Shown here: piece after piece, positions 1 through 64,000 of the stretch
Numbering within the stretch: position 1 is the stretch's first letter
How the letters are laid out: each line of letters starts with the position of its first letter
NCBI GenBank assembly: GCA_040752595.1
Contig: JBFMGX010000043.1
Location: forward strand, 1 to 64,000
DNA length: 64,000 bases
Source of the DNA: Candidatus Zixiibacteriota bacterium
Lineage (GTDB): Bacteria > Zixibacteria > MSB-5A5 > WJJR01
Reading direction: 5' to 3'
The notes under the pieces: generated by a model
Told to the model about the DNA's origin: nothing
The model's database searches: none
Seen by the model: the letters and a program-made list of their open reading frames with translations, nothing else
Translations under genes and position numbers: made by a program

Positions 1-477
1 TCAGCGGCGTCCCATGATCCTCGTCCATACATCCGTCCTCCGTCCCCTAATCTGGCCCGGAGAACCGACGCAAACCATCAACTTTTAGATGCTAAATCTG
101 TCCGACTGGAGCTGAAACAGGACATCAGAGTACGCGAGCTTCTTCCCCACGGGGGTCTTGTAGTATACGTGTCCCCGGGATGCCAAAGCTGCATTGGTGT
201 GGCCGAGGTTCTATGGGAGGCGATGTCGCGCTCGGGCCCGTCCAGCCGGAAGGCGATTCTGCTGCTCGATTCGGGCAATAGCCGTCCGTTGGTCGAGGCC
301 CTGGCATCCCGTGGAATCACTCTTCCCGTGTACTGTGATGTCGAGCAGAAGTTGGACAGGGTGCACGGAGTCGCGGTGATCCCTGTCTACTTCTGTGTCA
401 ATGAAGTCGGTGTAATAACCGAATTCGGTGTCCCCAAGATCTCGGCCAGTGAATTTCAGCGTCTGTTGACGCGGTGA
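1..477 (+). CDS. Thioredoxin-like (redoxin/TlpA-type) protein, 5' end outside window
   Basis: The reading frame is open from base 1, and the only in-window start codon before the fold is a GTG at 169. That GTG would cut through the first core beta-strand, so the gene very likely begins left of the window; 158 residues are visible. The segment VVYVSPGCQSC has the strand-then-CxxC layout of thioredoxin-fold proteins of the TlpA/MauD type. A cis-Pro-like IPV follows near residue 129. The role inferred from the family is thiol-disulphide exchange, probably outside the cytoplasm, but the signal or anchor region is not visible. A small Cys-rich exported peptide follows 34 bases downstream on the same strand and could be its substrate or partner. 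Family confidence is good; the specific substrate is unknown. Confidence 0.7.
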   Translation, partial: SAASHDPRPYIRPPSPNLARRTDANHQLLDAKSVRLELKQDIRVRELLPHGGLVVYVSPGCQSCIGVAEVLWEAMSRSGPSSRKAILLLDSGNSRPLVEALASRGITLPVYCDVEQKLDRVHGVAVIPVYFCVNEVGVITEFGVPKISASEFQRLLTR

Positions 478-511
478 TAGCTCCGGGCCACTTCAGGACC
501 GGAGAAAGGGC

Positions 512-733
512 GTGAGTGTAATGCAGAAGAGACTCATGGGACTCATAGCGTTGGCGCCTTTTGTGTTCGCCTTTGCGTTCTCGATGTCGCTGACATCGTC
601 CGAGGTGTCGGAAGCGGCAGGGCTCTGCACCTGTACCCACTGGTGTCCGCCCTTGGGCCGCAACGTAATCTGGCACAAGGTCGATGCGGACTGCATCTGG
701 GTGTCCTATTGCGAAGAGTGCGACATCCCGTAG
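512..733 (+). CDS. Small Cys-rich secreted peptide (73 aa)
   Basis: No family is recognised. A GTG start at 512 has a well-spaced GGAG upstream; an ATG at 521 is the alternative. Residues about 6-36 form a signal peptide (basic MQKR, then a Leu/Phe/Ala-rich core) with a probable cleavage after SEA. The mature part is only about 37 residues and contains six Cys: a CTCTHWC cluster, one isolated Cys, and CEEC near the C-terminus. It lies just after a thioredoxin-fold gene. The arrangement recalls the short NVEALT-type exported peptides found beside TlpA proteins in Bacteroidetes, but the sequence is not obviously that family. A disulphide-stabilised or metal-binding peptide is plausible; the function is unknown. 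Confidence 0.6.
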   Translation: MSVMQKRLMGLIALAPFVFAFAFSMSLTSSEVSEAAGLCTCTHWCPPLGRNVIWHKVDADCIWVSYCEECDIP

Positions 734-792
734 CCGCTTGGTGTGATCATTCCTAACTCAGCAACTGGCCAAAATCTGAGGGGATTCCGCGG

Positions 793-816
793 GCCGGGTC
801 CAGGGATGGGCCCGGC
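793..816 (+). terminator. Terminator-like hairpin after the Cys-rich peptide
   Basis: GCCGGGTCC (793-801) pairs with GGGCCCGGC (808-816), with one G-U pair, around a six-base loop, followed by TCGGTTGTT. The T-run is weak, so intrinsic termination is possible but unproven. Confidence 0.4.
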
Positions 817-852
817 TCGGTTGTTCAGCCACCGTGTTCTGCCAAAGACAAA

Positions 853-873
853 CAGGGGGCTGAAAGCCCCCTG
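853..873. repeat. Palindromic hairpin CAGGGGGCT/AGCCCCCTG
   Basis: Perfect 9-bp stem with a three-base loop in the noncoding 734-1044 interval. The core CAGGGGG...CCCCCTG recurs at 32429-32449 between livG and livF, so it looks like a dispersed short palindrome. Confidence 0.5.
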
Positions 874-904
874 TCCGCAAGTGGAATGCGCCGTCCTGCG
901 ATCT

Positions 905-1035
905 CGGAGTGGTGAGCGAAGCCCACCCTTGTATCGGGTACGGCACGCCGTGCCCCTACGGATCCTGTCCTGTGGCTGTGCCCCACCCGAAGGGTGGGGG
1001 ATGCTCTTCTCGGTGCGCCGTGCCCCTACGCTTCA
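905..1035. repeat. Dispersed intergenic repeat with GTAGGGGC-type core
   Basis: Noncoding. CGCCGTGCCCCTACG occurs twice (946-960 and 1016-1030), separated by a hairpin CCCCACCC/GGGTGGGG (981-999) and preceded by AAGCCCACCC. The reverse-complement GTAGGGGCG core and the GGGCGGAGCCCACCC motif recur at 25421-25520. The block fills the gap between the peptide gene and the convergent propeller gene. Confidence 0.5.
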
Positions 1036-1044
1036 CTGTGCACG

Positions 1045-3063
1045 TCAGGGTGCGCAGGGGTCGCAGAACTCGGTTGCGGGATTCGCGCCGCGGAAGGCGA
1101 CATTGACCTCTCGGACGACATCGGTGATGCTGGTGACCCCATCACAGTCGACGTCCGTCCGCGCACGCGGACAAATGGGATCGATCACCGGCGCCATGCC
1201 CCGGAATGCGACATCGACCGTCTTCACAACATCCTGAAGATCGGAACGCAGGCCGTCGCACTGCGGGTCGCCGGCACAGGGACACGAGCATGGCGGCGGA
1301 GGAATCTGGAACAGACCGGGCGCGGAGAAAGCCGTTGATTCGGCCGGGACACCGCCGGGAGCACGGTAGGCCTTGATGCGCCAATAGTACGTGCCGGATG
1401 CCAGGTCGGTGATCGCATCATTGAATTGGGTACCGGTGACGAATAGATCGCGTAGTGTGGTGCCGAAGCCGGAGCTGCTGGAAATCTGCAGCCGATACAA
1501 ATCCTCCGATTCCTTCCACGCCGTCGCCCAGAGCAAACCGGGTGCATTCGGATCGATGAGTTCGCTGTTCAATGGGTAGATCAGGCGCGGGTCGGTGAGT
1601 GGCAGATACCAACGCGCCGACCAGACGTCCTGATCGCCATCACGCGTGTCGGTCCACACGGCAACAACCTTGTCGCCGACAGCGGAGACGGCAATGTACT
1701 CGGCGATCTTGCCGGCCATGGGTGTGAGCGGCGTCATTGGGCCGAGCGGTCGCGCCACGAGACCCGGGTTGCCGGAGCGTCCGGCCGACATCACTGCCTC
1801 CTGAGCCAGCGCTTGGGCCTTCGCCAGGAGATTGGGATTGATGGAGATCGACGACACGCGGTGATTCGAGGACCAAGTAGCGCCGCCATCGAAGGAATAT
1901 GCGGCGAAGACATCGAACAGATAGTGACTCGGGTCGGTGCGCTGATCATACCAGATCGACACGAGAATGCCCTCATCATTGCAGACCATCCAGTTGTGGA
2001 ACTGATCGACATCAGGACCGACCGGATCGTCATTGACGCGGATCGGCGCCGACCAGGTGTGGCCGGTGTCGAGAGAACGCTGGAACATGATGTCGGAGTC
2101 GAAGAAGGGGGAGTTGGGATCCACGTCGCGGTATTGCAGGTACAGATTGCCGGCGTGCGGTCCGGCGGTGATGTCGGCGTCGGTGGTCGGCTGGCTGTAG
2201 ACGTCGACGTTGCCATCAACGTAGCTCCACCCATCGACAGGGCGCAGCATGCGATCGCCTTCCCAAGTCACACCGCCGTCGGTCGACTTGTTGTAGCGAA
2301 TGGCATTGTACCAATCGCAGCCGCCGCCGGAGGAGTCGACATGGTACCCCTGCCAGAAGACGTAGACGGCGCCGTCTTTGCCGGCGAGGGGTTGCGAAAA
2401 CTGGCCGGCGCTGACGATGCCGGTGCAGGTCGTATTCAACGGCGGGCCGACCATGATGGTGTCGTCGAAGAACAACGCGTCGAAGGTCGAGCGGGCGAAC
2501 ATGATGCGATTGGGCTTAAGGTCGGTGAAGCGGGTCCAGGAGATGTAGAGATTCCCATCGTATGGTCCGCCCGTGCGATCACAGGTGACGAATTGCTTGT
2601 CTTCGAAGTAGGGGCCCAGGTCCGACTCGACCACGTACGGGCCGGTCCACGTCGCACCCTTGTCGGTCGAGCGCAGAAAAGCGATGTAACTGAGGCCGTC
2701 GTTGCCGCTGGCATCATAGTCGAGATGGCTGATGAAGAAATGACCGGAGGAATTGACGGTCATGATCGGGTCGGACTGCCGATTGAAGATCTGGTAACTT
2801 GTGCGGATCAGACTGTCGGTCCAAGTGGCGCCGCCGTCGGTGGAGCGTCCCAGACCGATCTGGCGATAGCCGAGTCGGAAGTCGCGGTGATTGGTGATGA
2901 CGACATTGGTGTCGATGGGGCAGATCCATGCCTGCTCCTCATTTTGCAGACCGGATTGGTGGCCGGAGACCGGGACATTTGGGGGAATGGGAACGGCATG
3001 GGTGGACGATGCGACCAAGAGGAGGGCGGTCGCCAGCGCGAAGAGCCGGGCAAAGCGGATCAT
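1045..3063 (-). CDS. Secreted sialidase-like beta-propeller protein with dockerin-like tail
   Basis: 672 aa. The ATG at 3063 is chosen because GGAG lies seven bases upstream; an ATG at 3069 sits directly against that site. Residues 1-22 form a signal peptide ending in HA. The body has repeated Asp-box-like motifs (STDGGATWTD, STDKGATWTG, STDGGVTWEG, SLDTGHTWSA, SFDGGATWSS) typical of six-bladed BNR/sialidase folds. A fibronectin-like segment follows near residues 510-590. The last about 75 residues hold two dockerin-like Asp-rich repeats (DLQDVV..VDVAFRG and DVDCDGVTS..VNVAFRG) and a final FCDPC. The sialidase catalytic Arg triad was not confirmed, so this may be a non-enzymatic or other glycan-acting propeller. 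It is probably exported and surface-attached. The protease at 7503 carries the same tail. Confidence 0.8.
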   Translation of the reverse strand: MIRFARLFALATALLLVASSTHAVPIPPNVPVSGHQSGLQNEEQAWICPIDTNVVITNHRDFRLGYRQIGLGRSTDGGATWTDSLIRTSYQIFNRQSDPIMTVNSSGHFFISHLDYDASGNDGLSYIAFLRSTDKGATWTGPYVVESDLGPYFEDKQFVTCDRTGGPYDGNLYISWTRFTDLKPNRIMFARSTFDALFFDDTIMVGPPLNTTCTGIVSAGQFSQPLAGKDGAVYVFWQGYHVDSSGGGCDWYNAIRYNKSTDGGVTWEGDRMLRPVDGWSYVDGNVDVYSQPTTDADITAGPHAGNLYLQYRDVDPNSPFFDSDIMFQRSLDTGHTWSAPIRVNDDPVGPDVDQFHNWMVCNDEGILVSIWYDQRTDPSHYLFDVFAAYSFDGGATWSSNHRVSSISINPNLLAKAQALAQEAVMSAGRSGNPGLVARPLGPMTPLTPMAGKIAEYIAVSAVGDKVVAVWTDTRDGDQDVWSARWYLPLTDPRLIYPLNSELIDPNAPGLLWATAWKESEDLYRLQISSSSGFGTTLRDLFVTGTQFNDAITDLASGTYYWRIKAYRAPGGVPAESTAFSAPGLFQIPPPPCSCPCAGDPQCDGLRSDLQDVVKTVDVAFRGMAPVIDPICPRARTDVDCDGVTSITDVVREVNVAFRGANPATEFCDPCAP

Positions 3064-3153
3064 GGTCATCTCCCGTTCGGAGTGAATGTGATAGGCAGGT
3101 ACTGACAGCTTCGGGGTGGCCGCAGAACTTGGGACATGGCCGCCCACAGCCGG

Positions 3154-3181
3154 AATATACCGCAAACGTCCGCTTTGTCAA
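3154..3181 (-). promoter_or_regulatory. Sigma70-like promoter for the propeller gene
   Basis: On the minus strand, TTGACA (3181-3176) and TATATT (3159-3154) are separated by 16 bases, about 90 bases upstream of the ATG at 3063. This is the best sigma70-like match I noticed in the window. Confidence 0.55.
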
Positions 3182-3213
3182 TCAGGGTTGCCGGCCCCGT
3201 ATTCGGATCAACG

Positions 3214-3648
3214 TCACCGCCTTGCGGTACTGGGGCGGCGGGGCAACTCGGCGACAACATCGATCGCGATGCCGCCTCGGACATTGAAGTGCCCGGTCAC
3301 GCGCAGCCAGCGGGGCTTCAGGAATGCGAAAAGCGCATCGAGCAGTTCATTCACCAGGTCCTCGTGGAAGATGCCGATCTCACGATAGGTCCACAGGTAG
3401 AGCTTGAGCGACTTGCTCTCCAGGATCTTGTGGTCGGGGATATACGATATCTCCAGATCGGCGGAATCCGGTTGACCGGTGACGGGGCAAAGACAGGTGA
3501 ACTCGGTGCAATGGAACGTGACGACGGTGTCGCGGTGCCGATGGCGGTTTGGAAACGCCTCCAGTTGTCGGGTCGGCTTCGCGGGCCCCTGTCCCAGGAG
3601 CTTCAGGCCTGAGCGGAGTGCATTTGGGCGTGGGGTCTTCTTAGTCAT
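3214..3648 (-). CDS. queF: NADPH-dependent 7-cyano-7-deazaguanine reductase (QueF, type I)
   Basis: 144 aa, a normal length for the short unimodular type I enzyme. It reduces preQ0 to preQ1 in queuosine synthesis, in the cytoplasm. The catalytic Cys is in FTCLCPVTGQPD, the substrate-binding ESKSLKLY segment follows, and the HEDLVN stretch matches the family. The ATG at 3648 has GAGGGG upstream. The in-frame extension to 3849 is translated repeat DNA and is rejected. It is the last gene of the queE-queC-queD-queF set, but 261 bases and a repeat element separate it from queD, so it may have its own promoter. Confidence 0.93.
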   Translation of the reverse strand: MTKKTPRPNALRSGLKLLGQGPAKPTRQLEAFPNRHRHRDTVVTFHCTEFTCLCPVTGQPDSADLEISYIPDHKILESKSLKLYLWTYREIGIFHEDLVNELLDALFAFLKPRWLRVTGHFNVRGGIAIDVVAELPRRPSTARR

Positions 3649-3660
3649 TTGCGTCCCCTC

Positions 3661-3900
3661 TGAGCGTCCAACAGAATGAACAGGTTGAAGAGCTCCCTCA
3701 CCCGATCCGCCTGCGACGCCGTGCCTGCCGGCAGGCAGGGATCGACCTCTCCCCCTCGACCCGGCTCGGGGCAAGCCGGAGGGAGAGGTTAGACCCCTCT
3801 CCCCTCTGGGGAGAGGGCAGGGTGAGGGGTGGTCACCAATGCACTGCACATGACGAACTCAGAACGCAGCATGGACTTCCCATTTTGCCAGAGGGCCTGA
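3661..3900. repeat. MITE-like repeat family A, copy 1
   Basis: About 240 bp between queD and queF. The left end GCGTCCAACAGAATGA and the inverted right end (CATTTTGCCAGAGGGC) are degenerate terminal inverted repeats. The interior has CCCTCACCCGATCCGCCTGCG, a GCCTGCCGGCAGGC palindrome, GGAGGGAGAGG and CCTCTCCCCTCTGGGGAGAGG. Other copies are at 7195, 34361 and 55474. It has no coding potential of its own. Confidence 0.7.
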
Positions 3901-3909
3901 GAGTTTCTG

Positions 3910-4635
3910 CTATGAACCGGCTTCCGAGCCGGCGTACAAGCAGGCCGATGTGCATGTCTCGCGAATCATCAACTGCTCACAGAGCGCGCGGCGTGTCGCG
4001 AGTTCTTGCCACAGCCAACGGGCGAGGTTTTCCGACGTGGGATTCTCCAAGCCCGGAACATCGTTCAACAGGCGGTGGTCGAGCTGCGCATGGACGTCTG
4101 CCAGGGGTGCCAACAGCGGCTGCGCATTCGGTGCGTCGATGACGCAGCGGAAGCTGTGGCCATGCAGCCGGCGACACTTGTGATCGGGGGGCAAACGGGG
4201 AAGAAAGTGCGCGGCGGCGAAGCCGAAGTGCACCTGCTCCCGCGAGATCCCGGCGGCGCCTGCGGGGACGATCAGGGGATCGAACACCGTGTCGCCGACG
4301 ATGTCGACACTGCAGCCAGTGAATCCCGACACAGCACGGGTCAGCCGCTCGCTCAGATACCGACCGACATCGTCCCGGGATGTATCGTGCAGCTCAGGGA
4401 CATCATTGAGGCATCGGTGGTCGAGTTCACCCACGATCGGTGCGCAGGCAGATCTGATATCCGCGAAGTCCACGAGCCAGCCGAGCCGGGGATCGACCGA
4501 TCCCGTAACGGAAACAGAAACGGCATAGGAATGTCCGTGCAACCTCGCCGCCGGGGAGTCCGGCGGCGCCGACAGGTTGCGGTGGGCCGCTTCAAAACGA
4601 AATTCGCAGCGTAGTGTAATCATCATTCGGCTCAT
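3910..4635 (-). CDS. queD: Two-domain 6-carboxytetrahydropterin synthase-like protein (tandem QueD)
   Basis: 241 aa, twice the usual QueD length, from an internal duplication. QueD converts dihydroneopterin triphosphate to 6-carboxytetrahydropterin. Domain 1 (about residues 4-120) keeps zinc-type His (AAH, LHGHSY) and LDHRCLND, but the catalytic Cys before RLHGHS is absent (SPAARLHGHSY) and the late Glu is Asp. Domain 2 (about 130-235) has all the hallmarks: AAHFLPRLPPDHKCRRLHGHSF with the Cys, LDHRLLND and IRETCTSACLY. So one half looks catalytically dead and one competent. The ATG at 4635 overlaps the queC stop in an ATGA, indicating translational coupling. Assignment is strong; the role of the first half is unknown. 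Confidence 0.88.
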   Translation of the reverse strand: MSRMMITLRCEFRFEAAHRNLSAPPDSPAARLHGHSYAVSVSVTGSVDPRLGWLVDFADIRSACAPIVGELDHRCLNDVPELHDTSRDDVGRYLSERLTRAVSGFTGCSVDIVGDTVFDPLIVPAGAAGISREQVHFGFAAAHFLPRLPPDHKCRRLHGHSFRCVIDAPNAQPLLAPLADVHAQLDHRLLNDVPGLENPTSENLARWLWQELATRRALCEQLMIRETCTSACLYAGSEAGS

Positions 4636-5348
4636 CCCGGAATGTCGTAGGGAATGGGATCGACAACGCCGAGCTCGGCAAACGCCGCCCGCCGTAATAC
4701 GCAGGCATCGCAGACCCCGCAGGCCAGCACCGACTGCGAGTCCCCCGCGTCCACCGGTTGGTAGCAACTGCTGGTCAGTCCGAATGGCACGCCGAGATCG
4801 AGACCGCGCCGGACGATCGCGCTCTTGGTGCGGTGCAGAAGCGGCGTGTGGACATGCCACGATAGGGTGCGCTGCGCCCCCGACCGTGTGGCCCGGTTGG
4901 CGAGTGCTTCAAAAGCCGCAAAATACTCCGGGCGACAGTCGGGATAACCGGAGTAGTCCAGCGCATGTGCACCGATGAATATGTCTCCGGTCTCCAGGGT
5001 CTCCGCCCATCCCATGGCCAAAGCGAGGAAGATCGTGTTGCGAGCGGGCACGTATGTGACCGGGATATCATCGCCGATCTCGGTGCGAGTGCGGCGGCTG
5101 GGCACAGGGAGGTCGGCAGTGAGCGCCGAGCCGCCCCACAAGGTCAAATCCACCGGCAGGATGATGTGCCGTGCCACCCCGAGGGCGGCGGCGATCCGTT
5201 GGGCTGCCGTGATTTCCACGCGGTGCCGTTGCCCATAATCGATGGTCAGCGCGTTGGTAATGTACCCCTCGCTTCGGCAAATGGCCAGTGCCACGGCCGA
5301 GTCCAGTCCGCCGCTCAGCAGGACGACGGCGTTTCGTGCGTTACTCAT
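4632..5348 (-). CDS. queC: 7-cyano-7-deazaguanine synthase (QueC)
   Basis: 238 aa, full length. This ATP-dependent enzyme makes preQ0 from 7-carboxy-7-deazaguanine and ammonia in the cytoplasm. The N-terminal PP-loop is VVLLSGGLDS, with YGQRHRVE further on. Four zinc-binding Cys are seen near the end (SSCYQP, then CGVCDAC). YVPARNTIFLALA and IGAHALDYSGYPDCRPE are typical family segments. The ATG at 5348 overlaps the queE stop (ATGA), and its own stop overlaps the queD start, so queE-queC-queD are translated as a coupled unit. Confidence 0.94.
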   Translation of the reverse strand: MSNARNAVVLLSGGLDSAVALAICRSEGYITNALTIDYGQRHRVEITAAQRIAAALGVARHIILPVDLTLWGGSALTADLPVPSRRTRTEIGDDIPVTYVPARNTIFLALAMGWAETLETGDIFIGAHALDYSGYPDCRPEYFAAFEALANRATRSGAQRTLSWHVHTPLLHRTKSAIVRRGLDLGVPFGLTSSCYQPVDAGDSQSVLACGVCDACVLRRAAFAELGVVDPIPYDIPG

Positions 5349-6040
5349 ACGCCACGCGTACCGGAATCCCAGATGTACTTGTGCCATTGAAGCTGGAAGC
5401 GGACATCGAGCCGGTCTGCGAGAATCCAACCGGCAACCTCATCCGGGGCCAGGCGCCCGTAGGCGGTCGAGATCAACACCGGGCAGATGCGCGTCAGGTC
5501 GTGGCGGCCGATGACATCGCGTGACCATTCGTAGTCGGTCCGGTTGGCGACCACGAACTTGACTTCATCGTGTGACGTCAGCCACTGGAGGTTGCGCCAG
5601 TCCATCTTCTCCGACTCACCGGAGCCGGGGCATTTGATGTCCATGATGCGAATCGTGCCGGGTGGCAGCACATTGATCGGCAGGGCCCCGGACGTTTCCA
5701 CGAGCACGGTCTTGCCTTTCGACAGCAACAGTTCTGCCAGGATTGCGCACCCCGGTTGCAGGAGCGGCTCGCCGCCGGTGATCTCGACCAACGGCAGCCG
5801 ATAGGTATCGATCCGGCGCATGACGTCGTCGATGGTCATTCTCCGTCCGTCGTAGAAGGCATATTCCGTATCGCACCACGTGCAGCGCAGGTTGCAGCCG
5901 GTGAGGCGGACAAAGACACAAGGGCGGCCGGCATGTGATGACTCGCCCTGGATGCTGGCGTAGATTTCGTTGACGGTGAGAATGGTTGATCCGGCTTCCA
6001 CATAACGCAGGATAGCAATAATCCCCCCGGCATACAACAT
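5345..6040 (-). CDS. queE: 7-carboxy-7-deazaguanine synthase (QueE), radical SAM
   Basis: 231 aa. It converts 6-carboxytetrahydropterin to 7-carboxy-7-deazaguanine. The radical SAM motif is CNLRCTWC, preceded by the family-typical VNEIYASIQGES and followed by ITGGEPLLQ. First gene of the coupled que group. The start is uncertain: the ATG at 6040 gives about 20 extra residues before VNEIY and has no good ribosome site; a GTG shortly before it in frame (YVEAG) is an alternative. I looked upstream for a preQ1 riboswitch and could not support one. FolE, the first pathway enzyme, is not in the window. Confidence 0.92.
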   Translation of the reverse strand: MLYAGGIIAILRYVEAGSTILTVNEIYASIQGESSHAGRPCVFVRLTGCNLRCTWCDTEYAFYDGRRMTIDDVMRRIDTYRLPLVEITGGEPLLQPGCAILAELLLSKGKTVLVETSGALPINVLPPGTIRIMDIKCPGSGESEKMDWRNLQWLTSHDEVKFVVANRTDYEWSRDVIGRHDLTRICPVLISTAYGRLAPDEVAGWILADRLDVRFQLQWHKYIWDSGTRGV

Positions 6041-6317
6041 GGTGGCGGAATCGAAGCCGCTCCTGACTTTGTTGTGGTGTAACGAGTTACATCCGTTCAC
6101 AAGTCGGCTTCCGGCGCGCGGAATCACACTGTGCAGAGGATTGCAGATTTTCATGACAGGTTCTGTCAATGTCGTGGTATTCCGGCGATCACGGCCTGGT
6201 GGACGGCGACAAGACAGACAGGATGCCAGGGATCGCTCTGGGTCTGCGACGGACGGCGTTCTGAGCCTTGGACGAACTTCGTGCCGTCCGTCGCCGCGAC
6301 AAGGGGGAGGAGAGGGC

Positions 6318-7205
6318 ATGAGCATCTTGTTGATTGACGACGGCGGCCGTCTACTGGAGAGTCGGGAATCTGTCCTGGGTGAACACGGTCATTTGTGCGT
6401 GAGGGCAACAACCGTGCCGGAGGCGATGGATCGCCTGCAACGCGATTCGACGATTAAATTGGTGGTTCTGGATCTCATGATGCCGCAGCGGGAGGGATTC
6501 GCACTCCTCGAGTATCTGGCCGCCAACCAGCGCTTCAGCCACATTCCCGTCATCATCTGTTCCGGACGGCGGGACGGGACGGCGGTGGCGAGATCCCTTC
6601 AACTGGGCGCGCGCGATTACATTCTCACGCCCATCCGCAGCGGCACTCTGTTACGGAAGATCGACCACGCCTTGGAGCGCGTTTGGCAGACGGGATTGTC
6701 GGTCGATGAGAATGCCCAGCAGCGCGGGGTTCTGGGGCGAATCCTCGAATGGGAGGGATACAAGACACTCCATGCGAGTACCGGTCCGGAGGCGATGCGC
6801 CAATTACCAGACCGTACCGTCGACTTGGTCATCTCGGCCATCACCATGAAGCCCATGAGCGGGTGGGATGTATTGCTGGAGGCCAAAGAACGGCGGCCGC
6901 AACTGCCGGTCTTGCTGATCACCGATCCTGGGAATCCGAGCGACATCGATCCGTTGGCCGGCGGGGCGGATGGGGTCATCAGCCTGCCATTCGAGAGCAA
7001 GTCCATCCGACGCGAGCTCAAGGAAGTTCTGGCGATGACTCAGAGGCAGTGTCCGAATGCCGGCCGCTCCGGTTCCGTAGCCAAGTGTAGGGAGTTGCCA
7101 CGCATGGCCACGGCTGCGGCCTCGCACCGTGTGCGGTCCTGCGGATACGATTCGCTGACGTCCGGATGCCGGGCGAGTCCGCGACCTCACTCTCAGAGCG
7201 TCTAA
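6318..7205 (+). CDS. Tandem receiver-domain protein (response regulator without output domain)
   Basis: 295 aa; the ATG at 6318 follows GGAGGAGAGGG. Receiver 1 (residues about 1-120) keeps the acidic pocket (IDDGG) and the phospho-acceptor in VVLDLMMP, but the usual Lys of the KP motif is Thr (YILTPI). Receiver 2 (about 130-245) looks degenerate: the acceptor Asp position in LVISAITMKPMSG is Ala and the Lys is Leu (GVISLPF). No DNA-binding or enzymatic domain follows; the last about 50 residues are low-complexity. The end of the frame runs into the terminal repeat of family A copy 2, whose CTAA provides the stop. It is probably a phosphotransfer or protein-interaction regulator, divergent from queE. 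Confidence 0.75.
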   Translation: MSILLIDDGGRLLESRESVLGEHGHLCVRATTVPEAMDRLQRDSTIKLVVLDLMMPQREGFALLEYLAANQRFSHIPVIICSGRRDGTAVARSLQLGARDYILTPIRSGTLLRKIDHALERVWQTGLSVDENAQQRGVLGRILEWEGYKTLHASTGPEAMRQLPDRTVDLVISAITMKPMSGWDVLLEAKERRPQLPVLLITDPGNPSDIDPLAGGADGVISLPFESKSIRRELKEVLAMTQRQCPNAGRSGSVAKCRELPRMATAAASHRVRSCGYDSLTSGCRASPRPHSQSV

Positions 7206-7405
7206 CACAATGAGAACTTCAAGGAGCGACGCCGCTTCGGCATGTGGAGTGCATTGGTAGCTACCCCTCACCCCTTCGACTTCGCTCAGGGCAAGCCTGC
7301 CCTCTCCCCAGAGGAGAGAGGGGAAGTCTGATTTCTCCCTCCGGGAGAGGTCGATCCGCCTATGGCGGATCGGGTCAGGGCATCTTTCCTTTATTCTGTA
7401 ATTGA
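7195..7405. repeat. MITE-like repeat family A, copy 2
   Basis: Left end AGCGTCTAACACAATGAG overlaps the last codons and stop of the receiver gene; the inverted right end is TTATTCTGTAATTGA. The interior has CCCCTCACCCC, CTCTCCCCAGAGGAGAGAG, TCCGGGAGAGG and GATCCGCC/GGCGGATC modules shared with the other copies. Most of the 7206-7502 interval is this element. Confidence 0.65.
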
Positions 7406-7407
7406 GG

Positions 7408-7482
7408 ATTGCCAAATGAATGGAACAAGATCCCGTCAGGAGCACGGGGCTCCTGACCTACGGATGCCGTTCCATTGGCAAT
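7408..7482. repeat. Palindromic element with nested hairpin downstream of protease gene
   Basis: Outer imperfect inverted repeat: ATTGCCAA..ATGGAAC (7408-7425) against GTTCCATTGGCAAT (7469-7482). Inside it, GTCAGGAGC (7435-7443) pairs with GCTCCTGAC (7449-7457). It lies 20-95 bases after the stop of the minus-strand protease gene, so it could protect or terminate that transcript, or be a tiny mobile remnant. Confidence 0.5.
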
Positions 7483-7502
7483 GCAAGGATCAGTAGAGGC
7501 CC

Positions 7503-10274
7503 TTATGGGCAACCGGTGGGATAGGGATTGCAGGCGCAGGGATGGCAGAAGTCCTTGGGCATGCTGCGAAAGGCGACGTCGACCATCATCACCATGTCGA
7601 TCACGCTGGTCACACCGTCGCAATTGACATCGGTACGCCCGGCGAGGGCATGCGGACAGTCCGGATCGATGATCGGGACGCCGCCGCGGAAGGCAATCTC
7701 GGCGGTCAGGGCAACGTCGAAGACGTTGATGATGCTGTCCGGTTTCGGGTCGCCATGGAAGAGGCAGCCGACCTGATCAGGGTTGGCAAAGTACGGGCAG
7801 TTGTCGCACAGATCGCCGACGCCGTCGCTGTCGGCATCGGCCTGGTTTGGATTCGCCACGAGCGGGCAGTTGTCGCACAGATCGCCGACGCCGTCGCTGT
7901 CGGCATCGGCTTGATTCGGATTCGCCACGAACGGGCAGTTGTCACTGCTGTCACAGACGCCGTCGCTGTCGACATCGGAGCAGGGGCAGGGTCCGTACTG
8001 GGACAGATCGGATTCCGAGAGGTCCGCGGGTAGGCCGCTGCCTGCGGAGAGACCGGCCAGACCATCGGTCGCCGCAATCGCCAGATAGGTCAGGGCGATG
8101 CGTCCGTCGAAATACAGTTCGATCTGGAAGTTGTTGGAAGTGCCGCTGCCGTACTCGGGAACGTCGGCGAATGTGACGGCGAGGCGGTCAGTCGTCTGCC
8201 GGTAGCAAACACGCCCCGTTTGATTGGGCGCCAGATCGTCGAACAGCGCGGAGACTCGCGGCTGCGCGAAATGATCGGCGAGTGTCTCGGAGTAGTCACC
8301 GTCGCCGCTACTGAATGTGATGTAGCCGTTGGAGCCGACGTAAAGACTGGAGTAGTAGACACCGTACAACTTGACATTCTCTCCATCCGCGAGGCCGACC
8401 GCCAGGAAGTCGTCATCCCCGAGAGCCAGGGTCGTGCTCCCCGTAGTGTCGGTGGGGAAAGCGGCCGCCGATTCGGTGCACGCGGAGTAGAAGTCGTCAC
8501 TACCGTCCGGACGGAAGGAAATCGTCTTGAAGTCGAGGTCATTCTCTCCGCTGGCGAACAACTCGGTGAAGTGGTCCGGCTCGTCGGAGGTGTTGAAGCT
8601 GAAACAGGCGCCCAGGTTGTCGTCCGTCGCGGTATTTCCGGCGCGATCGGTGGCGCTGACGGTGAAGTAGTAGGTGGTTAGCGGCGCCAAGCCGCCGATC
8701 GACACTTGATGGGCCGTCGGATATCCGGGTCTGTTCGCTGATTGCGGGAGCGGGTCGCACGACGTGCCGTAACGGATGGAGGGCGCCGCCGGCTCATCGG
8801 TATCGAAACTGATTGTGGCCGACGTGCCGCCGATGACGGGTACATCGACGTTGCTGATCACGGGGGGCAGGCAGTCGATCCGCGCCGTGTCGATGGCGAC
8901 ATTCCCGCTGCCGGTGCCGTCATCGGCATCGTCATAGCGGGCGAAGATCGTGTCGCCGGGGACGACTTCGAGCGTGTCATTGCCGGGAACGGCGGACCCG
9001 CTCAGGACCACGAGGGTACCGGAAAAGAACCCTGACACTGTGGGGGCTTCCATCAACCAGATGGTCGCGGTGTCGCCGGACAGTGTGAGCGCGGTGGCCT
9101 CACAGGAATCGGTGCCGGCCAGGTCGAGATCGGCCACTTCCAGTCGCGCCGAATCGGAGCACCGGTAGTACAGACGGTCCCATGCGATCTTGCCTTGGGA
9201 GCTGATCAACGGCGGTACGAAACCGGCGAAGGTGGTTGTTTTGCTGACTTCCTCGAAGGGCAGGCCGGGACCGGGGTTGCCGGAGTTGGGAACGACATTG
9301 GAACGGGTGCATCCGTCGGATGTTGTCCAATCCGGGGCACCGCGCACGAGGATTCCCTCCACGGTCCCGTTGTCTGAGTTCACAACGGGGGAGCCGGAGT
9401 TGCCGCCGTACGTGTCGAGGTTGGCCTGGAACCAAGGAATCGTTCCATTGGCGTTCTGGACATTCGCACCATTCGCGGCCTTCGTCGGCAGGACGATGCC
9501 ATGGCCGACCACGACCAACGGATCGCCGTCGGTCACTGAGCCGGCGCGCCGTATCGGCAGCGGAGAACGCCCTACGACCGGGCGGTCGAGCTGCAGAATG
9601 CAGTGATCGAGGTCGCCGGATTGGATCCGGTCTACGATGCCGTCGCAGAAGTAGACGTTGTCGGCGGAGACCACCGTCAGAGGCGGCGTTGTCGAATCGA
9701 TCTGATCGAAGCCGAACACGAAGGCGGTGATGGAACAGTCGGAGGCATTGACACAGTGTCCCGCCGTGGCCAAGAGGTCCGGGCCGACGAGAAATCCAGT
9801 GCAGAAGCCGATCTGGAGTTGGCCGACGAACCGCTCTCCCGCGCACAAGGGGAACCCGTTCTGACTGGTCCACGGAACGGTCGACAGGGTATAGGTGCCG
9901 TTGCCGTTGTCGGTGATCTCGGTTATCTCGACGACGGCGCAGGTGGCCTGGGCGACAGCGAGCACGGTGGGGTCGGAGACGGCGTAGATATCCGCGCGAT
10001 TGTCGGAGCCATAGATGACTTCAAGCCCCTCGCCGCTCGGGGGTGGTGGGAGTGGTCCACGCAGAGTGCGGTAGATCGTGTCGACTTGGGCACGGCGTTC
10101 AGCCAACTCCTGCGGAATGGCGAATTCGGGATCGACCGACAACGAGTCTTTGGGCAGATCGGCGGAAGAGATCGACGGGCCGGATGGCCACGGGATTAGG
10201 GTGCTCACCGCGAAGAGTACGAGCATCAAGAAAGCTGCGAGCAGAGAGGATATGGATGTCTCGCGACTTTTCAC
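7503..10274 (-). CDS. Secreted trypsin-like serine protease with FN3, TSP3 and dockerin-like repeats
   Basis: 923 aa from a GTG at 10274 preceded by AAGGA at good spacing; the longer in-frame extension to 10409 has no such site. Residues about 10-28 form a signal/anchor segment. The S1 peptidase domain (about 125-350) shows His in TAGHCV, Asp in [11 protein letters not shown] and Ser in GNSGSP. A fibronectin type III segment (about 490-590) and a nidogen-like beta-rich region (about 600-770) follow. Next come three thrombospondin type 3 calcium repeats ([13 protein letters not shown]). The end is a two-repeat dockerin-like module with VAFR motifs and FCHPC, as in the 1045-3063 protein. Inferred role: extracellular or surface proteolysis with calcium-stabilised stalk. 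Confidence 0.85.
7795..7975 (-). repeat. 69-bp tandem repeats encoding TSP3 modules
   Basis: Three direct repeats with a 69-base period inside the protease gene; the first two are nearly identical in DNA, the third diverged. They encode the [21 protein letters not shown] units. Near identity at DNA level suggests recent duplication. Confidence 0.85.
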
Positions 10275-10580
10275 CAGTAAGTCCTTTGCACGTAGTGGCT
10301 TGGCGGTCACGAACCTCTGGGGTCGGTCTGCCGTATCCGACACAATATACGTTTCAGAGCCTCTTCCGACAGCAATTAACTCTGCGTGACTCCAAGGGTA
10401 GCCCGCCAAGTGCCGCGGTCGGAATGCGCTCCCCGCATTGCCGCCGACATAGACCTATTATCGGCAGGATTCGCACTGCCGTTCGCTCGGTGAAGGGGGT
10501 TCCCATGCCCATCACCGGAGCCGATCCAGCCTGAGGCCACGGCGACGGAGTGGACTCTGACAACTCAATGCCAGCGGGGT
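10275..10580. other. Noncoding interval between protease and 18-haem cytochrome
   Basis: Holds the upstream region of the protease gene, including a minus-strand GTATATT at 10350-10344, about 70 bases before its GTG. No -35 match is convincing. The remainder (10410-10580) lies downstream of the cytochrome stop; wait-free reading shows no gene or clear hairpin in it. Confidence 0.4.
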
Positions 10581-12557
10581 TCATCCGCGGGTGTTTATGA
10601 TTCGCTCCAATGTCGCCTTGTCGGTCTCGAGGATGCGTATCTGCTCGGTGTGATTGTGCGAGCCGCGTGAACCATCGGCCTCGATAGTGCGCAGATGAAG
10701 TCGTATCGGTTCCAAGACCCGGTCGCGCTCGGGGGTAACGGGGAGGGAATCGGCCTTGGCCAGGAGCGCGGACACGGCTTGGTGCGCGGTGGCGAACTCA
10801 CTGAGCCACTGCCGATGGAGGGCGGGGTAGCTCTCATCGTGGCAATCGGCGCAGCGCTGCGATGCCGGCTTGGCGATCGTGTTGTCCGGCTGCCTGTGGC
10901 ATTCGCCGCATGAGATCCCCGCGGCAATCATCGGGTCGGCGTTCTCCAACGGCAGACTGTCTGATTTCCCGGTGAGGATCGTCGCCTGGATCGTGTGACA
11001 GTATGTGCAATCGCGCTCGGTCTGCGCATGGTGACACCCAAGGCAGTCGCTCCGTTGCACGGTCAATTCTCCGTGACGACGCGCATTGGAATGACAACGG
11101 GAGCACGTCAGCCTGGCATTGATGAGATGCCGCTTGTGGGAATAGACCAGCCCGAAGATCGGCGCGTCGATTTCCTCGATGCCGCTGTGGCAATTGACGC
11201 AGGCCGATGGGACCAGCCGATCCTTCGCGGGCAGGGCGGGCAACCGATAGACCGCGCCGACCTGTGCGAAGAAGTCCCCGAGACGCTGGTATGCGGCATC
11301 GAGGAGCGCATTCGCATAGACGATATTGTGGATCGGTCGGCCCAGGCGGACCATGTCGTAGTTGTATTGGGCCTGGCGGAGGAGCGAATCGGCACCGGTC
11401 GGGGCGGACGCCTGAAGCGGTGCGGCCTTCTCCAGTGCCCGTCGGATCGTTTCCATGCGTTGCTCGGCGGACTTCTTCCAGTCTGCCAGCAAACGGTCGT
11501 ATCCGGCGCCGTGGCAGGGCTCACAGCTCTTGCCGGAGGCGATGAACGTGCCGCCGGTCAACGAGTCGTTCCCGTTGGCTGTGTGGAAGATGTGGCATCC
11601 CTGGCAGGTGAGTCCCTTCTCAAACATGGGATTGGGTTGATCGGCGACCCCGACGCCGCCATGTCCGCTGAACAGGTCTTTTTGTGCCGTGTGCAGATCT
11701 GTATGGCAGGCCTGACAATCGGGCATCGCTTGTTCCCGAGCCACGGACTTGTGTTGCATGGACAGGTGGCAGAGGTCGCATTCGATCTTGTTCTCGGTAA
11801 TGTGCATGCGATGGACCAGGTCGGTGTTGCCGAATTGGTCCAGCCGCTCGCGATCCCAGTGGCAGGCGTAGCAGCGCTCGCGGGGCACAGCACCGTCGCC
11901 GACCACCATGGCGCCGTGGCAACGGACACAATCCAACTTGCGTTCGATCACGCTCGTGTGGTCATACTTCGGCGGCTCGCTCCCTTCCACCGGCACCGGC
12001 GGGTTGTGGCAGATCGTGCAGTGGGCGACGTTGCGCCCCTGCTCATCGGTCTTGAAGTGGCACAGGATGCAGGTGTTCTCGGTCACCGTCATGTGCTCGC
12101 CCTGGACGATCTGCGCGTGGCACGAGACGCAGCGCAGTTTCTTGCCGCGACGCATCTGTTCCAGGTGCGGCTTGTGATCGAAATTGACGCCGTCGAACGT
12201 GACCCTTCCATGCAAGAGCCGCGTCTCATGGCATCCGGAACGCAGACAGGAGGCATCGGCAATCTCCGCCCAGGGCTTGGAGCGGCGATACGCGTTGGTC
12301 CAGTATTTGACCAGTTGGTTGAGGTCGCGGAATTTTCCCGTCACGACACTGGTATATCCGGGCTCGTAGTGACAATCGCGGCAGGGGACCATGTGATGCG
12401 AGGATGAGGCCCAAGCGTCATAGAACGGTTGCATGTAGTGGCAGGTCGTGCAGAAGTCGGAGCGGTTCGTGTACAGCACGGCGCCGCCGAACAGGACGAC
12501 CGCCGCCAGGACGGCGATTACGCCCCCCAGCACGATTCTCTTGATCCAACGCTTCAT
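10581..12557 (-). CDS. Membrane-anchored 18-haem cytochrome c with NapC/NirT-type N-terminus
   Basis: 658 aa. One N-terminal membrane helix (about residues 7-30) leads into FCTTCHYMQPFYDAW, the NapC/NirT/NrfH quinol-oxidising signature. I count 17 CXXCH motifs plus one CX4CH (CLRSGCH, about residue 105), so 18 haem c sites. Two haem-rich halves are joined by a charged helical linker (about 340-420). Inferred role: accept electrons from membrane quinol and pass them along a periplasmic haem wire. It is the last gene of an apparent operon with the two cytochrome b/c fusions upstream; the gap to the previous gene is 69 bases. Substrate or terminal acceptor cannot be read from sequence. Confidence 0.88.
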   Translation of the reverse strand: MKRWIKRIVLGGVIAVLAAVVLFGGAVLYTNRSDFCTTCHYMQPFYDAWASSSHHMVPCRDCHYEPGYTSVVTGKFRDLNQLVKYWTNAYRRSKPWAEIADASCLRSGCHETRLLHGRVTFDGVNFDHKPHLEQMRRGKKLRCVSCHAQIVQGEHMTVTENTCILCHFKTDEQGRNVAHCTICHNPPVPVEGSEPPKYDHTSVIERKLDCVRCHGAMVVGDGAVPRERCYACHWDRERLDQFGNTDLVHRMHITENKIECDLCHLSMQHKSVAREQAMPDCQACHTDLHTAQKDLFSGHGGVGVADQPNPMFEKGLTCQGCHIFHTANGNDSLTGGTFIASGKSCEPCHGAGYDRLLADWKKSAEQRMETIRRALEKAAPLQASAPTGADSLLRQAQYNYDMVRLGRPIHNIVYANALLDAAYQRLGDFFAQVGAVYRLPALPAKDRLVPSACVNCHSGIEEIDAPIFGLVYSHKRHLINARLTCSRCHSNARRHGELTVQRSDCLGCHHAQTERDCTYCHTIQATILTGKSDSLPLENADPMIAAGISCGECHRQPDNTIAKPASQRCADCHDESYPALHRQWLSEFATAHQAVSALLAKADSLPVTPERDRVLEPIRLHLRTIEADGSRGSHNHTEQIRILETDKATLERIINTRG

Positions 12558-12626
12558 CGTGGTCGATGGCTTTCCCGGCGGCGGCTATGCCACCGCGCTC
12601 TCTGTGATGTCTCCGTCCGTCATGAT

Positions 12627-15413
12627 TTATCGATAACCGAACACTTCCGCCCAAATGATCAGCGCGATGAGAATCAGTCCGATGGACAGCGCGACCCAGC
12701 CGAAGATCTTCATGCCGCGGACTACCACTGCCGGCAGCGGCTCGGTCAGGTGACGGCGAATCTGTCGCGTCTTGACAAGTTCCTCAAATTCCCGCGGGCG
12801 GTCGTGCTGGAACTCTTCCAACGGCACGCGCCCGGTGAAGATCACGGTGTCCATGGGGAACTTGTCGGGACGGAAATGCGTGTTGAAGAAATGGACCGTG
12901 AAGATGAAGCCGACCGCCAACAGCGCCTCATCGGAATGGATGATGGTCGCCACGTTGATGAACCACCCCGGAAGGAAGCGGGTGAAGAACTCCGGGAACC
13001 ACAGCAGCAATCCGGTGGAGCCGATCACGATGACACCCCAGAAGACCGCGAAATAGTCGAACTTCTCCCAATACGTCCACCGGCCGTAGGCGGGACGGGG
13101 GCCGCGTCCCAAGAACCAGCGGATGCTGGCCTTGAGGTCCAGCCAATCGTTACGGTGGGGGAGCATCGAGTTCTTATCACGCAGGAACCGCCACCACGAT
13201 TGCCGGCTGCGCCGCTTCCGGCCGATCAGATCCACGAGGTGGGCGCCGAAGTAGAAGAAGGTTATCACGGCGCAGACCCGGTGGATGAACCCGGCCTGCT
13301 CGAAGCCGCCCAGGAGCCGCGAGACCGTCTGTGCCCATCCCAAGTAGGAGAACTTGAGCGTCATGCCGGTCAGCGCCAGTCCGAGGAAACTGATGATGAC
13401 CAGGATATGCAATTGACGTTGCCGGCGGGTGAAGCGCTTGAACTCCAACGCGTGTGACTGCTGCCGCACCGCGCGCATCTGCTTGCGCATCTGGTACGAG
13501 CGGGGCAGCCACATGATCGTGTGGACGCCGGCGACGGCCAGCGTGCCGATCAACAGTGTGCTCATGAACCAGAACGTATAGTACAAGACGGGATACTTAT
13601 GCCGATCATGGTGCGTGGCATGCGTGAGATAGCCGGCGAACTGACGGTGTGAGCCGGCGTGGCAGCGGCCGCAGGTCTTGACGATGTTGGCGCGTGACAG
13701 GTGCGAGCGTGGTTCGGTCGGCGGCAGAATGTCGTGAGCCCCATGGCAGTCGTAGCACTTGGCCGCCACCGTGTAGCCGAGCTTCGAGACCTTGCCGTGG
13801 AAGGTGTCGAAATACGTCCGCGTGACATCCTCGTGGCATTTCCCGCACTGATTGATGATCGCCAGCTTGAATCCCTCTTCGCCGGTGCGCCGGATCGTGT
13901 GCGATGTATGGCAGTCATTGCACACCGGCAGAGGTTTGTCGGATTGCGACACAGTTGTTGAGTGAATGCTCTGAGAGAACTGCTCGTAGATGCCGTTGTG
14001 ACAGCGGGCGCAGGTCTTGGGGATGTTGGCCCGGTTGATGCTGGATTCCGGGCTGTCGTGCGGCAGGACATGGTGGGCGGTGTGGCAGTCGGTGCACATC
14101 GCCGTGACCACGAGCCCGCTTTCGAGGAGTCCCTTGCCGTGGATACTCTCGATGTAGTTGTTGACGATATCGTGCTCGTCGCCCGTGTAGCGTAGGGCCG
14201 CCTTCTCGCCTTCGCGGTGGCAGCGGGCGCACAAGTTCGGGACGTGCGTCGGGTAGCTGGACGACTGGGGATCGCGACGGTCGCGCGTCCCGTGGAGCCC
14301 GTGACAGTCGTGGCATCCGGGTGCATTGGGATCGCCGCGGTCGGCCAGCATCCCATGGGTGCTGGTCGCATACGTCGCCACCACCTGGGCATGGCACACA
14401 GAGCAATCGACCCGGCTGGTGATGGTGCGGCAGGGACGTTCGTGGAGCGAGGGCGTGGCGCCGGTGTGGCACTGGGCGCAGGTCACCCCGGAACGCCTGT
14501 GGATACCGTTGTGGACTTCCACCGAATCGACGTAGAGAGAGACGACCTGTCCGTCTCTGGTGGTCTGGATGTCCGGTTGGGCATGGCAACGCATGCACTC
14601 ACGGTCCGAGACCCCCTCCTCATAGAACAGCTTGCGCGCACGGTGGGGTTGGTGACAGTCGACGCAGACCGGAATCTTGTGCGGTTCTTTCTCCCAGAGT
14701 TGGCCGCGGATCCACTTCTGGTGGACATCCTCGATCCGTCGGTGGCAGCGGGCGCAGGTGCGGGGCACATTGTCCCGAAAGATGCTCGAACGCGGATCGG
14801 TGTGCGGCAGCACATTGTGGGCGGTGTGGCAGTCGGTGCAGACCGCCGTGACAGTCAGTCCCTTCTGATACAGCCCCCCCCCGTGCATGCTCTCGGAATA
14901 GTGGTCGAGGATCGAATCCTGCGGAATGTCGTAAGTCCGGGTGACGGGTGTGCCCTCCTTGTGGCAACGGCCGCACATGAACGGGATATTGAACTTGGTG
15001 ACTTGAGAGGAATCATCGCCTGTCGGCCGGATATCGTGGGCGCCGTGACAGTCCCAACAGCGTGGCGCCAAGGGCGCCCCTGCGGCGACGAGTTGTCCAT
15101 GAAGACTGCCGCGATAGAGGGCGGCAATCTCCTCGTGGCAGGTGCCGCAGTCGACCGGTTTCACGGATGTCTTGTGAGGGAACTCGCTGCCTTCAAGGTC
15201 GGCGTGGCAATTAGTACACTCGAGTCCCTGGTGGGCCGAGACGGCCAGATGGGAGAGGTCGACGTGGAGTGTGACAGTCTTCCCGCCGCGCTCGGTGGTC
15301 AGCGTTGGGTCCGCGTGACAAACCATGCAGTCGTCGACCGACTGCGACTGGAGCTGGGTGGGCAACAGCAGGACAACGAGTACGACAATCCAGGGGATGG
15401 TCCGCGTCCGCAT
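12627..15413 (-). CDS. 19-haem cytochrome c fused to membrane cytochrome b domain
   Basis: 928 aa. Signal peptide (about 1-24), then 19 CXXCH motifs over residues about 29-620, then a membrane part (about 630-925) with several helices. The membrane part resembles the formate-dehydrogenase gamma/b561-like cytochrome b: His in FIHRVCAV and in TVHFF are candidate b-haem ligands, and the C-terminal FTGRVPLEEF matches the FTGRMP-like end of its neighbour. The haem region shows repeated blocks (CTDCHTAHNVLPH, CTDCHTAHHVLPH, CHGAHDI) from internal duplication. The start could be ATG 15413 or a GTG just upstream; the latter overlaps the preceding gene's end. Likely a quinone-interacting electron-transfer module facing the periplasm. 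Confidence 0.85.
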   Translation of the reverse strand: MRTRTIPWIVVLVVLLLPTQLQSQSVDDCMVCHADPTLTTERGGKTVTLHVDLSHLAVSAHQGLECTNCHADLEGSEFPHKTSVKPVDCGTCHEEIAALYRGSLHGQLVAAGAPLAPRCWDCHGAHDIRPTGDDSSQVTKFNIPFMCGRCHKEGTPVTRTYDIPQDSILDHYSESMHGGGLYQKGLTVTAVCTDCHTAHNVLPHTDPRSSIFRDNVPRTCARCHRRIEDVHQKWIRGQLWEKEPHKIPVCVDCHQPHRARKLFYEEGVSDRECMRCHAQPDIQTTRDGQVVSLYVDSVEVHNGIHRRSGVTCAQCHTGATPSLHERPCRTITSRVDCSVCHAQVVATYATSTHGMLADRGDPNAPGCHDCHGLHGTRDRRDPQSSSYPTHVPNLCARCHREGEKAALRYTGDEHDIVNNYIESIHGKGLLESGLVVTAMCTDCHTAHHVLPHDSPESSINRANIPKTCARCHNGIYEQFSQSIHSTTVSQSDKPLPVCNDCHTSHTIRRTGEEGFKLAIINQCGKCHEDVTRTYFDTFHGKVSKLGYTVAAKCYDCHGAHDILPPTEPRSHLSRANIVKTCGRCHAGSHRQFAGYLTHATHHDRHKYPVLYYTFWFMSTLLIGTLAVAGVHTIMWLPRSYQMRKQMRAVRQQSHALEFKRFTRRQRQLHILVIISFLGLALTGMTLKFSYLGWAQTVSRLLGGFEQAGFIHRVCAVITFFYFGAHLVDLIGRKRRSRQSWWRFLRDKNSMLPHRNDWLDLKASIRWFLGRGPRPAYGRWTYWEKFDYFAVFWGVIVIGSTGLLLWFPEFFTRFLPGWFINVATIIHSDEALLAVGFIFTVHFFNTHFRPDKFPMDTVIFTGRVPLEEFQHDRPREFEELVKTRQIRRHLTEPLPAVVVRGMKIFGWVALSIGLILIALIIWAEVFGYR

Positions 15414-15421
15414 CACGACGA

Positions 15422-17482
15422 TCAACACTCCGTATCCGCACGGCGCTCCCGCCGCGGCGTCGACTCCGCGGGTTGTTCATGGCGCACGTCACTCTCCGGC
15501 GAGACCACGCCGTCGGGGTATTCAACCCGTCCTCCGTGCTGCAGAGACGGATCATCGGGATGCTCGTGACGCAGCATGTCCTCCGGCATCCGGCCGGTGT
15601 ACCACGACGGGTTCATCGGGTAGACGGCGGGATTGAAGATCGTCGAGTACATGTGCCAGATGGCGATCGCCAGCGTGGCCAGCCACGCTTCATAGTAGTG
15701 GATTACCAACATGACGTCCAAGAATCCCTTGGGAAACCACCGGACGGCGACCGATTCCTGCCACATGAAGAACCCGGATATGACCATGACCACTGTGCCC
15801 CACACCAAGGCCCAATACTCGGCCTTTTCGACGTAGCTGAAGCGACCGCAGCGGGGCCGGTCGACGCGACGCCCCAAGTTGTAAGCCATCATCTGAACGA
15901 ATTGCACGAAGTCCCGTTTATGCGGCATCATGTCGACGATGAACTGTCGACCGCGCCGGGTCAAGAGGTACGCCACATGCCAGATCGCACTGAGGATGAA
16001 CAGGATGGCCGCCACCCGATGCACCACCCCTCGCACCGGGAATCCGCCTTCCCGACCGAACAGGATCCGCACCCACCACGCCTCGGAGAAGCGCAGCGCA
16101 AAGCCGGTGACGACCAGCACGATGAAGGTTACCATGAGGAACGTGTGCTGCCAGACCTCATTCGTGGTCATGCGGCGGATCTGCTTCCTGAGATTGACCA
16201 GGTGTATCTGCTTGCGCAAGTCGATCAACCAGTGCAGCACCATCGCGCCGATGATGACGATGATCGCAATGATGTAGATGTTCTGCACGATGGCGGCGGC
16301 CGGAGTTCGCGTGACTCCCGGCGTGCCGTGGATCGGGGCCTTGGCGGCGGCCGCGGAGATTCCCGGGTGGCAGTTTCCGCAGGTCTCCTGCAGGTTGGCC
16401 GGGTAGATGGAAGAGGTCGAGTCGGTATGCGGCAGGATCCGATGGCCGCCGTGGCAAGAGGCGCAATTGGCGACCGTGACATCGCCGGTTCGGCTCTTCA
16501 GACCGTGATAGCTGTCGACCCAGGTCTTCAGTCGTCCGGTGGGGATACCGTATTTCTCGTTCAAGCGCGCCGATTCGTGGCAGGGTGAGCAAGTGGCTTC
16601 CGCGACACGGGTCGCACTGACCGGCGAGCGGGGATCCCGTGGCGAGAGGATCCCGTGTTCGCCGTGGCAATCGGTGCAGACCGGGGAGTCGGGTTGGCCA
16701 CGAGCGGTCAACTGCCCGTGGGTTCCTTCCCAGTAATCCTGCTCGATGTTGGAGTGGCACCGGCCGCAGGTCTGGGGAATATTGAAGTGATTCGTCGATG
16801 ATTCGGTGTTGCCGGGTGATAGGATGACATGGGCCGATCCCTTGGCGGAGTGGCAGTCCTTGCAGGTGGCTGCCATGTGGATACCACCCAGGGAGGCCCG
16901 GCCATGGATGCTCGATCGGAAGACCCCCACAGGACGCTCGAGCGGCATCTCGTACTTGTGTATGAGGTCGAGATTCTCATGACAGAGACCGCAGGTTTGG
17001 GGAAGCAGAAGCGGGTTGACCCGTGAGTGGCGATCACTCGACGGGAGTATGTCGTGTGTGCCGTGGCAGTCGGCACAGCGCGGTACGTCCGGGTTCTCCC
17101 CGATCTTCAGACGGCCATGCCATTGGTAGATCGATCCTTCCTCCTGGTGGCAGGAGCCGCAGTTGACCTTTGCGAGTTTTTCCGCGTGGGGGAAATCGGT
17201 CACGCCGCCCAAGTCGGCGTGGCACGCCGTGCATTCCAGTTCCCCGTGAATCGAGCCGCTGAGTGTGTTTTCGGTGACGGTCAACGAGTCGGCCCGCGTC
17301 CCGAAGTCGGTGAAGTTCGATCGATCCCCGTGACATGCCGTGCAGGCGCTGTTGTCGGCCGCCGCTGCCGCTGTTCCGAGCCAGGCAATAAGGAAGGCAG
17401 CTACCACCGCCAAGACGACGTTGGGGAGAGGACGACGGCACCCCTGTGTCGTCCGCTTTGACCTGAGTTGGTCACGCCGCAT
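15422..17482 (-). CDS. 11-haem cytochrome c fused to membrane cytochrome b domain
   Basis: 686 aa. The second of two adjacent ATGs (17482) is chosen because AGGAG is six bases upstream. Signal peptide (about 18-40) ends in AAAAADN. Eleven CXXCH motifs follow to about residue 395, then a membrane cytochrome b domain (about 415-640) with helices containing WQHTFLMV, VVHRVAAIL, IWHVAYLL and IWHMYSTIF; these His are candidate b-haem ligands. The C-terminal tail of about 50 residues is charged. It is a smaller paralogue of the next gene, starting what looks like a three-gene operon (15422, 12627, 10581). Inferred function: quinol oxidation or quinone reduction coupled to periplasmic haems. Confidence 0.85.
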   Translation of the reverse strand: MRRDQLRSKRTTQGCRRPLPNVVLAVVAAFLIAWLGTAAAAADNSACTACHGDRSNFTDFGTRADSLTVTENTLSGSIHGELECTACHADLGGVTDFPHAEKLAKVNCGSCHQEEGSIYQWHGRLKIGENPDVPRCADCHGTHDILPSSDRHSRVNPLLLPQTCGLCHENLDLIHKYEMPLERPVGVFRSSIHGRASLGGIHMAATCKDCHSAKGSAHVILSPGNTESSTNHFNIPQTCGRCHSNIEQDYWEGTHGQLTARGQPDSPVCTDCHGEHGILSPRDPRSPVSATRVAEATCSPCHESARLNEKYGIPTGRLKTWVDSYHGLKSRTGDVTVANCASCHGGHRILPHTDSTSSIYPANLQETCGNCHPGISAAAAKAPIHGTPGVTRTPAAAIVQNIYIIAIIVIIGAMVLHWLIDLRKQIHLVNLRKQIRRMTTNEVWQHTFLMVTFIVLVVTGFALRFSEAWWVRILFGREGGFPVRGVVHRVAAILFILSAIWHVAYLLTRRGRQFIVDMMPHKRDFVQFVQMMAYNLGRRVDRPRCGRFSYVEKAEYWALVWGTVVMVISGFFMWQESVAVRWFPKGFLDVMLVIHYYEAWLATLAIAIWHMYSTIFNPAVYPMNPSWYTGRMPEDMLRHEHPDDPSLQHGGRVEYPDGVVSPESDVRHEQPAESTPRRERRADTEC

Positions 17483-18236
17483 CATGTGCTCCTGAGATCC
17501 ACTCGCCCTCTGCAGACCCATGTCCGGAATCCGGACAGTTTGCAGAATATACGCTCCCATCCGGCACAAATGGGAAAATGTTCACAATTTTCGTCGTGAA
17601 ATTGACGGACGCTGAATGCCTCCTTCCCGAGGCGAGGCACCAAGCGTGCAAGCTGCTGGGACAAAGCTCCATATGGCCGCGCCTGCTCTATGATAGAGGA
17701 GTCTTGGCCGGGCTACAACAGGATCCGGCCGTGCGATGGCGGTGCCATGAATGAGCGATCCCGCCCCCCGGTGGAACCGGACTCCGCGTGGCAGGCGGCG
17801 CAGACGCTGTTTTCGGCGACAGCCGTCCCAGTGGCCAGCACTCAAGCGAGGAAAAGGAGGCCACCCGGACGAACCGGCGCCGATGACCTTTGGCTGCGGC
17901 GGCGTTGACGGGGTTGTGGCCGCCATGGCGGGGAGGAACCGTGGGGCATCATCGACTCCTGCGCGTCAGTGTCCAGTCCATCGGAACCGTCCGGCGGAAA
18001 TCCCGGTGCCCCGGAAAATATACGACATTCTCACTCCTGAAAGCGAAGCAGTTCACAAGTCGGGCGGAGAAACTGACAGGCGGAGCGATCCGGTTCAGTG
18101 CCTATGGAGGAGTGTTCTCGTCCGGCATGCGCGGCCACACATGATTGGGCGCGAGCACGCAGAGCAGAATTCGAGAGAATCTTGTACCCCGTGATCACCA
18201 TGATCGGCACCGATCCCGGACGAAAACACGACAAAG
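17483..18236. other. Long upstream region of the cytochrome b/c operon
   Basis: Noncoding apart from a decayed cytochrome remnant at 17713-17905. It holds a minus-strand TATATT (17551-17546) 64 bases before the operon start, and TTCAC..N10..GTGAA (17580-17599), a possible operator. A second TATATT (18022-18017) lies upstream of the remnant. Open frames on the plus strand here look spurious. Confidence 0.45.
17713..17905 (-). pseudogene. Remnant of a multihaem cytochrome c gene (signal peptide and first haem site)
   Basis: On the minus strand a short frame from 17841 reads VLATGTAVAENSVCAACHAES and stops at 17713. This closely parallels the start of the neighbouring cytochrome (GTAAAAADNSACTACH). 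Just upstream, in a different frame, KGHRRRFVRVASFSSL looks like the missing basic and hydrophobic part of the signal peptide. A frameshift between them and the early stop suggest a dead copy. The rest of the gene is gone. Confidence 0.5.
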
Positions 18237-18266
18237 AGCGGGCCCCGTCCACAGACGAAGCCCGCT
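18229..18266 (-). terminator. Intrinsic terminator of the 8-haem cytochrome gene
   Basis: On the minus strand AGCGGGC (18266-18260) pairs with GCCCGCT (18243-18237), followed by CTTTGTCGTGTTTT. It starts 33 bases after the stop at 18299. Confidence 0.65.
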
Positions 18267-18298
18267 GGTTTGCCCGACCGAATGTCCGGACAGCTTGG

Positions 18299-19504
18299 CT
18301 ATTGGTTGGCCAGTGCCGCGGAGGCGGTATGGATTCCCCTGGCTCTGGTGGACAACTCAGCCAGGGTCTTTTGGCTGGCGGAGCCACCCACGCCGCTGGC
18401 GTCTTTGTGGCAGCCATAACATGCGAAGTCCAGCGTCATGAAGCCGCGCGCGTATACTTTACCGTCGGTCTGGGAGACATAGAACATCGAGTCCTTGGGA
18501 TAGGGATCAGTGGTGATCTTGAAGATATGTGTGCGAATGTCGCCTTTGTAGATATTGACCGAGCGGCCGGACTTTCCGGCCCGGGCCAAGTGGCAGTCCT
18601 CGCAGTCGACATCGACAACATGGCTGTTTTTTGACGCTTCGGCGGCATGGCAGGTCGCGCACTCCACCTTGATGCCGGCGGGCTTGCTCGGCTGGTACTT
18701 GGCAGCGTAGACGCCTGTGTGTTGATCATGGCAATAGGTACAGAGGAGGGCTCTGTGTCCGGCGGAGATCATCTCGTCGTACTGCTCATGGTGCTGGATG
18801 AACTGATTGGGTGAGCTGCCTGAGGCAAGGATACCGTGGTTGGTGTCGCGGAAATGGCATTCGCCGCACAGGTCGGAGGTACGGGTGATGTTGATGTTGG
18901 ACTTCTTCGGGTCGGCCTCATGCTGTGAGCCCATGCCGTGGCAGCGCTCGCACGTGATCCCGGTTTCAAACCAGGTCCCCTCGATCCCTGCGAGACTGTC
19001 TTGGTGCAGCCCGCCGTTTTCGGCCAGGGTTTGCCAGCCGGTGACATGGCACTCGCCGCAGGTGTAGGCCTTGCGGGGCAGCTCCTTTTCGTAGGCCGCC
19101 ATGGCTCCGTTCGGCAGACCGAGGTCGGCGCGGGGGAGGTTGTACTGCACCGCGTCGCCGGTCATGATGTACCCGTCCTTGTCGAGGTATCGTGCCTTCC
19201 ACCCGTAACCGCCGATAACATAGGTGACATCGCTCCATGTCTTCCCTGCGGGAAGCTGCAGGCCCTGACCGTGCGGGTAGACCGGCTGCTGACCGTTGGT
19301 GACCTTGTTGAGTTTGTAGCGGTGCCCGGAGGAAGCCCATTTGGCGTACTCCTCCTCGTGACAGCTCTGGCACTTGGCGGCGCCGATGTACTTTAGCTCG
19401 ACCGGGCCGCCGTTCGTGCCCTTGTCATCATCGGCGCAACCGACCGCGCCCGCCAGCAATAGAGCGGCCAGTGCGGTTCGCCCGATCTTTCCTGATCGTG
19501 CCAT
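18299..19504 (-). CDS. 8-haem cytochrome c lipoprotein, c554-like
   Basis: 401 aa; ATG 19504 with GGAGG upstream. A signal peptide ends in a lipobox-like LAGAVGC, so the mature protein is probably lipid-anchored at about Cys23. Eight CXXCH motifs: CQSCH, CGECH, CERCH, CGECH, CTYCH, CATCH, CEDCH, CYGCH. The opening YIGAAKCQSCHEEEYAKWASSGH matches the c554/MtrA-like multihaem family start. It lies between the 13-haem gene and the cytochrome b/c operon, all on the same strand, and ends at a clear terminator. Inferred role: electron carrier or outer-membrane-side acceptor; an enzymatic role such as for nitrogen or sulphur compounds cannot be excluded. Confidence 0.85.
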   Translation of the reverse strand: MARSGKIGRTALAALLLAGAVGCADDDKGTNGGPVELKYIGAAKCQSCHEEEYAKWASSGHRYKLNKVTNGQQPVYPHGQGLQLPAGKTWSDVTYVIGGYGWKARYLDKDGYIMTGDAVQYNLPRADLGLPNGAMAAYEKELPRKAYTCGECHVTGWQTLAENGGLHQDSLAGIEGTWFETGITCERCHGMGSQHEADPKKSNINITRTSDLCGECHFRDTNHGILASGSSPNQFIQHHEQYDEMISAGHRALLCTYCHDQHTGVYAAKYQPSKPAGIKVECATCHAAEASKNSHVVDVDCEDCHLARAGKSGRSVNIYKGDIRTHIFKITTDPYPKDSMFYVSQTDGKVYARGFMTLDFACYGCHKDASGVGGSASQKTLAELSTRARGIHTASAALANQ

Positions 19505-19829
19505 CCCATCCTCCCTTCGTTCAGCCCTTCGACGATGTATCGTATCCCGCACGTCCCCAAGAACACGTACACAACACTGTGCACAAGGAATGGATAAATG
19601 TCAACAGTTTTCGTGATCCTTGTCACACAGTTCATATCGGTCTGAATCGGTCCGGGATTGAGCGGACAGAGCGACAACGCTTGGGCAAGCGTTCTGTCCA
19701 CGGACTCATTTGGTCGGGCTTCCGCGGCGCATGGCGCGCAATATAACCAAAACAGCCGGATTTGCGGCCTTGGGGACCTGCGGCCCGAGTCGGGATCATC
19801 ACTCACCAAAGCGGATAAGCAGAGCGGGC
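19505..19829. other. Upstream region of the 8-haem cytochrome
   Basis: About 325 noncoding bases. On the minus strand it contains TTGACA (19604-19599) without a good -10, a TGTGA-N6-TCACG palindrome at 19627-19612, and TATATT at 19745-19740 (236 bases from the start). This suggests separate, regulated transcription of the 8-haem gene. Confidence 0.4.
19612..19627 (-). promoter_or_regulatory. CRP/FNR-family-like operator
   Basis: Reads TGTGA-CAAGGA-TCACG on the minus strand, one base from the CRP consensus TGTGA-N6-TCACA. It lies immediately upstream of a TTGACA and about 110 bases before the 8-haem start. Confidence 0.35.
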
Positions 19830-20936
19830 TCAATCGTCTTCGCCGCCGTGGCACTTGCCGCAGAATCCCTGGCCCGCTATGCGGGGGCCCGGATCGTGAC
19901 AGACGAAGCAAACGGCGTTGTCGTCGTCATGCCACGGGCCATGGACATCGCGCATGAACCCCTCGGTGTGCGGCGAGACAATGGACCTGTGGCAGCGCAG
20001 ACAGGTGGGCTCCGCGACGTCGCGATCGTGGCACCGGGCGCAGACTTCAATGTCGTTGCGGGCCAATTCCGCGTGTCCGGAGAACGTGAAGGCGGAGACG
20101 TCGTGCCAGACGGGGCGGTAGCGTTCCAGGTCGTTCTCCGGCTTGTGGCACGTCACGCAGAAGGCCCGCGTCTCGTGGCACACGGAGCAGTCCGACTTCT
20201 TGGACTTGACGTCGACTGGATGTATGTACCGGTAGTTCAGTTCGTGCACACGTTGGAGGATCAGGATGTCCTTCCCCTCCTGTGCGGTGGCCAAAGGTCC
20301 AATGTGGTCTACCGGTGCGGAGGCGTCGCCTTTGACCGCCAGCCCGAGCGCGGGTCCGGCATGGCATTCCTGGCAGTAGGTCTGACGGTGACAGGTCTCG
20401 CAGGTGCGGGCTTCCTGACGGGCCACCTCCATGTGATCGAGCATCCAATCGGCCACATGGTCGGCGGGACGACGCGTCTCGACACGCGTATGGCAGATGG
20501 AGCAATCGTCGGAGATCCCCTTCTGTCGGTGGCAGTCGACGCAGACACTCATGGCCGGAAGGGCCGCCGATGGAGCTTTGCCGGCTCGTTCAACGTCGGC
20601 GTGGCAGACGTTGCAGAGGAGTTTCAGGGAGTCGACATGCTTCTGGTGGTCGAAGATCACCTCCCGCTCGGGGAGAATATCGGGCGTATAGTTCTTGCCG
20701 GGGAAATCGGCTTCCTCGTGGCACGTGATGCACACGTCCGGTTGGGGCAGCAGGTTGACGGCTGCCGTGATCGCGGTCGTCGCACCGGCATGGCATGCAT
20801 CGCACGTCACGCCGACCTTTTCCAGGTGTGTGCGATGGGAGAAACTGAAGTCCAATTTCTTGCGCGCTGATACCGTTGCGACGGACAGTATGGCAGCCCC
20901 CGAGACGATAGCGCTGATCAGTATGGACCGCTTCAT
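19830..20936 (-). CDS. Periplasmic 13-haem cytochrome c
   Basis: 368 aa; ATG 20936 has AAGGGGA about eight bases upstream. Signal peptide about 1-23. Thirteen CXXCH motifs are spread over the mature protein, with many extra His (FSHRTHLEK, FDHQKHVDSL) of the kind that serve as distal haem ligands in cytochrome c3/c7-type folds. No membrane helix is seen after the signal peptide, so it is probably soluble in the periplasm. It starts 99 bases after the beta-barrel gene on the same strand, suggesting co-transcription. A barrel plus a periplasmic decahaem-class cytochrome is the layout of porin-cytochrome conduits, though no direct homology to MtrA/PioA is claimed. Confidence 0.85.
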   Translation of the reverse strand: MKRSILISAIVSGAAILSVATVSARKKLDFSFSHRTHLEKVGVTCDACHAGATTAITAAVNLLPQPDVCITCHEEADFPGKNYTPDILPEREVIFDHQKHVDSLKLLCNVCHADVERAGKAPSAALPAMSVCVDCHRQKGISDDCSICHTRVETRRPADHVADWMLDHMEVARQEARTCETCHRQTYCQECHAGPALGLAVKGDASAPVDHIGPLATAQEGKDILILQRVHELNYRYIHPVDVKSKKSDCSVCHETRAFCVTCHKPENDLERYRPVWHDVSAFTFSGHAELARNDIEVCARCHDRDVAEPTCLRCHRSIVSPHTEGFMRDVHGPWHDDDNAVCFVCHDPGPRIAGQGFCGKCHGGEDD

Positions 20937-21035
20937 GGGAAGATCCCCTTTTCGGACACGCGTTTCATTCCCTTGAATCACCCGGGCCACGCGGCCAAGA
21001 ACGGTCCGCCACGGCCCGCGGACAACGCCCGCCCC

Positions 21036-22331
21036 CTATGGAAGACGAGTCTGTTCCATCCCATCGAGACGTCGGAAGAACCACCAACTGATGCGCGCCA
21101 GCAGGCGGACATCTGATTTGTCACCGGCAAAGAGTCGTTCCGTGTTCAGATCCTGAGTCACCAACTGCGCCTCCAGCTCGAGCGTGGATTGCGGCACCCA
21201 ATCCCAACGTGCCCCGGCCCACCATGCGGTGGCGGTGTTGGCGTCGGCTTGATCCTCGATCAGTTCGTAGGAGTCGAAGCGGCTGCCACCGTGCAGGGTC
21301 CAACGGTGGCTGATCGGGTACTGTGCTTCACCGCTGACGCCGAATGTACTGCCCGTGCGCCCGCTCTGGGCATGCAGCGTCAGGTTGAAGTAGCGGTGTG
21401 TGGCGCCGAGGTCATAGCGGAGAACGTGCCCGGCGACGAGATCGACGTAGGCGCCGCCGGCGGTGACCGACCAGACGTCGTTCAGGCGGATATTCGTGCG
21501 GAGTCGCCAGTCATAGTAGCGCGCATCGCCGAAGACCCAGAAGATCGAGTTGTACGGCAGATCGGGACGCCGGTAGCGGAACTGGCCATTGAGGGCGACG
21601 TTCGGCGACGCCTGCCAGCGCGCTGAGAGATGCAGTCGACTCATCCGCTGCGTCGGCATTTCATAGGTGAACTGGCCATAGAGCGAACCGAAACGCGCCA
21701 CCGGTCGGCGCCAATCGAGCCCCAGGGTCCGGTAGGCCAGATTGTCCACCGCGAAGGTACCGTACAAGCGGGCGCGGTCGTGCTGTGCGAAGAAGACAGA
21801 CATGCTGCCGACCGCACGCGCGCGATACCCGAGCTGAACACCCAGGGCCTGCCCCTCCGCCGCGGTCTGCACCCTCAGGCGCCCGTCGTCCGGGACCGAG
21901 ACTCCCGCATATCCGGACAGCGCAAAGCCGTGTCCCGGATGGACCGAAAGCGAGGCGCCATCGATCGAGACCGGGGACACCGGCCAAGAAACGAAATGCC
22001 GTCCGACTGTCAGGTCGACGACTTGCGCGAGGTCACGCCAACGGCATTGCAGGCTGTAGACGTGATAGTCATCGAGATTATCGCCAGCGTTGCGAAGATC
22101 GTAGCGGCCACGCAGGGACGTGGAGACCTCGATGTCCCGCCCTCCGATCCGGGCCAGTCGCAAACTGGCTGTGCCGACATTCTGCACATGGCGGGTGTCG
22201 GTGGAGTCGACCTCGCTCCTTTCCCAGACGTAACTTGACACACCCAGCCGCCCGGAGAAGACCGTGGCCTGCCCCGCTGTGACCGTCGTCAGCACCAGGG
22301 CGATGGTTGCGAGTATGCGAAGACGGTTCAT
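21036..22331 (-). CDS. Outer-membrane beta-barrel-like protein beside cytochromes
   Basis: 431 aa; ATG 22331 with GGGGGA upstream. Signal peptide about 1-23 (AGQA). The rest is a long series of alternating hydrophobic/polar beta-hairpins with aromatic girdle residues and an aromatic-rich last strand (LLARISWWFFRR). I recognise no conserved family motif and there is no CXXC or haem site. Position directly upstream of the 13-haem cytochrome suggests a porin that could house or dock a cytochrome (MtrB-like function), but a plain surface porin is equally possible. The C-terminal residue is Pro rather than the usual Phe, with the aromatic strand about 15 residues earlier. Confidence 0.65.
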   Translation of the reverse strand: MNRLRILATIALVLTTVTAGQATVFSGRLGVSSYVWERSEVDSTDTRHVQNVGTASLRLARIGGRDIEVSTSLRGRYDLRNAGDNLDDYHVYSLQCRWRDLAQVVDLTVGRHFVSWPVSPVSIDGASLSVHPGHGFALSGYAGVSVPDDGRLRVQTAAEGQALGVQLGYRARAVGSMSVFFAQHDRARLYGTFAVDNLAYRTLGLDWRRPVARFGSLYGQFTYEMPTQRMSRLHLSARWQASPNVALNGQFRYRRPDLPYNSIFWVFGDARYYDWRLRTNIRLNDVWSVTAGGAYVDLVAGHVLRYDLGATHRYFNLTLHAQSGRTGSTFGVSGEAQYPISHRWTLHGGSRFDSYELIEDQADANTATAWWAGARWDWVPQSTLELEAQLVTQDLNTERLFAGDKSDVRLLARISWWFFRRLDGMEQTRLP

Positions 22332-22535
22332 TCGATTCCCCCATCGCAAATCATGATCGATCACGTCCTTCTTGGGTATCGGCCGTGCGAACGCACTTCG
22401 GCAGCAGAGTACGAGACAGTGGTCACATGAAGCAAGGAGTGATTTTCTGCGATGGCACCTGAATTACGACTGTTTTGGTCCAGGCAACCGCGATGGGCGC
22501 AGACGATGGGGGCATTGGTTCCGGCGAGTTCCCAC

Positions 22536-22654
22536 AATCGGTTTCAGAATCGCAAGGGCTAAGCCGCAGCCCCGTGGCGCCGGGTGTCCACACCCGGCGC
22601 TGCGGTCGGGTGTGGGCACCCGACCGCACACCTCATGGGTTGTGAAACCGATTC
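22536..22654. repeat. Short inverted-repeat element with two internal hairpins
   Basis: AATCGGTTTCA (22536-22546) and its inverse TGAAACCGATT (22644-22654) bound two palindromes: GCGCCGGGTGTC/ACACCCGGCGC (22578-22601) and TGCGGTCGGGTG/CACCCGACCGCA (22602-22629). It lies in the 468-base gap upstream of the kinase gene. Features resemble a small non-autonomous element or a REP-type double hairpin. Confidence 0.6.
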
Positions 22655-22799
22655 TGGAGTCCTGGGGGACCTAATCCGAGGTGCGCGGGGTGTGGGCGCC
22701 CAATTGGGGTGCCACTGGACGATCTCAACCGAACTTGCCCGAATGTCGATAGTAAAAGAGCACGCCTCAATAGGGGAGGGGCGTGAAGGGTACCGCATT

Positions 22800-24368
22800 A
22801 TGACGCAGTTGCCGGAGCTGGCAGTGGAGCAGGTCGCCGATGTGTCGACGTTGGCCCTTTCTGATGACCTTTTGGCTCTGGTGCACTCGCAACTGGAACC
22901 CTGCCGGGCGGCTTCCGGGACCGTGTTGTTTGCCGAGGGGGACCCGGCGGAACGCGTTTACATCGTCCGCCGGGGCGACGTACGCTTGGTGACGACCCGG
23001 GCGGGGGACGGCCGGGATTCGACCCGCCGCGGTCGAGGCGAGTTCATCGGCGAGTCGGCTCTGATCGATGGCTCGCCGCACGGCGCCACGGCGGTGTGTG
23101 ACACCGATTGCGAGTTCTTCGTCCTCTCTCGAGAGAGTCTCTGCCGCATCTTCACGGCTCATGCCGGCATCGCACAGCGAATCCTCCAGGTACTGATGGC
23201 CCGCGCGCGCCAGTCCGATCGGGAACGTCTGCAGGAAGCGGAGAGCCGAATCCGGGAGCTGGAGACGACCAACGCCCAGCTTTCGACCCTGGCGGGGCGG
23301 CGGGAACGTGTCGTGGCCGCCGTTCCCCACCCGATCATCGTGACGGATGCTGCCAACCGCATTCTGGCGGCCAATCCGGCCGCCGAACGCTTGTTCGGCC
23401 ACACCACGCGATCGGATCTGTGGGCTTGGGTGGTCCCGGTCGACGCGGCCGCCCGCGCTGACACCGAGGCGAAGCTCAAGTCCGGAGCCTCTTGGCGAGG
23501 GGAGATTGAGCTCGTCACGCCCGATGGGCGCCAGTTGCCCTGCCGAATCACGGCGGTGTCGATCTCGGATCACGGCAGCACCGACATGCGGGTCTGGATG
23601 ATCGAAGATCAGAGCGGTCAGCGCGTGGCCGAGTATCAAGTCCGTGAGCAGCAGTATCTGTCCGCGAAGAGCGAAATGGGCGGGGAAATCGCCCATGAGG
23701 TCAACAACCACCTGGCCGTTTTGTCCGGGAATGCCGAGCTGCTGCCCATGTATTTGGGCGAGTCCACTTCGCCGAAGGTCGAACGGACAGTGGAGAACAT
23801 CCGCCGCACCGTCACCCAGATGAGCATCTTCACGGAGGGGTTGTTGCGGTCGCGGCATCCGGTCGGGGAACGAACCGAGGTCGAACTGACCCCGTTCCTC
23901 GACCACGAGATCGTCTTCCTCCATCCCCAAAAGCTCTTCAAGCGGATTGCGATCACAACGGACTGGGGTGATGATGTCCCGGCGCTGATCTGCGACCCCT
24001 CGGCCCTGCAGCATGTGCTCTACATATTGCTGCGGAACGCGGCGGAGACCCTGACCGCCGCCGGTGGGCCAGACCACACAGTGGCCTTGTCCACGCGATT
24101 CGATCCCGCGCAGGAAACGGTGACGTGGACCATCGCGGATGATGGTCCGGGAATTCCGGAGGAGCTTGTGCCCCGGTTATTCCGCGAGCGTGTTACGACC
24201 AAAGAGGGCGACCGCGGATATGGGCTGCTGATTGCCGACCGCCTGATTCGCGCCCAGGGCGGGACGATCACAGCCACACCACGCGAGGGAGGCGGAACGC
24301 AGGTCGTGATCACGCTACCGTGCGCCGCCGTTGGAGCACCCTCCGAAGCCGCCGCGACATACGCATAG
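22800..24368 (+). CDS. Soluble histidine kinase with cNMP-binding and PAS domains
   Basis: 522 aa. The ATG at 22800 follows GAAGGG; an upstream in-frame ATG at 22743 lacks a site. Residues about 20-135 form a cyclic-nucleotide-binding beta-roll (VLFAEGDPAERVYIVRRGDVRL, then FIGESALIDGSPHGATAV, which has the Glu but not a clear RxA). A coiled coil (about 140-170) is followed by a PAS domain (about 175-285). The kinase part has the H-box GEIAHEVNNHL, N-box LLRNAAETL, DDGPGIPEEL and the late GYGLLIADRLI. There is no membrane segment, so it is cytoplasmic. No receiver gene is adjacent; the tandem receiver at 6318 is the nearest. Ligand unknown. Confidence 0.85.
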   Translation: MTQLPELAVEQVADVSTLALSDDLLALVHSQLEPCRAASGTVLFAEGDPAERVYIVRRGDVRLVTTRAGDGRDSTRRGRGEFIGESALIDGSPHGATAVCDTDCEFFVLSRESLCRIFTAHAGIAQRILQVLMARARQSDRERLQEAESRIRELETTNAQLSTLAGRRERVVAAVPHPIIVTDAANRILAANPAAERLFGHTTRSDLWAWVVPVDAAARADTEAKLKSGASWRGEIELVTPDGRQLPCRITAVSISDHGSTDMRVWMIEDQSGQRVAEYQVREQQYLSAKSEMGGEIAHEVNNHLAVLSGNAELLPMYLGESTSPKVERTVENIRRTVTQMSIFTEGLLRSRHPVGERTEVELTPFLDHEIVFLHPQKLFKRIAITTDWGDDVPALICDPSALQHVLYILLRNAAETLTAAGGPDHTVALSTRFDPAQETVTWTIADDGPGIPEELVPRLFRERVTTKEGDRGYGLLIADRLIRAQGGTITATPREGGGTQVVITLPCAAVGAPSEAAATYA

Positions 24369-24460
24369 GATCCCGCACGTTCGTCCGTTCTTCCGTTCCT
24401 TCGTGTAACTCGCGCAAAGAAGTCGTGCGCGGAACGGCCGCACAGAGTACCATCGCCCAC

Positions 24461-25360
24461 ATGAAGATCGCCATGACCGGCTCCGGCGGGTTGATCGGTT
24501 CTGCGCTTGCGCCGGCCTTGGCCGCGGCCGGGCATGAGGTCGTCCGACTGCGCCGGGTCGACGGAGTACCAGATCCCGGCGAGGCCGCATGGAACCCGGC
24601 GACCGGGGCTTTTGATCCGACGGCAGTCTCGACCACGGACGTGGTCATTCATCTGGCGGGGGAGAATCTCGCATCCGGCCGTTGGACAAAGGAGCGCAGG
24701 AAGAGGATTCTCGCCAGTCGTGCCAATGCCACGGCGCGCCTGTGCACGACGCTGGCCCAGGCACAGCCGCGACCGCGTGTGCTGTTGTCGGCGTCAGCGA
24801 TTGGCTACTACGGCGACCGCGGCGATACGATCCTCGATGAGACCCACAGTCGAGGTTCCGGCTTCCTGGCGGATGTCTGTCGTGCCTGGGAAGAGGCCAC
24901 GGGTCCCGCCACGGCAGCGGGGATTCGTGTGGTGAATCTCCGTTTCGGGATGGTGCTCTCGGCGCACGGCGGGGCGCTGGTGCGCATGCTGACGCCGTTC
25001 CGCTTGGGGCTGGGCGGTCCGATGGGGAACGGCCAACAGTGGGTGAGTTGGATCGCCATTGACGATCTCGTGCGCGTTGTCGCCCACGTCATCGGCGATG
25101 AAAGAACGTCGGGACCGGTGAACGTTGTCTCGCCGGAACCACTGACCAATCGTGAGTTTGCCCGGGCGTTGGGGCGCGTGCTCCATCGACCGGCGTTTCT
25201 TCCGATTCCGGCCGCGGCATTGCGACTGATGTTCGGCCAGATGGCCGACGAGCTTCTGCTGTCATCGACCCGTGTTGTGCCAGCGCGTCTCCTGGAGAGC
25301 GGCTTCGACTTCCGGTACCGGGATCTATCGTCGGCGCTGTGGCTTGTACTGCGCAAGTGA
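24461..25360 (+). CDS. TIGR01777-family NAD(P)-binding epimerase-like protein
   Basis: 299 aa. Extended SDR (SDR39U1/YfcH-like) fold: N-terminal Rossmann motif TGSGGLIGSAL, then VVIHLAGEN, a variant active-site region SASAIGYYGDRG with Tyr, and a C-terminal DUF1731-like end (FLPIPAAALRLMFGQMADELLLSSTRVVPARLLESGFDFRY). The family is widespread in bacteria but its substrate is not established. The ATG at 24461 has only a weak ribosome site. It follows the kinase gene by 92 bases and may be co-transcribed, without obvious functional link. Confidence 0.88.
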   Translation: MKIAMTGSGGLIGSALAPALAAAGHEVVRLRRVDGVPDPGEAAWNPATGAFDPTAVSTTDVVIHLAGENLASGRWTKERRKRILASRANATARLCTTLAQAQPRPRVLLSASAIGYYGDRGDTILDETHSRGSGFLADVCRAWEEATGPATAAGIRVVNLRFGMVLSAHGGALVRMLTPFRLGLGGPMGNGQQWVSWIAIDDLVRVVAHVIGDERTSGPVNVVSPEPLTNREFARALGRVLHRPAFLPIPAAALRLMFGQMADELLLSSTRVVPARLLESGFDFRYRDLSSALWLVLRK

Positions 25361-25420
25361 CGCGTACCTCTCAGCGTATCTCTGCGGATACAAAGCAGAC
25401 ACGTGGCAGTCGGTGAAGTG

Positions 25421-25520
25421 GTGGGCGGAGCCCACCCTACAAAGCCCCACTGTGACGTGCGTAGGGGCGAGGCACTCCCTTGCCCAAGGGCGACCCGGCG
25501 GGTCCGCCCCTACCGGGCAA
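25421..25520. repeat. Dispersed intergenic repeat, second copy
   Basis: GTGGGCGGAGCCCACCC, then GCGTAGGGGCGAGGC, a CTTGCCCAAGGG hairpin and GGTCCGCCCCTACC. It shares the GTAGGGGC and AGCCCACCC modules with 905-1035. It fills the convergent gap between the epimerase gene and the anchor-L gene. Confidence 0.5.
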
Positions 25521-25546
25521 CCTGTTAGCCGCGCGAAGCCAGTGGG

Positions 25547-27808
25547 TCAGCGGATCAGGATCATCCTTCTCGTCAGTACATCAACGCTGGCACGCATGCG
25601 ACACAAGTAGACGCCTGAGGCCAGCGCCTCGCCACGGTCGTCGGTACCATCCCAGAGCACATCATGCTCTCCCGTCATCTGATGTTGGCTGACCAACGTG
25701 CGCACCGGGCGGCCGAGGATGTCGACGATGTCCAGGGTGACATCGGCGTCGGCGCCAAGCGCATACCGGATGATGGTCCCGGCGTTGAACGGGTTGGGGT
25801 AATTCTGATCCAGTCGATAGCCGTGGGGCACTGGCGTATGCGCCGTGCTCTGCGACTGCAACCAGTGCAATACCTGTGCCCGGACGGCCGCTGTGACACG
25901 AGGGCATTCCAAGAGAGCGCCGGACAAGGCGTGGATGAAGTCGTCACTGCGCGCCGCCGACTCCTGAAGTTCTGCCAGGCCCGAGCCGATCTTGGCGGCC
26001 GCGACGAATCCAAAGAAGTCGGCGATGGGGCAGATGTCGAGGGAGTCGACGATGCCGTTGCCGTCGCAGTCGGCGTAAGTGGCGTCGCGTGGGATCCACG
26101 TCTCGGCGGGCTCCAGAGCCCAGGGGACGTCGCTGCGTTGCCGGGTCGGGCCTGTCCGAAGCCAGTGACGCGCCAACGGAAGGATGTCGCGTTCGTCGAC
26201 AGTTCCATCATCATTGGCATCCCCGGGACGGACGCCGGGACGCGTCGTCATCGTGTAGACATAATCATCACCCGGTGAACTCTCGGCGATGCCGTTGCCG
26301 TTCCCGTCAAAGCCGTTCCCTGCCAGATCGGTGAGCCGGGCATTGAGCCGGATCGTGATCTCGTCGTCGGGCGGCCAGTCCCCATCTATCAGCAGCAGCC
26401 AATCGTCGCTGTAGAAGAGCAATGCCGTGGCCGGCAGACGCCCGTGACGTCGCGATGTGACCTGGACAGTGGAGTCGAGGAGCGACTCGACGACGGCCTC
26501 GGAGAGCCGGATGGCGATCTCTCTATTCCACGGGAGATCGAGGGCGCCATTGGGCGGATCGGCGTCGAGCACGCGCGGCGGCACGCCTTCGCGGATCGTG
26601 ATTTGGGTGGTCGCCGTGTCGGAGCGTCCCCGGTTGTCCGTGGCCCGGAACCGCAGCGTTGCCTGCCCTTCTGTTGATGGGGTCCAGGCGAACGTCGATG
26701 TGATTCCTGTGGAGCCGCCGGTGAAAGGCAGTGGCGGCGCCATCGCCGCGCCGGCCGGCAGATTGTCCAGAAGGTCCAGCGTGATCGTATTCCCCGTGTC
26801 GGCATCGACGGCGTGGACGGTGAACGAAAGCGGCCGCCCGACATTGGTTGTGAACGGCCCGGGCGGGTCGAGCGTGCATCGCGGCGGCGCATTGGGGATT
26901 TCGCCGCAGATCAGACTGCGGGCGCGGATGAAGACGTCGGAGTCATAGAGCTCGTCGGTCGCATCGGCGATGGCGAGCTTGATGTGATTTGTCCCCGGCT
27001 GAATCGCGGTGGAGGCCACCAGGACGACGGTCAGACCGTCCATTTCGGTGTTGATCGGGCAGCCGCCGTCATTGCAGTCGTTGTTGCGGTAGTACGCCGG
27101 ATTGGTGGCGTGTGTTCCGAACGGGTTGCCGCCGTTGACGGTGTTGATCGACACCGGCGTGACGCGGTCGGGCAACAGCGCGATGTTGACGCCGTTGACA
27201 AAGAACCCGAAGACGTCGTTGTAGCTGGAGTCGACGAATTCGTTGTACTCCTCGGAGCCGAAGACATACTCAAAGGCGATATTCTGGACACTGTCGCAGG
27301 TAAAGTCGAACTCGAGCACGGCGGCGTCGTACGTCTCCAGGCCGGGGATGAGCGTGTTGAGATCATCATCGCCGGGGAGGTCGTGGGCCCGGTAGACGCT
27401 GTCGAACAGGTTGGGGCCGACAGTGTAGAGAACAGAACCGGTGCTCAGGACGATCCCCGAGTCGAAGCCGATAATCCCGCGGCCGCCGTGGAAGACGCCC
27501 ATCGCTTCCGGGGAACCGTTGTATCGGACATTGGAAATCATGATGGCGGACGTCCCGACCAGGTTATTGACGACGTCCAAGGGGGTCAGGCCACTGTTCA
27601 GGTCAGATAGCGCCAAACTGTCGTTCTGTGCCTGGGCCGGCTTCACCGCGGCCGGTGAGGGGACAGTGACAGGCGCGGTGGCGCCAGAACGTGCATGGTC
27701 CGTCGACGGCGGCGGGATGGAAGAACGCACGCTGCGTCCGGGTACAGCCGAGATGCACAGGGTCGACAGAACCAACCAGGCGCTTATGGTATAACGGAAG
27801 GTTTTCAT
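25547..27808 (-). CDS. Secreted choice-of-anchor L protein with dockerin and FlgD/T9SS-type C-terminal domain
   Basis: 753 aa; ATG 27808 with GGGAGA four bases upstream. Signal peptide about 1-24. Residues about 70-290 match the choice-of-anchor L domain (GFDSGIVLSTG, FVFGSEEYNEFV-type core). An Ig/cadherin-like segment (about 300-400) and a bacterial Ig-like domain (about 405-520) follow. A dockerin pair has DANDDGTVDERDI and DCDGNGIVDSLDI. The C-terminal about 90 residues (LDQNYPNPFNAGT ... GVYLCRM) are a FlgD-like Ig domain of the kind used as a type IX secretion/sorting tail in FCB bacteria. It is exported and probably surface-associated; no enzymatic activity is seen. Confidence 0.87.
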   Translation of the reverse strand: MKTFRYTISAWLVLSTLCISAVPGRSVRSSIPPPSTDHARSGATAPVTVPSPAAVKPAQAQNDSLALSDLNSGLTPLDVVNNLVGTSAIMISNVRYNGSPEAMGVFHGGRGIIGFDSGIVLSTGSVLYTVGPNLFDSVYRAHDLPGDDDLNTLIPGLETYDAAVLEFDFTCDSVQNIAFEYVFGSEEYNEFVDSSYNDVFGFFVNGVNIALLPDRVTPVSINTVNGGNPFGTHATNPAYYRNNDCNDGGCPINTEMDGLTVVLVASTAIQPGTNHIKLAIADATDELYDSDVFIRARSLICGEIPNAPPRCTLDPPGPFTTNVGRPLSFTVHAVDADTGNTITLDLLDNLPAGAAMAPPLPFTGGSTGITSTFAWTPSTEGQATLRFRATDNRGRSDTATTQITIREGVPPRVLDADPPNGALDLPWNREIAIRLSEAVVESLLDSTVQVTSRRHGRLPATALLFYSDDWLLLIDGDWPPDDEITIRLNARLTDLAGNGFDGNGNGIAESSPGDDYVYTMTTRPGVRPGDANDDGTVDERDILPLARHWLRTGPTRQRSDVPWALEPAETWIPRDATYADCDGNGIVDSLDICPIADFFGFVAAAKIGSGLAELQESAARSDDFIHALSGALLECPRVTAAVRAQVLHWLQSQSTAHTPVPHGYRLDQNYPNPFNAGTIIRYALGADADVTLDIVDILGRPVRTLVSQHQMTGEHDVLWDGTDDRGEALASGVYLCRMRASVDVLTRRMILIR

Positions 27809-28033
27809 CCGATCTCCCGAATCGAATGGCGGTCACGCCGGGCGTCGGACGCCGCCCGCATGCGGCCTCAGCACACAAAGCTAACATCGGTTGCCTACCG
27901 CAGCAAGCCCGGAACATCGCGTTCTACGCATCGGCGCTGTCTTTGTTACGATACCGCTTGCCCGCCGGGAGGAATCGGACAAAATTATCGGGTTGTGGTG
28001 GTGACCTCGACCGTCTCTTTCAAGGAGTCCCCG

Positions 28034-29677
28034 ATGGACAGGGTGTGGCGGGTTGTGCTGTCATCGGTTTGTGGGTGTGTGATCCTGTTCGCGGCGGCGT
28101 CCGTCGGGGCGGCGCCCCGTCTGGCCGTCGTTATCGTCGTAGACCAGATGCGCGCCGATTACCTGACACGGCTGGAGTCGGAGTACACTGGCGGCCTGAA
28201 CCGATTGGTCAAGGGCGGCGTGCGATTCACCGAGGCGCACCACGATCATGCTGTCACCGTTACCTCCGTCGGACACGCCGCCATTGCCACGGGGTGCTTT
28301 CCCGGACGGCATGGGATTGTCGGCAATTCCTGGTTCGATCGACGTTCCGGCCGAGTCGTGACCTCGTGGGGCGATTCGGCGGCCCCCGTCGTGGGCTCGA
28401 CTGTAGGAGAGGGCGTTTCACCGGCGGCATTGCTGCGCCCCACTCTCGGCGAATGGCTGAAAGAGCAGTCGCCGTCAAGTCGAGTGTTTGCCATTTCGGG
28501 GAAGAACTACGCGGCCGCCATGATGGGCGGGCATCATCCCGATGGCGTTTGGTGGTACGATCACCGGACCGGCAACTTCATCACATCGACCTATTACCTG
28601 ACTCAGGTTCCGGATTGGGTGGAGGCCTTCAACCGCTCCGAAGCCAAGGATCACTACTACCGCAAGGGTTGGGAGCGGGGCTGGCCGGAAGCGTCGTATT
28701 CCTCTGCGCACAGCGATTCCTTTCCGTCTGAGAACGACGGCATTGACATCACCTTCCCGCATCACTTCGACACGACAAGCCGCACGCCCGACAGTTCATA
28801 TTACGGGGCGCTGCGGGTGACACCGTTCAGCGACGAGTTGCTGATCGATTTCGCCGCGGCGTTGGTGCGAGACGAGCAACTCGGTACCGACACCGTTCCC
28901 GACCTGCTGTGGATCAGTTGTTCGGCCACCGATATGATTGGTCATGCCTTCGGGCCGGACAGCCGGGAGATGGTCGACAACCTGCTGCGGCTCGACGGCA
29001 CGATCGGTGGATTCCTCGGCTTTCTTGATGGGACGGTCGGCGCGGACAACTACGTGGTCGTGCTGGCTTCGGACCACGGCGTGATGCCGTTTCCCGAGGA
29101 TCTGGCACGGCAGGGAATCATGGGTCAACGGGTCTCGCGCGTGGAGTACCGGCGGATCATCGACAGCGTCGTTGCCGGCACAGCGGAAGCGCTGGGCATC
29201 GGCGAGCCGCTGATCGAGGCCCGGGTCAATGGCATCGTTCTGGACACCGGCGCGGCACTCACGCGTGGGATCGCTCCGGAAGACCTGCGTCAGGCGGTCG
29301 CCGCCGATCTGCGTCGCGTTCCGTTCATCGACGAAGTCATGACCTATGATGAGCTGTTTGCGCCCCGTGCCGTCGTGCGCGGGTATCGCGATGTCTACCG
29401 CCGCAGTTTCTGCCCTGACCGGGCACCAGACCTGGCGTTGCGCCTGGTCGAATACACCTTGATCGATGACGGCGGTCATGGGACAACGCATGGATCACCT
29501 TACGATCATGACACGCATGTCCCTCTGCTGTTCTTTGGACAGGGCGTACTGGGTGGGCAGGTGATTGCGACTCCCGTGCGGACAGTCGATATCGCGCCGA
29601 CGCTCGCCGCCATGATCGGTATCAAGGCGCCGGAAGGCATTGACGGGTCGGTACTGACCGAGGTACTGGCGAAGTGA
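28034..29677 (+). CDS. PafA-like alkaline phosphatase (type I phosphodiesterase superfamily), exported
   Basis: 547 aa; ATG 28034 with AAGGAG upstream. Signal peptide about 1-26. Alkaline phosphatase superfamily with a two-zinc site: metal ligands in VIVVDQM, SATDMIGHAFGP, ASDHGVMPF and DTHVPLLFFG; the nucleophile Thr is in TVTSVGHAA and Asn in IVGNSW. PafA-type monoesterases carry a Lys and Arg pair that holds the phosphate; here ISGKNYAA keeps the Lys but has Tyr where Arg is expected, so specificity may differ. Inferred role: periplasmic hydrolysis of phosphate esters. It is divergent from the anchor-L gene; cstA follows. Confidence 0.87.
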   Translation: MDRVWRVVLSSVCGCVILFAAASVGAAPRLAVVIVVDQMRADYLTRLESEYTGGLNRLVKGGVRFTEAHHDHAVTVTSVGHAAIATGCFPGRHGIVGNSWFDRRSGRVVTSWGDSAAPVVGSTVGEGVSPAALLRPTLGEWLKEQSPSSRVFAISGKNYAAAMMGGHHPDGVWWYDHRTGNFITSTYYLTQVPDWVEAFNRSEAKDHYYRKGWERGWPEASYSSAHSDSFPSENDGIDITFPHHFDTTSRTPDSSYYGALRVTPFSDELLIDFAAALVRDEQLGTDTVPDLLWISCSATDMIGHAFGPDSREMVDNLLRLDGTIGGFLGFLDGTVGADNYVVVLASDHGVMPFPEDLARQGIMGQRVSRVEYRRIIDSVVAGTAEALGIGEPLIEARVNGIVLDTGAALTRGIAPEDLRQAVAADLRRVPFIDEVMTYDELFAPRAVVRGYRDVYRRSFCPDRAPDLALRLVEYTLIDDGGHGTTHGSPYDHDTHVPLLFFGQGVLGGQVIATPVRTVDIAPTLAAMIGIKAPEGIDGSVLTEVLAK

Positions 29678-29846
29678 CACATCGGGCGCGCGACCACGCC
29701 GTTTTGAACCTGGAACAGAATCTGCCGGCTCAAGATCACCCTCACTCGCCCACCCTTGGCGGGCGACCTCTCCCGGAGGGAGAGGTTATCGGTCACCCTC
29801 TCCTCTGTGCGGCGGGTAGGGCCACGATGACGACGGGAGGGCAATT
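29678..29846. repeat. Partial family A repeat between phosphatase and cstA
   Basis: About 29740-29800 holds CACCCTCACTCGCC, a CACCCTTGGCGGGCG palindrome, and CTCTCCCGGAGGGAGAG. No terminal CTAACA repeat is visible, so it is a fragment or a different subtype. Confidence 0.5.
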
Positions 29847-31511
29847 GTGAGTCTGCCGCTCTTGGCACTGGCGTTTCTTGTTCTTCTGGTCGCGGCGTAT
29901 CGTCTCTACGGGGGCTGGGTGGCGCGGCAGTTCCGGATCGACGACAGCCGACCAACGCCGGCGCAGACGGTCAATGACGGGGTCGACTTCGTGCCGGTGC
30001 GCCCCTTCTATCTGTTCGGGCAACACTTCTCGGCGATTGCGGCGGCGGGGCCGATCGCCGGGCCGATTCTCGCCTGTCAGACCTTCGGATGGTTGCCCTG
30101 CCTGCTGTGGATTTCGCTCGGGGTCGTGCTGATCGGCGCGGTGCATGACTTTTCGACGCTGACCGCCTCGGTTCGTCACGGCGCCCGCTCCATTGCCGAC
30201 ATCACGCGCGAACATCTGGGGCCGCGGGCAGGGATGGCGATCCTGCTGTTCATCTGGATTTCGCTTTTGTACGTGGTGGTGGCCTTCACCGACATCACGG
30301 CAGGCACGTTCGTTCACACCAGCGAAGAACTGGAAGGGGTGTCTGTCCGCTTCAATCCCGGCGGAGCCGTCGCCGCCGCGAGCGTGCTCTACCTGACGCT
30401 GTCGGTCATCATGGGACTGGTGCAGCGATTCCTCAAGCCACCGCTGTGGCTGGTGACCATCATCTTCGTTCCGGCATCGCTGGCGGCCGCGTGGACGGGG
30501 ACATACCTGTCGCACTGGCTGACCTTCGACGCGCGGACGTGGGGGCTACTGATCCTGGCCTACTGCGCCGTAGCGTCGGTCGTCCCGGTGTGGCTGCTCT
30601 TGCAGCCGCGAGGATACTTGGGCGGATTCATCCTCTACATGGCGCTGGGCATCGGCGTGATCGGGGTCTTCTTCGGCGGGTACGACATTCAACAACCGGC
30701 CTTCAACACCTGGGATGTGGGCGGGATGACGGGGACGTTGTTTCCGTTCCTGTTTGTGACGATCGCCTGCGGGGCCTGCTCGGGATTCCACGGTCTCGTG
30801 TGTTCGGGGACGACATCGAAACAGGTCGAGAAGGAATCGCACCTACAGCCGGTCGGCTACGGGGCCATGCTCGCGGAGGGGTTCGTGGCCCTGATCGCGC
30901 TGGTGACGATCATGATGATCACCCCGGCGCAGACGCAGGGGCTCAAGCCGGGTACGATCTACGGCAACGGCATCGGACGGTTCCTGACGCTTCTGATCGG
31001 CGAGCGCAACCTTCCCTTCGCGGTCACATTCGGCGCAATGGCCTTCTCGACGTTTGTGTTCGACACGCTCGACGTCTGCACGCGTCTGGGGCGGTACATT
31101 CTGCAGGAGTTGTCCGGGCGGCGCGACCGGGTCAGCGCAGTCGTGGCGACACTGGTGACGATTGCCCTGCCGGTCTACTTCATCGCCGGCGCCAAAGAAG
31201 GGGCATGGGTGCGATTCTGGACTCTGTTTGGCGCCTCCAATCAACTCTTGGCGGCGCTGTCGCTGCTGACGATCACGATATGGTTGTACCAGGCGCGCAA
31301 GCGGATCGCTTTTACATTGCTGCCGATGCTCTTTGTGTTGACGATTACGCTTTGGGCGCTGATCAAGCTGTCGCTGGCCAATTTCCACGCGATGCAAGGC
31401 GTGGATGTGGCGTTCCTCAATGGTGTCGCGGCGCTGGCGCTGATCATGCTGGCCATGCTCCTCGCCGTCACGGCGGTCTGGAAGGCGTCGCACGACTCAA
31501 CACACGCGTAG
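29847..31511 (+). CDS. cstA: CstA-family carbon starvation protein (peptide/pyruvate transporter)
   Basis: 554 aa; GTG 29847 with GGGAGG upstream. Inner-membrane protein with about 15 helices. The N-terminal YRLYGGW, TPAQTVNDGVDFVP and the HFSAIAAAGPIAGPILA segment are hallmarks of CstA, as is GACSGFHGLVCSGTTSKQV. Family members import peptides or pyruvate in E. coli during nutrient limitation. It is shorter than E. coli CstA (about 700 aa), like many CstA homologues in other phyla. It stands alone after the phosphatase, with repeat DNA on both sides. Confidence 0.92.
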   Translation: MSLPLLALAFLVLLVAAYRLYGGWVARQFRIDDSRPTPAQTVNDGVDFVPVRPFYLFGQHFSAIAAAGPIAGPILACQTFGWLPCLLWISLGVVLIGAVHDFSTLTASVRHGARSIADITREHLGPRAGMAILLFIWISLLYVVVAFTDITAGTFVHTSEELEGVSVRFNPGGAVAAASVLYLTLSVIMGLVQRFLKPPLWLVTIIFVPASLAAAWTGTYLSHWLTFDARTWGLLILAYCAVASVVPVWLLLQPRGYLGGFILYMALGIGVIGVFFGGYDIQQPAFNTWDVGGMTGTLFPFLFVTIACGACSGFHGLVCSGTTSKQVEKESHLQPVGYGAMLAEGFVALIALVTIMMITPAQTQGLKPGTIYGNGIGRFLTLLIGERNLPFAVTFGAMAFSTFVFDTLDVCTRLGRYILQELSGRRDRVSAVVATLVTIALPVYFIAGAKEGAWVRFWTLFGASNQLLAALSLLTITIWLYQARKRIAFTLLPMLFVLTITLWALIKLSLANFHAMQGVDVAFLNGVAALALIMLAMLLAVTAVWKASHDSTHA

Positions 31512-31544
31512 CATCGTGCGCTGGAGAATGCGCGGACGGAAGTG

Positions 31545-31645
31545 ACCCCTCACCCGATCCGCCTGCGGCGGATCGACCCCTCCCGGAGGGAGAGGTTATG
31601 TTCTCCCTCTTCCTCCGGGAGGGGGTCGGGGTGAGGGATTCTAAC
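31545..31645. repeat. Partial family A repeat downstream of cstA and livF
   Basis: CCCCTCACCCGATCCGCC, TGCGGCGGATCG, CCTCCCGGAGGGAGAGG, then the inverse TCCTCCGGGAGGGGGTCGG and GGTGAGGG. The inverted arrangement makes a large hairpin at the convergent cstA/livF junction and may act as a two-way terminator. Lacks the full terminal repeats. Confidence 0.5.
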
Positions 31646-31675
31646 GCTCCTTTGGCGCTTGGTTTACGTGAGCGG

Positions 31676-32413
31676 CTATGCTTCGCCGAGGTAAGTGCGG
31701 CGGACGTCGTCGGAGCGGAGAAGCTCGTGGCAGGGACCGGACAGCGCGATGGCGCCGGTTTCCATGACATATCCGGTTTGAGCGATCGTCAGCGCCATGT
31801 GGGCGTTCTGTTCTACCAGCAGGATCGTCGTGCCGCTGGCGTTGATGCGTCGGATCGCCTGGAACACCGTTTCGACCAGTATCGGTGACAGACCGAGCGA
31901 TGGCTCGTCCATCAGCACGAGCCGTGGTCGGCTCATCAGGGCACGACCAATTGCCAGCATCTGCTGTTCGCCGCCCGAGAGTGTTCCCGCGCTCTGCTTG
32001 AGCCGTTCGGCCAGACGCGGGAACAACTGCATCACCCACTCCCAGTCCTCCGCGATTCCGGGGGCGTCGGTGCGGGCGTATGCCCCCATCTGGAGATTCT
32101 CCTTCACCGACAGATTGGCGAAGACGATTCGTCCCTCGGGGACGTGGGCGATGCCGTGGTGGACGATCTTGTGCGGGGGCAGCGACGAGAGCACACACGG
32201 CTCTGCGGTTTCGCCATCCGGCCAGTAGCAGATTGTTCCCTGTCGCGGTCGCAAGAGTCCCGAGATTGTGCGCAACAGCGTGGTCTTGCCCGCCCCATTG
32301 GCTCCGATGAGTGTGACGATTTGGCCCTTGTCCACGGAGAAGGAAATTCCCCGCAGCGCAGCGATGGCGCCGTAGGCGACATGAAGGTTGTCGATGCGGA
32401 GAAGTGTGGACAT
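31676..32413 (-). CDS. livF: Branched-chain amino acid ABC transporter ATPase LivF
   Basis: 245 aa. ABC ATPase that energises import with LivG. Walker A GANGAGKTT, signature LSGGEQQ, Walker B LVLMDEPS, H-loop LVEQN. The HIAHVPEGR-type segment (GIAHVPEGRIVFANLSVKENL) is characteristic of LivF. Last gene of livK-livH-livM-livG-livF on the minus strand; ATG 32413, weak ribosome site, 52 bases after livG with a short palindrome in the gap. Confidence 0.92.
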   Translation of the reverse strand: MSTLLRIDNLHVAYGAIAALRGISFSVDKGQIVTLIGANGAGKTTLLRTISGLLRPRQGTICYWPDGETAEPCVLSSLPPHKIVHHGIAHVPEGRIVFANLSVKENLQMGAYARTDAPGIAEDWEWVMQLFPRLAERLKQSAGTLSGGEQQMLAIGRALMSRPRLVLMDEPSLGLSPILVETVFQAIRRINASGTTILLVEQNAHMALTIAQTGYVMETGAIALSGPCHELLRSDDVRRTYLGEA

Positions 32414-32428
32414 GTTGTTTCTGTCGCG

Positions 32429-32449
32429 CAGGGGGTCGAAGGCCCCCTG
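32429..32449. repeat. Short palindrome between livG and livF
   Basis: CAGGGGG/CCCCCTG with a seven-base loop, the same core as at 853-873. In an operon gap it could modulate relative expression. Confidence 0.45.
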
Positions 32450-32465
32450 TCCTCAGCGGTGACTG

Positions 32466-33302
32466 TTACTCTCCACCGGCGTGCACGTTCTCGCCGTCGT
32501 GCGGACGTCCCAGATACGCCTCGATGACGCGCGGGTCGCGCTGGATGTCTTCGGGGCGACCCTCGGCGATCTTCTCGCCGTAGTCCAGCACCGCCACGCG
32601 CTCGCAGATTCCCATGACGACCTTCATGTCATGCTCGATGAGCAGAATGGACAACTTCCGCTCAACCTGCAGGCGCTTGATCAATGACATCAACTGTGTC
32701 TTTTCGCCCGTGTTCATCCCGGCGGCGGGCTCATCGAGGAGCAGCAGCGTGGGATTGGTCGCCAGCGCGCGGGCCATTTCCAGACGACGTTGCTCGCCGT
32801 AGGGCAGGTTGCGCGCCAGTTCGTGCTCGAAGCGCATGAGGTCGAAGTACGCCAGAAGCTCCCGGGCCTGGTCCCGCACGCGTTGTTCGCTGCGCGCGTT
32901 GCGCTGCGTCGCCGCCACGACCTGCCAGAGGGAAACCGGTGCGGTCTGGTGCAGTGCCGCGCGCACGTTGTCGAGCACGGTCATGCTGCCCCAGAGACGG
33001 ATGTTCTGGAACGTGCGTGCGATGCCGCGGCGGTTGATCACGTGCGGCGGCAGACCGGAGATCTCGTGGTTGTGAAAGGTGATGCTTCCCCCGTCGAGGC
33101 CGTAGACTCCGGTGGCCATGTTGAACATCGTGGTCTTGCCGGCGCCGTTGGGGCCGATCAACCCCAACAACTCCCCCTGGCCGACGGTGAGCGTGACGTT
33201 CTTGATCGCCGCCAGTCCACCGAACGACAGGGAGGTGTCGCGGAATTCCAGGATGGGGGGAGCCGCGGTCACTGTCTCAGCCATCGCCGGGGAAGAAGCC
33301 AT
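32466..33302 (-). CDS. livG: Branched-chain amino acid ABC transporter ATPase LivG
   Basis: 278 aa. Walker A GPNGAGKTT, GIARTFQNIRLW (family-specific), a variant signature LPYGEQRR, Walker B LLLLDEPAAGMN, H-loop LIEHD. The C-terminal GRPEDIQRDPRVIEAYLG is the LivG end. Start is uncertain between GTG 33308, ATG 33302 and ATG 33284; all but the last overlap livM's 3' end, and none has a good ribosome site, pointing to translational coupling. Confidence 0.92.
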   Translation of the reverse strand: MASSPAMAETVTAAPPILEFRDTSLSFGGLAAIKNVTLTVGQGELLGLIGPNGAGKTTMFNMATGVYGLDGGSITFHNHEISGLPPHVINRRGIARTFQNIRLWGSMTVLDNVRAALHQTAPVSLWQVVAATQRNARSEQRVRDQARELLAYFDLMRFEHELARNLPYGEQRRLEMARALATNPTLLLLDEPAAGMNTGEKTQLMSLIKRLQVERKLSILLIEHDMKVVMGICERVAVLDYGEKIAEGRPEDIQRDPRVIEAYLGRPHDGENVHAGGE

Positions 33303-34267
33303 CGCCACTGGAATTCATGCCCGCCCATGAGCCCTTGGGGGCGGGTCAGCATCATAACGATGAGGAGGAACGAGTACAACACCATGCGCCACGATTGCGC
33401 CACGCGCAGGAACTCCGGCAGGATGGTCAGCACGACGGCGGCGATGATGCTGCCGGTGATGCTGCCGCCGCCGCCGAGAACGACAAAGACGATGATCTCG
33501 ATGGAGCGCAGGAAGGTGAAGGAGTTCGTGTGCAGGTACTGCATGTAGTGGGCCTGCAATCCGCCGGCGGTGCCGGCAAAGAAGGCCCCCAGAACGAACG
33601 CCAGCACCTTGTAACGGGTCGTATCGATTCCCATGGCTGCGGCGGCGTCTTCGTCCTCGCGCAGGGCGACCAGTGACCGCCCCGGCATCGCCACGATCAG
33701 GTTGCGCACGACCAGCACGCAGAGGCCGGCGATCAGAAATACCCAGGTGAAGGTCGTCCAGCGCGGGATGTCCGTGAACCCGCGGGCGCCGCCGACAAAC
33801 TCGGTGTTGAGGATGACAACGCGAATGATCTCGCCCATGCCGAGTGTCGCGATCGCCAGGTAATCGCCGCGCAACCGCAAAGTCGGGATCCCGACCAGGA
33901 GCCCGGCCAGCGCGGCGACGATCCCACCGAACAGGAGTGCGACCGCCAACGCGGCGTTGGTCACAATCCCGCCCAGCACTCCGCTGGCGCCCCAGGATGC
34001 CAGCGCCGGGGCCAGGACATAGAATGACAGTGCCGCCGCGCCATAGCCGCCCAGCGCCATGAACCCGGCATGGCCGATGGAGAATTGTCCGGCGAATCCG
34101 AGGACAAGGTTCAGACTGACCGCCAATGTAACGTTGATGCCGATGAAGACCAATATCTGCGCATAGTATGGACCGATCCAGCCGATCAGGGTGCGCCCGA
34201 CAGCCGCCAACAACAACACGTAGACGGCGAACCAAAGGAATGTGCGTCGGGCGCCGGGGGCGGTCAT
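33269..34267 (-). CDS. livM: Branched-chain amino acid ABC transporter permease LivM
   Basis: 332 aa inner-membrane permease with about nine helices. LNLVLGFAGQFSIGHAGFMALGGYGAA and the GIPTLRLRGDYLAIATLGMGEIIR loop are diagnostic for LivM, as are AHYMQYLHTNSFTF and the final LTRPQGLMG. The ATG at 34267 is chosen because upstream in-frame sequence is translated repeat DNA. Overlaps livG. Confidence 0.92.
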   Translation of the reverse strand: MTAPGARRTFLWFAVYVLLLAAVGRTLIGWIGPYYAQILVFIGINVTLAVSLNLVLGFAGQFSIGHAGFMALGGYGAAALSFYVLAPALASWGASGVLGGIVTNAALAVALLFGGIVAALAGLLVGIPTLRLRGDYLAIATLGMGEIIRVVILNTEFVGGARGFTDIPRWTTFTWVFLIAGLCVLVVRNLIVAMPGRSLVALREDEDAAAAMGIDTTRYKVLAFVLGAFFAGTAGGLQAHYMQYLHTNSFTFLRSIEIIVFVVLGGGGSITGSIIAAVVLTILPEFLRVAQSWRMVLYSFLLIVMMLTRPQGLMGGHEFQWRWLLPRRWLRQ

Positions 34268-34360
34268 CGTATCAGGTTCGAGAATGAACAGCAGATGCCT
34301 CGCTGCGCTCGGCATGACAGACTGCTGAAGAAATCGTGAGCGAGCAAGCACATCGTCTCT

Positions 34361-34586
34361 TAGGGCTTCCAACAAAATGAGCAGGCGAAAGAACTCCCTC
34401 ACCCGATCCGTCCTCCGGACGGATCGACCTGTCCCCCTCGACCCGGCTCGGGGCAAGCCGGAGGGAGAGGTTGGACTTCCCCTCTCCCCTCTGGGGAGAG
34501 GGCGGGGTGAGGGGTTGTTGCCGGCGCGTGGCACATGCCGAAGTCACATCGCACGTTGAACTTCTCATTCTGTTAGACGCTCTTAG
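34361..34586. repeat. MITE-like repeat family A, copy 3 (livH-livM junction)
   Basis: Left end GGGCTTCCAACAAAATGAGC, inverted right end CTCATTCTGTTAGACGCTCTTA. Same internal modules as copy 1, with a near-identical stretch GACCCGGCTCGGGGCAAGCC. Its right end coincides with the last codon and stop of livH (34585-34583). Fills the 315-base gap of the liv operon. Confidence 0.75.
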
Positions 34587-35485
34587 AACTTGGCCTGCTG
34601 CGGTGTACCCAACAGCCCTGTCGGTCGGAACAACAACACCGCCACGAGGATGACGAACGTGATTGCATCCCGATAGGTGGATGAGAGATAGCCGACCGTG
34701 AAGGTCTCGGCGGTCCCCATGATCAGCCCGCCGAGGATGGCCCCCGGTATGTTGCCGATGCCGCCGAGCACCGCGGCGACGAACGCCTTGAGGCCGGGCA
34801 TGATCCCCATCAGGGGATCGATCTTCGGATTGTAGAGTCCGACAAGGATTCCGGCCGCCGCGGCGAGCGCCGAACCAAGCACGAAGGTGAACGAGATCAC
34901 GCGCCCGGTGTTGATCCCCATCAATCCGGCGGCATCATGCGAGAACGACACGGCGCGCATGGCGGTGCCGATCTTCGTGCGATGCACGATGAACTGCAGA
35001 GCCAGGGTCAGAACGACCGCGGTCCCCACGACGATCAGTTGGACGTTGGAGATCTCGAAGGCGCCGACCGCCACGGTGGTGCGGGGAATCAACTCCGGAA
35101 AGACCTTCGGGTCGGCGCCGAAGATCAACTGACCGAGGTTCTCCAACAGCAGCGAGACGCCGATGGCGGTGATGAGCGCATTGAGCCGGTGGGTGCGGCG
35201 CAACGGCCGGTACGCGGCGCGCTCTATGACATACCCGAGCAGGGCGCAGGCCGCCATGCTGGCGAACAACACCAGCAGGAAGGACCAGGCCCCCTGTGCG
35301 CCGCTGCCCCCGCCGAGGACACGCGCGAGATAATAGCCGGCGAACGCGCCGACCATGTAGACGTCGCCGTGGGCAAAATTGATCAGCCGCAGGATACCGT
35401 AGACCATGGTGTAGCCGAGGGCGATCAGAGCATAGATGACGCCCAGCGAGAGGCCATTGATCAGTTGTTGAATGAACTGGTGCAC
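34583..35485 (-). CDS. livH: Branched-chain amino acid ABC transporter permease LivH
   Basis: 300 aa from GTG 35485 (VHQFIQQLINGLSLG), the usual family start; the longer frame to 35569 lies in an inverted repeat and is rejected. About eight helices. GVIYALIALGYTMVYGILRLINFAHGDVYMVGAF is diagnostic, as are GLMGIN and VAAVLGGIGNIPGAILGG. The TAA stop lies at the outer edge of repeat copy 3. Ribosome site not obvious. Confidence 0.9.
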   Translation of the reverse strand: MHQFIQQLINGLSLGVIYALIALGYTMVYGILRLINFAHGDVYMVGAFAGYYLARVLGGGSGAQGAWSFLLVLFASMAACALLGYVIERAAYRPLRRTHRLNALITAIGVSLLLENLGQLIFGADPKVFPELIPRTTVAVGAFEISNVQLIVVGTAVVLTLALQFIVHRTKIGTAMRAVSFSHDAAGLMGINTGRVISFTFVLGSALAAAAGILVGLYNPKIDPLMGIMPGLKAFVAAVLGGIGNIPGAILGGLIMGTAETFTVGYLSSTYRDAITFVILVAVLLFRPTGLLGTPQQAKF

Positions 35486-35541
35486 CAGCAGGTCTTTCGA
35501 GAGCGGGGTCTTCTGTGAGGCAATCCCATTGAGGCTGCTGG

Positions 35542-35616
35542 CGGGAGGGCGAGGCTCCCGCCGGGCCACCCTACGTGCAATCCGGAGGACGGCTCACCGG
35601 GAGGTTCGCCCTCCCG
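35542..35616. repeat. Inverted-repeat element family B, copy 1 (livK-livH junction)
   Basis: 75 bp. CGGGAGGGCGAGGCTCCCG at one end and CGGGAGGTTCGCCCTCCCG at the other are 19-bp inverted repeats with two mismatches. A second copy is at 45919-46019. Confidence 0.65.
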
Positions 35617-35634
35617 ACCGCGTCTATTCGATCC

Positions 35635-36783
35635 TCATGGATAGATGACATCGTAGATCTTGTACTGGCCGTGCTCGATCTGGAGCATCACCGCGGGTTT
35701 GCGGGCGTTGCGCTCCGCGTCGATCGTGATCGTGCCGCAGACGCCCGGACAATCGCGGGTCTGAGCGATGGCATCCCGAACGGCGCGCCCATCGGTTGAC
35801 CCCGCTCTCTTGATCGCGCTGAACAGGAGATTGGCGGCATCATACGACAACGGCGCCATCGCATCGGGGACATACCCGTACCGCTTCTCGTAGGCGCCGA
35901 CAAAATCGCGCACGAGCCTGCTGGTGTCGTCCGCCGAGTAGTGATTGCAGAAGAAGGCCCCCTCGACCGCGGCGCCGCCAATCTCGGCCGTGCGCGGCGA
36001 ATCCCAGCCGTCACCGCCGATCAACGTCACTTTCAGGTTCTGCTCGGCCACCTGCTTGGCGATCAAGCCCGCCTCAGTGTAGTAGCCGGGGATGAAGATC
36101 CCCTCCGGGTCGGCGGCTTTGATCGAGGTGATCTGGGCGCGGAAGTCGGTGTCCCCTTCGGAGTACGATTCCTCGCTGACCACCTGGGCTCCTAGGGAGA
36201 GCAGATTCTGTCGGAAGTAGTCGGCCAAACCGACCGAGTAGTCATTCTTGATGTCCTTGAGTATGGCCATCCGTTTCAAGCCGAGCTTCTGGACGGCGAA
36301 GCGGGCGCAGACCACTCCTTGGAATGAGTCGGTATAACAGACACGGAAGATGAAATCGCCGACGCGGGTGACCTTGGGATTGGTGGAGGCGGGGGTGATC
36401 AACGGGATGCCGGACTTCTGTGCGATCGGCGCGCCTGCGAGCGTGCGCGATGACGCGACCTCACCGAGAATGGCAACGACGCGGTTCTGATTGATCAGCT
36501 TCTGCACCGCCATGGCCGCTTCTTCCGGCTTGCTTTGGTCATCCTCCACGATCAACTCGATCTGTTTGTCGAGCAGCCCGCCTTTCGCATTCCACTCGTC
36601 GGCCGCCATGCGAATGCCCTGCGACGAGGAGATGCCGAACGTCGCGGTGCCGCCGGTCAGGGAGTTGAAGACGCCGATGCGGATGGTCTTGTCATCCGGA
36701 GCGCAGGACAGGGTCCCGATCGCGAGCAACAGAGTGCCCGCTGCCGCCTTTAAGTAGTTCGATCTCAATGTGTTTGCGAGCAT
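35635..36783 (-). CDS. livK: Branched-chain amino acid-type ABC transporter substrate-binding lipoprotein
   Basis: 382 aa; ATG 36783 with GGGAGG upstream. Signal peptide with a probable lipidation Cys in GTLSCAP (about residue 27), followed by a type I periplasmic binding fold: IRIGVFNSLTGGTATFG, GIRMAADEWNAKGG, VVAILGEVASSRTLA, LITPASTNP, YDAANLLFSAI. First gene of the liv operon. Binding specificity cannot be fixed: relatives bind Leu/Ile/Val, other amino acids, amides or urea. Confidence 0.9.
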   Translation of the reverse strand: MLANTLRSNYLKAAAGTLLLAIGTLSCAPDDKTIRIGVFNSLTGGTATFGISSSQGIRMAADEWNAKGGLLDKQIELIVEDDQSKPEEAAMAVQKLINQNRVVAILGEVASSRTLAGAPIAQKSGIPLITPASTNPKVTRVGDFIFRVCYTDSFQGVVCARFAVQKLGLKRMAILKDIKNDYSVGLADYFRQNLLSLGAQVVSEESYSEGDTDFRAQITSIKAADPEGIFIPGYYTEAGLIAKQVAEQNLKVTLIGGDGWDSPRTAEIGGAAVEGAFFCNHYSADDTSRLVRDFVGAYEKRYGYVPDAMAPLSYDAANLLFSAIKRAGSTDGRAVRDAIAQTRDCPGVCGTITIDAERNARKPAVMLQIEHGQYKIYDVIYP

Positions 36784-37165
36784 ATGCCTCCCGCCTCCAG
36801 AAGGGTTCATCGGGGGCATGTTACGGGGCAGGGGAGGAAAAAGCAAAGTGAATGTGGGGGTGGACAGGCATGGCCCTTCAAGTGCGGCGTCACTGTGCAC
36901 GTTCCCAAGTCGTCCTGAGCAGACGAATCACCCGCCCTGTCTTGCCGTCGCCGGGATCGCCTGATCCTCTGCCTTTGGAATCCAAAGAGACTGTGCGCGG
37001 CTCGTCCATTGCGAGTGGGCGTCAGAGTTGAGTTCGCTTCAGCAACTCCGTTCAGTTAGGGGGAATGGCAGTCCTGATCATTGACAGCAGAATGACAAAA
37101 CCCGTGCCGTTTTTCTATCGCAGCGGCGACGCCGCAGCGATATTGATCACCGAGAGGGGGGCGAA
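36784..37165. other. Divergent regulatory gap between liv and hydrogenase operons
   Basis: 382 noncoding bases that must hold promoters for both operons. A TTGACA occurs at 37081-37086 upstream of the hydrogenase start, without a clear -10. I found no convincing sigma54 (GG-N10-GC) site, hairpin or repeat. Confidence 0.4.
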
Positions 37166-38330
<1,165 letters not shown>

Positions 38331-38344
<14 letters not shown>

Positions 38345-38795
38345 ATCGATCCTGGCGTCCCACCCGTTCTTTCATGGGTTGGAGAAGCGGTATCTCGAAC
38401 TGGTCACCGGCTGCGCGGCCAATGTGCGCTTCCGGGCCGGCGAGTTCCTATTCCGCGACGGCGAGGAAGCCCATCAGTTCTTCATCCTGCGCGAAGGACG
38501 GGTGGCGCTGGAGATCTTCGCCCCCGGCCACGGCGCCGTCACCGTCGACACCTATGGCGAAGGGGAGATTCTCGGGTGGTCGTGGCTGGTGCCGCCCTAC
38601 CACTGGCACTATGACGCGCAGGCCACAGAACCGGTGCGGGCGATTGCGCTCGACGGGCGTTGCCTGCGCGGGAAGTGCGAGGAGGACCACGAGCTCGGAT
38701 ACGAGCTGTTGAAGCGCTTTGCCCATATCATCGAACAGCGCCTCAGCGCCACCCGCCTGCAACTCTTGGATGTCTATGGCGACCGTCGCCGCTGA
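38331..38795 (+). CDS. Cyclic-nucleotide-binding domain protein in the hydrogenase operon
   Basis: 154 aa; ATG 38331 with AAGGAG upstream, overlapping the end of hydB. A single Crp-type beta-roll ([29 protein letters not shown] ... [17 protein letters not shown] ... [21 protein letters not shown]) with no helix-turn-helix, so not a Crp-like DNA-binding regulator as it stands. Such domains occur between the beta and gamma genes in other group 3b clusters. A regulatory or structural role in the complex is inferred. The ligand is unknown. Confidence 0.85.
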
Positions 38796-39645
38796 CAACA
38801 CCGCCGTCCGCGTCTCCGGGACGGACCCGATGCGGCCGGAGATTTACACGGTGCGCCGGGTCCATCGTGAATCCCATGACACGTTCACGCTGACGCTGGT
38901 TCGTCGTGACGGCGGCGGGGGAATGCGGTTTGCGCCCGGCCAGTTCAACATGCTCTACGTCTTTGGCGTCGGTGAAGTTCCGGTTTCGATCTCGGGTGAT
39001 CCGGCCGATGGGCAGGTCCTGGTGCACACGATCCGCGACGTCGGCGCGGTGACCGCCGCCCTGCATCGACTGAAACGCGGGGGCACGGTCGGAGTGCGGG
39101 GCCCGTACGGCAGTAGTTGGCCCGTGCGAGACGGCGCGGGCCAGGACCTGATGATCGTTGCTGGTGGAATCGGGTTGGCGCCGCTGCGTCCGGCGATCTA
39201 CCACGTGTTGTCCCATCGCGAGGAATACGGGCACGTAGTCATTCTGTATGGTGCGCGGACGCCCGAGGATCTTCTCTTCGTGCACGACCTCGAGGAATGG
39301 CGGGCGCGGTTCGACGTGCACGCCTACGTGACCGTGGACCGGGCGTTGGGCACGTGGCGCGGGCACGTGGGTGTGGTGACCAATCTGATCCCCCGCACTC
39401 CCTTCGAGCCGGGCAACACGACGGCACTGATCTGTGGACCGGAAGTGATGATGCGGTTCACCGCCCTCGAGCTGGAGAGGCGCGGCGTGCCGTTGAACCG
39501 GATCATGGTCTCCATGGAACGGAACATGAAGTGCGCCGTCGGGTTCTGCGGGCACTGCCAGTATGGACCGGACTTCATCTGCAGGGACGGACCGGTGTTT
39601 CCCTACGGGCGGATACGGATGATACTCATGCAGCGGGAGATCTGA
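38776..39645 (+). CDS. hydG: NiFe hydrogenase gamma subunit, FAD/NAD(P)-binding
   Basis: 289 aa. Ferredoxin-NADP reductase fold: flavin-binding [22 protein letters not shown], nucleotide-binding [29 protein letters not shown], and a C-terminal 2Fe-2S site with Cys in [12 protein letters not shown] and FICRDG. It passes electrons to or from NAD(P)H. The ATG at 38776 (or 38770) overlaps the preceding gene, so translation is coupled. Confidence 0.9.
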
Positions 39646-39647
39646 CC

Positions 39648-40424
39648 ATGGCCATGCGCAAGGCCAAGCTCGCGGTGTGGAAATTCGCCTCGTGCGACGG
39701 CTGTCAGTTGAGTCTGCTCGACTGCGAGGATGAGCTGCTGGCGGTCGCCGGTGCCGTGGACATGGCCCACTTCCCCGAAGCCACCAGCGCGCAGGTGAAG
39801 GGTCCCTACGACCTGTCGCTGGTCGAGGGATCGATCACGACGCCGCACGACGCCGCCCGCATCCACCAGGTGCGGCGCGCATCCCAGACGCTGATCACCA
39901 TTGGCGCCTGCGCCACGGCGGGGGGCATTCAGGCGCTGCGCAACTTCCGCAACGTCCGCGAGTTCCTCGGGATCGTCTACGCGCATCCGGAGTACATCGA
40001 GACGCTCAGTCTGTCGACGCCGATCAGCACCCACGTGCTGGTCGATTTCGAGTTGCGTGGCTGTCCGATCAACAAGCATCAACTTCTGGACGTGATCGCG
40101 GCCTTCCTGCACAAGCGCAAGCCGGTGACACCGGCGCATTCGGTCTGCCTCGAATGCAAGCGCCGCGGATCGGTCTGTGTGATGGTGGCGCACGGCCTGC
40201 CCTGTCTGGGTCCGGTCACGCACGCCGGGTGCGGCGCGATCTGCCCGGCCTATCAGCGCGGCTGCTATGCCTGCTTCGGGCCGATGGAGTCTCCCAACGC
40301 ACCCGCCCTCGCCGATTGGCTGATGAGCCACGGCGCCGGCGACAGTGCGATCGTCCGGGCTTTCCGCACCTACAATGCGTATACCGAGTCCTTCCGCAAG
40401 GAGAGTGAGGCGCATGAGCGGTAG
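39648..40424 (+). CDS. hydD: NiFe hydrogenase small (delta) subunit
   Basis: 258 aa; ATG 39648 after GGGAGA. Cytoplasmic small subunit of group 3 type, no Tat signal. Proximal cluster Cys in [13 protein letters not shown], then [17 protein letters not shown], and a C-terminal Cys-rich region ([36 protein letters not shown]) that holds additional clusters. It pairs with the large subunit, whose ATG overlaps its end. Confidence 0.93.
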
Positions 40425-41703
40425 GACCATCAAAGTCGACTACCTGTCGCGCGTGGAAGGGGAAGGGTCCCTCTTCGTTCGGATCAAGGACGAACAGGTC
40501 GTCGACGCGCAGTTCAAGATCTTCGAGCCGCCGCGCTTCTTCGAGGCCTTCCTGCGCGGCCGCCACTTCACGGAAGCGCCCGACATCACCGCCCGCATCT
40601 GCGGCATCTGCCCCGTGGCCTATCAGATGAGCGCGGTGCACGCCATGGAAGATGCGTGCGGGGTGAAGGTGGAGGGACCGCTGCGGGAGCTGCGCCGTCT
40701 GCTCTACTGCGGCGAGTGGATCGAAAGCCACGTGCTCCACATCTCGATGCTGCACGCGCCGGACTTCCTCGGCTATCCCGATGCCATCCGCATGGCCGCG
40801 GACCACCCGGAGGCGGTCCAACGCGCCCTCACGTTGAAGAAGATCGGCAACGAGATCGTCACCGTGCTCGGCGGGCGTGAGATCCATCCGATCAACGTGA
40901 AGGTCGGTGGTTTCCACCGTGCGCCGCGGGCGCGGGAACTGGCGCCGTTGTCCGAGCGGCTGAAATGGGGGCTCGACGCCGCGCTGGAGACGGTGCGTTG
41001 GACCGCCGCGCTCGAAATCCCCGACTTCTCCGGCGACTATGAGTTCGTCGCGCTCCGTCATTCCGATGAATATCCCTTCAATGAAGGGAAATTAGTATCG
41101 GATCGGGGACTCGACATCCCGTCGCGTGAGTACGATCACCATTTCGTCGAGGAGCACGTCGAGCGCACCCATGCGCTGCATTCCATCCGGATGGGCGGTG
41201 GCGCGTACATGGTCGGTCCGTTGGCCCGCTACGCGCTGAATTTCGACCGTCTGTCGCCGGTCGCACAGGAGGCGGCGAGGGCGGCCGGGCTGGGACCGAT
41301 CTGCCGCAATCCCTTTCGGAGCATCATCGTCCGCGCCGTGGAGACGGTGTATGCCTGCGATGAGGCGCTGCGCATCATCGGCGACTACGAACCGCCGCCG
41401 TCGCCGGCGATCGCGGTGCCACCGCGCGCGGGGACCGGCTACGCCTGCACGGAGGCGCCGCGGGGCATGCTCTACCATCGCTATCGCATCGACGGTTCCG
41501 GAATCATCCGCGACGCCAAGATCGTGCCGCCGACGGCGCAGAATCAGAAGCAGATCGAGGACGATCTGCGGCGGCTCGTGCAGGGACGTCTGGAGTTGCC
41601 CCAGGATCAACTCACACGACAGTGTGAGCAGGCGATCCGCAACTATGATCCCTGCATATCCTGCGCGACGCATTTCCTCAGACTCACGATTGAGCGTCTG
41701 TGA
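40414..41703 (+). CDS. hydA: NiFe hydrogenase large (alpha) subunit, group 3b-like
   Basis: 429 aa; ATG 40414 after GAGG. Contains the NiFe active-site Cys pairs: [11 protein letters not shown] near residue 61 and [10 protein letters not shown] near the end. The residues after the second motif's His (FLRLTIERL) form the C-terminal extension normally removed by the maturation protease, encoded next. Gene order, with HydB/HydG-type partners, fits the NADP-linked bidirectional hydrogenase/sulfhydrogenase class (group 3b). Cytoplasmic H2 evolution or uptake. Confidence 0.94.
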
Positions 41704-41715
41704 TCCGGGGGATGT

Positions 41716-42207
41716 ATGGCGACGCTCGTCATCGGGATCGGCAACCGCCATCGCCGCGACGACGGCGTCGGGGTTGTCGTGACATCGTTCTTGAGCGATC
41801 TGGATGGTCCCGGTCTCCGGATCATTTCCACCGATAGTGCCGACGTTGGACTTGTGGACCGCTGGTCGGCCGACGACACCGTGTTTGTCGTCGACGCGGC
41901 GTCGGGCGACGATCCGCCGGGGACCATCCACCGTTTCGATGCCACAGCCGCGTCCCTGCCGGCGCAGATGCGCGGCTCTCCCTCTACGCACGTTCTCGGT
42001 CTGGGGGAGGCGATCGCATTGGCGCGCGTGCTGAACCGGCTTCCGCGTCAATTGATCGTCTATGCGATTGTCGGTGGGGATTTCGGCTACGGCGGTGGGC
42101 TGACAACGGCCGTGCAGGACGCTGCTGCGGAAGTGGCGCGACGGATTCGCTGTGAGGCGGCCGCTCGCTTGCGCGAGTCGATGAAACAGCAAAGGGAAGA
42201 GGATTGA
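41716..42207 (+). CDS. Hydrogenase maturation protease (HycI/HyaD family)
   Basis: 163 aa; ATG 41716 with GGGGGA upstream. It cleaves the C-terminal peptide of the large subunit after nickel insertion. Family motifs: VIGIGNRHRRDDGVG at the N-terminus (metal-binding Asp), FVVDAASGDDPPG, and STHVLGLGEAI with the conserved His. It directly follows the hydrogenase large-subunit gene it is expected to serve. Confidence 0.9.
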   Translation: MATLVIGIGNRHRRDDGVGVVVTSFLSDLDGPGLRIISTDSADVGLVDRWSADDTVFVVDAASGDDPPGTIHRFDATAASLPAQMRGSPSTHVLGLGEAIALARVLNRLPRQLIVYAIVGGDFGYGGGLTTAVQDAAAEVARRIRCEAAARLRESMKQQREED

Positions 42208-42240
42208 CCGGACGGTGAATCACTCTGTGGAGATCTGTCG

Positions 42241-44541
42241 TTGGTGAGTCTTCCCCTTCGATCTGGAATTGAGCGACGTCACATCACGGTTCATGGAACC
42301 GTGCAGGGGGTCGGGTTTCGGCCGTTCGTCTATCGCCTTGCCACGGAGTTGAAACTCGTCGGCTGGGTCGTGAACTCAACATCCGGCGTGACGATGGAGG
42401 TCGAGGGACCGTCGAATCACTTGCAGCGATTTCAAGAACGCCTGCACGTTGAGCTGCCGCCGCATGCGGCCATCGAGGCGTTGGAATCCCGGGCCGTCGC
42501 GCCCTGCAGGGAAGCGGACTTCATCGTGCGCGACAGTCATGTCGGGGGACGGAAGGAAACACTCTTGCTCCCCGATCTGGCGATTTGTCCCGACTGCACG
42601 CGGGAACTCCTCGATCCTGCCGATCGACGCTATCACTATCCGTTCATCAACTGCACGAATTGCGGCCCGCGGTACACCATCATCACCGGATTGCCCTATG
42701 ATCGCGCCCGCACGACAATGCAGGAATTCGTGATGTGCCGCGCCTGCCGTGCCGAGTATGAGAATCCGGGCGACCGGCGCTTTCATGCGCAGCCGAATGC
42801 CTGCCCTGCCTGCGGTCCTCATCTGGAGTTGTGGGACGCGCATGGTGCGACTTTGGCACGGGAGGATGAGGCGCTCTCGCGTGCCTGTGATGCGGTTCGC
42901 GTCGGATCGATCGTCGCCGTCAAGGGCTTGGGAGGGTTCCATCTGGTCGTTGACGCACGCAACGACACCGCTGTGCGGACGTTGCGGGAGAGGAAGTCGC
43001 GAGAAGAGAGGCCATTTGCCTTGATGTATCCCAAGATGGCCGCCGTGCGGATTGATTGTGACATCTCAGAGGACGAAAGAGCGCTGCTATCCAATTCGGC
43101 CTCGCCGATTGTTCTGTTGCGTCGCCACGAAAATGGGGACGGGGGAGCAATCGCGCCTGGTGTCGCACCGGGCAATCCCTACCTCGGTGTCATGCTGCCT
43201 TACACGCCCCTGCACCATTTACTGCTGCGTGAGCTGGGATTCCCAGTCGTCGCCACCAGCGGCAATCGCGCCGATGAGCCGATCTGCACCGATGAGCGGG
43301 AGGCGCTGGTTCGTCTGTCAGGAATCGCCGATCTGTTCCTCGTACATAACCGGTCCATTGCCCGTTTCGTCGACGATTCGGTCGTACGCATGGTCGCTGG
43401 TCGCCCCTTGCTCCTACGCCGTGCCCGCGGGTATGCTCCCGGTTTCATTCCGCTCGCTGGGCCGATGAATTCCATCCTGGCGGTCGGCGCGCACCTGAAG
43501 AACACTGTGGCGGTCTCGGTCGGAGACCGGGCGCTGCTCAGCCCGCACATCGGCGACCTGGAAACGGCGCCGGCGTATCACGCCTTCCATCGGGCCATTG
43601 ACGACGTGCAGGACCTCTACGAGATCATCCCACAACGCATCGCCTGTGATCGACACCCCGACTATCTCTCGTCCCAGTACGCGCGCACGCGCGCGTTGCC
43701 GACGGTCGCCGTGCAACATCACTACGCGCACATCCTGGCATGCATGGCCGACAATGGCCTCTCCGGTCCGGTTCTCGGAGTCGCCTGGGACGGCACCGGG
43801 TTGGGCACTGATCGGACCATTTGGGGCGGCGAGTTCTTGTCTGTGGACGAGGGGCGGTGGTCGCGGGCGGCCCATCTACGGTCCTTCCGGCTTCCCGGTG
43901 GTGATGCCGCAGTTGTTGAGCCGCGCCGGGCCGCTCTGGGTGTCCTCTATGAGATATGGGGCGATAGTCTTTGGGAAGAGGACACGATGCCCTCCCTGGG
44001 CGACTTGTCGATGGAGGAGCGCCGCATCCTGGCGCCGATGCTCGCGCGCGGCGTTCAATCGCCGGTCACGACCAGCGCCGGGCGTCTGTTCGACGCTCTT
44101 GCCTCGCTGGTGGGTCTCCGGCAGATGGCGGCCTATGAGGGGCAGGCGGCGATGCTCCTGGAGTTTGCCGCCACACGGTTTGCAACCGATGAGTCGTATC
44201 CGTATCATGTGCACACGGAGACGTCGCCGATCATGGTCGATTGGGAGCCTCTGGTCCGCGCCGTCATCGAGGATGTGAGGAAGCACCTGTTCGTAGGGCA
44301 GATCGCCGCACGATTCCACAACACGCTGGCCGAGATGATCGTCGCCGTGGCCCGCTGCATCGGTGAGACGAGCGTTGTCCTCGCGGGCGGGTGTTTTCAG
44401 AACAAGGTCCTGACCGAGCAGGCGGTGGCGCGGCTTCGCCAGGCGGGATTCGATCCCTACTGGCACCGGCTGCTTCCCCCTAACGACGGCAGCATTGCCC
44501 TCGGGCAGATCATGGCGGCTGTGCTGTCCAGCCCGGAGTGA
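42241..44541 (+). CDS. hypF: Carbamoyltransferase HypF
   Basis: 766 aa, full length. It makes the CN ligand precursor for the NiFe centre from carbamoyl phosphate, handing the thiocarbamate to HypE. Domains in order: acylphosphatase (VHGTVQGVGFRPFVYRLA, 1-90), paired zinc fingers (CPDCTRELLDPADRRYHYPFINCTNCGPRYTI, CRACRAEY, CPACGP), YrdC-like (about 200-380, GPLGGFH-type SVGSIVAVKGLGGFHL), and Kae1-like (HHYAHILACMADNGL, GVAWDGTGLG, LAGGCFQN). Start TTG 42241 has GGAG upstream; GTG 42244 is adjacent. Confidence 0.95.
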   Translation: MVSLPLRSGIERRHITVHGTVQGVGFRPFVYRLATELKLVGWVVNSTSGVTMEVEGPSNHLQRFQERLHVELPPHAAIEALESRAVAPCREADFIVRDSHVGGRKETLLLPDLAICPDCTRELLDPADRRYHYPFINCTNCGPRYTIITGLPYDRARTTMQEFVMCRACRAEYENPGDRRFHAQPNACPACGPHLELWDAHGATLAREDEALSRACDAVRVGSIVAVKGLGGFHLVVDARNDTAVRTLRERKSREERPFALMYPKMAAVRIDCDISEDERALLSNSASPIVLLRRHENGDGGAIAPGVAPGNPYLGVMLPYTPLHHLLLRELGFPVVATSGNRADEPICTDEREALVRLSGIADLFLVHNRSIARFVDDSVVRMVAGRPLLLRRARGYAPGFIPLAGPMNSILAVGAHLKNTVAVSVGDRALLSPHIGDLETAPAYHAFHRAIDDVQDLYEIIPQRIACDRHPDYLSSQYARTRALPTVAVQHHYAHILACMADNGLSGPVLGVAWDGTGLGTDRTIWGGEFLSVDEGRWSRAAHLRSFRLPGGDAAVVEPRRAALGVLYEIWGDSLWEEDTMPSLGDLSMEERRILAPMLARGVQSPVTTSAGRLFDALASLVGLRQMAAYEGQAAMLLEFAATRFATDESYPYHVHTETSPIMVDWEPLVRAVIEDVRKHLFVGQIAARFHNTLAEMIVAVARCIGETSVVLAGGCFQNKVLTEQAVARLRQAGFDPYWHRLLPPNDGSIALGQIMAAVLSSPE

Positions 44542-44543
44542 CC

Positions 44544-44798
44544 ATGTGCCTGGCTGTCCCTGGTGAGATCATCGAGATCACGGATCGTGATCCGCTGTTG
44601 CGCAGCGGTCGCGTGCGCTTCGGCGGCATCGTCAAGGACGTCAATCTCGCCTATGTTCCGGAGGCGGGCGTGGGCGATTGGGTGATCGTCCATGTCGGGT
44701 TTGCCATCAGCATGCTCAATGCCGCGGAGGCGGACCGTACGCTGGAGTACCTGGCCCAGATCGAGGCGTTCCATGAACCGGACGACGAGGTTCCATGA
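44544..44798 (+). CDS. hypC: Hydrogenase assembly chaperone HypC
   Basis: 84 aa. The ATG at 44544 is preferred over GTG 44538 because it gives MCLAVPG, where Cys2 must be N-terminal after Met removal to bind iron and HypD; GGAG lies five bases upstream. Continues [16 protein letters not shown], the family core. Overlaps hypF closely and hypD by ATGA. Confidence 0.95.
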
Positions 44799-45895
44799 GG
44801 TTTGTCGATGAATACCGCGACCCGGTTGCGGTCGAGCGCTGCGCGGAGGCGATCGCGCGGCTCTCGCGACGCCCCTGGACCATCATGGAAGTCTGTGGTG
44901 GGCAGACGCACGCGATCGTGAAGTTCGGCATCGATCGGCTGCTCCCCGGGACCATCACGTTGGTTCACGGGCCCGGCTGCCCGGTGTGCGTGACGCCGGT
45001 GGAGAAGATTGAGCGGGCCATGGCCCTCGCGGCCCGTCCGGACGTCATCTTCTGTTCGTTCGGCGACATGTTGCGCGTGCCCGGCCGGCATGGCGATCTG
45101 CAATCGGTCCGCGCCCACGGTGGGGATGTCCGTATCGTCTACTCGCCGCTGGACGCGTTGCGGGTGGCGGAGGAGAACCCGGATCGGGAGATTGTGTTCT
45201 TCGCCGTCGGCTTTGAGACGACCGCTCCGGCCAATGCCATGGCCTTGCGGCAGGCCAAGGCGCGGAACGTGCGCAATTTCTCGCTGTTGGTCTCCCATGT
45301 CCTGGTGCCGCCGGCGATGGCGGCCCTGCTTTCGGCGCCCGATTGCCGTCTGAACGGCTTTCTGGCGGCGGGGCATGTCTGCGCGGTTGCCGGCCACGAA
45401 GAATATGAGGCATTGGCGACGCGATTTCGCGTTCCGGTCGTTGTGACCGGTTTTGAGCCATTGGATATACTACAAGGCATATACATGTGTGTTAAGCAAC
45501 TGGAAGCGCAGAGGGCCACGGTCGAGAACCAATACCGTCGCGCGGTGCGACGCGAGGGGAACACGGAGGCACGGCGTTTGATGGCGGAAGCGTTTGAAGT
45601 TGTCGACCGCCGGTGGCGGGGGATGGGCGTCATTCCGGCCAGCGGGCTGGCTCCGAGTCACGCCTATCGCGAGTTCGATGCCGAGGTGCGGTTCCCAGAC
45701 CACCTTGAAGTGGGCGAGGAGACGACCGAGTGCATCAGCGGGCAGATTCTGCGGGGCGTTGCCCGGCCGAACGATTGTCCGGCCTTTGGGACACGATGCA
45801 CCCCGGAGCACCCGTTGGGCGCGACCATGGTTTCGTCTGAAGGGGCGTGCGCTGCCTACTACCGTTACCGTGGCGTCAATGCCAAGACCGCCTAG
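44795..45895 (+). CDS. hypD: Hydrogenase expression/formation protein HypD
   Basis: 366 aa, standard length. Fe-S scaffold that, with HypC, assembles the Fe(CN)2CO group. Motifs: [59 protein letters not shown], and the C-terminal cluster Cys in [26 protein letters not shown] overlaps the hypC stop. Confidence 0.95.
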
Positions 45896-45918
45896 CGAGA
45901 TGGAGTTTCCAGATCATT

Positions 45919-46019
45919 TGGGAGGGCGAGGCTCCTGCCGAGCCGCCCTGTCCCACGCAAGACGACCCCGGCTCAGCCCTTTCGCTTCGCTCAGGGTGAA
46001 CAGGAGCTTCGCCCTCCCG
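45919..46019. repeat. Inverted-repeat element family B, copy 2 (hypD-hypE junction)
   Basis: 101 bp. Ends TGGGAGGGCGAGGCTCCTG and CAGGAGCTTCGCCCTCCCG are inverted repeats. The middle carries CTTCGCTTCGCTCAGGGTGA, a phrase related to the CTTCGCTCAGGG of repeat copy 2 in family A. Inserted inside an operon otherwise made of overlapping genes. Confidence 0.7.
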
Positions 46020-46069
46020 AAAGAAACGGCACTGACATTCTGTCGGGAGGACCAACGGCGGATCGGAGC

Positions 46070-47119
46070 ATGGGGATGAACCAATCCGAACCGGCATGTC
46101 CCTTGCCTTGGGATCACGACACGATCTTGTTGGCGCACGGCGGCGGAGGCCGCCTGATGCACCGCCTGATCAATGATGTCTTTCTGGCCGAGTTTGGTGC
46201 TGTTCCTCCGGTCGGGCTGCACGACGGCGCTCTGCTCGATATCGCGGGCGGCCGGATCGCGTTCACGACTGACACGTACGTCGTGCGGCCGTTGTTTTTT
46301 CCCGGCGGAGACATCGGCACACTGGCTGTCTATGGCACGGTCAATGACCTGGCCATGTGCGGCGCGCGGCCCTTGTACCTCTCCGTGGGGATGATCTTGG
46401 AAGAGGGTACGCCGATCGCCACCGTCCGCGCCGTTGCCGCCTCCATACGCGCCGCGGCCACGGCCGCACAAGTCCGGGTTGTCACCGGCGACACGAAGGT
46501 CGTTGAACGCGGTCGCGGCGACGGCCTCTACGTCAACACGGCCGGTATCGGCGTCGTGCCGCCGGATGTCATGATCGCGCCCGGTCGAGTACGTGTGGGG
46601 GATGCGGTCATCCTGTCCGGCGATCTTGGACGACATGGGATCGCCATCATGGCGGTGCGCGAGGGATTGGCGTTTGAGACCACGATCAAGTCCGATTGCG
46701 CGCCATTGGCTGCACCGGTGGCGCGCCTACTGGACACGGGCATCGATGTCCACTGCCTGCGCGATTTGACGCGCGGCGGCCTGGCCAGCGCCCTGGTGGA
46801 GATTGCCGGCGATGCGTCAGTACGCATTCACATCGAAGAGCGAGCCATCCCGATCACTGATGATGTCCGCGGCGCCTGCGAAATCCTCGGACTCGATCCG
46901 CTCCATGTGGCCAATGAGGGTCGCTTCGTGGCCTTCGTTCCCGCCGGTCAGGCCGACGCAGCGCTGACCCTGCTGCGGGCGCATGCGCCGGGCGGCAACG
47001 CGGCCATCATCGGTGTTGTGCATCGTGATCCAGAGGGGATTGTCACTCTGACGAGCGTCATCGGCGCCGAACGGATCGTCGATATGCCCTCGGGTGAGCA
47101 ATTACCCCGCATCTGTTGA
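46070..47119 (+). CDS. hypE: Hydrogenase maturation protein HypE
   Basis: 349 aa. ATP-dependent dehydration of the HypF-delivered thiocarboxamide to thiocyanate on the C-terminal Cys. AIR-synthase fold: [72 protein letters not shown], and the essential C-terminal PRIC. ATG 46070 sits close to GGAG; ATG 46076 has better spacing. hypA and hypB are not in this cluster. Confidence 0.95.
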
Positions 47120-47150
47120 AGCTTCGCCAAATCCCGAATGGTGGCAACCA

Positions 47151-47621
47151 GTGAGCGCGGTGATCACGACGGCCTATGAGGCACCCGCCCTGGACGCGGT
47201 TCGACAGCTTTTCCGGGAGTACGCCGAGTCACTCAACTTCGATCTCTGCTTCCAGGGTTTTGACCGCGAATTGGCGGAGCTTCCCGGGGAGTACGCTCCG
47301 CCGACGGGGCGGCTGTTGTTGGCACGCGCTGGGGATCGTGAGCCGGGTTGTATTGCCCTGCGGGCGCTATCGCCCGACATCTGCGAGATGAAGCGACTCT
47401 ACGTGCGTTCTGAATTCCGTGGTCAAAAGATCGTGCTGTTGCTGGCGCAGCGGCTCATCGCCGAGGCGCGCGTGTGTGGATACACCCACATGCGACTGAA
47501 CACCGTGCCGGCGATGCAGACGGCGATCGGGCTGTACCGCTCGCTCGGACTTGTGACGATCCCGCCCTACCGGCATAATCCTGTGCCCGGGGCGCTGTTC
47601 TTCGAGCTGAATCTGCGTTGA
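47151..47621 (+). CDS. GNAT-family N-acetyltransferase
   Basis: 156 aa from GTG 47151, which places the fold's first strand (ITTAYEAPALDAVRQLFREYAESL) at the usual distance; GTG 47094, inside hypE, is an alternative. Acetyl-CoA-binding region MKRLYVRSEFRGQKIVLLLAQRLIAEA corresponds to motif A (RxxGxG/A variant), then LNTVPAMQTAIGLYRSLGL. The substrate is unknown. It closes the hydrogenase-maturation operon by position, with no obvious functional link. Confidence 0.85.
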   Translation: MSAVITTAYEAPALDAVRQLFREYAESLNFDLCFQGFDRELAELPGEYAPPTGRLLLARAGDREPGCIALRALSPDICEMKRLYVRSEFRGQKIVLLLAQRLIAEARVCGYTHMRLNTVPAMQTAIGLYRSLGLVTIPPYRHNPVPGALFFELNLR

Positions 47622-47749
47622 CGATGACCATTGGATCTTGCGGACGGGACGCAGCACACCGACCCGTTTCTTCTTCGGCACGCACGCACAAGCCTTCCTG
47701 GGCCGCTGCCCCGGAGGGCTTGTGCATGGCACCACGAGGTTGATGCCGA

Positions 47750-49084
47750 TCAGTGGATCGCCACGGGTTCCAGTATGCGCGGCGTGATGAAGATCAACAG
47801 ATCGGTCTTCTTCTTCTCCACCTTGCGGTGGCTGAACAGCGCGCCGAGGAAGGGGATATCACTCAGCAGGAAGATGCCGCTCTTGGTGGTGTATTCCGTC
47901 TCACGCACCAGGCCGCCGATCACGATGGTCTCATTGTTGCGCACGCGGACCGCCGTGCGCACGGTGCGTTTGGCCGTGATCGGCCGCTGGTTGTTGACCG
48001 GCCCGGTGTAGCCGGTGATCTCCTCCACGACCGGCTCGACGTCCAGTGTCACGGTGCCGGTATCGTTGAGCCGGGGAATGACCGACAGTGAAATCCCGAC
48101 GTCGAGATCCTGGAATTCGACGATATCCTGGATGACCGTTCCTTCCGTGAACCGCGAGAGCGTCTGCACCGGAATGCGAGTCGTGACCCGCATCACGGCA
48201 CGCTCGTTTTCCAGCACGGTGACACGCGGATCGGACAGCAGGCGCGCCTGGCCCTTGCGGCTCAGCATCTCCAACACGCCGGTGAGTTGATCAACGTTCA
48301 AGGTGCCGAATCGCCAGATCTTCCCATCGGGGATCTGATACTGTGCCGCCGGAGGTACGGTGGTCGTGGCCTCGCCCTCGGTGGTCTGGGTCGCGGAACG
48401 ATCGGCAATGGTCGCCGTGATCTGGGTCGGCCAGTTCAAGCCGATGCTCTGCTGGTCGTCGATGTTTGTCTCGACGAATTTCGCCTCGATCTCAAACTGC
48501 GGGCGCGGCACATCGAGGGAATCGATCAGGGCGAGGACGGCCGGCATCGCCTGCGGCGTCTCGCTGATGACCAAGAGAGGCGCCGGAACGCTGGTTCGTT
48601 CGGCTCCGGGTGGCGCGGGTGTCGACGACTGAGCGGTCAGGACATCGACCTTCCCGTTTGTTGACAACACATTGGTGAGGACCGCCTTGACCGCGGTGGG
48701 ATCGGCCCAGCGCAGGTTCACCACGCGGTGCTCCATGTCGCCGCCGCCGGCGGCATCGGCGGGTGTCACGACCAGCACGTCATCCCGCCAACGGTAGGAC
48801 AGCCCATTCGCCATGGCGATGGCGTCCAAAGCGGTGCGCCAGTCAACATCGCTCAGGTTGACATTGATCTGGCCCTCGGTCTGGGGAGCCACGACGAGAT
48901 CGAATCCGACCTGCCCGGCCAACGCCGTCAGCACGACGGGGATGTCAGTGGATACGAAGTTCAGGCTAACGTTCTTGGGACCCGGGATCGCGAACGCCGC
49001 GGTGGCGGGCACGATCCCCGGCCAGACGATCAGTAGTCCGGCCAGCATCCGTTTGATTCTTCGATGACGACGCATCCCTGTCAT
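47750..49084 (-). CDS. Secretin (PilQ/GspD-type), short form
   Basis: 444 aa; ATG 49084 after GGGGAAGGG. Signal peptide about 1-33. An STN/N0-like domain (about 40-110, LNFVSTDIPVVLTALAGQVGFDLVV), one N1-like domain (about 115-190) and a C-terminal secretin core (about 200-440) with SRKGQARLLSDPRVTVLENERA and VIGGLVRETE..KSGIFLLSDIPFLGALF. It forms the outer-membrane gate. Smaller than most PilQ or GspD proteins because it has few N-terminal domains. Last gene of the nine-gene block. Confidence 0.9.
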   Translation of the reverse strand: MTGMRRHRRIKRMLAGLLIVWPGIVPATAAFAIPGPKNVSLNFVSTDIPVVLTALAGQVGFDLVVAPQTEGQINVNLSDVDWRTALDAIAMANGLSYRWRDDVLVVTPADAAGGGDMEHRVVNLRWADPTAVKAVLTNVLSTNGKVDVLTAQSSTPAPPGAERTSVPAPLLVISETPQAMPAVLALIDSLDVPRPQFEIEAKFVETNIDDQQSIGLNWPTQITATIADRSATQTTEGEATTTVPPAAQYQIPDGKIWRFGTLNVDQLTGVLEMLSRKGQARLLSDPRVTVLENERAVMRVTTRIPVQTLSRFTEGTVIQDIVEFQDLDVGISLSVIPRLNDTGTVTLDVEPVVEEITGYTGPVNNQRPITAKRTVRTAVRVRNNETIVIGGLVRETEYTTKSGIFLLSDIPFLGALFSHRKVEKKKTDLLIFITPRILEPVAIH

Positions 49085-49109
49085 CCCTTCCCCTGAATCG
49101 GCACGCGGA

Positions 49110-49583
49110 TCATGACAAGTCGAGACGAAGCGTCTCCTGTCCGCGCACCAACACCACTTGTGTCTCGTCGATGCGCAGTACCCGCCAGCCGTCAATCACG
49201 CTGCCGACTTGCCCCACACGTCCATTGATCACACAAACACGTCGGCCTTCGACGGTCATCACACCCTGTAGCACAAGCCCCGGCTCCGCCTGCCGCGTCT
49301 CGACCGCGATGACCGACGTTGATGTCCCGGTGAGATCCACCCGACCCCGGAACGGATCACGCGGCCACGTCGGTGCAAAGGCGCAACGATCGAGGACGAT
49401 TCCCGTGTCGATCGCGGCGCGATCGGGCGGGACCACCGCCGGTGCCATCGTGGCCGCCACGGATTCCGTCGTAGTCGTGACGTCGCTGCGGCGGTGACGC
49501 TCCCATGGGCGCATGAGCAGGCCGAAGATGACGGCGCCGATGAACGTCGCATAGACAATGCGCTTGCGGGTGCGTTCATTCAT
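49110..49583 (-). CDS. PilP/GspC-like inner-membrane protein
   Basis: 157 aa. One N-terminal helix (about 9-24), a variable linker, then an HR-type beta-domain: WPRDPFRG, LVLQGVMTVEGRRVCVINGRVGQVGSVIDGWRVLRIDETQVVLVRG. This is the fold that couples the inner platform to the secretin in both PilP and GspC. ATG 49583 overlaps the preceding stop by eight bases. Confidence 0.7.
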   Translation of the reverse strand: MNERTRKRIVYATFIGAVIFGLLMRPWERHRRSDVTTTTESVAATMAPAVVPPDRAAIDTGIVLDRCAFAPTWPRDPFRGRVDLTGTSTSVIAVETRQAEPGLVLQGVMTVEGRRVCVINGRVGQVGSVIDGWRVLRIDETQVVLVRGQETLRLDLS

Positions 49584-50160
49584 GGCCCGACTCCGCAGGC
49601 ACAATGATCCAGAAGGCGGCGCGTCCGGAGAAGTTGACGGCACCTTCGGTTTCGCCCTTGGCCCACTCGCATGCAAACCACTGTTGGAAATCGGGGCAGG
49701 CCTCGAGGCGGTCCAGCCAGGTGCCGATGGCCCCGAATCCTCCGGTCGCCGTCAATTCAAGCCGTAATGTATCCAGAGTGACGCCGGTGACGGACGGCGA
49801 ACCGGTGCACGATCGAAGATCCATTACACAGGCGAGTTCCGGGTCAATATCGATCTGATTCACACCGGCTGCGCGCGCAAGCCTGGCGAGCCGGTCGACG
49901 AGAGGACCGAGCGAATCCGCCCGATGGAAGCCGTCCGCCAAGCGGCGCAACTGAACGGTGGCTGAATCTCTCCGTGCCACCAGTTGTGGGGTCGACGCAA
50001 AACCGGCGATCGCGGCGCGGCGTTGCTGTTCGGTGACCGCCAGCTCCGTGTGGCATTGGCGGCCACGACGCTGCTGCGGACCCAGAATCAGAAACGCCCA
50101 CACGCCCCACAGGGCCATCGTGGCCGCGCTCCAGATCAGCCAGTGAGGGAGTCTTCTCAT
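49576..50160 (-). CDS. PilO/GspM-like inner-membrane protein
   Basis: 194 aa. One N-terminal helix (about 7-27), a coiled-coil-prone stretch (about 33-95) and a ferredoxin-like C-terminal domain with LRLELTATGGFGAIGTWLDRLEACP. The order after a PilM/PilN-like gene, with ATGA overlap, supports the assignment more than sequence does. GGGGGAG precedes the ATG. Confidence 0.65.
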   Translation of the reverse strand: MRRLPHWLIWSAATMALWGVWAFLILGPQQRRGRQCHTELAVTEQQRRAAIAGFASTPQLVARRDSATVQLRRLADGFHRADSLGPLVDRLARLARAAGVNQIDIDPELACVMDLRSCTGSPSVTGVTLDTLRLELTATGGFGAIGTWLDRLEACPDFQQWFACEWAKGETEGAVNFSGRAAFWIIVPAESGHE

Positions 50161-51842
50161 TTGTCTCCCCCCGTCACGGATCTGATGAGCGGCTGCAACT
50201 GGACCGTGAAAGCCCATAGGCGCTGACCCTGTCCGTCGACCATGCGTTCATTGAGCAAACGGACGCGACCACGGCCGGTGAGCGATTCGAGACGGTCAGC
50301 CCAGTCACGGTAGGTCAGCGTGTGAGACAGTCCGCCCTGAGTCATCGTTCCGACGAGGCGAACAGTCAGCGTGGCCTCCGGCACACGATGATCCAGGGAG
50401 TCGACCGTGACGATCGCGTTCGTCAGTCGTCCGTTCTCGGGTAGCGTGGCGAGCACGGTCTTGAGCCACGGCATGAGCGTCAAGGGCGTCTTGAGGACTG
50501 TCAGGAGATTCTGCTGCCGCGACAGGGCCAGTTGAGCGGACGCCAGATTGCGGGCGACCTGCGAGGCCTGTAGTGCCATCAACTCCGACTGCGCCGCTTT
50601 CAGGGACTCGGCCGCGCGTTTTCCGTGTGCCCACAGAAACCACGAGGATGCCGCTACAGCCACAAGTGAGATCAGACAGGCGCCGCGTGCCAACTGCGTC
50701 AGGCGGAGTCGGAGTTGCGATTGGCGTATTGTGCCCGGTGTCAGGTCAACGGCAACGCCCCCGCATGCGGCATGCAGCGCCGGGGCGATGTCTCCCGCGT
50801 TGGCGTGCAACCAGGCGGCGATATCGTCGGGGACCGACTGCAGCAGGTTGTCGATGGGGTTGCTGATTTCGATCCCGGCAGCGAAGCGGCTCTGCCAGTC
50901 CGTCACCAAGGGTGCGACCGCTGCGGGCAATCCGATTACGGTGAGATGCTCGGGGGCCCGGTTTGGATCGACATTCAGATGAAAGTCGAACGCGTCGCCG
51001 ATCGCCGTACCCATGGTCTTGATCCACCGGCGCATGTCGGCCGCATTGGCCTCCCCGATCAGGGAGCCCGCCTCCGATGGGGGGCTTGGCATCGGTCCCA
51101 AGTCAAAGTGGAAGGTCAGTTGGCCATCGCGGAAGACGCTGAATGCCCCGCGTCGCTCGGACCATACCGCGACGGCCCCATTACGGTCGCTGTCGCGCGC
51201 GGATTCCATGCGCCGATGGCGCTGGGTGCCGACCACCGACACACTGCGCAGCTTCCCGTCGAGCCGGTCAATGGCCGCGAGAATCGGCGCGGCGTCCTCG
51301 CGTGGCACCGCCACGAGCGTAACATGCCATCCCGCAGCGCCGGCAGCGGTGATGCACATCCCGTGGAGCGCCTCCTGGTCATTGAGGGGAAACGGGATCA
51401 GCTTCTGCCCCTCCCACAGCGCGGCCCGCTGGCGTTGCCGCGCCGGCACTGGAGGAAGACGAAAGCGGCGGACGATGGCTCGGGCAGTGGCCAGGACTAT
51501 GTGCACGTTGGGTCGGGCCTCGCCGATCAACTCCCGCAGATGTTGTGCCATCTGCTCCGGCGAGGGAGTTCCCTCGTATGACTCGACCAGTAGACCGGCG
51601 ATCGCATCGGCGGGCTTGCCGGGCGCAACAGCCACCGCGACGATGCCGTGCCCATCGTATTCAATGCCGAGTTGGATCTTCCGGCCGCGGAATTGTGCCG
51701 GGTCCTTCCATTGCCTGAGGACTGTGCACGCGGACTGGCCCGGTGTCTCGTCGCCGGGAGGCACGAATCCCGCACCGACCGGAGTCTCGCGGCCGCCTCT
51801 GTCCCGAATCGCGATCGGCTCGATGGTCGTGGGCGACGGCAT
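50157..51842 (-). CDS. PilM-PilN fusion or GspL-like protein
   Basis: 561 aa, single chain. The N-terminal about 350 residues look like a diverged actin-like PilM/GspL domain (KIQLGIEYDGHGIVAVAVA, RRFRLPPVPARQRQRAALWEGQKLIPFPLND); a clear ATP-binding motif was not seen. One membrane helix (about 385-405) is followed by a coiled coil and a PilN-type periplasmic domain (TLPENGRLTNAIVTVDS ... ATLTVRLVGTMTQGG). GspL has this same layout, so a type II secretion origin is possible. It feeds directly into the PilO-like gene through an ATGA. Confidence 0.75.
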   Translation of the reverse strand: MPSPTTIEPIAIRDRGGRETPVGAGFVPPGDETPGQSACTVLRQWKDPAQFRGRKIQLGIEYDGHGIVAVAVAPGKPADAIAGLLVESYEGTPSPEQMAQHLRELIGEARPNVHIVLATARAIVRRFRLPPVPARQRQRAALWEGQKLIPFPLNDQEALHGMCITAAGAAGWHVTLVAVPREDAAPILAAIDRLDGKLRSVSVVGTQRHRRMESARDSDRNGAVAVWSERRGAFSVFRDGQLTFHFDLGPMPSPPSEAGSLIGEANAADMRRWIKTMGTAIGDAFDFHLNVDPNRAPEHLTVIGLPAAVAPLVTDWQSRFAAGIEISNPIDNLLQSVPDDIAAWLHANAGDIAPALHAACGGVAVDLTPGTIRQSQLRLRLTQLARGACLISLVAVAASSWFLWAHGKRAAESLKAAQSELMALQASQVARNLASAQLALSRQQNLLTVLKTPLTLMPWLKTVLATLPENGRLTNAIVTVDSLDHRVPEATLTVRLVGTMTQGGLSHTLTYRDWADRLESLTGRGRVRLLNERMVDGQGQRLWAFTVQLQPLIRSVTGGDK

Positions 51843-51894
51843 AATGATCTCTGCAGGGTCCCGGAGGGGATCGTGACTTCCTGGCGCGCGGACC

Positions 51895-53049
51895 CTATGG
51901 GCCGCTGTTGAATGTCACGGACTGCCCGTTACTGAATGTGATCGTGAAATCGACATTGGACATGTCAGCGTTGCTGCCGCCGACAGGCGCGTTGCGGAAG
52001 GCCTGCAATCGCACTACGACAGTCGCCCCGACGGCCATCGTCCTTGCGCTGGTGAATGTGCACTCTTCGCCACTTGCGGCACGCGGATTGGACCGATTGA
52101 AGACCGTCGTCCCACCCCAACGAATCGTCTGATAGTAGGCCGTGGGAGAGTACGTGGCCGTGAGCGATGTGATGATGGCACCGGCCGACCCGGCATTGAA
52201 GATGCTGAACTGCACGTTATTCGAAGGAGAACTCGCGGTGCCGGGAACGAACTGAATCAGCGCTCCTCCGCCACCCCCACCTCCCGTGGCCGCGAAGGGG
52301 CTCCGCGGCAGTCGCAGGGCAACGGTGCCGCCGCTCCGCGGCAGAAGACAGGCCACCGCGGGCACGGTGTCATTCATCGCCCGATAGATGGCCTCGACCG
52401 TGCGGATGCCCGCGGGGATGGCCGCGAATGAGAACGCGCCCCCGGGAGAGGGAGTCGCCGTCGCGGTCGTCGTGCCCCCAGTGCCGTTGGGATAGGTGAC
52501 TCGGATTGTCACGGCGACATTGGAGTCCCCTGGTGGATTACCCGCCGCGTCCGTGACTGTTCCGTTCACTGGCGTGCTGGTGAGATCACTGGCTGCCGAC
52601 GCGACCGACTTGGTCATTGCCAGAGATCCGCCGCCGGTGGATGCGATGGTGATGCCGGTGGTCAGCGTATAGGGATTGCCCCATGCATCCGTCTTGAAGC
52701 CGGTGGGATCTTCCGCGAACCGGTGGCGAATGTACGGTCCCCTCCAGGTTGCCCAACCGCCGGGATTGGCAACCAGGTTGTCGAGTGTCGCCGGGACCGA
52801 GCCATTGTCTCCGACGTACCCAAAGTCCACCCGCAGTCCGTTCGTGTAGAGATCGGGATTCCCGGCGATGGCGAAGGCGAGCTCGTCCATTTCATTCTGC
52901 GTCTCGCGGATGCGGGCGCTTTCGACCGTGTTTTGCAGCGCGCGCAGGGCGACGGTCGAGAGGATGCCGATGATCACAACGGTCATCAGCACCTCGATCA
53001 GCGTGAACCCTTGGTCCCGCCGTTCATGACTCTGTGTGCGACTGGACAT
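51895..53049 (-). CDS. Large pseudopilin with carboxypeptidase-regulatory-like insert
   Basis: 384 aa. Prepilin signature QGFTLIEVLMTVVIIGILSTVALRAL near residues 13-40, so it is cleaved before Phe by a prepilin peptidase. A GspG-like segment (TWRGPYI..DAWGNPYTL) follows to about 130. The C-terminal about 230 residues are unusual for a pilin: a carboxypeptidase-regulatory/Ig-like domain (VNGTVTDAAGNPPGDSNVAVTIRV), a Gly-rich linker (seven Gly) and a further beta domain. It could be the adhesive or substrate-contacting tip. Confidence 0.8.
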   Translation of the reverse strand: MSSRTQSHERRDQGFTLIEVLMTVVIIGILSTVALRALQNTVESARIRETQNEMDELAFAIAGNPDLYTNGLRVDFGYVGDNGSVPATLDNLVANPGGWATWRGPYIRHRFAEDPTGFKTDAWGNPYTLTTGITIASTGGGSLAMTKSVASAASDLTSTPVNGTVTDAAGNPPGDSNVAVTIRVTYPNGTGGTTTATATPSPGGAFSFAAIPAGIRTVEAIYRAMNDTVPAVACLLPRSGGTVALRLPRSPFAATGGGGGGGALIQFVPGTASSPSNNVQFSIFNAGSAGAIITSLTATYSPTAYYQTIRWGGTTVFNRSNPRAASGEECTFTSARTMAVGATVVVRLQAFRNAPVGGSNADMSNVDFTITFSNGQSVTFNSGP

Positions 53050-53073
53050 CAGTTGCGGTCCGCAGGTAGCGTC

Positions 53074-53526
53074 TCAGAACGTGATGGCGATCGGTGTTCC
53101 CGAGCCGTTGCTCTCGATACGGCGTGACACCGGAGTGTAGACATAGGGGCTGCCCCAGGCGTCGGTGAGGTACGCCCCGTTCGTGCTGTCGATGTACGGC
53201 CCGTTCCAGCCGACATGCTGGAACGGGTTCCACGCGGGGACGGTATCGGGCTTGACGACCAGGTCGACAAGCAACGACGGCAGGTGCCCGACATCCCCCT
53301 CGAAACCGCGATCGCCGGCCGCATCGGACCCGGCAATGGCCCGGGCCAGGCGCCGCATCTCGTCTCTGGTCGCCGTCTCTTGCGATGAGGTCAGGAATGT
53401 GCCGATGACCGGGATGGCGACCGCCGCCATGATTCCCACCAGGACGATCACCATGACCAGTTCAATCAGGGTGAAGCCGGAATCACGGCCCCGCCCCACG
53501 CACAGACGACGTCGCCGGGAAGGCAT
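53074..53526 (-). CDS. GspG-like pseudopilin
   Basis: 150 aa. Prepilin cleavage region SGFTLIELVMVIVLVGIMAAVAIPVIG, then a GspG-type globular end (VGWNGPYIDSTN, YLTDAWGSPYVY) with the DxWGxPY calcium-site pattern. ATG 53526 uses GAGG nine bases upstream. Paralogue of the next gene's N-terminal half. Confidence 0.87.
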   Translation of the reverse strand: MPSRRRRLCVGRGRDSGFTLIELVMVIVLVGIMAAVAIPVIGTFLTSSQETATRDEMRRLARAIAGSDAAGDRGFEGDVGHLPSLLVDLVVKPDTVPAWNPFQHVGWNGPYIDSTNGAYLTDAWGSPYVYTPVSRRIESNGSGTPIAITF

Positions 53527-53588
53527 ACAGAGCATCCTCTCCTACGACCCCTTTCGGGACGGGAGGAAAGCGCCGGATCGGCGACGCC

Positions 53589-54026
53589 TCAGTAGTTGTT
53601 TTCCCCGGCCACGTTGGTGTTGGGCCAGACTTCGCCGGTTGCCGCATTGTAGGCCCAGCCGCCACGCGTCCCCACGATCACGCCCTTGGTCACCCCGGTG
53701 ACAATCGAATCCGGGGCATTCGTCGGGAGTTGATAGGGATTGCGGGGAATCTCGTGCGCCATCACGGTGCCGACGGTCCGGAGCGACGCAATCGGCGGCC
53801 AGGTGGCCGTGCCGGTGGTCAACGCGGTATTGGCGTAGTAGATTGAGATCCCCGAGCGCAATCCGCCCAGGGCGCCGCGGCAGGATGACGCCTTGGCCTC
53901 GCCGACCATGTCGACGTATCGGGGAATGGCCACGGCGGCCAGGATGCCCAAGACCGCGATGATGATGACCAGCTCGATCAATGTGAACCCGGCGCGGTCG
54001 CCGTGGAACTTGCGCAGAATCGACAT
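53589..54026 (-). CDS. Type IV pilin-like major pilin candidate
   Basis: 145 aa; ATG 54026 with GGAGG at nine bases. Prepilin motif AGFTLIELVIIIAVLGILAAVAIPRYVDMVGEAKASSCRGALGGL, typical of PilA/MSHA-type pilins. C-terminal part NAATGEVWPN. The strong ribosome site and first position among the three pilin genes suggest the most abundant subunit. Confidence 0.87.
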   Translation of the reverse strand: MSILRKFHGDRAGFTLIELVIIIAVLGILAAVAIPRYVDMVGEAKASSCRGALGGLRSGISIYYANTALTTGTATWPPIASLRTVGTVMAHEIPRNPYQLPTNAPDSIVTGVTKGVIVGTRGGWAYNAATGEVWPNTNVAGENNY

Positions 54027-54251
54027 GTGACTCACCCTCCATGCACTCCGATTGTGGTTATCTTCGTGACCCTGATGTTCATCCTTGTTATCGGCTGAAC
54101 TTCCGGGGACCTGAGTGCGGAGGACCTGCCGGTAGCACGGTTCGCGGAGGTGGAGGGCACGAGCTGATGTCAGTGGCCGGGAGGCTGCACAGCAGACGGC
54201 TTCCCGGCGTCCGTATCATGGTGGCGAGCGCTTGACCGAGGCCTTCGCATC

Positions 54252-55463
54252 TTATTGCCGGAACAGTGTATAGAGATTCCACATCGGCAGGACGACCGCC
54301 AGAGCCAGCAGGAGGACGCCGCCGGCCAGCACGAAGATGAGGATTGGCTGGACGCGATCGGTCAGACGACGAACGTCGTAGTCGATCTCCTGTTCGTAAT
54401 GTCGGGCGACCTCCGCCATCATGCGTTCGATCTCGCCTGACTCAAACCCAATCCCGATCATCTGGTAAACGAGTGAAGGCATCACGGCATCGGGCGCCGC
54501 CGCCGCGGCCGGTTCCCCGACCGTCAACCGCTGGCGCATCGCGACGACGTCATCGGCGGCAATCTCGTTCCCGATCCCGGCCGCAACGGTGTCGAGAGCC
54601 GTCGTGACCGGCACGCCGGCGGAGTACAGAACTCCGAACAGCCGGGCAAAACGACTGACAGCCACTTTCAGGAACAATGTTCCGGCGAGCGGCAGGCGCA
54701 ACAGCATGCGATCGCGCCAGCGACGGCCCGAGGTGGTTCGGGTCCAGCGCCACCACCACACCCAGATGGCCGCAACGAGCGGCGGTCCCACCCACCAGTA
54801 GTGATCGACCGCCGCGGTGATTGCCATCAACAGACGGGTCGGCGCCGGCAAGCTGCCGCCGTAGTGGGTGTAGAAGGACAGGAACTTCGGCACGACGAAC
54901 TTGACGACGAAGGCGCCGACGACGACCATGGCGATGACGACCATGATCGGATAGCGCACGGTTTCCTTGATCTTGCGGCGAGTGATCATCTCCCGCTCAA
55001 GGAACGCGGCGGTTTGCTCCAAGACCGTATCGAGCCGACCTGTCGACTCGCCGGTCTGAATCGCGCCGAGATAGACCGAATCGAAGAGGCCGGACGCGGT
55101 CGCCATTGCGGCCGAGAGAGTCTGCCCTCCCGCGACCTGATCACCGATCTGCCGGAGGGCCGTTGCCACACGGAGGTTTGCCGTCTGTCGCGCGATCAAA
55201 TCGAGCACGGTGAGAATGGGAATCCCGGACTTCAGCAGGGAGGCGAGCTTCTGGGTGAACAGGATCTTGTCCTCCAGGCGCCAATGGACGTCACGCCAGG
55301 CCCGGGGCCGCAAATCGGAGAGACTCCGCTTGGGGGCCACTCGCAGCGGAATCAGGCCCTGACGGTCCAGTTGCGTCCCGGCGTCACCGAGACCCTCGGC
55401 GGTGATCCGACCCCGGAAGGTGCGGCCACTACGGTCGGCGGCAGTGTAGGTGAATTCAGGCAT
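54252..55463 (-). CDS. Inner-membrane platform protein PilC/GspF
   Basis: 403 aa, full length. Two GspF repeats with membrane helices: FTQKLASLLKSGIPIL ... GAIQTGESTGRLDTVLEQTA, and FARLFGVLYSAGVPVTTALD ... IGIGFESGEIERMM. The final helix LAGGVLLLALAVVLPMWNLYTLF is typical. Repeat copy 4 of family A separates it from the ATPase gene and ends about 10 bases upstream of its ATG. Confidence 0.92.
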   Translation of the reverse strand: MPEFTYTAADRSGRTFRGRITAEGLGDAGTQLDRQGLIPLRVAPKRSLSDLRPRAWRDVHWRLEDKILFTQKLASLLKSGIPILTVLDLIARQTANLRVATALRQIGDQVAGGQTLSAAMATASGLFDSVYLGAIQTGESTGRLDTVLEQTAAFLEREMITRRKIKETVRYPIMVVIAMVVVGAFVVKFVVPKFLSFYTHYGGSLPAPTRLLMAITAAVDHYWWVGPPLVAAIWVWWWRWTRTTSGRRWRDRMLLRLPLAGTLFLKVAVSRFARLFGVLYSAGVPVTTALDTVAAGIGNEIAADDVVAMRQRLTVGEPAAAAAPDAVMPSLVYQMIGIGFESGEIERMMAEVARHYEQEIDYDVRRLTDRVQPILIFVLAGGVLLLALAVVLPMWNLYTLFRQ

Positions 55464-55473
55464 GGAATGTGCT

Positions 55474-55686
55474 TAGAACTTCTAACATAAAGAGAACTGT
55501 GATCTATCCCGTTGATAGACAAGGAAGTGTGATACGATGTCCGACATGTCCGAATCCCTCACCCCGACCATATACCGGAGGGAGAGGGAGGAACTTAACC
55601 TCTCCCTCTGGGAGAGGTCGATCCGGCCGGTGGCCGGATCGAGTGAGGGTGCTCGTCGTTCATTCATTTTGTTAGAGGCACTTGGA
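55474..55686. repeat. MITE-like repeat family A, copy 4 (ATPase-platform junction)
   Basis: Left end CTTAGAACTTCTAACATAAAGAG, inverted right end CATTTTGTTAGAGGCACTT. Interior CCCTCACCCC, CCGGAGGGAGAGG, CCTCTCCCTCTGGGAGAGG, GATCCGGCC/GGCCGGATC. It occupies the leader of the platform gene. Confidence 0.75.
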
Positions 55687-55751
55687 TCGGTCAGGAAGTT
55701 CGTTCAGATCCCTCCCCGAACGGCTCCGGTCATGACGACGGCGACGTCGCC

Positions 55752-57446
55752 CTATGCGATCGCCTCCCACACCTCGGACCGGCGCGGGATGACGCGTAGG
55801 ACCTCCCCGGCCGTCGTCAGGCCGCCGGCGACCAGCGCGCGCCCCTGTGTTTGCAGATCCTGATAGCCGCGGGCGCGCAGATGCTCGCGCAGTTGCGCGG
55901 CGTTGTGTCCTTCAGCCACCATGCGACGGATGGCGTCGTCGACGTTGAATACTTCGTAGATGCCGACTTGACCTGCATATCCGGTGCCGCGGCACATCCG
56001 GCAACCCACCGCTTTGCGCCAGATTCCCATGTCGCTCAGCATGTCGAATCCCAGTTGCTCGCCCACGGCCGGTGATGGGTCGATGACCACGGCGCATTCA
56101 TTACACAGCCGTCGCGCCAGACGTTGCGCCACGACCGCGCGCAGCGCGGTGGCGACCAGGAAGGGCTCCACGCCGACGTCGACCAGGCGCAAGGGCGCCG
56201 CCGCGGCGTCGATCGTGTGGATCGTCGACAGCACGAGGTGACCGGTCATCGCCGCGCGGACGGCGATCTGCGCCGTGGGGCCATCGCGGACCTCGCCCAC
56301 CATGATGATGTCGGGGTTCTGGCGCATGAACGCCCGCAGGCAGATCGGGAAGGTGAGTCCCGCCTTTTCGTTCACCTGCACCTGATTGACCAACGGCAGC
56401 GCGTACTCAACCGGGTCCTCCACCGTCACGACGTTCTTCTCGGGCGTGGTGATCTCTTTGAGCGCGGCGTAGAGGGTCGTTGTCTTTCCCGATGAGGTCG
56501 GCCCACTGATCAGGATCATCCCCTCCGTGGCGTGGATCTCCGAGCGCAGCAGTTCCAACTGTCCCCCCGACAGCCCCAGACTCTCCAGTGTCAACTCGAT
56601 GCCATGACGCCCGAGGACACGCACGACAACCTTCTCCCCGTGGACTGTGGGGATGGTCGAGACACGCAGATCGACCGTCTGGTTACCTACGGTCATGGCG
56701 AACCGCCCATCCTGGGGGATGCGTTTTTCGGATACGTCCATGCCCGCCAGGACCTTGATGCGTGACACGATTGCCGGGTGCAGATTGGCCGGGGGCTGGG
56801 CCTCCTCGCGCAGCACCCCGTCGACGCGGAAGCGGACGCGCAAGAGCCCTTCTGCCGGCTCGATGTGCAGATCGGAGGTCTTCTGCTTGATCGCCTCGGA
56901 CAACAGCACCTCGACCAACCGTACGATCGGCGCATCCTCCGCCGTGATCGGAGTGCCCCGCCCGCCGCCGGATGCGGGCATATCGCTGATCACGCGCTCG
57001 ACGCTGTCGGCCACTGTGTAGAACTGAGCGATGGCGGCGTCGATGTCCTCCGGCGTCGCCACCACGCGATTGACCAAAAGCCCGGTCTTATAGCGGACTT
57101 CGTCGATGGCCACCATGTCGAGCGGGTCGGCCATGGCCACGGTGAGTCGATTCTTGATCTTGAAGAGCGGTACGACCCGGTGACGCTTGGCCGTCGGCAG
57201 GGGAATGATATTGACGACCTCCGGGTCGGCCGTGAGACCTCGAATCGTGATCTTGGGGAGACCCAAACGCTCGCTGAGGATGTCGACGAGGTCGGTCGAG
57301 GAAATCCGCCCCTGCGCCACCAGGATGTCGCCGAGACGACGGCCGGTCCGTTTCTGTTCCTCCAAGGCCTCCGAGAGTTGCTCGGGAGTGATCAGGCCTC
57401 GTGCCGCCAGGAGGTCACCGATACGCGGATAGGTCGGCTGATTCAT
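55752..57446 (-). CDS. Assembly ATPase PilB/GspE
   Basis: 564 aa; ATG 57446 with AAGG upstream. N-terminal MshEN/N1E domain (RIGDLLAARGLITPEQLSEALEEQKRTGRRLGDILV), then the motor: Walker A GPTSSGKTT, Asp box TVEDPVEY, Walker B DIIMVGEVRDGPTAQIA, His box GHLVLSTIHT, and a Cys4 zinc site (CNEC ... CRMC). The usual Glu-Thr after GEVRD is Pro-Thr here. First gene of the block; no PilT or prepilin peptidase is in the window. Confidence 0.92.
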   Translation of the reverse strand: MNQPTYPRIGDLLAARGLITPEQLSEALEEQKRTGRRLGDILVAQGRISSTDLVDILSERLGLPKITIRGLTADPEVVNIIPLPTAKRHRVVPLFKIKNRLTVAMADPLDMVAIDEVRYKTGLLVNRVVATPEDIDAAIAQFYTVADSVERVISDMPASGGGRGTPITAEDAPIVRLVEVLLSEAIKQKTSDLHIEPAEGLLRVRFRVDGVLREEAQPPANLHPAIVSRIKVLAGMDVSEKRIPQDGRFAMTVGNQTVDLRVSTIPTVHGEKVVVRVLGRHGIELTLESLGLSGGQLELLRSEIHATEGMILISGPTSSGKTTTLYAALKEITTPEKNVVTVEDPVEYALPLVNQVQVNEKAGLTFPICLRAFMRQNPDIIMVGEVRDGPTAQIAVRAAMTGHLVLSTIHTIDAAAAPLRLVDVGVEPFLVATALRAVVAQRLARRLCNECAVVIDPSPAVGEQLGFDMLSDMGIWRKAVGCRMCRGTGYAGQVGIYEVFNVDDAIRRMVAEGHNAAQLREHLRARGYQDLQTQGRALVAGGLTTAGEVLRVIPRRSEVWEAIA

Positions 57447-57722
57447 ACGCGTGCCTTTGCATCGGCCGCCCCGGACGGTCCAAGCGGTCCGATGCAAACC
57501 TGCATAATCAGTTATCGACATCAGCGCCTGAGCCTTTTGCCGTCGGGATCGACCCCGTACGCCGACTGCGCGGGTCACGGCCGTTGAGATCGCCGGCTTC
57601 TTTGTGCCGTTGTTCACATCGCGCCGAATCTGCTGGAATTCCGTGTGTCGGTACGGTAGCTTGGCGGGGCGATCCGACCACCCAGACGACATGCACGCGG
57701 TGTTCGGCATAAGGAGGAGAAC

Positions 57723-59123
57723 ATGATTGAATTCGCACCGGGAAATCTGCGCATCCCCAAATGGACCCGCCCGGTCTACATGGTCGCCGCCGGGATGAGC
57801 GACTTCCGCAAACGGTATCCGGAGAAGAAGCTGGAAGAGCTCTGCATGATGGCCTTCCGCATGATGCTGGAGGAAAACGATCTCAAGGTCGATCCCCTGG
57901 AGGTCAAGGGCCACATCAACTTCGCCTGCTACGGGGAGTTTGCCGATCATTTCCAGGACCAGTTACTCTGCGAGGCCAAGGTTCATGATTACATCGGGTT
58001 GGATCCGCTCGGCAACGTCGGCATCAAGACCGGCGGCGCGACCGGCGGCTCGACTTTGCTGATGGGTGCCACGACCATCGCCAGCGGACTGTCCGACTGC
58101 ACGTTGGTCCTCGGCTGGGAGCGGATGGATGAGGTGATCACGTGGACCGGGAACTACTACATCGCCTCGGCCGCCTGCAAGGACTTCGAGACGCGGCTGG
58201 CTCGTAACTATGCCAGTTACTATGCCCCGATGGCGCGGCGATTCCAGGAAATGTACAACGTCGATGAACGCCTTCGCGCCGCCATCGCCGTCAAGAACCG
58301 TCTGTACGCCTGCTATTCACCGTACTCGCAACAGCCGGGGCGGCACACGGTCGACGAGGTGTTGAACGGCGACATCGTGTCCGATCCCTTGCGTTTCCTG
58401 GAGTGCTGCGCCATGAGCGTCGGCTCGGCCTGCACGCTTCTGTGCTCGGAGGAGCTGGCGTACAAGTTCACCGACAAGCCGGTGCGGCTCTACATCGCCG
58501 GCGGGTCGCACACGCTGCGAACCGGCGACCGTCGCCCGATGCGGATTCCCCTGTTGCCGAATGAAACCGAGGCCGGATACAAGAAACTGTACGCGGAGAT
58601 GGAGAAGCAAGACGGGCGCTGGCCGGGGTTCGAGAGCTTCGGCGCCACACGCATGGCGGCCTATCTCGTCTACCGCATGGCGGGCATCCATGTTCCGGTT
58701 GAGGATCTCGACCTGGTGGAAACGCATGATGCTTTCACGATTTCCGACCTGCAGACATATGGCGACGTGGGCTTGACGCTCTATGGCGAAGAGCAGGAGT
58801 ACGTTCGCTCCGGCGAGTGCTACCACACCAACCCGCACACGGGCCAGCCGGGCAAATGCCCCGCCAATCTCTCCGGGGGGCTTTTGGGTACCATGCATGC
58901 GGTCGGCGCCACCGGCATCTTCCAGGCCGATGAGGTCCTCTGGCAGTTGCAGGGAAAGTATGACAAGTTCCATGGCGATCCCAAGCTCTGGGAGCGCTAC
59001 GGCAAAACCAAGCCGTCCGACTGGCAGAGTCTGCAAGTCAAGGATCCGCGGCGTGGGTTGGCGATCTCCCACGCCGGTGTCGGCAGCCATGTCACCTGTG
59101 CCGTTCTCGAAAAGGCCTGGTAG
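57723..59123 (+). CDS. Thiolase-fold protein lacking the nucleophilic Cys, DUF35 partner
   Basis: 466 aa; ATG 57723 with AGGAGG upstream. SCP2-type thiolase fold: GWERMDEV, VETHDAFTISDL (His) and NLSGGLLGTMHAVGATG (second His). The position of the nucleophilic Cys, normally N-x-x-C-A-T/S-G, reads KTGGATGGSTLL, so Cys is replaced by Gly. Thiolase-like proteins without this Cys that pair with DUF35 proteins include the steroid side-chain aldolases of the Ltp2 type, so C-C lyase or acyl-CoA-binding activity is more likely than ordinary thiolysis. Gene for a DUF35 protein follows 10 bases downstream. Confidence 0.8.
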   Translation: MIEFAPGNLRIPKWTRPVYMVAAGMSDFRKRYPEKKLEELCMMAFRMMLEENDLKVDPLEVKGHINFACYGEFADHFQDQLLCEAKVHDYIGLDPLGNVGIKTGGATGGSTLLMGATTIASGLSDCTLVLGWERMDEVITWTGNYYIASAACKDFETRLARNYASYYAPMARRFQEMYNVDERLRAAIAVKNRLYACYSPYSQQPGRHTVDEVLNGDIVSDPLRFLECCAMSVGSACTLLCSEELAYKFTDKPVRLYIAGGSHTLRTGDRRPMRIPLLPNETEAGYKKLYAEMEKQDGRWPGFESFGATRMAAYLVYRMAGIHVPVEDLDLVETHDAFTISDLQTYGDVGLTLYGEEQEYVRSGECYHTNPHTGQPGKCPANLSGGLLGTMHAVGATGIFQADEVLWQLQGKYDKFHGDPKLWERYGKTKPSDWQSLQVKDPRRGLAISHAGVGSHVTCAVLEKAW

Positions 59124-59133
59124 GAGGTGTATG

Positions 59134-59646
59134 ATGAGCGACCGTGTTGCCCTGAAGACCACTCCATCCGAAATCACCGTCAAAGGTGATGCCTGGATTC
59201 TGCACTTTCCGCGTTTCGGCAAAGAGGGAACGCATCTTCACACGTACGGCCTGCTGACGCCCTATTTCAAAGGTCTCACCGAAGGGAAGCTGTTGGGGAC
59301 CAAATGCACCAATCCGCGTTGCCCGATCTACAAGGGCAAAGGCGAACTCTGGATTCCGCCGCGTGCCGATTGCCCCGACTGCCACCAGCCGATGGTCTGG
59401 GAGGAAGTCAAGGATCCCAAGGGCTACATCTATGCATACACCTACGTCGAACGCGGCGGCACCGGATTGGAAATCGAGTGCCCATACTACCAGATCGATG
59501 TCAAGCTGGATGGCGTCTGTTCCATCGTGAAAGGGTACCTGGTCAACCGCAAGCCGATCAAGATCGGCGATCGGGTCCGGGCGCGCTTTCATGCCGGGAA
59601 CGACGCGACTCACACGTGTCTGGATGTGTATTGGGAATTGACCTGA
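59134..59646 (+). CDS. DUF35 OB-fold protein with rubredoxin-like zinc ribbon
   Basis: 170 aa; of the two adjacent ATGs, 59134 has AGGAGG at better spacing. Zinc ribbon Cys: KCTNPRCPIYKGKG and DCPDCHQ. A C-terminal OB-fold (YAYTYVERGGTGLEIECPYYQIDVKLDG ... IGDRVRARF) binds acyl-CoA in family members. It is expected to form a stable complex with the preceding thiolase-fold protein. Confidence 0.88.
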   Translation: MSDRVALKTTPSEITVKGDAWILHFPRFGKEGTHLHTYGLLTPYFKGLTEGKLLGTKCTNPRCPIYKGKGELWIPPRADCPDCHQPMVWEEVKDPKGYIYAYTYVERGGTGLEIECPYYQIDVKLDGVCSIVKGYLVNRKPIKIGDRVRARFHAGNDATHTCLDVYWELT

Positions 59647-59687
59647 TCGATTGAGGCGATTGCACAGACCACATCTTTCGACACTGG

Positions 59688-59720
59688 CGGCCGGTGGGTG
59701 GAATCTCCACTCACCGGCCG
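59688..59720 (+). terminator. Hairpin downstream of the DUF35 gene
   Basis: CGGCCGGTGGGTG pairs with CACTCACCGGCCG (one mismatch) around a short loop. There is no T-run after it, so factor-independent termination is uncertain. Confidence 0.45.
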
Positions 59721-60059
59721 AGCTCTGATGATCAAGTGACGAGTGGCTCGGACTCCTCCGGTGACACACCAAGGAAAGGTCACTCCCTTCGGGCTGGGAC
59801 AGACCAGACCAAGAGGCGGATCGTGGATGCCTCGATCTTCTTTGTGATGCAAATCGAGCACTGGTAGCCCAAATCAATCAGATTCCGTGATCCCACCCGG
59901 AAGTCGCTTGTAGTCGGATCGCTTCGTCTTCATTCTCATCAATCAGGACAACGGGTTGCGTCGCCGCTGGCGCCGCAGCTTGAACGAGTTCAATCAGGCA
60001 CGGCAGTTGCTTCCTCACGCCGAGACCGGAGTGTGGAGCAGGAAAGGGACAGACGATTC
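59721..60059. other. Upstream region of the metal-efflux operon
   Basis: About 340 noncoding bases. It contains the palindrome TTGAACGAGTTCAA (59980-59993), a possible operator, 67 bases before the haem-binding gene. No convincing promoter hexamers or gene. Confidence 0.4.
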
Positions 60060-60662
60060 ATGGGCAAACGGACACCAGACTGGCGGTGGACCTTCGTAGA
60101 GGGCAACTCCCGCCGGATGCTTTCTGTTCTTCTCATCAGCGCGGCGCTGTCGGCAGCGGTCCTGGCGCAGACTCGTGAGTCGGGCCGGGTCGCCGCAGAC
60201 ACCGCGGCCATCGATTCCCCCACCGGCTCGGCGGTTGAGAGCGGATTGGACTCCGTGTACTCAGCGATTCAAACAGGTTTCGCCGACGTCCGACCGATCT
60301 TCGAACGCGGGTGCTTCGATTGTCACAGCACCAAGACACACTATCCCTGGTATTATCGGCTCCCCATCGTCAAGGGGCAGATCGACGGCGACATCCGGCA
60401 GGCGCGTCGACATCTTGACATGACCAACGGCTTTCCCTTCCAGGGGCACGGGACACCGGCGGATGACTTGAGCGCCATCCGTGAGGAGATCGACAGCGGC
60501 GACATGCCGCCCTTGGGCTACCGGCTCTTTCATTGGAACGCCAAGCCGAACGCGGCGGAGGCACAGGCGATCGACGCCTGGATCGAGCGCAGTCTGGCGT
60601 TGCTGGCTGCACACGGGCAACTCCCGGCCGGGGTCAAGGACGAAGGTGAGGGAGAGGAGTAG
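60060..60662 (+). CDS. Exported haem-binding domain protein (single CXXCH)
   Basis: 200 aa from ATG 60060; GTG 60033 and ATG 60117 are alternatives. A hydrophobic signal segment (about 22-38) ends in VLAQ. The core VRPIFERGCFDCHSTKTHYPWYYRLPIVKGQIDGDI matches the haem-binding domain family (Haem_bd, one CXXCH), with GDMPPLGYRLFHWNAKP near the end. It immediately precedes, and by one base overlaps, the efflux outer-membrane gene; a redox or copper link is plausible but not shown. Confidence 0.8.
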   Translation: MGKRTPDWRWTFVEGNSRRMLSVLLISAALSAAVLAQTRESGRVAADTAAIDSPTGSAVESGLDSVYSAIQTGFADVRPIFERGCFDCHSTKTHYPWYYRLPIVKGQIDGDIRQARRHLDMTNGFPFQGHGTPADDLSAIREEIDSGDMPPLGYRLFHWNAKPNAAEAQAIDAWIERSLALLAAHGQLPAGVKDEGEGEE

Positions 60663-61996
60663 TGACGCGCCCTATTCCCATGGTCGCCGTCGTTGCGGTG
60701 GCGTTCGCCATCTCTGCGGCATCGCTGCGAGCACAGGCAGGATCCGCCGCTCCGGATTCGGGTGGGACTTCCCCGTCCGGGGTACTATTGCTCGACACTG
60801 TGGTCGCTCAGGCCCTCCGCCACAACGATCGGGCATTGGCGGTGCGCTACATGGAGGAGGCGGCCAAGGCACGCATCGGTCCCGCGGGGGCATGGGACGA
60901 TCCCATGCTGATGGTGGGTGTGGCCAATCTGCCCACCTCATTCGACTTCCGTGAAGACGGGATGACGATGGAGATGCTCGGCCTCAGCCAGAGCATTCCC
61001 TATGCCGGGCAGAAGGGTTTGCAAGCCAAAGCCGCCGCCGCCGATGCCGCCGTCGCGGGCGAGGACCGTCGCCAGGTGCAGCTCGACCTGATCACGGCGG
61101 CGAAGTCGGCGTACTTCGACCTCTACTATCGCCGTCTCACGCTCGCCGATCTGCGCGGACAGCACGCGTTGCTGGAACAGGTCGCCCTGGCGGCGCGCGC
61201 GAAGCTGACTACCGGACTGGCCAATCAGGAGGATGTCGCCGCCGCCGAGGCCGACGTCGCGCGGTTGGGAGCGGAGATTCTCGCGGCCGAGCAGACGATC
61301 GACGAGGCCTCATACAACTTGAATGCACTGCGCGGCGTCGATTCGGCCAGCCCGGCACCGGCGTTGGCCGATCCGCCGATGCCAATCGTGCCTGACAGCG
61401 TGGCGCCTTGGCTGGCGGCGGCAATGGCACATTATCCGCCGCTGCGGAGACTGGAGCATCAGGCGGAGGGATACGGTCTTTCTGCGGCGGCCGCCCGCCG
61501 CATGCAGTGGCCGATGCTGAATCTGCAAGCCACCTATGGCTTGCGACAGGATACGCCCAGTGAACGCCGCGACGTGGTGGGTGTACAGGCAACTCTCTCA
61601 TTGCCGGTATTCGCCGGTCGACAGCAGGGACAGATGGCGCGTGCCATGCTGGCGATGCAACGGAGCGTCGACGCCGACGCGGCACAGTTGTGGCGTGAGA
61701 CTGAGGCCACACTGCGCACGCTGCACCGAAGGGCGGTCCGGCTGGCCGCGAGTCTGTCCCTATACAATGAGCGCATCATTCCCGCGGCACAGGAAGCCTA
61801 TGAGAGCGCTTTTGCGGGTTACAGCGTGGATCGCACGCCGTTCATCGCTCTATTGAGCTATGCGACGGCGATCTACCGCGACCGGATCATGGCCCAGAAG
61901 ATCGCCAATGAGCTGGCGCGAACCGCCGCGGAAGCCGAACGGTACACGACCGATGCGGATCTGCTGCCCGCTGTCCGCGCGACCAGAACACGATGA
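60662..61996 (+). CDS. TolC-like outer membrane efflux protein (CusC/CzcC type)
   Basis: 444 aa; GTG 60662 shares a base with the preceding stop. Signal peptide about 1-25. Two outer-membrane efflux repeats with long coiled coils (LDTVVAQALRHNDRALAVRYMEEAAKARI, GPAGAWDDPMLMVGV; and YPPLRRLEHQAEGYGLSAAAARRMQWPMLNLQATYGLR). It forms the outer channel for the RND pump encoded downstream. Confidence 0.88.
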   Translation: MTRPIPMVAVVAVAFAISAASLRAQAGSAAPDSGGTSPSGVLLLDTVVAQALRHNDRALAVRYMEEAAKARIGPAGAWDDPMLMVGVANLPTSFDFREDGMTMEMLGLSQSIPYAGQKGLQAKAAAADAAVAGEDRRQVQLDLITAAKSAYFDLYYRRLTLADLRGQHALLEQVALAARAKLTTGLANQEDVAAAEADVARLGAEILAAEQTIDEASYNLNALRGVDSASPAPALADPPMPIVPDSVAPWLAAAMAHYPPLRRLEHQAEGYGLSAAAARRMQWPMLNLQATYGLRQDTPSERRDVVGVQATLSLPVFAGRQQGQMARAMLAMQRSVDADAAQLWRETEATLRTLHRRAVRLAASLSLYNERIIPAAQEAYESAFAGYSVDRTPFIALLSYATAIYRDRIMAQKIANELARTAAEAERYTTDADLLPAVRATRTR

Positions 61997-62011
61997 TCGG
62001 GAGAAGAAGCC

Positions 62012-63601
62012 GTGACGTCTGTTCCCAATGAATACGATGGCGATGCCGAAGCCCGGTCGGACTTGACAGGAAAGGAATACCCGGGGTCACTGCATCGCGG
62101 CCGTCAGCGGTTTGTGTGGGTCACGATCGTGCTCCTGCTGATTGCGGCGGCGTTTCTCATCGGCCGCGGCCTGGCCCCGATCGGCTCCGGCGGCACAGGC
62201 GACGTTACACAGTATCACTGCCCCATGCACCCGACCGTGGTGTCCGACCAGCCGGGCGATTGCCCGATCTGCGGGATGAAGCTGGCGCCGATGAAGACCG
62301 AGGCGACTTCTGAATCACACGCCGTACAGTACCACTGTCCGATGCATCCGACGATCATCTCCGATCAGCCAGGGGAATGCCCGGTCTGCATGATGTCGCT
62401 CGTGCCGATGGACGATGCCGGGTCGTTCGGACAGAACGCGCCTCCGAAGAAGAAGACGATGTATCGCTCGACCATGAACCCCGACGAAGTGAGCGACCAT
62501 CCCGGCAAGGACGCGATGGGGATGGAGATGGTACCCTTTGAGGTCACAGAGGGGGGTGAATCGTCCAGCGTGCCCGGGCTCGCGGCCGTCTCGATCACGC
62601 CCGAAGTGCGTCAGGTCATGGGCTTGAAGCTCGGGACGGTGGAAAAGCGGATGCTGGAACGCGACGTGCGTTCGTCGGCACAGATCGTGGCCGACGAGAC
62701 GCGTTTGCATGATGTCACGGTCAAGGTCGAGGGCTGGGTCGACAAGTTGTTTGTCGCAGTCACCGGCCAGGAGGTCGGCAAAGGCGACCCGCTCTTGACT
62801 CTCTACAGCCCGGAATTGGTGTCGGCACAGGAGGAGTACCTGATCGCGCTGAAAGCCAAGGGCACGCCCGCCGGTGATGCCGTGCTGGCCGCGACACGGA
62901 AACGGTTCCAGTTGTGGGACATCAGCGGCGCGCAAGTTCAGGAGTTGGAGCGGACCGGTGTTGTCGAACGCACCATGACGCTCTTTGCGCCGGCCAGCGG
63001 CGTCGTGATCGAGAAGAACGTCGTCGCCGGCCATCAGGTCATGCCCAACGAGTCGCTGATGAGAATCGCTGATCTCTCGGTTGTCTGGGGGGACGCCGAC
63101 ATCTACGCCTCCGATCTGCCCTACGTGCAGGTCGGCATGCCGCTGGAACTGTCACTACCGTATTGGCCGGGCAAGTCGTTTGATGGCACAGTCATCTTCG
63201 TCTCGCCGACGGTCGATTCCGAGACCCGTACATTGCGCGCCCGTCTGGAGATCCCCAATCCGTCCAGGTTGCTCAAGCCCGGGATGTACGGTGATGCGCG
63301 GCTCTTCTATCGACTGGGTGAGAAACTCAGCGTTCCGTCTTCTGCCGTGATGTTCAGCGGTCGGGGCGCCTATGCGTTCAAGGACGGTGGCGATGGTCGC
63401 CTCGTCCCGACCGCGATTACGGTCGGGACACGCAGCGGTGATTGGTACGAGTTGATTTCTGGTCTGCGGGCGGGGGATCAGGTTGTTGTGTCGGCCAATT
63501 TCCTTGTCGACAGCGAATCGAACTTGAAGGCCGCGCTGGACGCGATGAGCAGCGGCAATGGAAGCACCCTATCCGCCCCCGGCGAACACTCAGAACACTG
63601 A
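62012..63601 (+). CDS. RND efflux adaptor (CusB-like) with three heavy-metal-binding modules
   Basis: 529 aa; GTG 62012. One N-terminal helix (about 35-55). Two intact heavy-metal-binding domains (YHCPMHPTVVSDQPGDCPICGMKL and YHCPMHPTIISDQPGECPVCMMSL) are followed by a third, MYRSTMNPDEVSDHPGKDAMGMEM, with no Cys but Met-rich. Then a standard membrane-fusion adaptor: barrel-sandwich hybrid, alpha hairpin (EEYLIALKAKG), and beta-barrel. Metal-loaded modules likely hand Cu(I)/Ag(I) to the pump. Confidence 0.92.
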   Translation: MTSVPNEYDGDAEARSDLTGKEYPGSLHRGRQRFVWVTIVLLLIAAAFLIGRGLAPIGSGGTGDVTQYHCPMHPTVVSDQPGDCPICGMKLAPMKTEATSESHAVQYHCPMHPTIISDQPGECPVCMMSLVPMDDAGSFGQNAPPKKKTMYRSTMNPDEVSDHPGKDAMGMEMVPFEVTEGGESSSVPGLAAVSITPEVRQVMGLKLGTVEKRMLERDVRSSAQIVADETRLHDVTVKVEGWVDKLFVAVTGQEVGKGDPLLTLYSPELVSAQEEYLIALKAKGTPAGDAVLAATRKRFQLWDISGAQVQELERTGVVERTMTLFAPASGVVIEKNVVAGHQVMPNESLMRIADLSVVWGDADIYASDLPYVQVGMPLELSLPYWPGKSFDGTVIFVSPTVDSETRTLRARLEIPNPSRLLKPGMYGDARLFYRLGEKLSVPSSAVMFSGRGAYAFKDGGDGRLVPTAITVGTRSGDWYELISGLRAGDQVVVSANFLVDSESNLKAALDAMSSGNGSTLSAPGEHSEH

Positions 63602-63618
63602 CACTGACGCATCCGGCC

Positions 63619-64000
63619 ATGCACGGTTCATCGACATCAGACGGCACCTGGATCAAGAAGTGGATCGCGTTTGCGGCCGCCAACCGCGTGCTGGTGATCA
63701 TGCTCACGGCGGCGGCGGTGGCCTACGCGTTCTACACGATGAGCCACATGCGGTTGGACGCGATCCCCGATTTGTCGGATACACAGGTGATCGTGTACAC
63801 GCGCTGGGACCGCAGCCCGGATATCATCGAGGACCAGGTTACCTACCCGATCATCACGGTGCTTCTGGGGGCGCCCAAGGTAAAGGCCATCCGCGGGTTC
63901 AGCGATTTCGGCTTCAGCTATGTGTATGTCATCTTTCAGGACGGCACCGACATCTACTGGGCGCGCAGCCGTGTCGTCGAGTACCTGCAGAAGATCACGG
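63619..64000 (+). CDS. CusA/CzcA-type RND metal pump, N-terminal part
   Basis: First 127 residues; the gene runs off the right edge. ATG 63619. A first membrane helix (about 19-37) and the RND start RLDAIPDLSDTQVIVYTRWDRSPDIIEDQVTYPI, with KAIRGFSDFGFSYVYVIFQDGTDIYWARSRV, match heavy-metal efflux pumps (CusA/SilA/CzcA). It is preceded by its adaptor and channel genes. Metal specificity (Cu/Ag versus Zn/Co/Cd) cannot be read from this part. Confidence 0.9.
   Translation, partial: MHGSSTSDGTWIKKWIAFAAANRVLVIMLTAAAVAYAFYTMSHMRLDAIPDLSDTQVIVYTRWDRSPDIIEDQVTYPIITVLLGAPKVKAIRGFSDFGFSYVYVIFQDGTDIYWARSRVVEYLQKIT

Follow-up and report, generated by a model that had tools for sequence, protein, structure and literature searches.

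Two adjacent genes from a Candidatus Zixiibacteriota bacterium – one encoding a thiolase-fold protein without its catalytic cysteine, the other a DUF35 protein – may together specify a two-subunit, cysteine-independent lyase that cleaves a beta-hydroxyacyl-CoA by a retro-aldol reaction. The substrate would most likely be a beta-hydroxy-beta-methyl acyl-CoA of the leucine/isovalerate branch, and we give this reading a probability of roughly 0.4. An earlier sequence-only reading of this DNA had raised aldol chemistry on an acyl-CoA as an alternative to thiolysis, and retro-aldol cleavage is still the best reading. It is preferred because of the lost cysteine and the gene context, not because of residues shared with known aldolases; the catalytic dyads of the proven thiolase-fold aldolases (Tyr/Tyr or Tyr/Cys) are absent from the family, which counts against it.

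Organization of the gene pair

The thiolase-fold gene occupies positions 57723–59123 on the forward strand of the window, by which we mean the whole 64,000-nucleotide stretch of DNA analysed. It encodes 466 residues, contains VGIKTGGATGGST, and is immediately preceded by the Shine-Dalgarno-like sequence AAGGAGGAG. The DUF35 gene (59131–59646, forward strand; 171 residues) begins 7 bp downstream of the thiolase stop codon, with an alternative ATG at 59134, in keeping with the pairing of the two genes that had been read from the sequence at the outset. Thiolase_N and Thiolase_C_1 both exceed their Pfam cut-offs in the thiolase-fold protein. The DUF35 protein has a ChsH2-type OB fold, for which OB_ChsH2_C exceeds its cut-off, and zinc-ribbon-like cysteines at 59, 64, 81 and 84, with zf-ChsH2 scoring under its cut-off (21.6 versus 23.2 bits). 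The top NCBIfam match of the thiolase-fold protein, and its best-named family, is NF004982 (PRK06365), which aligns nearly end to end, yet its 507.6 bits fall below the curated cut-off of 695; no paper naming PRK06365 was found in the open-licence literature searched.

To the left of the pair, and divergent from it, is a pilB-like ATPase gene with MshEN and T2SSE domains (55752–57446, reverse strand), accompanied by type IV pilus-like genes. The genes to the right, for a haem-binding-domain protein and for proteins read as efflux parts, appear unrelated.

Missing cysteines and active-site residues

Alignment with phmmer to solved SCP2-type thiolases places the cysteine of EAACASGS (6esq) and NNNCSTGS (6hsj) opposite the second glycine of KTGG, residue 105, whose codon is at 58035–58037 on the forward strand. 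The sequence-only reading had located this Cys-to-Gly replacement in KTGGATGGS and had described both histidine motifs as kept; the alignments confirm each, with Gly105 and the active-site histidines H335 (in HDAF) and H392 (in MHAVGATG) invariant in all 25 family members. The second catalytic cysteine of SCP2 thiolases, in HDCF, is also replaced, by Ala337 of HDAF, and the second histidine motif reads MHA instead of GHP. Only the first of the two cysteine losses is decisive, because BbsB – a true DUF35-linked thiolase – has HDAF as well but retains CSAG.

This bears on whether the protein might still act as a thiolase, by way of another nucleophile (C229, C126 or a histidine) or of direct attack by CoA. 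Its fold and its best structural matches (7yvy, 6esq and BbsB 7pxp) are those of thiolases, and BbsB shares HDAF, but the retention of CSAG in BbsB speaks against this option. C126 and C229 are invariant in the Cys-less family, but some ordinary thiolases carry cysteine in the same columns besides their nucleophile, so that neither is a special replacement nucleophile, and we regard thiolase activity as quite improbable.

The active-site tyrosines of Ltp2, which the earlier reading had proposed to check, proved to be absent. In the alignment the Ltp2 tyrosine pair (in YDHF and at Y344) and the Tyr/Cys of Sal (YDCY) give way to His335, Ala337 and His392, and the lack of both arrangements argues against direct membership in those aldolases. 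Ketosynthases that have lost their cysteine decarboxylate. The protein could likewise decarboxylate an acyl-CoA, or form an enolate, without a cysteine, with the two histidines stabilising the enolate of a malonyl-CoA-like or beta-keto substrate; the residues kept here are two histidines. One study describes slow malonyl-CoA decarboxylation by TbSLP, a thiolase-like protein, but none by CtSal, which is likewise Cys-less (PMC12329534). The hydratase neighbours described below suit a hydroxyacyl substrate better, and decarboxylation seems to us unlikely.

Conservation and distribution

Family members are 58–93% identical to the window's protein, and in all 25 the residues G105, H335, A337, F338, H392, H450 and H456 are unchanged, together with many Asp, Tyr and Gly; given this invariance, the conserved features are not due to chance. 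When nine of the genes are compared with that of the window, 47–72% of fourfold-degenerate sites differ while 58–93% of residues are kept, which identifies a protein under strong purifying selection and not a decaying thiolase. A non-catalytic member, for example a scaffold that binds CoA and holds DUF35 and a hydratase in position, would accord with the loss of two catalytic cysteines, but is made highly improbable by the invariance of both active-site histidines and of the many other residues in 25 of 25 members. Moreover, the window genome has no second protein resembling the Cys-less thiolase, at E 0.001, that might be an active copy.

A DUF35 gene with four spaced cysteines directly follows the thiolase-fold gene at 26 of 27 loci, a count into which one genome, G005, enters twice (L042 and L003). 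At the 27th locus, L041, the contig ends within the DUF35 gene, as seen in L045 on the same contig. Within the window's phylum the pair is present in 4 of 132 genomes, including the window's own, and these members are 90–93% identical and score about 500 bits against NF004982; for two of them, named copies belong to Zixibacteria. A survey of that phylum with NF004982 at E 1e-60 returned 11 of the 132 genomes – the four pair genomes at about 500 bits, and seven others at 216–267 – and in none of the 132 was the curated cut-off of 695 bits exceeded. In other phyla, with the centre genomes included, family members turned up in 3 of 347 genomes from that of G138 (an acidobacterium), 6 of 46 from that of G146 (58–82% identity) and 4 of 368 from that of G135, and one contig scan gave 19 loci across several phyla. 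The distribution is thus rare and patchy, as seen in genomes that are mostly metagenome assemblies and that, beyond the surveyed phyla, were picked for carrying the pair. Phages yielded no match to the Cys-less thiolase, and plasmids yielded only relatives of 22–36% identity among the matches listed.

Phylogeny and predicted structure

A quick maximum-likelihood tree, whose 36 rows include partial PDB ones, recovers the Cys-less family as one clade (SH-aLRT 100) with a long stem. The family stands weakly beside CtSal, TcLtp2, 4u4e and a Sphingobium protein (SH-aLRT 78, branch 0.007). The earlier reading had proposed a phylogeny with Ltp2 as a check; in this quick tree the family appears as a clade of its own, with no more than that weak link to the Ltp2-type aldolases. 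It lies outside the Cys-bearing thiolases of the tree.

The predicted model has a thiolase fold (mean pLDDT 70, pTM 0.81), with catalytic loops below pLDDT 50. Its best structural matches (Foldseek, VIA) are 7yvy (Z 36.1, rmsd 2.9, 352 residues aligned), 6esq (Z 34.6, rmsd 3.1, 370 aligned) and BbsB 7pxp (Z 34.3, rmsd 3.1, 362 aligned), followed at lower scores by Ltp2 (6ok1; Z 31.2, rmsd 3.2, 350 aligned) and Sal (9myr; Z 29.3, rmsd 3.7, 367 aligned). As judged from this model, the closest folds are those of DUF35-linked thiolases.

The Sphingobium plasmid pSHV1 carries, at 2761–3930 of locus L204, an annotated thiolase family protein with an OB-fold partner, no cysteine (GGAS) and a YDAF motif, which from these motifs is probably a Sal/Ltp2-like aldolase. 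A putative thiolase of known structure, PDB 4u4e (GGSS, YDSF), appears to resemble it.

Hydratase, carboxylase and lyase genes

Across the loci, the pair itself is the sole neighbour combination that recurs in all or nearly all. An enoyl-CoA hydratase gene lies within 4 kb of the pair at 8 of 26 loci, and at five of these it is of the LiuC type (G002, G144, G146, G188 and G171); none was found near the pair at the other 18, the window's included, several of the contigs being short. The five pair-adjacent LiuC proteins are 38–65% identical, in the comparisons made, to LiuC proteins encoded within methylcrotonyl-CoA carboxylase (MCC) clusters, and the gene orders around them differ. Genes at these loci were called with a crude composition-based caller and named from their sequences, with the names checked in part against profile libraries, by homology, or against annotated plasmid operons.

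The scarcity of hydratases, with none found nearby at 18 of 26 loci, and the varied neighbours would fit a lyase or transferase that acts on some other, unrelated acyl-CoA (aromatic, dicarboxylic or steroid-like), with the LiuC neighbours being coincidental. We consider this very unlikely in view of the five LiuC adjacencies in differing gene orders and of the same-locus swap in the window's genus described below. A LiuC-type hydratase is present in 11 of the 25 pair genomes tested and adjoins the pair in five, all five of which lack the gene for the beta subunit of methylcrotonyl-CoA carboxylase (MCCb); the rough chance of at least five of 11 being adjacent is 2e-9, relatedness ignored.

A set of 70 genomes was compared for LiuC (E 1e-40), present in 33, and for MCCb (at least 464 bits, searched with the G004 gene as query), present in 30. 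LiuC occurs without MCCb in just six of the 70; five of these six carry the pair and have LiuC beside it, and the remaining 27 LiuC genomes all have MCCb. Given LiuC, MCCb is thus absent from 5 of 11 pair genomes versus 1 of 22 pair-less genomes (Fisher 0.01, relatedness ignored). Across the whole set of 70, pair carriers show no depletion of MCCb (9 of 25 versus 21 of 45, p 0.46), and in the 46-genome phylum, which was surveyed whole, it is present in 0 of 6 pair carriers versus 17 of 40 others (p 0.07).

The window genome lacks LiuC (E 1e-40) and MCCb at the thresholds used. Among the seven genomes of its family, the four with the pair have neither MCCb nor an HMG-CoA lyase of the 390-bit class; all three pair-less genomes have such a lyase, and two of them MCCb. 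A match to HMG-CoA lyase over the curated cut-off occurs in 7 of the 20 pair genomes searched, a count that leaves out G154, G168, G171, G188, G485 and G862. Five of the seven are canonical (at least 393 bits), and the seven include the single match in the window genome, at 280 bits (cut-off 246). That gene lies in a cluster at 5062–10489 of L150 (contig C28) with genes read as a CaiB-type CoA-transferase, a LeuC/LeuD-like dehydratase and an isopropylmalate-dehydrogenase-like protein, and may be a different lyase, possibly of the citramalyl-CoA type. Judged by sequence, G171 has an HMG-CoA lyase match as well.

We also considered a simple substitution of the pair for HMG-CoA lyase in an MCC-containing leucine pathway. 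This idea is weakened by the absence of MCCb, too, from those genomes of the window's family that carry the pair, and by the lack of any overall depletion of MCCb among pair carriers. A gene in L061 was dropped as an MCCb candidate, being just 33–37% identical to the MCCb of other genomes. Four plasmid MCC operons encode a carboxyl transferase (read as MCCb), an enoyl-CoA hydratase, the carboxylase alpha subunit and hydroxymethylglutaryl-CoA lyase, and three of the four also have isovaleryl-CoA dehydrogenase upstream; a search for this dehydrogenase gave matches of 33–50% in 34 of 36 genomes and hence is not diagnostic.

Several related clusters have arrangements of their own. At 7156–7669 of L146 in G171, a 58% relative, an apparently shortened MCCa adjoins LiuC and the pair, and a gene resembling that of HMG-CoA lyase lies nearby. 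The start of the biotin carboxylase in this MCCa runs into the end of the biotin carrier within about 250 bases, through either true loss or faulty assembly. Two genomes of the window's order (G007, L139 5286–12566; G008, L140 5204–12355) have genes read as an archaeal-type HMG-CoA synthase, a Cys-bearing thiolase and DUF35, with MCCb, LiuC and MCCa directly after them, and no HMG-CoA lyase over the cut-off was found in either genome; from this gene content, their HMG-CoA synthase complex may act in reverse during leucine breakdown. In G135, MCCa, LiuC and MCCb lie close to genes interpreted as those of HMG-CoA reductase and of enzymes of the mevalonate pathway (L141, 4605–15377), and the genome gave no HMG-CoA lyase match; carbon from leucine may there pass straight into the mevalonate pathway.

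A same-locus swap within the genus

In the sister genome G001, which does not have the pair, MCCb and LiuC flank the pilB operon. A second G001 contig, which we infer to be the neighbour of the first, starts inside MCCa and continues with genes for BCCP, HMG-CoA lyase, a further hydratase-like protein and a liv transporter. G002 has the pair, and there the genes next to pilB read LiuC-thiolase-DUF35-livKHMGF, the liv genes being orthologous to those of G001 (68–82% identical). The window has only the thiolase/DUF35 pair at this side of pilB, and of the window's pilus genes five, including pilB, match those of G001 at 60–78% and a sixth at 39%. At 11440–11480 of the G002 locus (L043) pilB meets LiuC head to head and each lacks its N-terminus, a junction that is a deletion or a misassembly.

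Aldolases are reversible, and a hydratase can act as a dehydratase, so the pair could instead join acetyl-CoA to a carbonyl compound (acetone or another ketone, for example) in a non-covalent aldol or Claisen-type condensation, whose product the adjacent hydratase would then dehydrate, as a step in assimilation or branched-acyl synthesis. The hydratase is indeed oriented in the same direction as the pair in L043, L060, L062 and L133. Against this, the pair occupies the place of leucine-breakdown genes in the window's genus, with liv-type transporter genes adjoining in G002, and inspection by eye of the listed neighbours of the pair revealed no genes for ketone assimilation; we think the forward direction distinctly unlikely.

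Proposed reaction

In the preferred reading, the beta-hydroxyacyl-CoA substrate would come from an enoyl-CoA hydratase, whether of the LiuC type or of some other, and the thiolase-fold chain and the DUF35 subunit would form a two-subunit carbon-carbon lyase working in the cleavage direction. Of the two conserved histidines, one would take the hydroxyl proton and its partner would serve to protonate or stabilise the enolate of acetyl-CoA, with no acyl-enzyme intermediate being formed. Hydration followed by retro-aldol cleavage is the simplest reaction, since a hydratase is the recurring neighbour wherever any is recognised, and the leucine branch is suggested by the LiuC type of that hydratase and by the swap in the window's genus. 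The candidate reactions are the cleavage of HMG-CoA to acetoacetate and acetyl-CoA and of 3-hydroxyisovaleryl-CoA to acetone and acetyl-CoA; the gene content points to HMG-CoA as the putative substrate, or to 3-hydroxyisovaleryl-CoA where MCC is absent.

A bolder and, in our view, doubtful proposal based on gene content is that a hydratase and the pair constitute a biotin-free leucine/isovalerate branch that would give acetone and acetyl-CoA in place of MCC and HMG-CoA lyase, through a two-histidine site unlike those of Ltp2 and Sal. According to one report, crotonase hydrates 3-methylcrotonyl-CoA to 3-hydroxyisovaleryl-CoA, and human cells without 3-methylglutaconyl-CoA hydratase (MGH) hydrate 3-methylcrotonyl-CoA normally, so that LiuC need not be the 3-methylcrotonyl-CoA hydratase (PMC4474341). 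Neither an acetone-forming route from isovaleryl- or 3-hydroxyisovaleryl-CoA nor a further thiolase-like aldolase beyond the steroid aldolases was found in the open-licence literature searched, from which print may differ.

If the retro-aldol reading is correct, thiolase-fold retro-aldolases would reach beyond steroid side chains and would include a further catalytic solution, His/His without Cys or Tyr. It could also explain how branched C5 units are handled in some bacteria without methylcrotonyl-CoA carboxylase or HMG-CoA lyase. It would warn, too, that the genes of this family, which general thiolase models match, probably do not encode ordinary thiolases.

Comparison with known systems

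The sequence-only reading had likened the pair to DUF35-linked aldolases that lack the thiolase cysteine, and the likeness holds for CtSal, a proven DUF35-linked retro-aldolase with glycine in place of its nucleophilic cysteine; its authors conclude that this glycine makes thiolysis impossible, and Ltp2 is another such retro-aldolase (PMC12329534). Sal with its DUF35 partner Shy and Ltp2 with its partner ChsH2 (PDB 9myr and 6ok1) resemble the pair in having a thiolase fold, a DUF35 subunit and a pathway hydratase. They differ in having YDCY or YDHF plus Gln or Tyr, whereas the pair family has HDAF and His392; they also appear apart from its clade in the quick tree, and match the model with lower Z scores than the DUF35-linked thiolases do.

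The benzoylsuccinyl-CoA thiolase BbsAB (7pxp) is similarly DUF35-linked and has the HDAF motif and the second histidine, but it retains the nucleophilic cysteine (CSAG) and has a GHP motif. The archaeal complex of acetoacetyl-CoA thiolase, DUF35 and HMG-CoA synthase (6esq) shares the thiolase-DUF35 layout and is among the closest folds, but both of its cysteines are retained (CASG and HDCF) and HMG-CoA synthase is a third partner. The HMG-CoA lyase and methylcrotonyl-CoA carboxylase of the liu operon are alike in another respect: they hold the corresponding pilB-side place in the sister genome, with folds that we take to be non-homologous to those of the thiolase/DUF35 pair.
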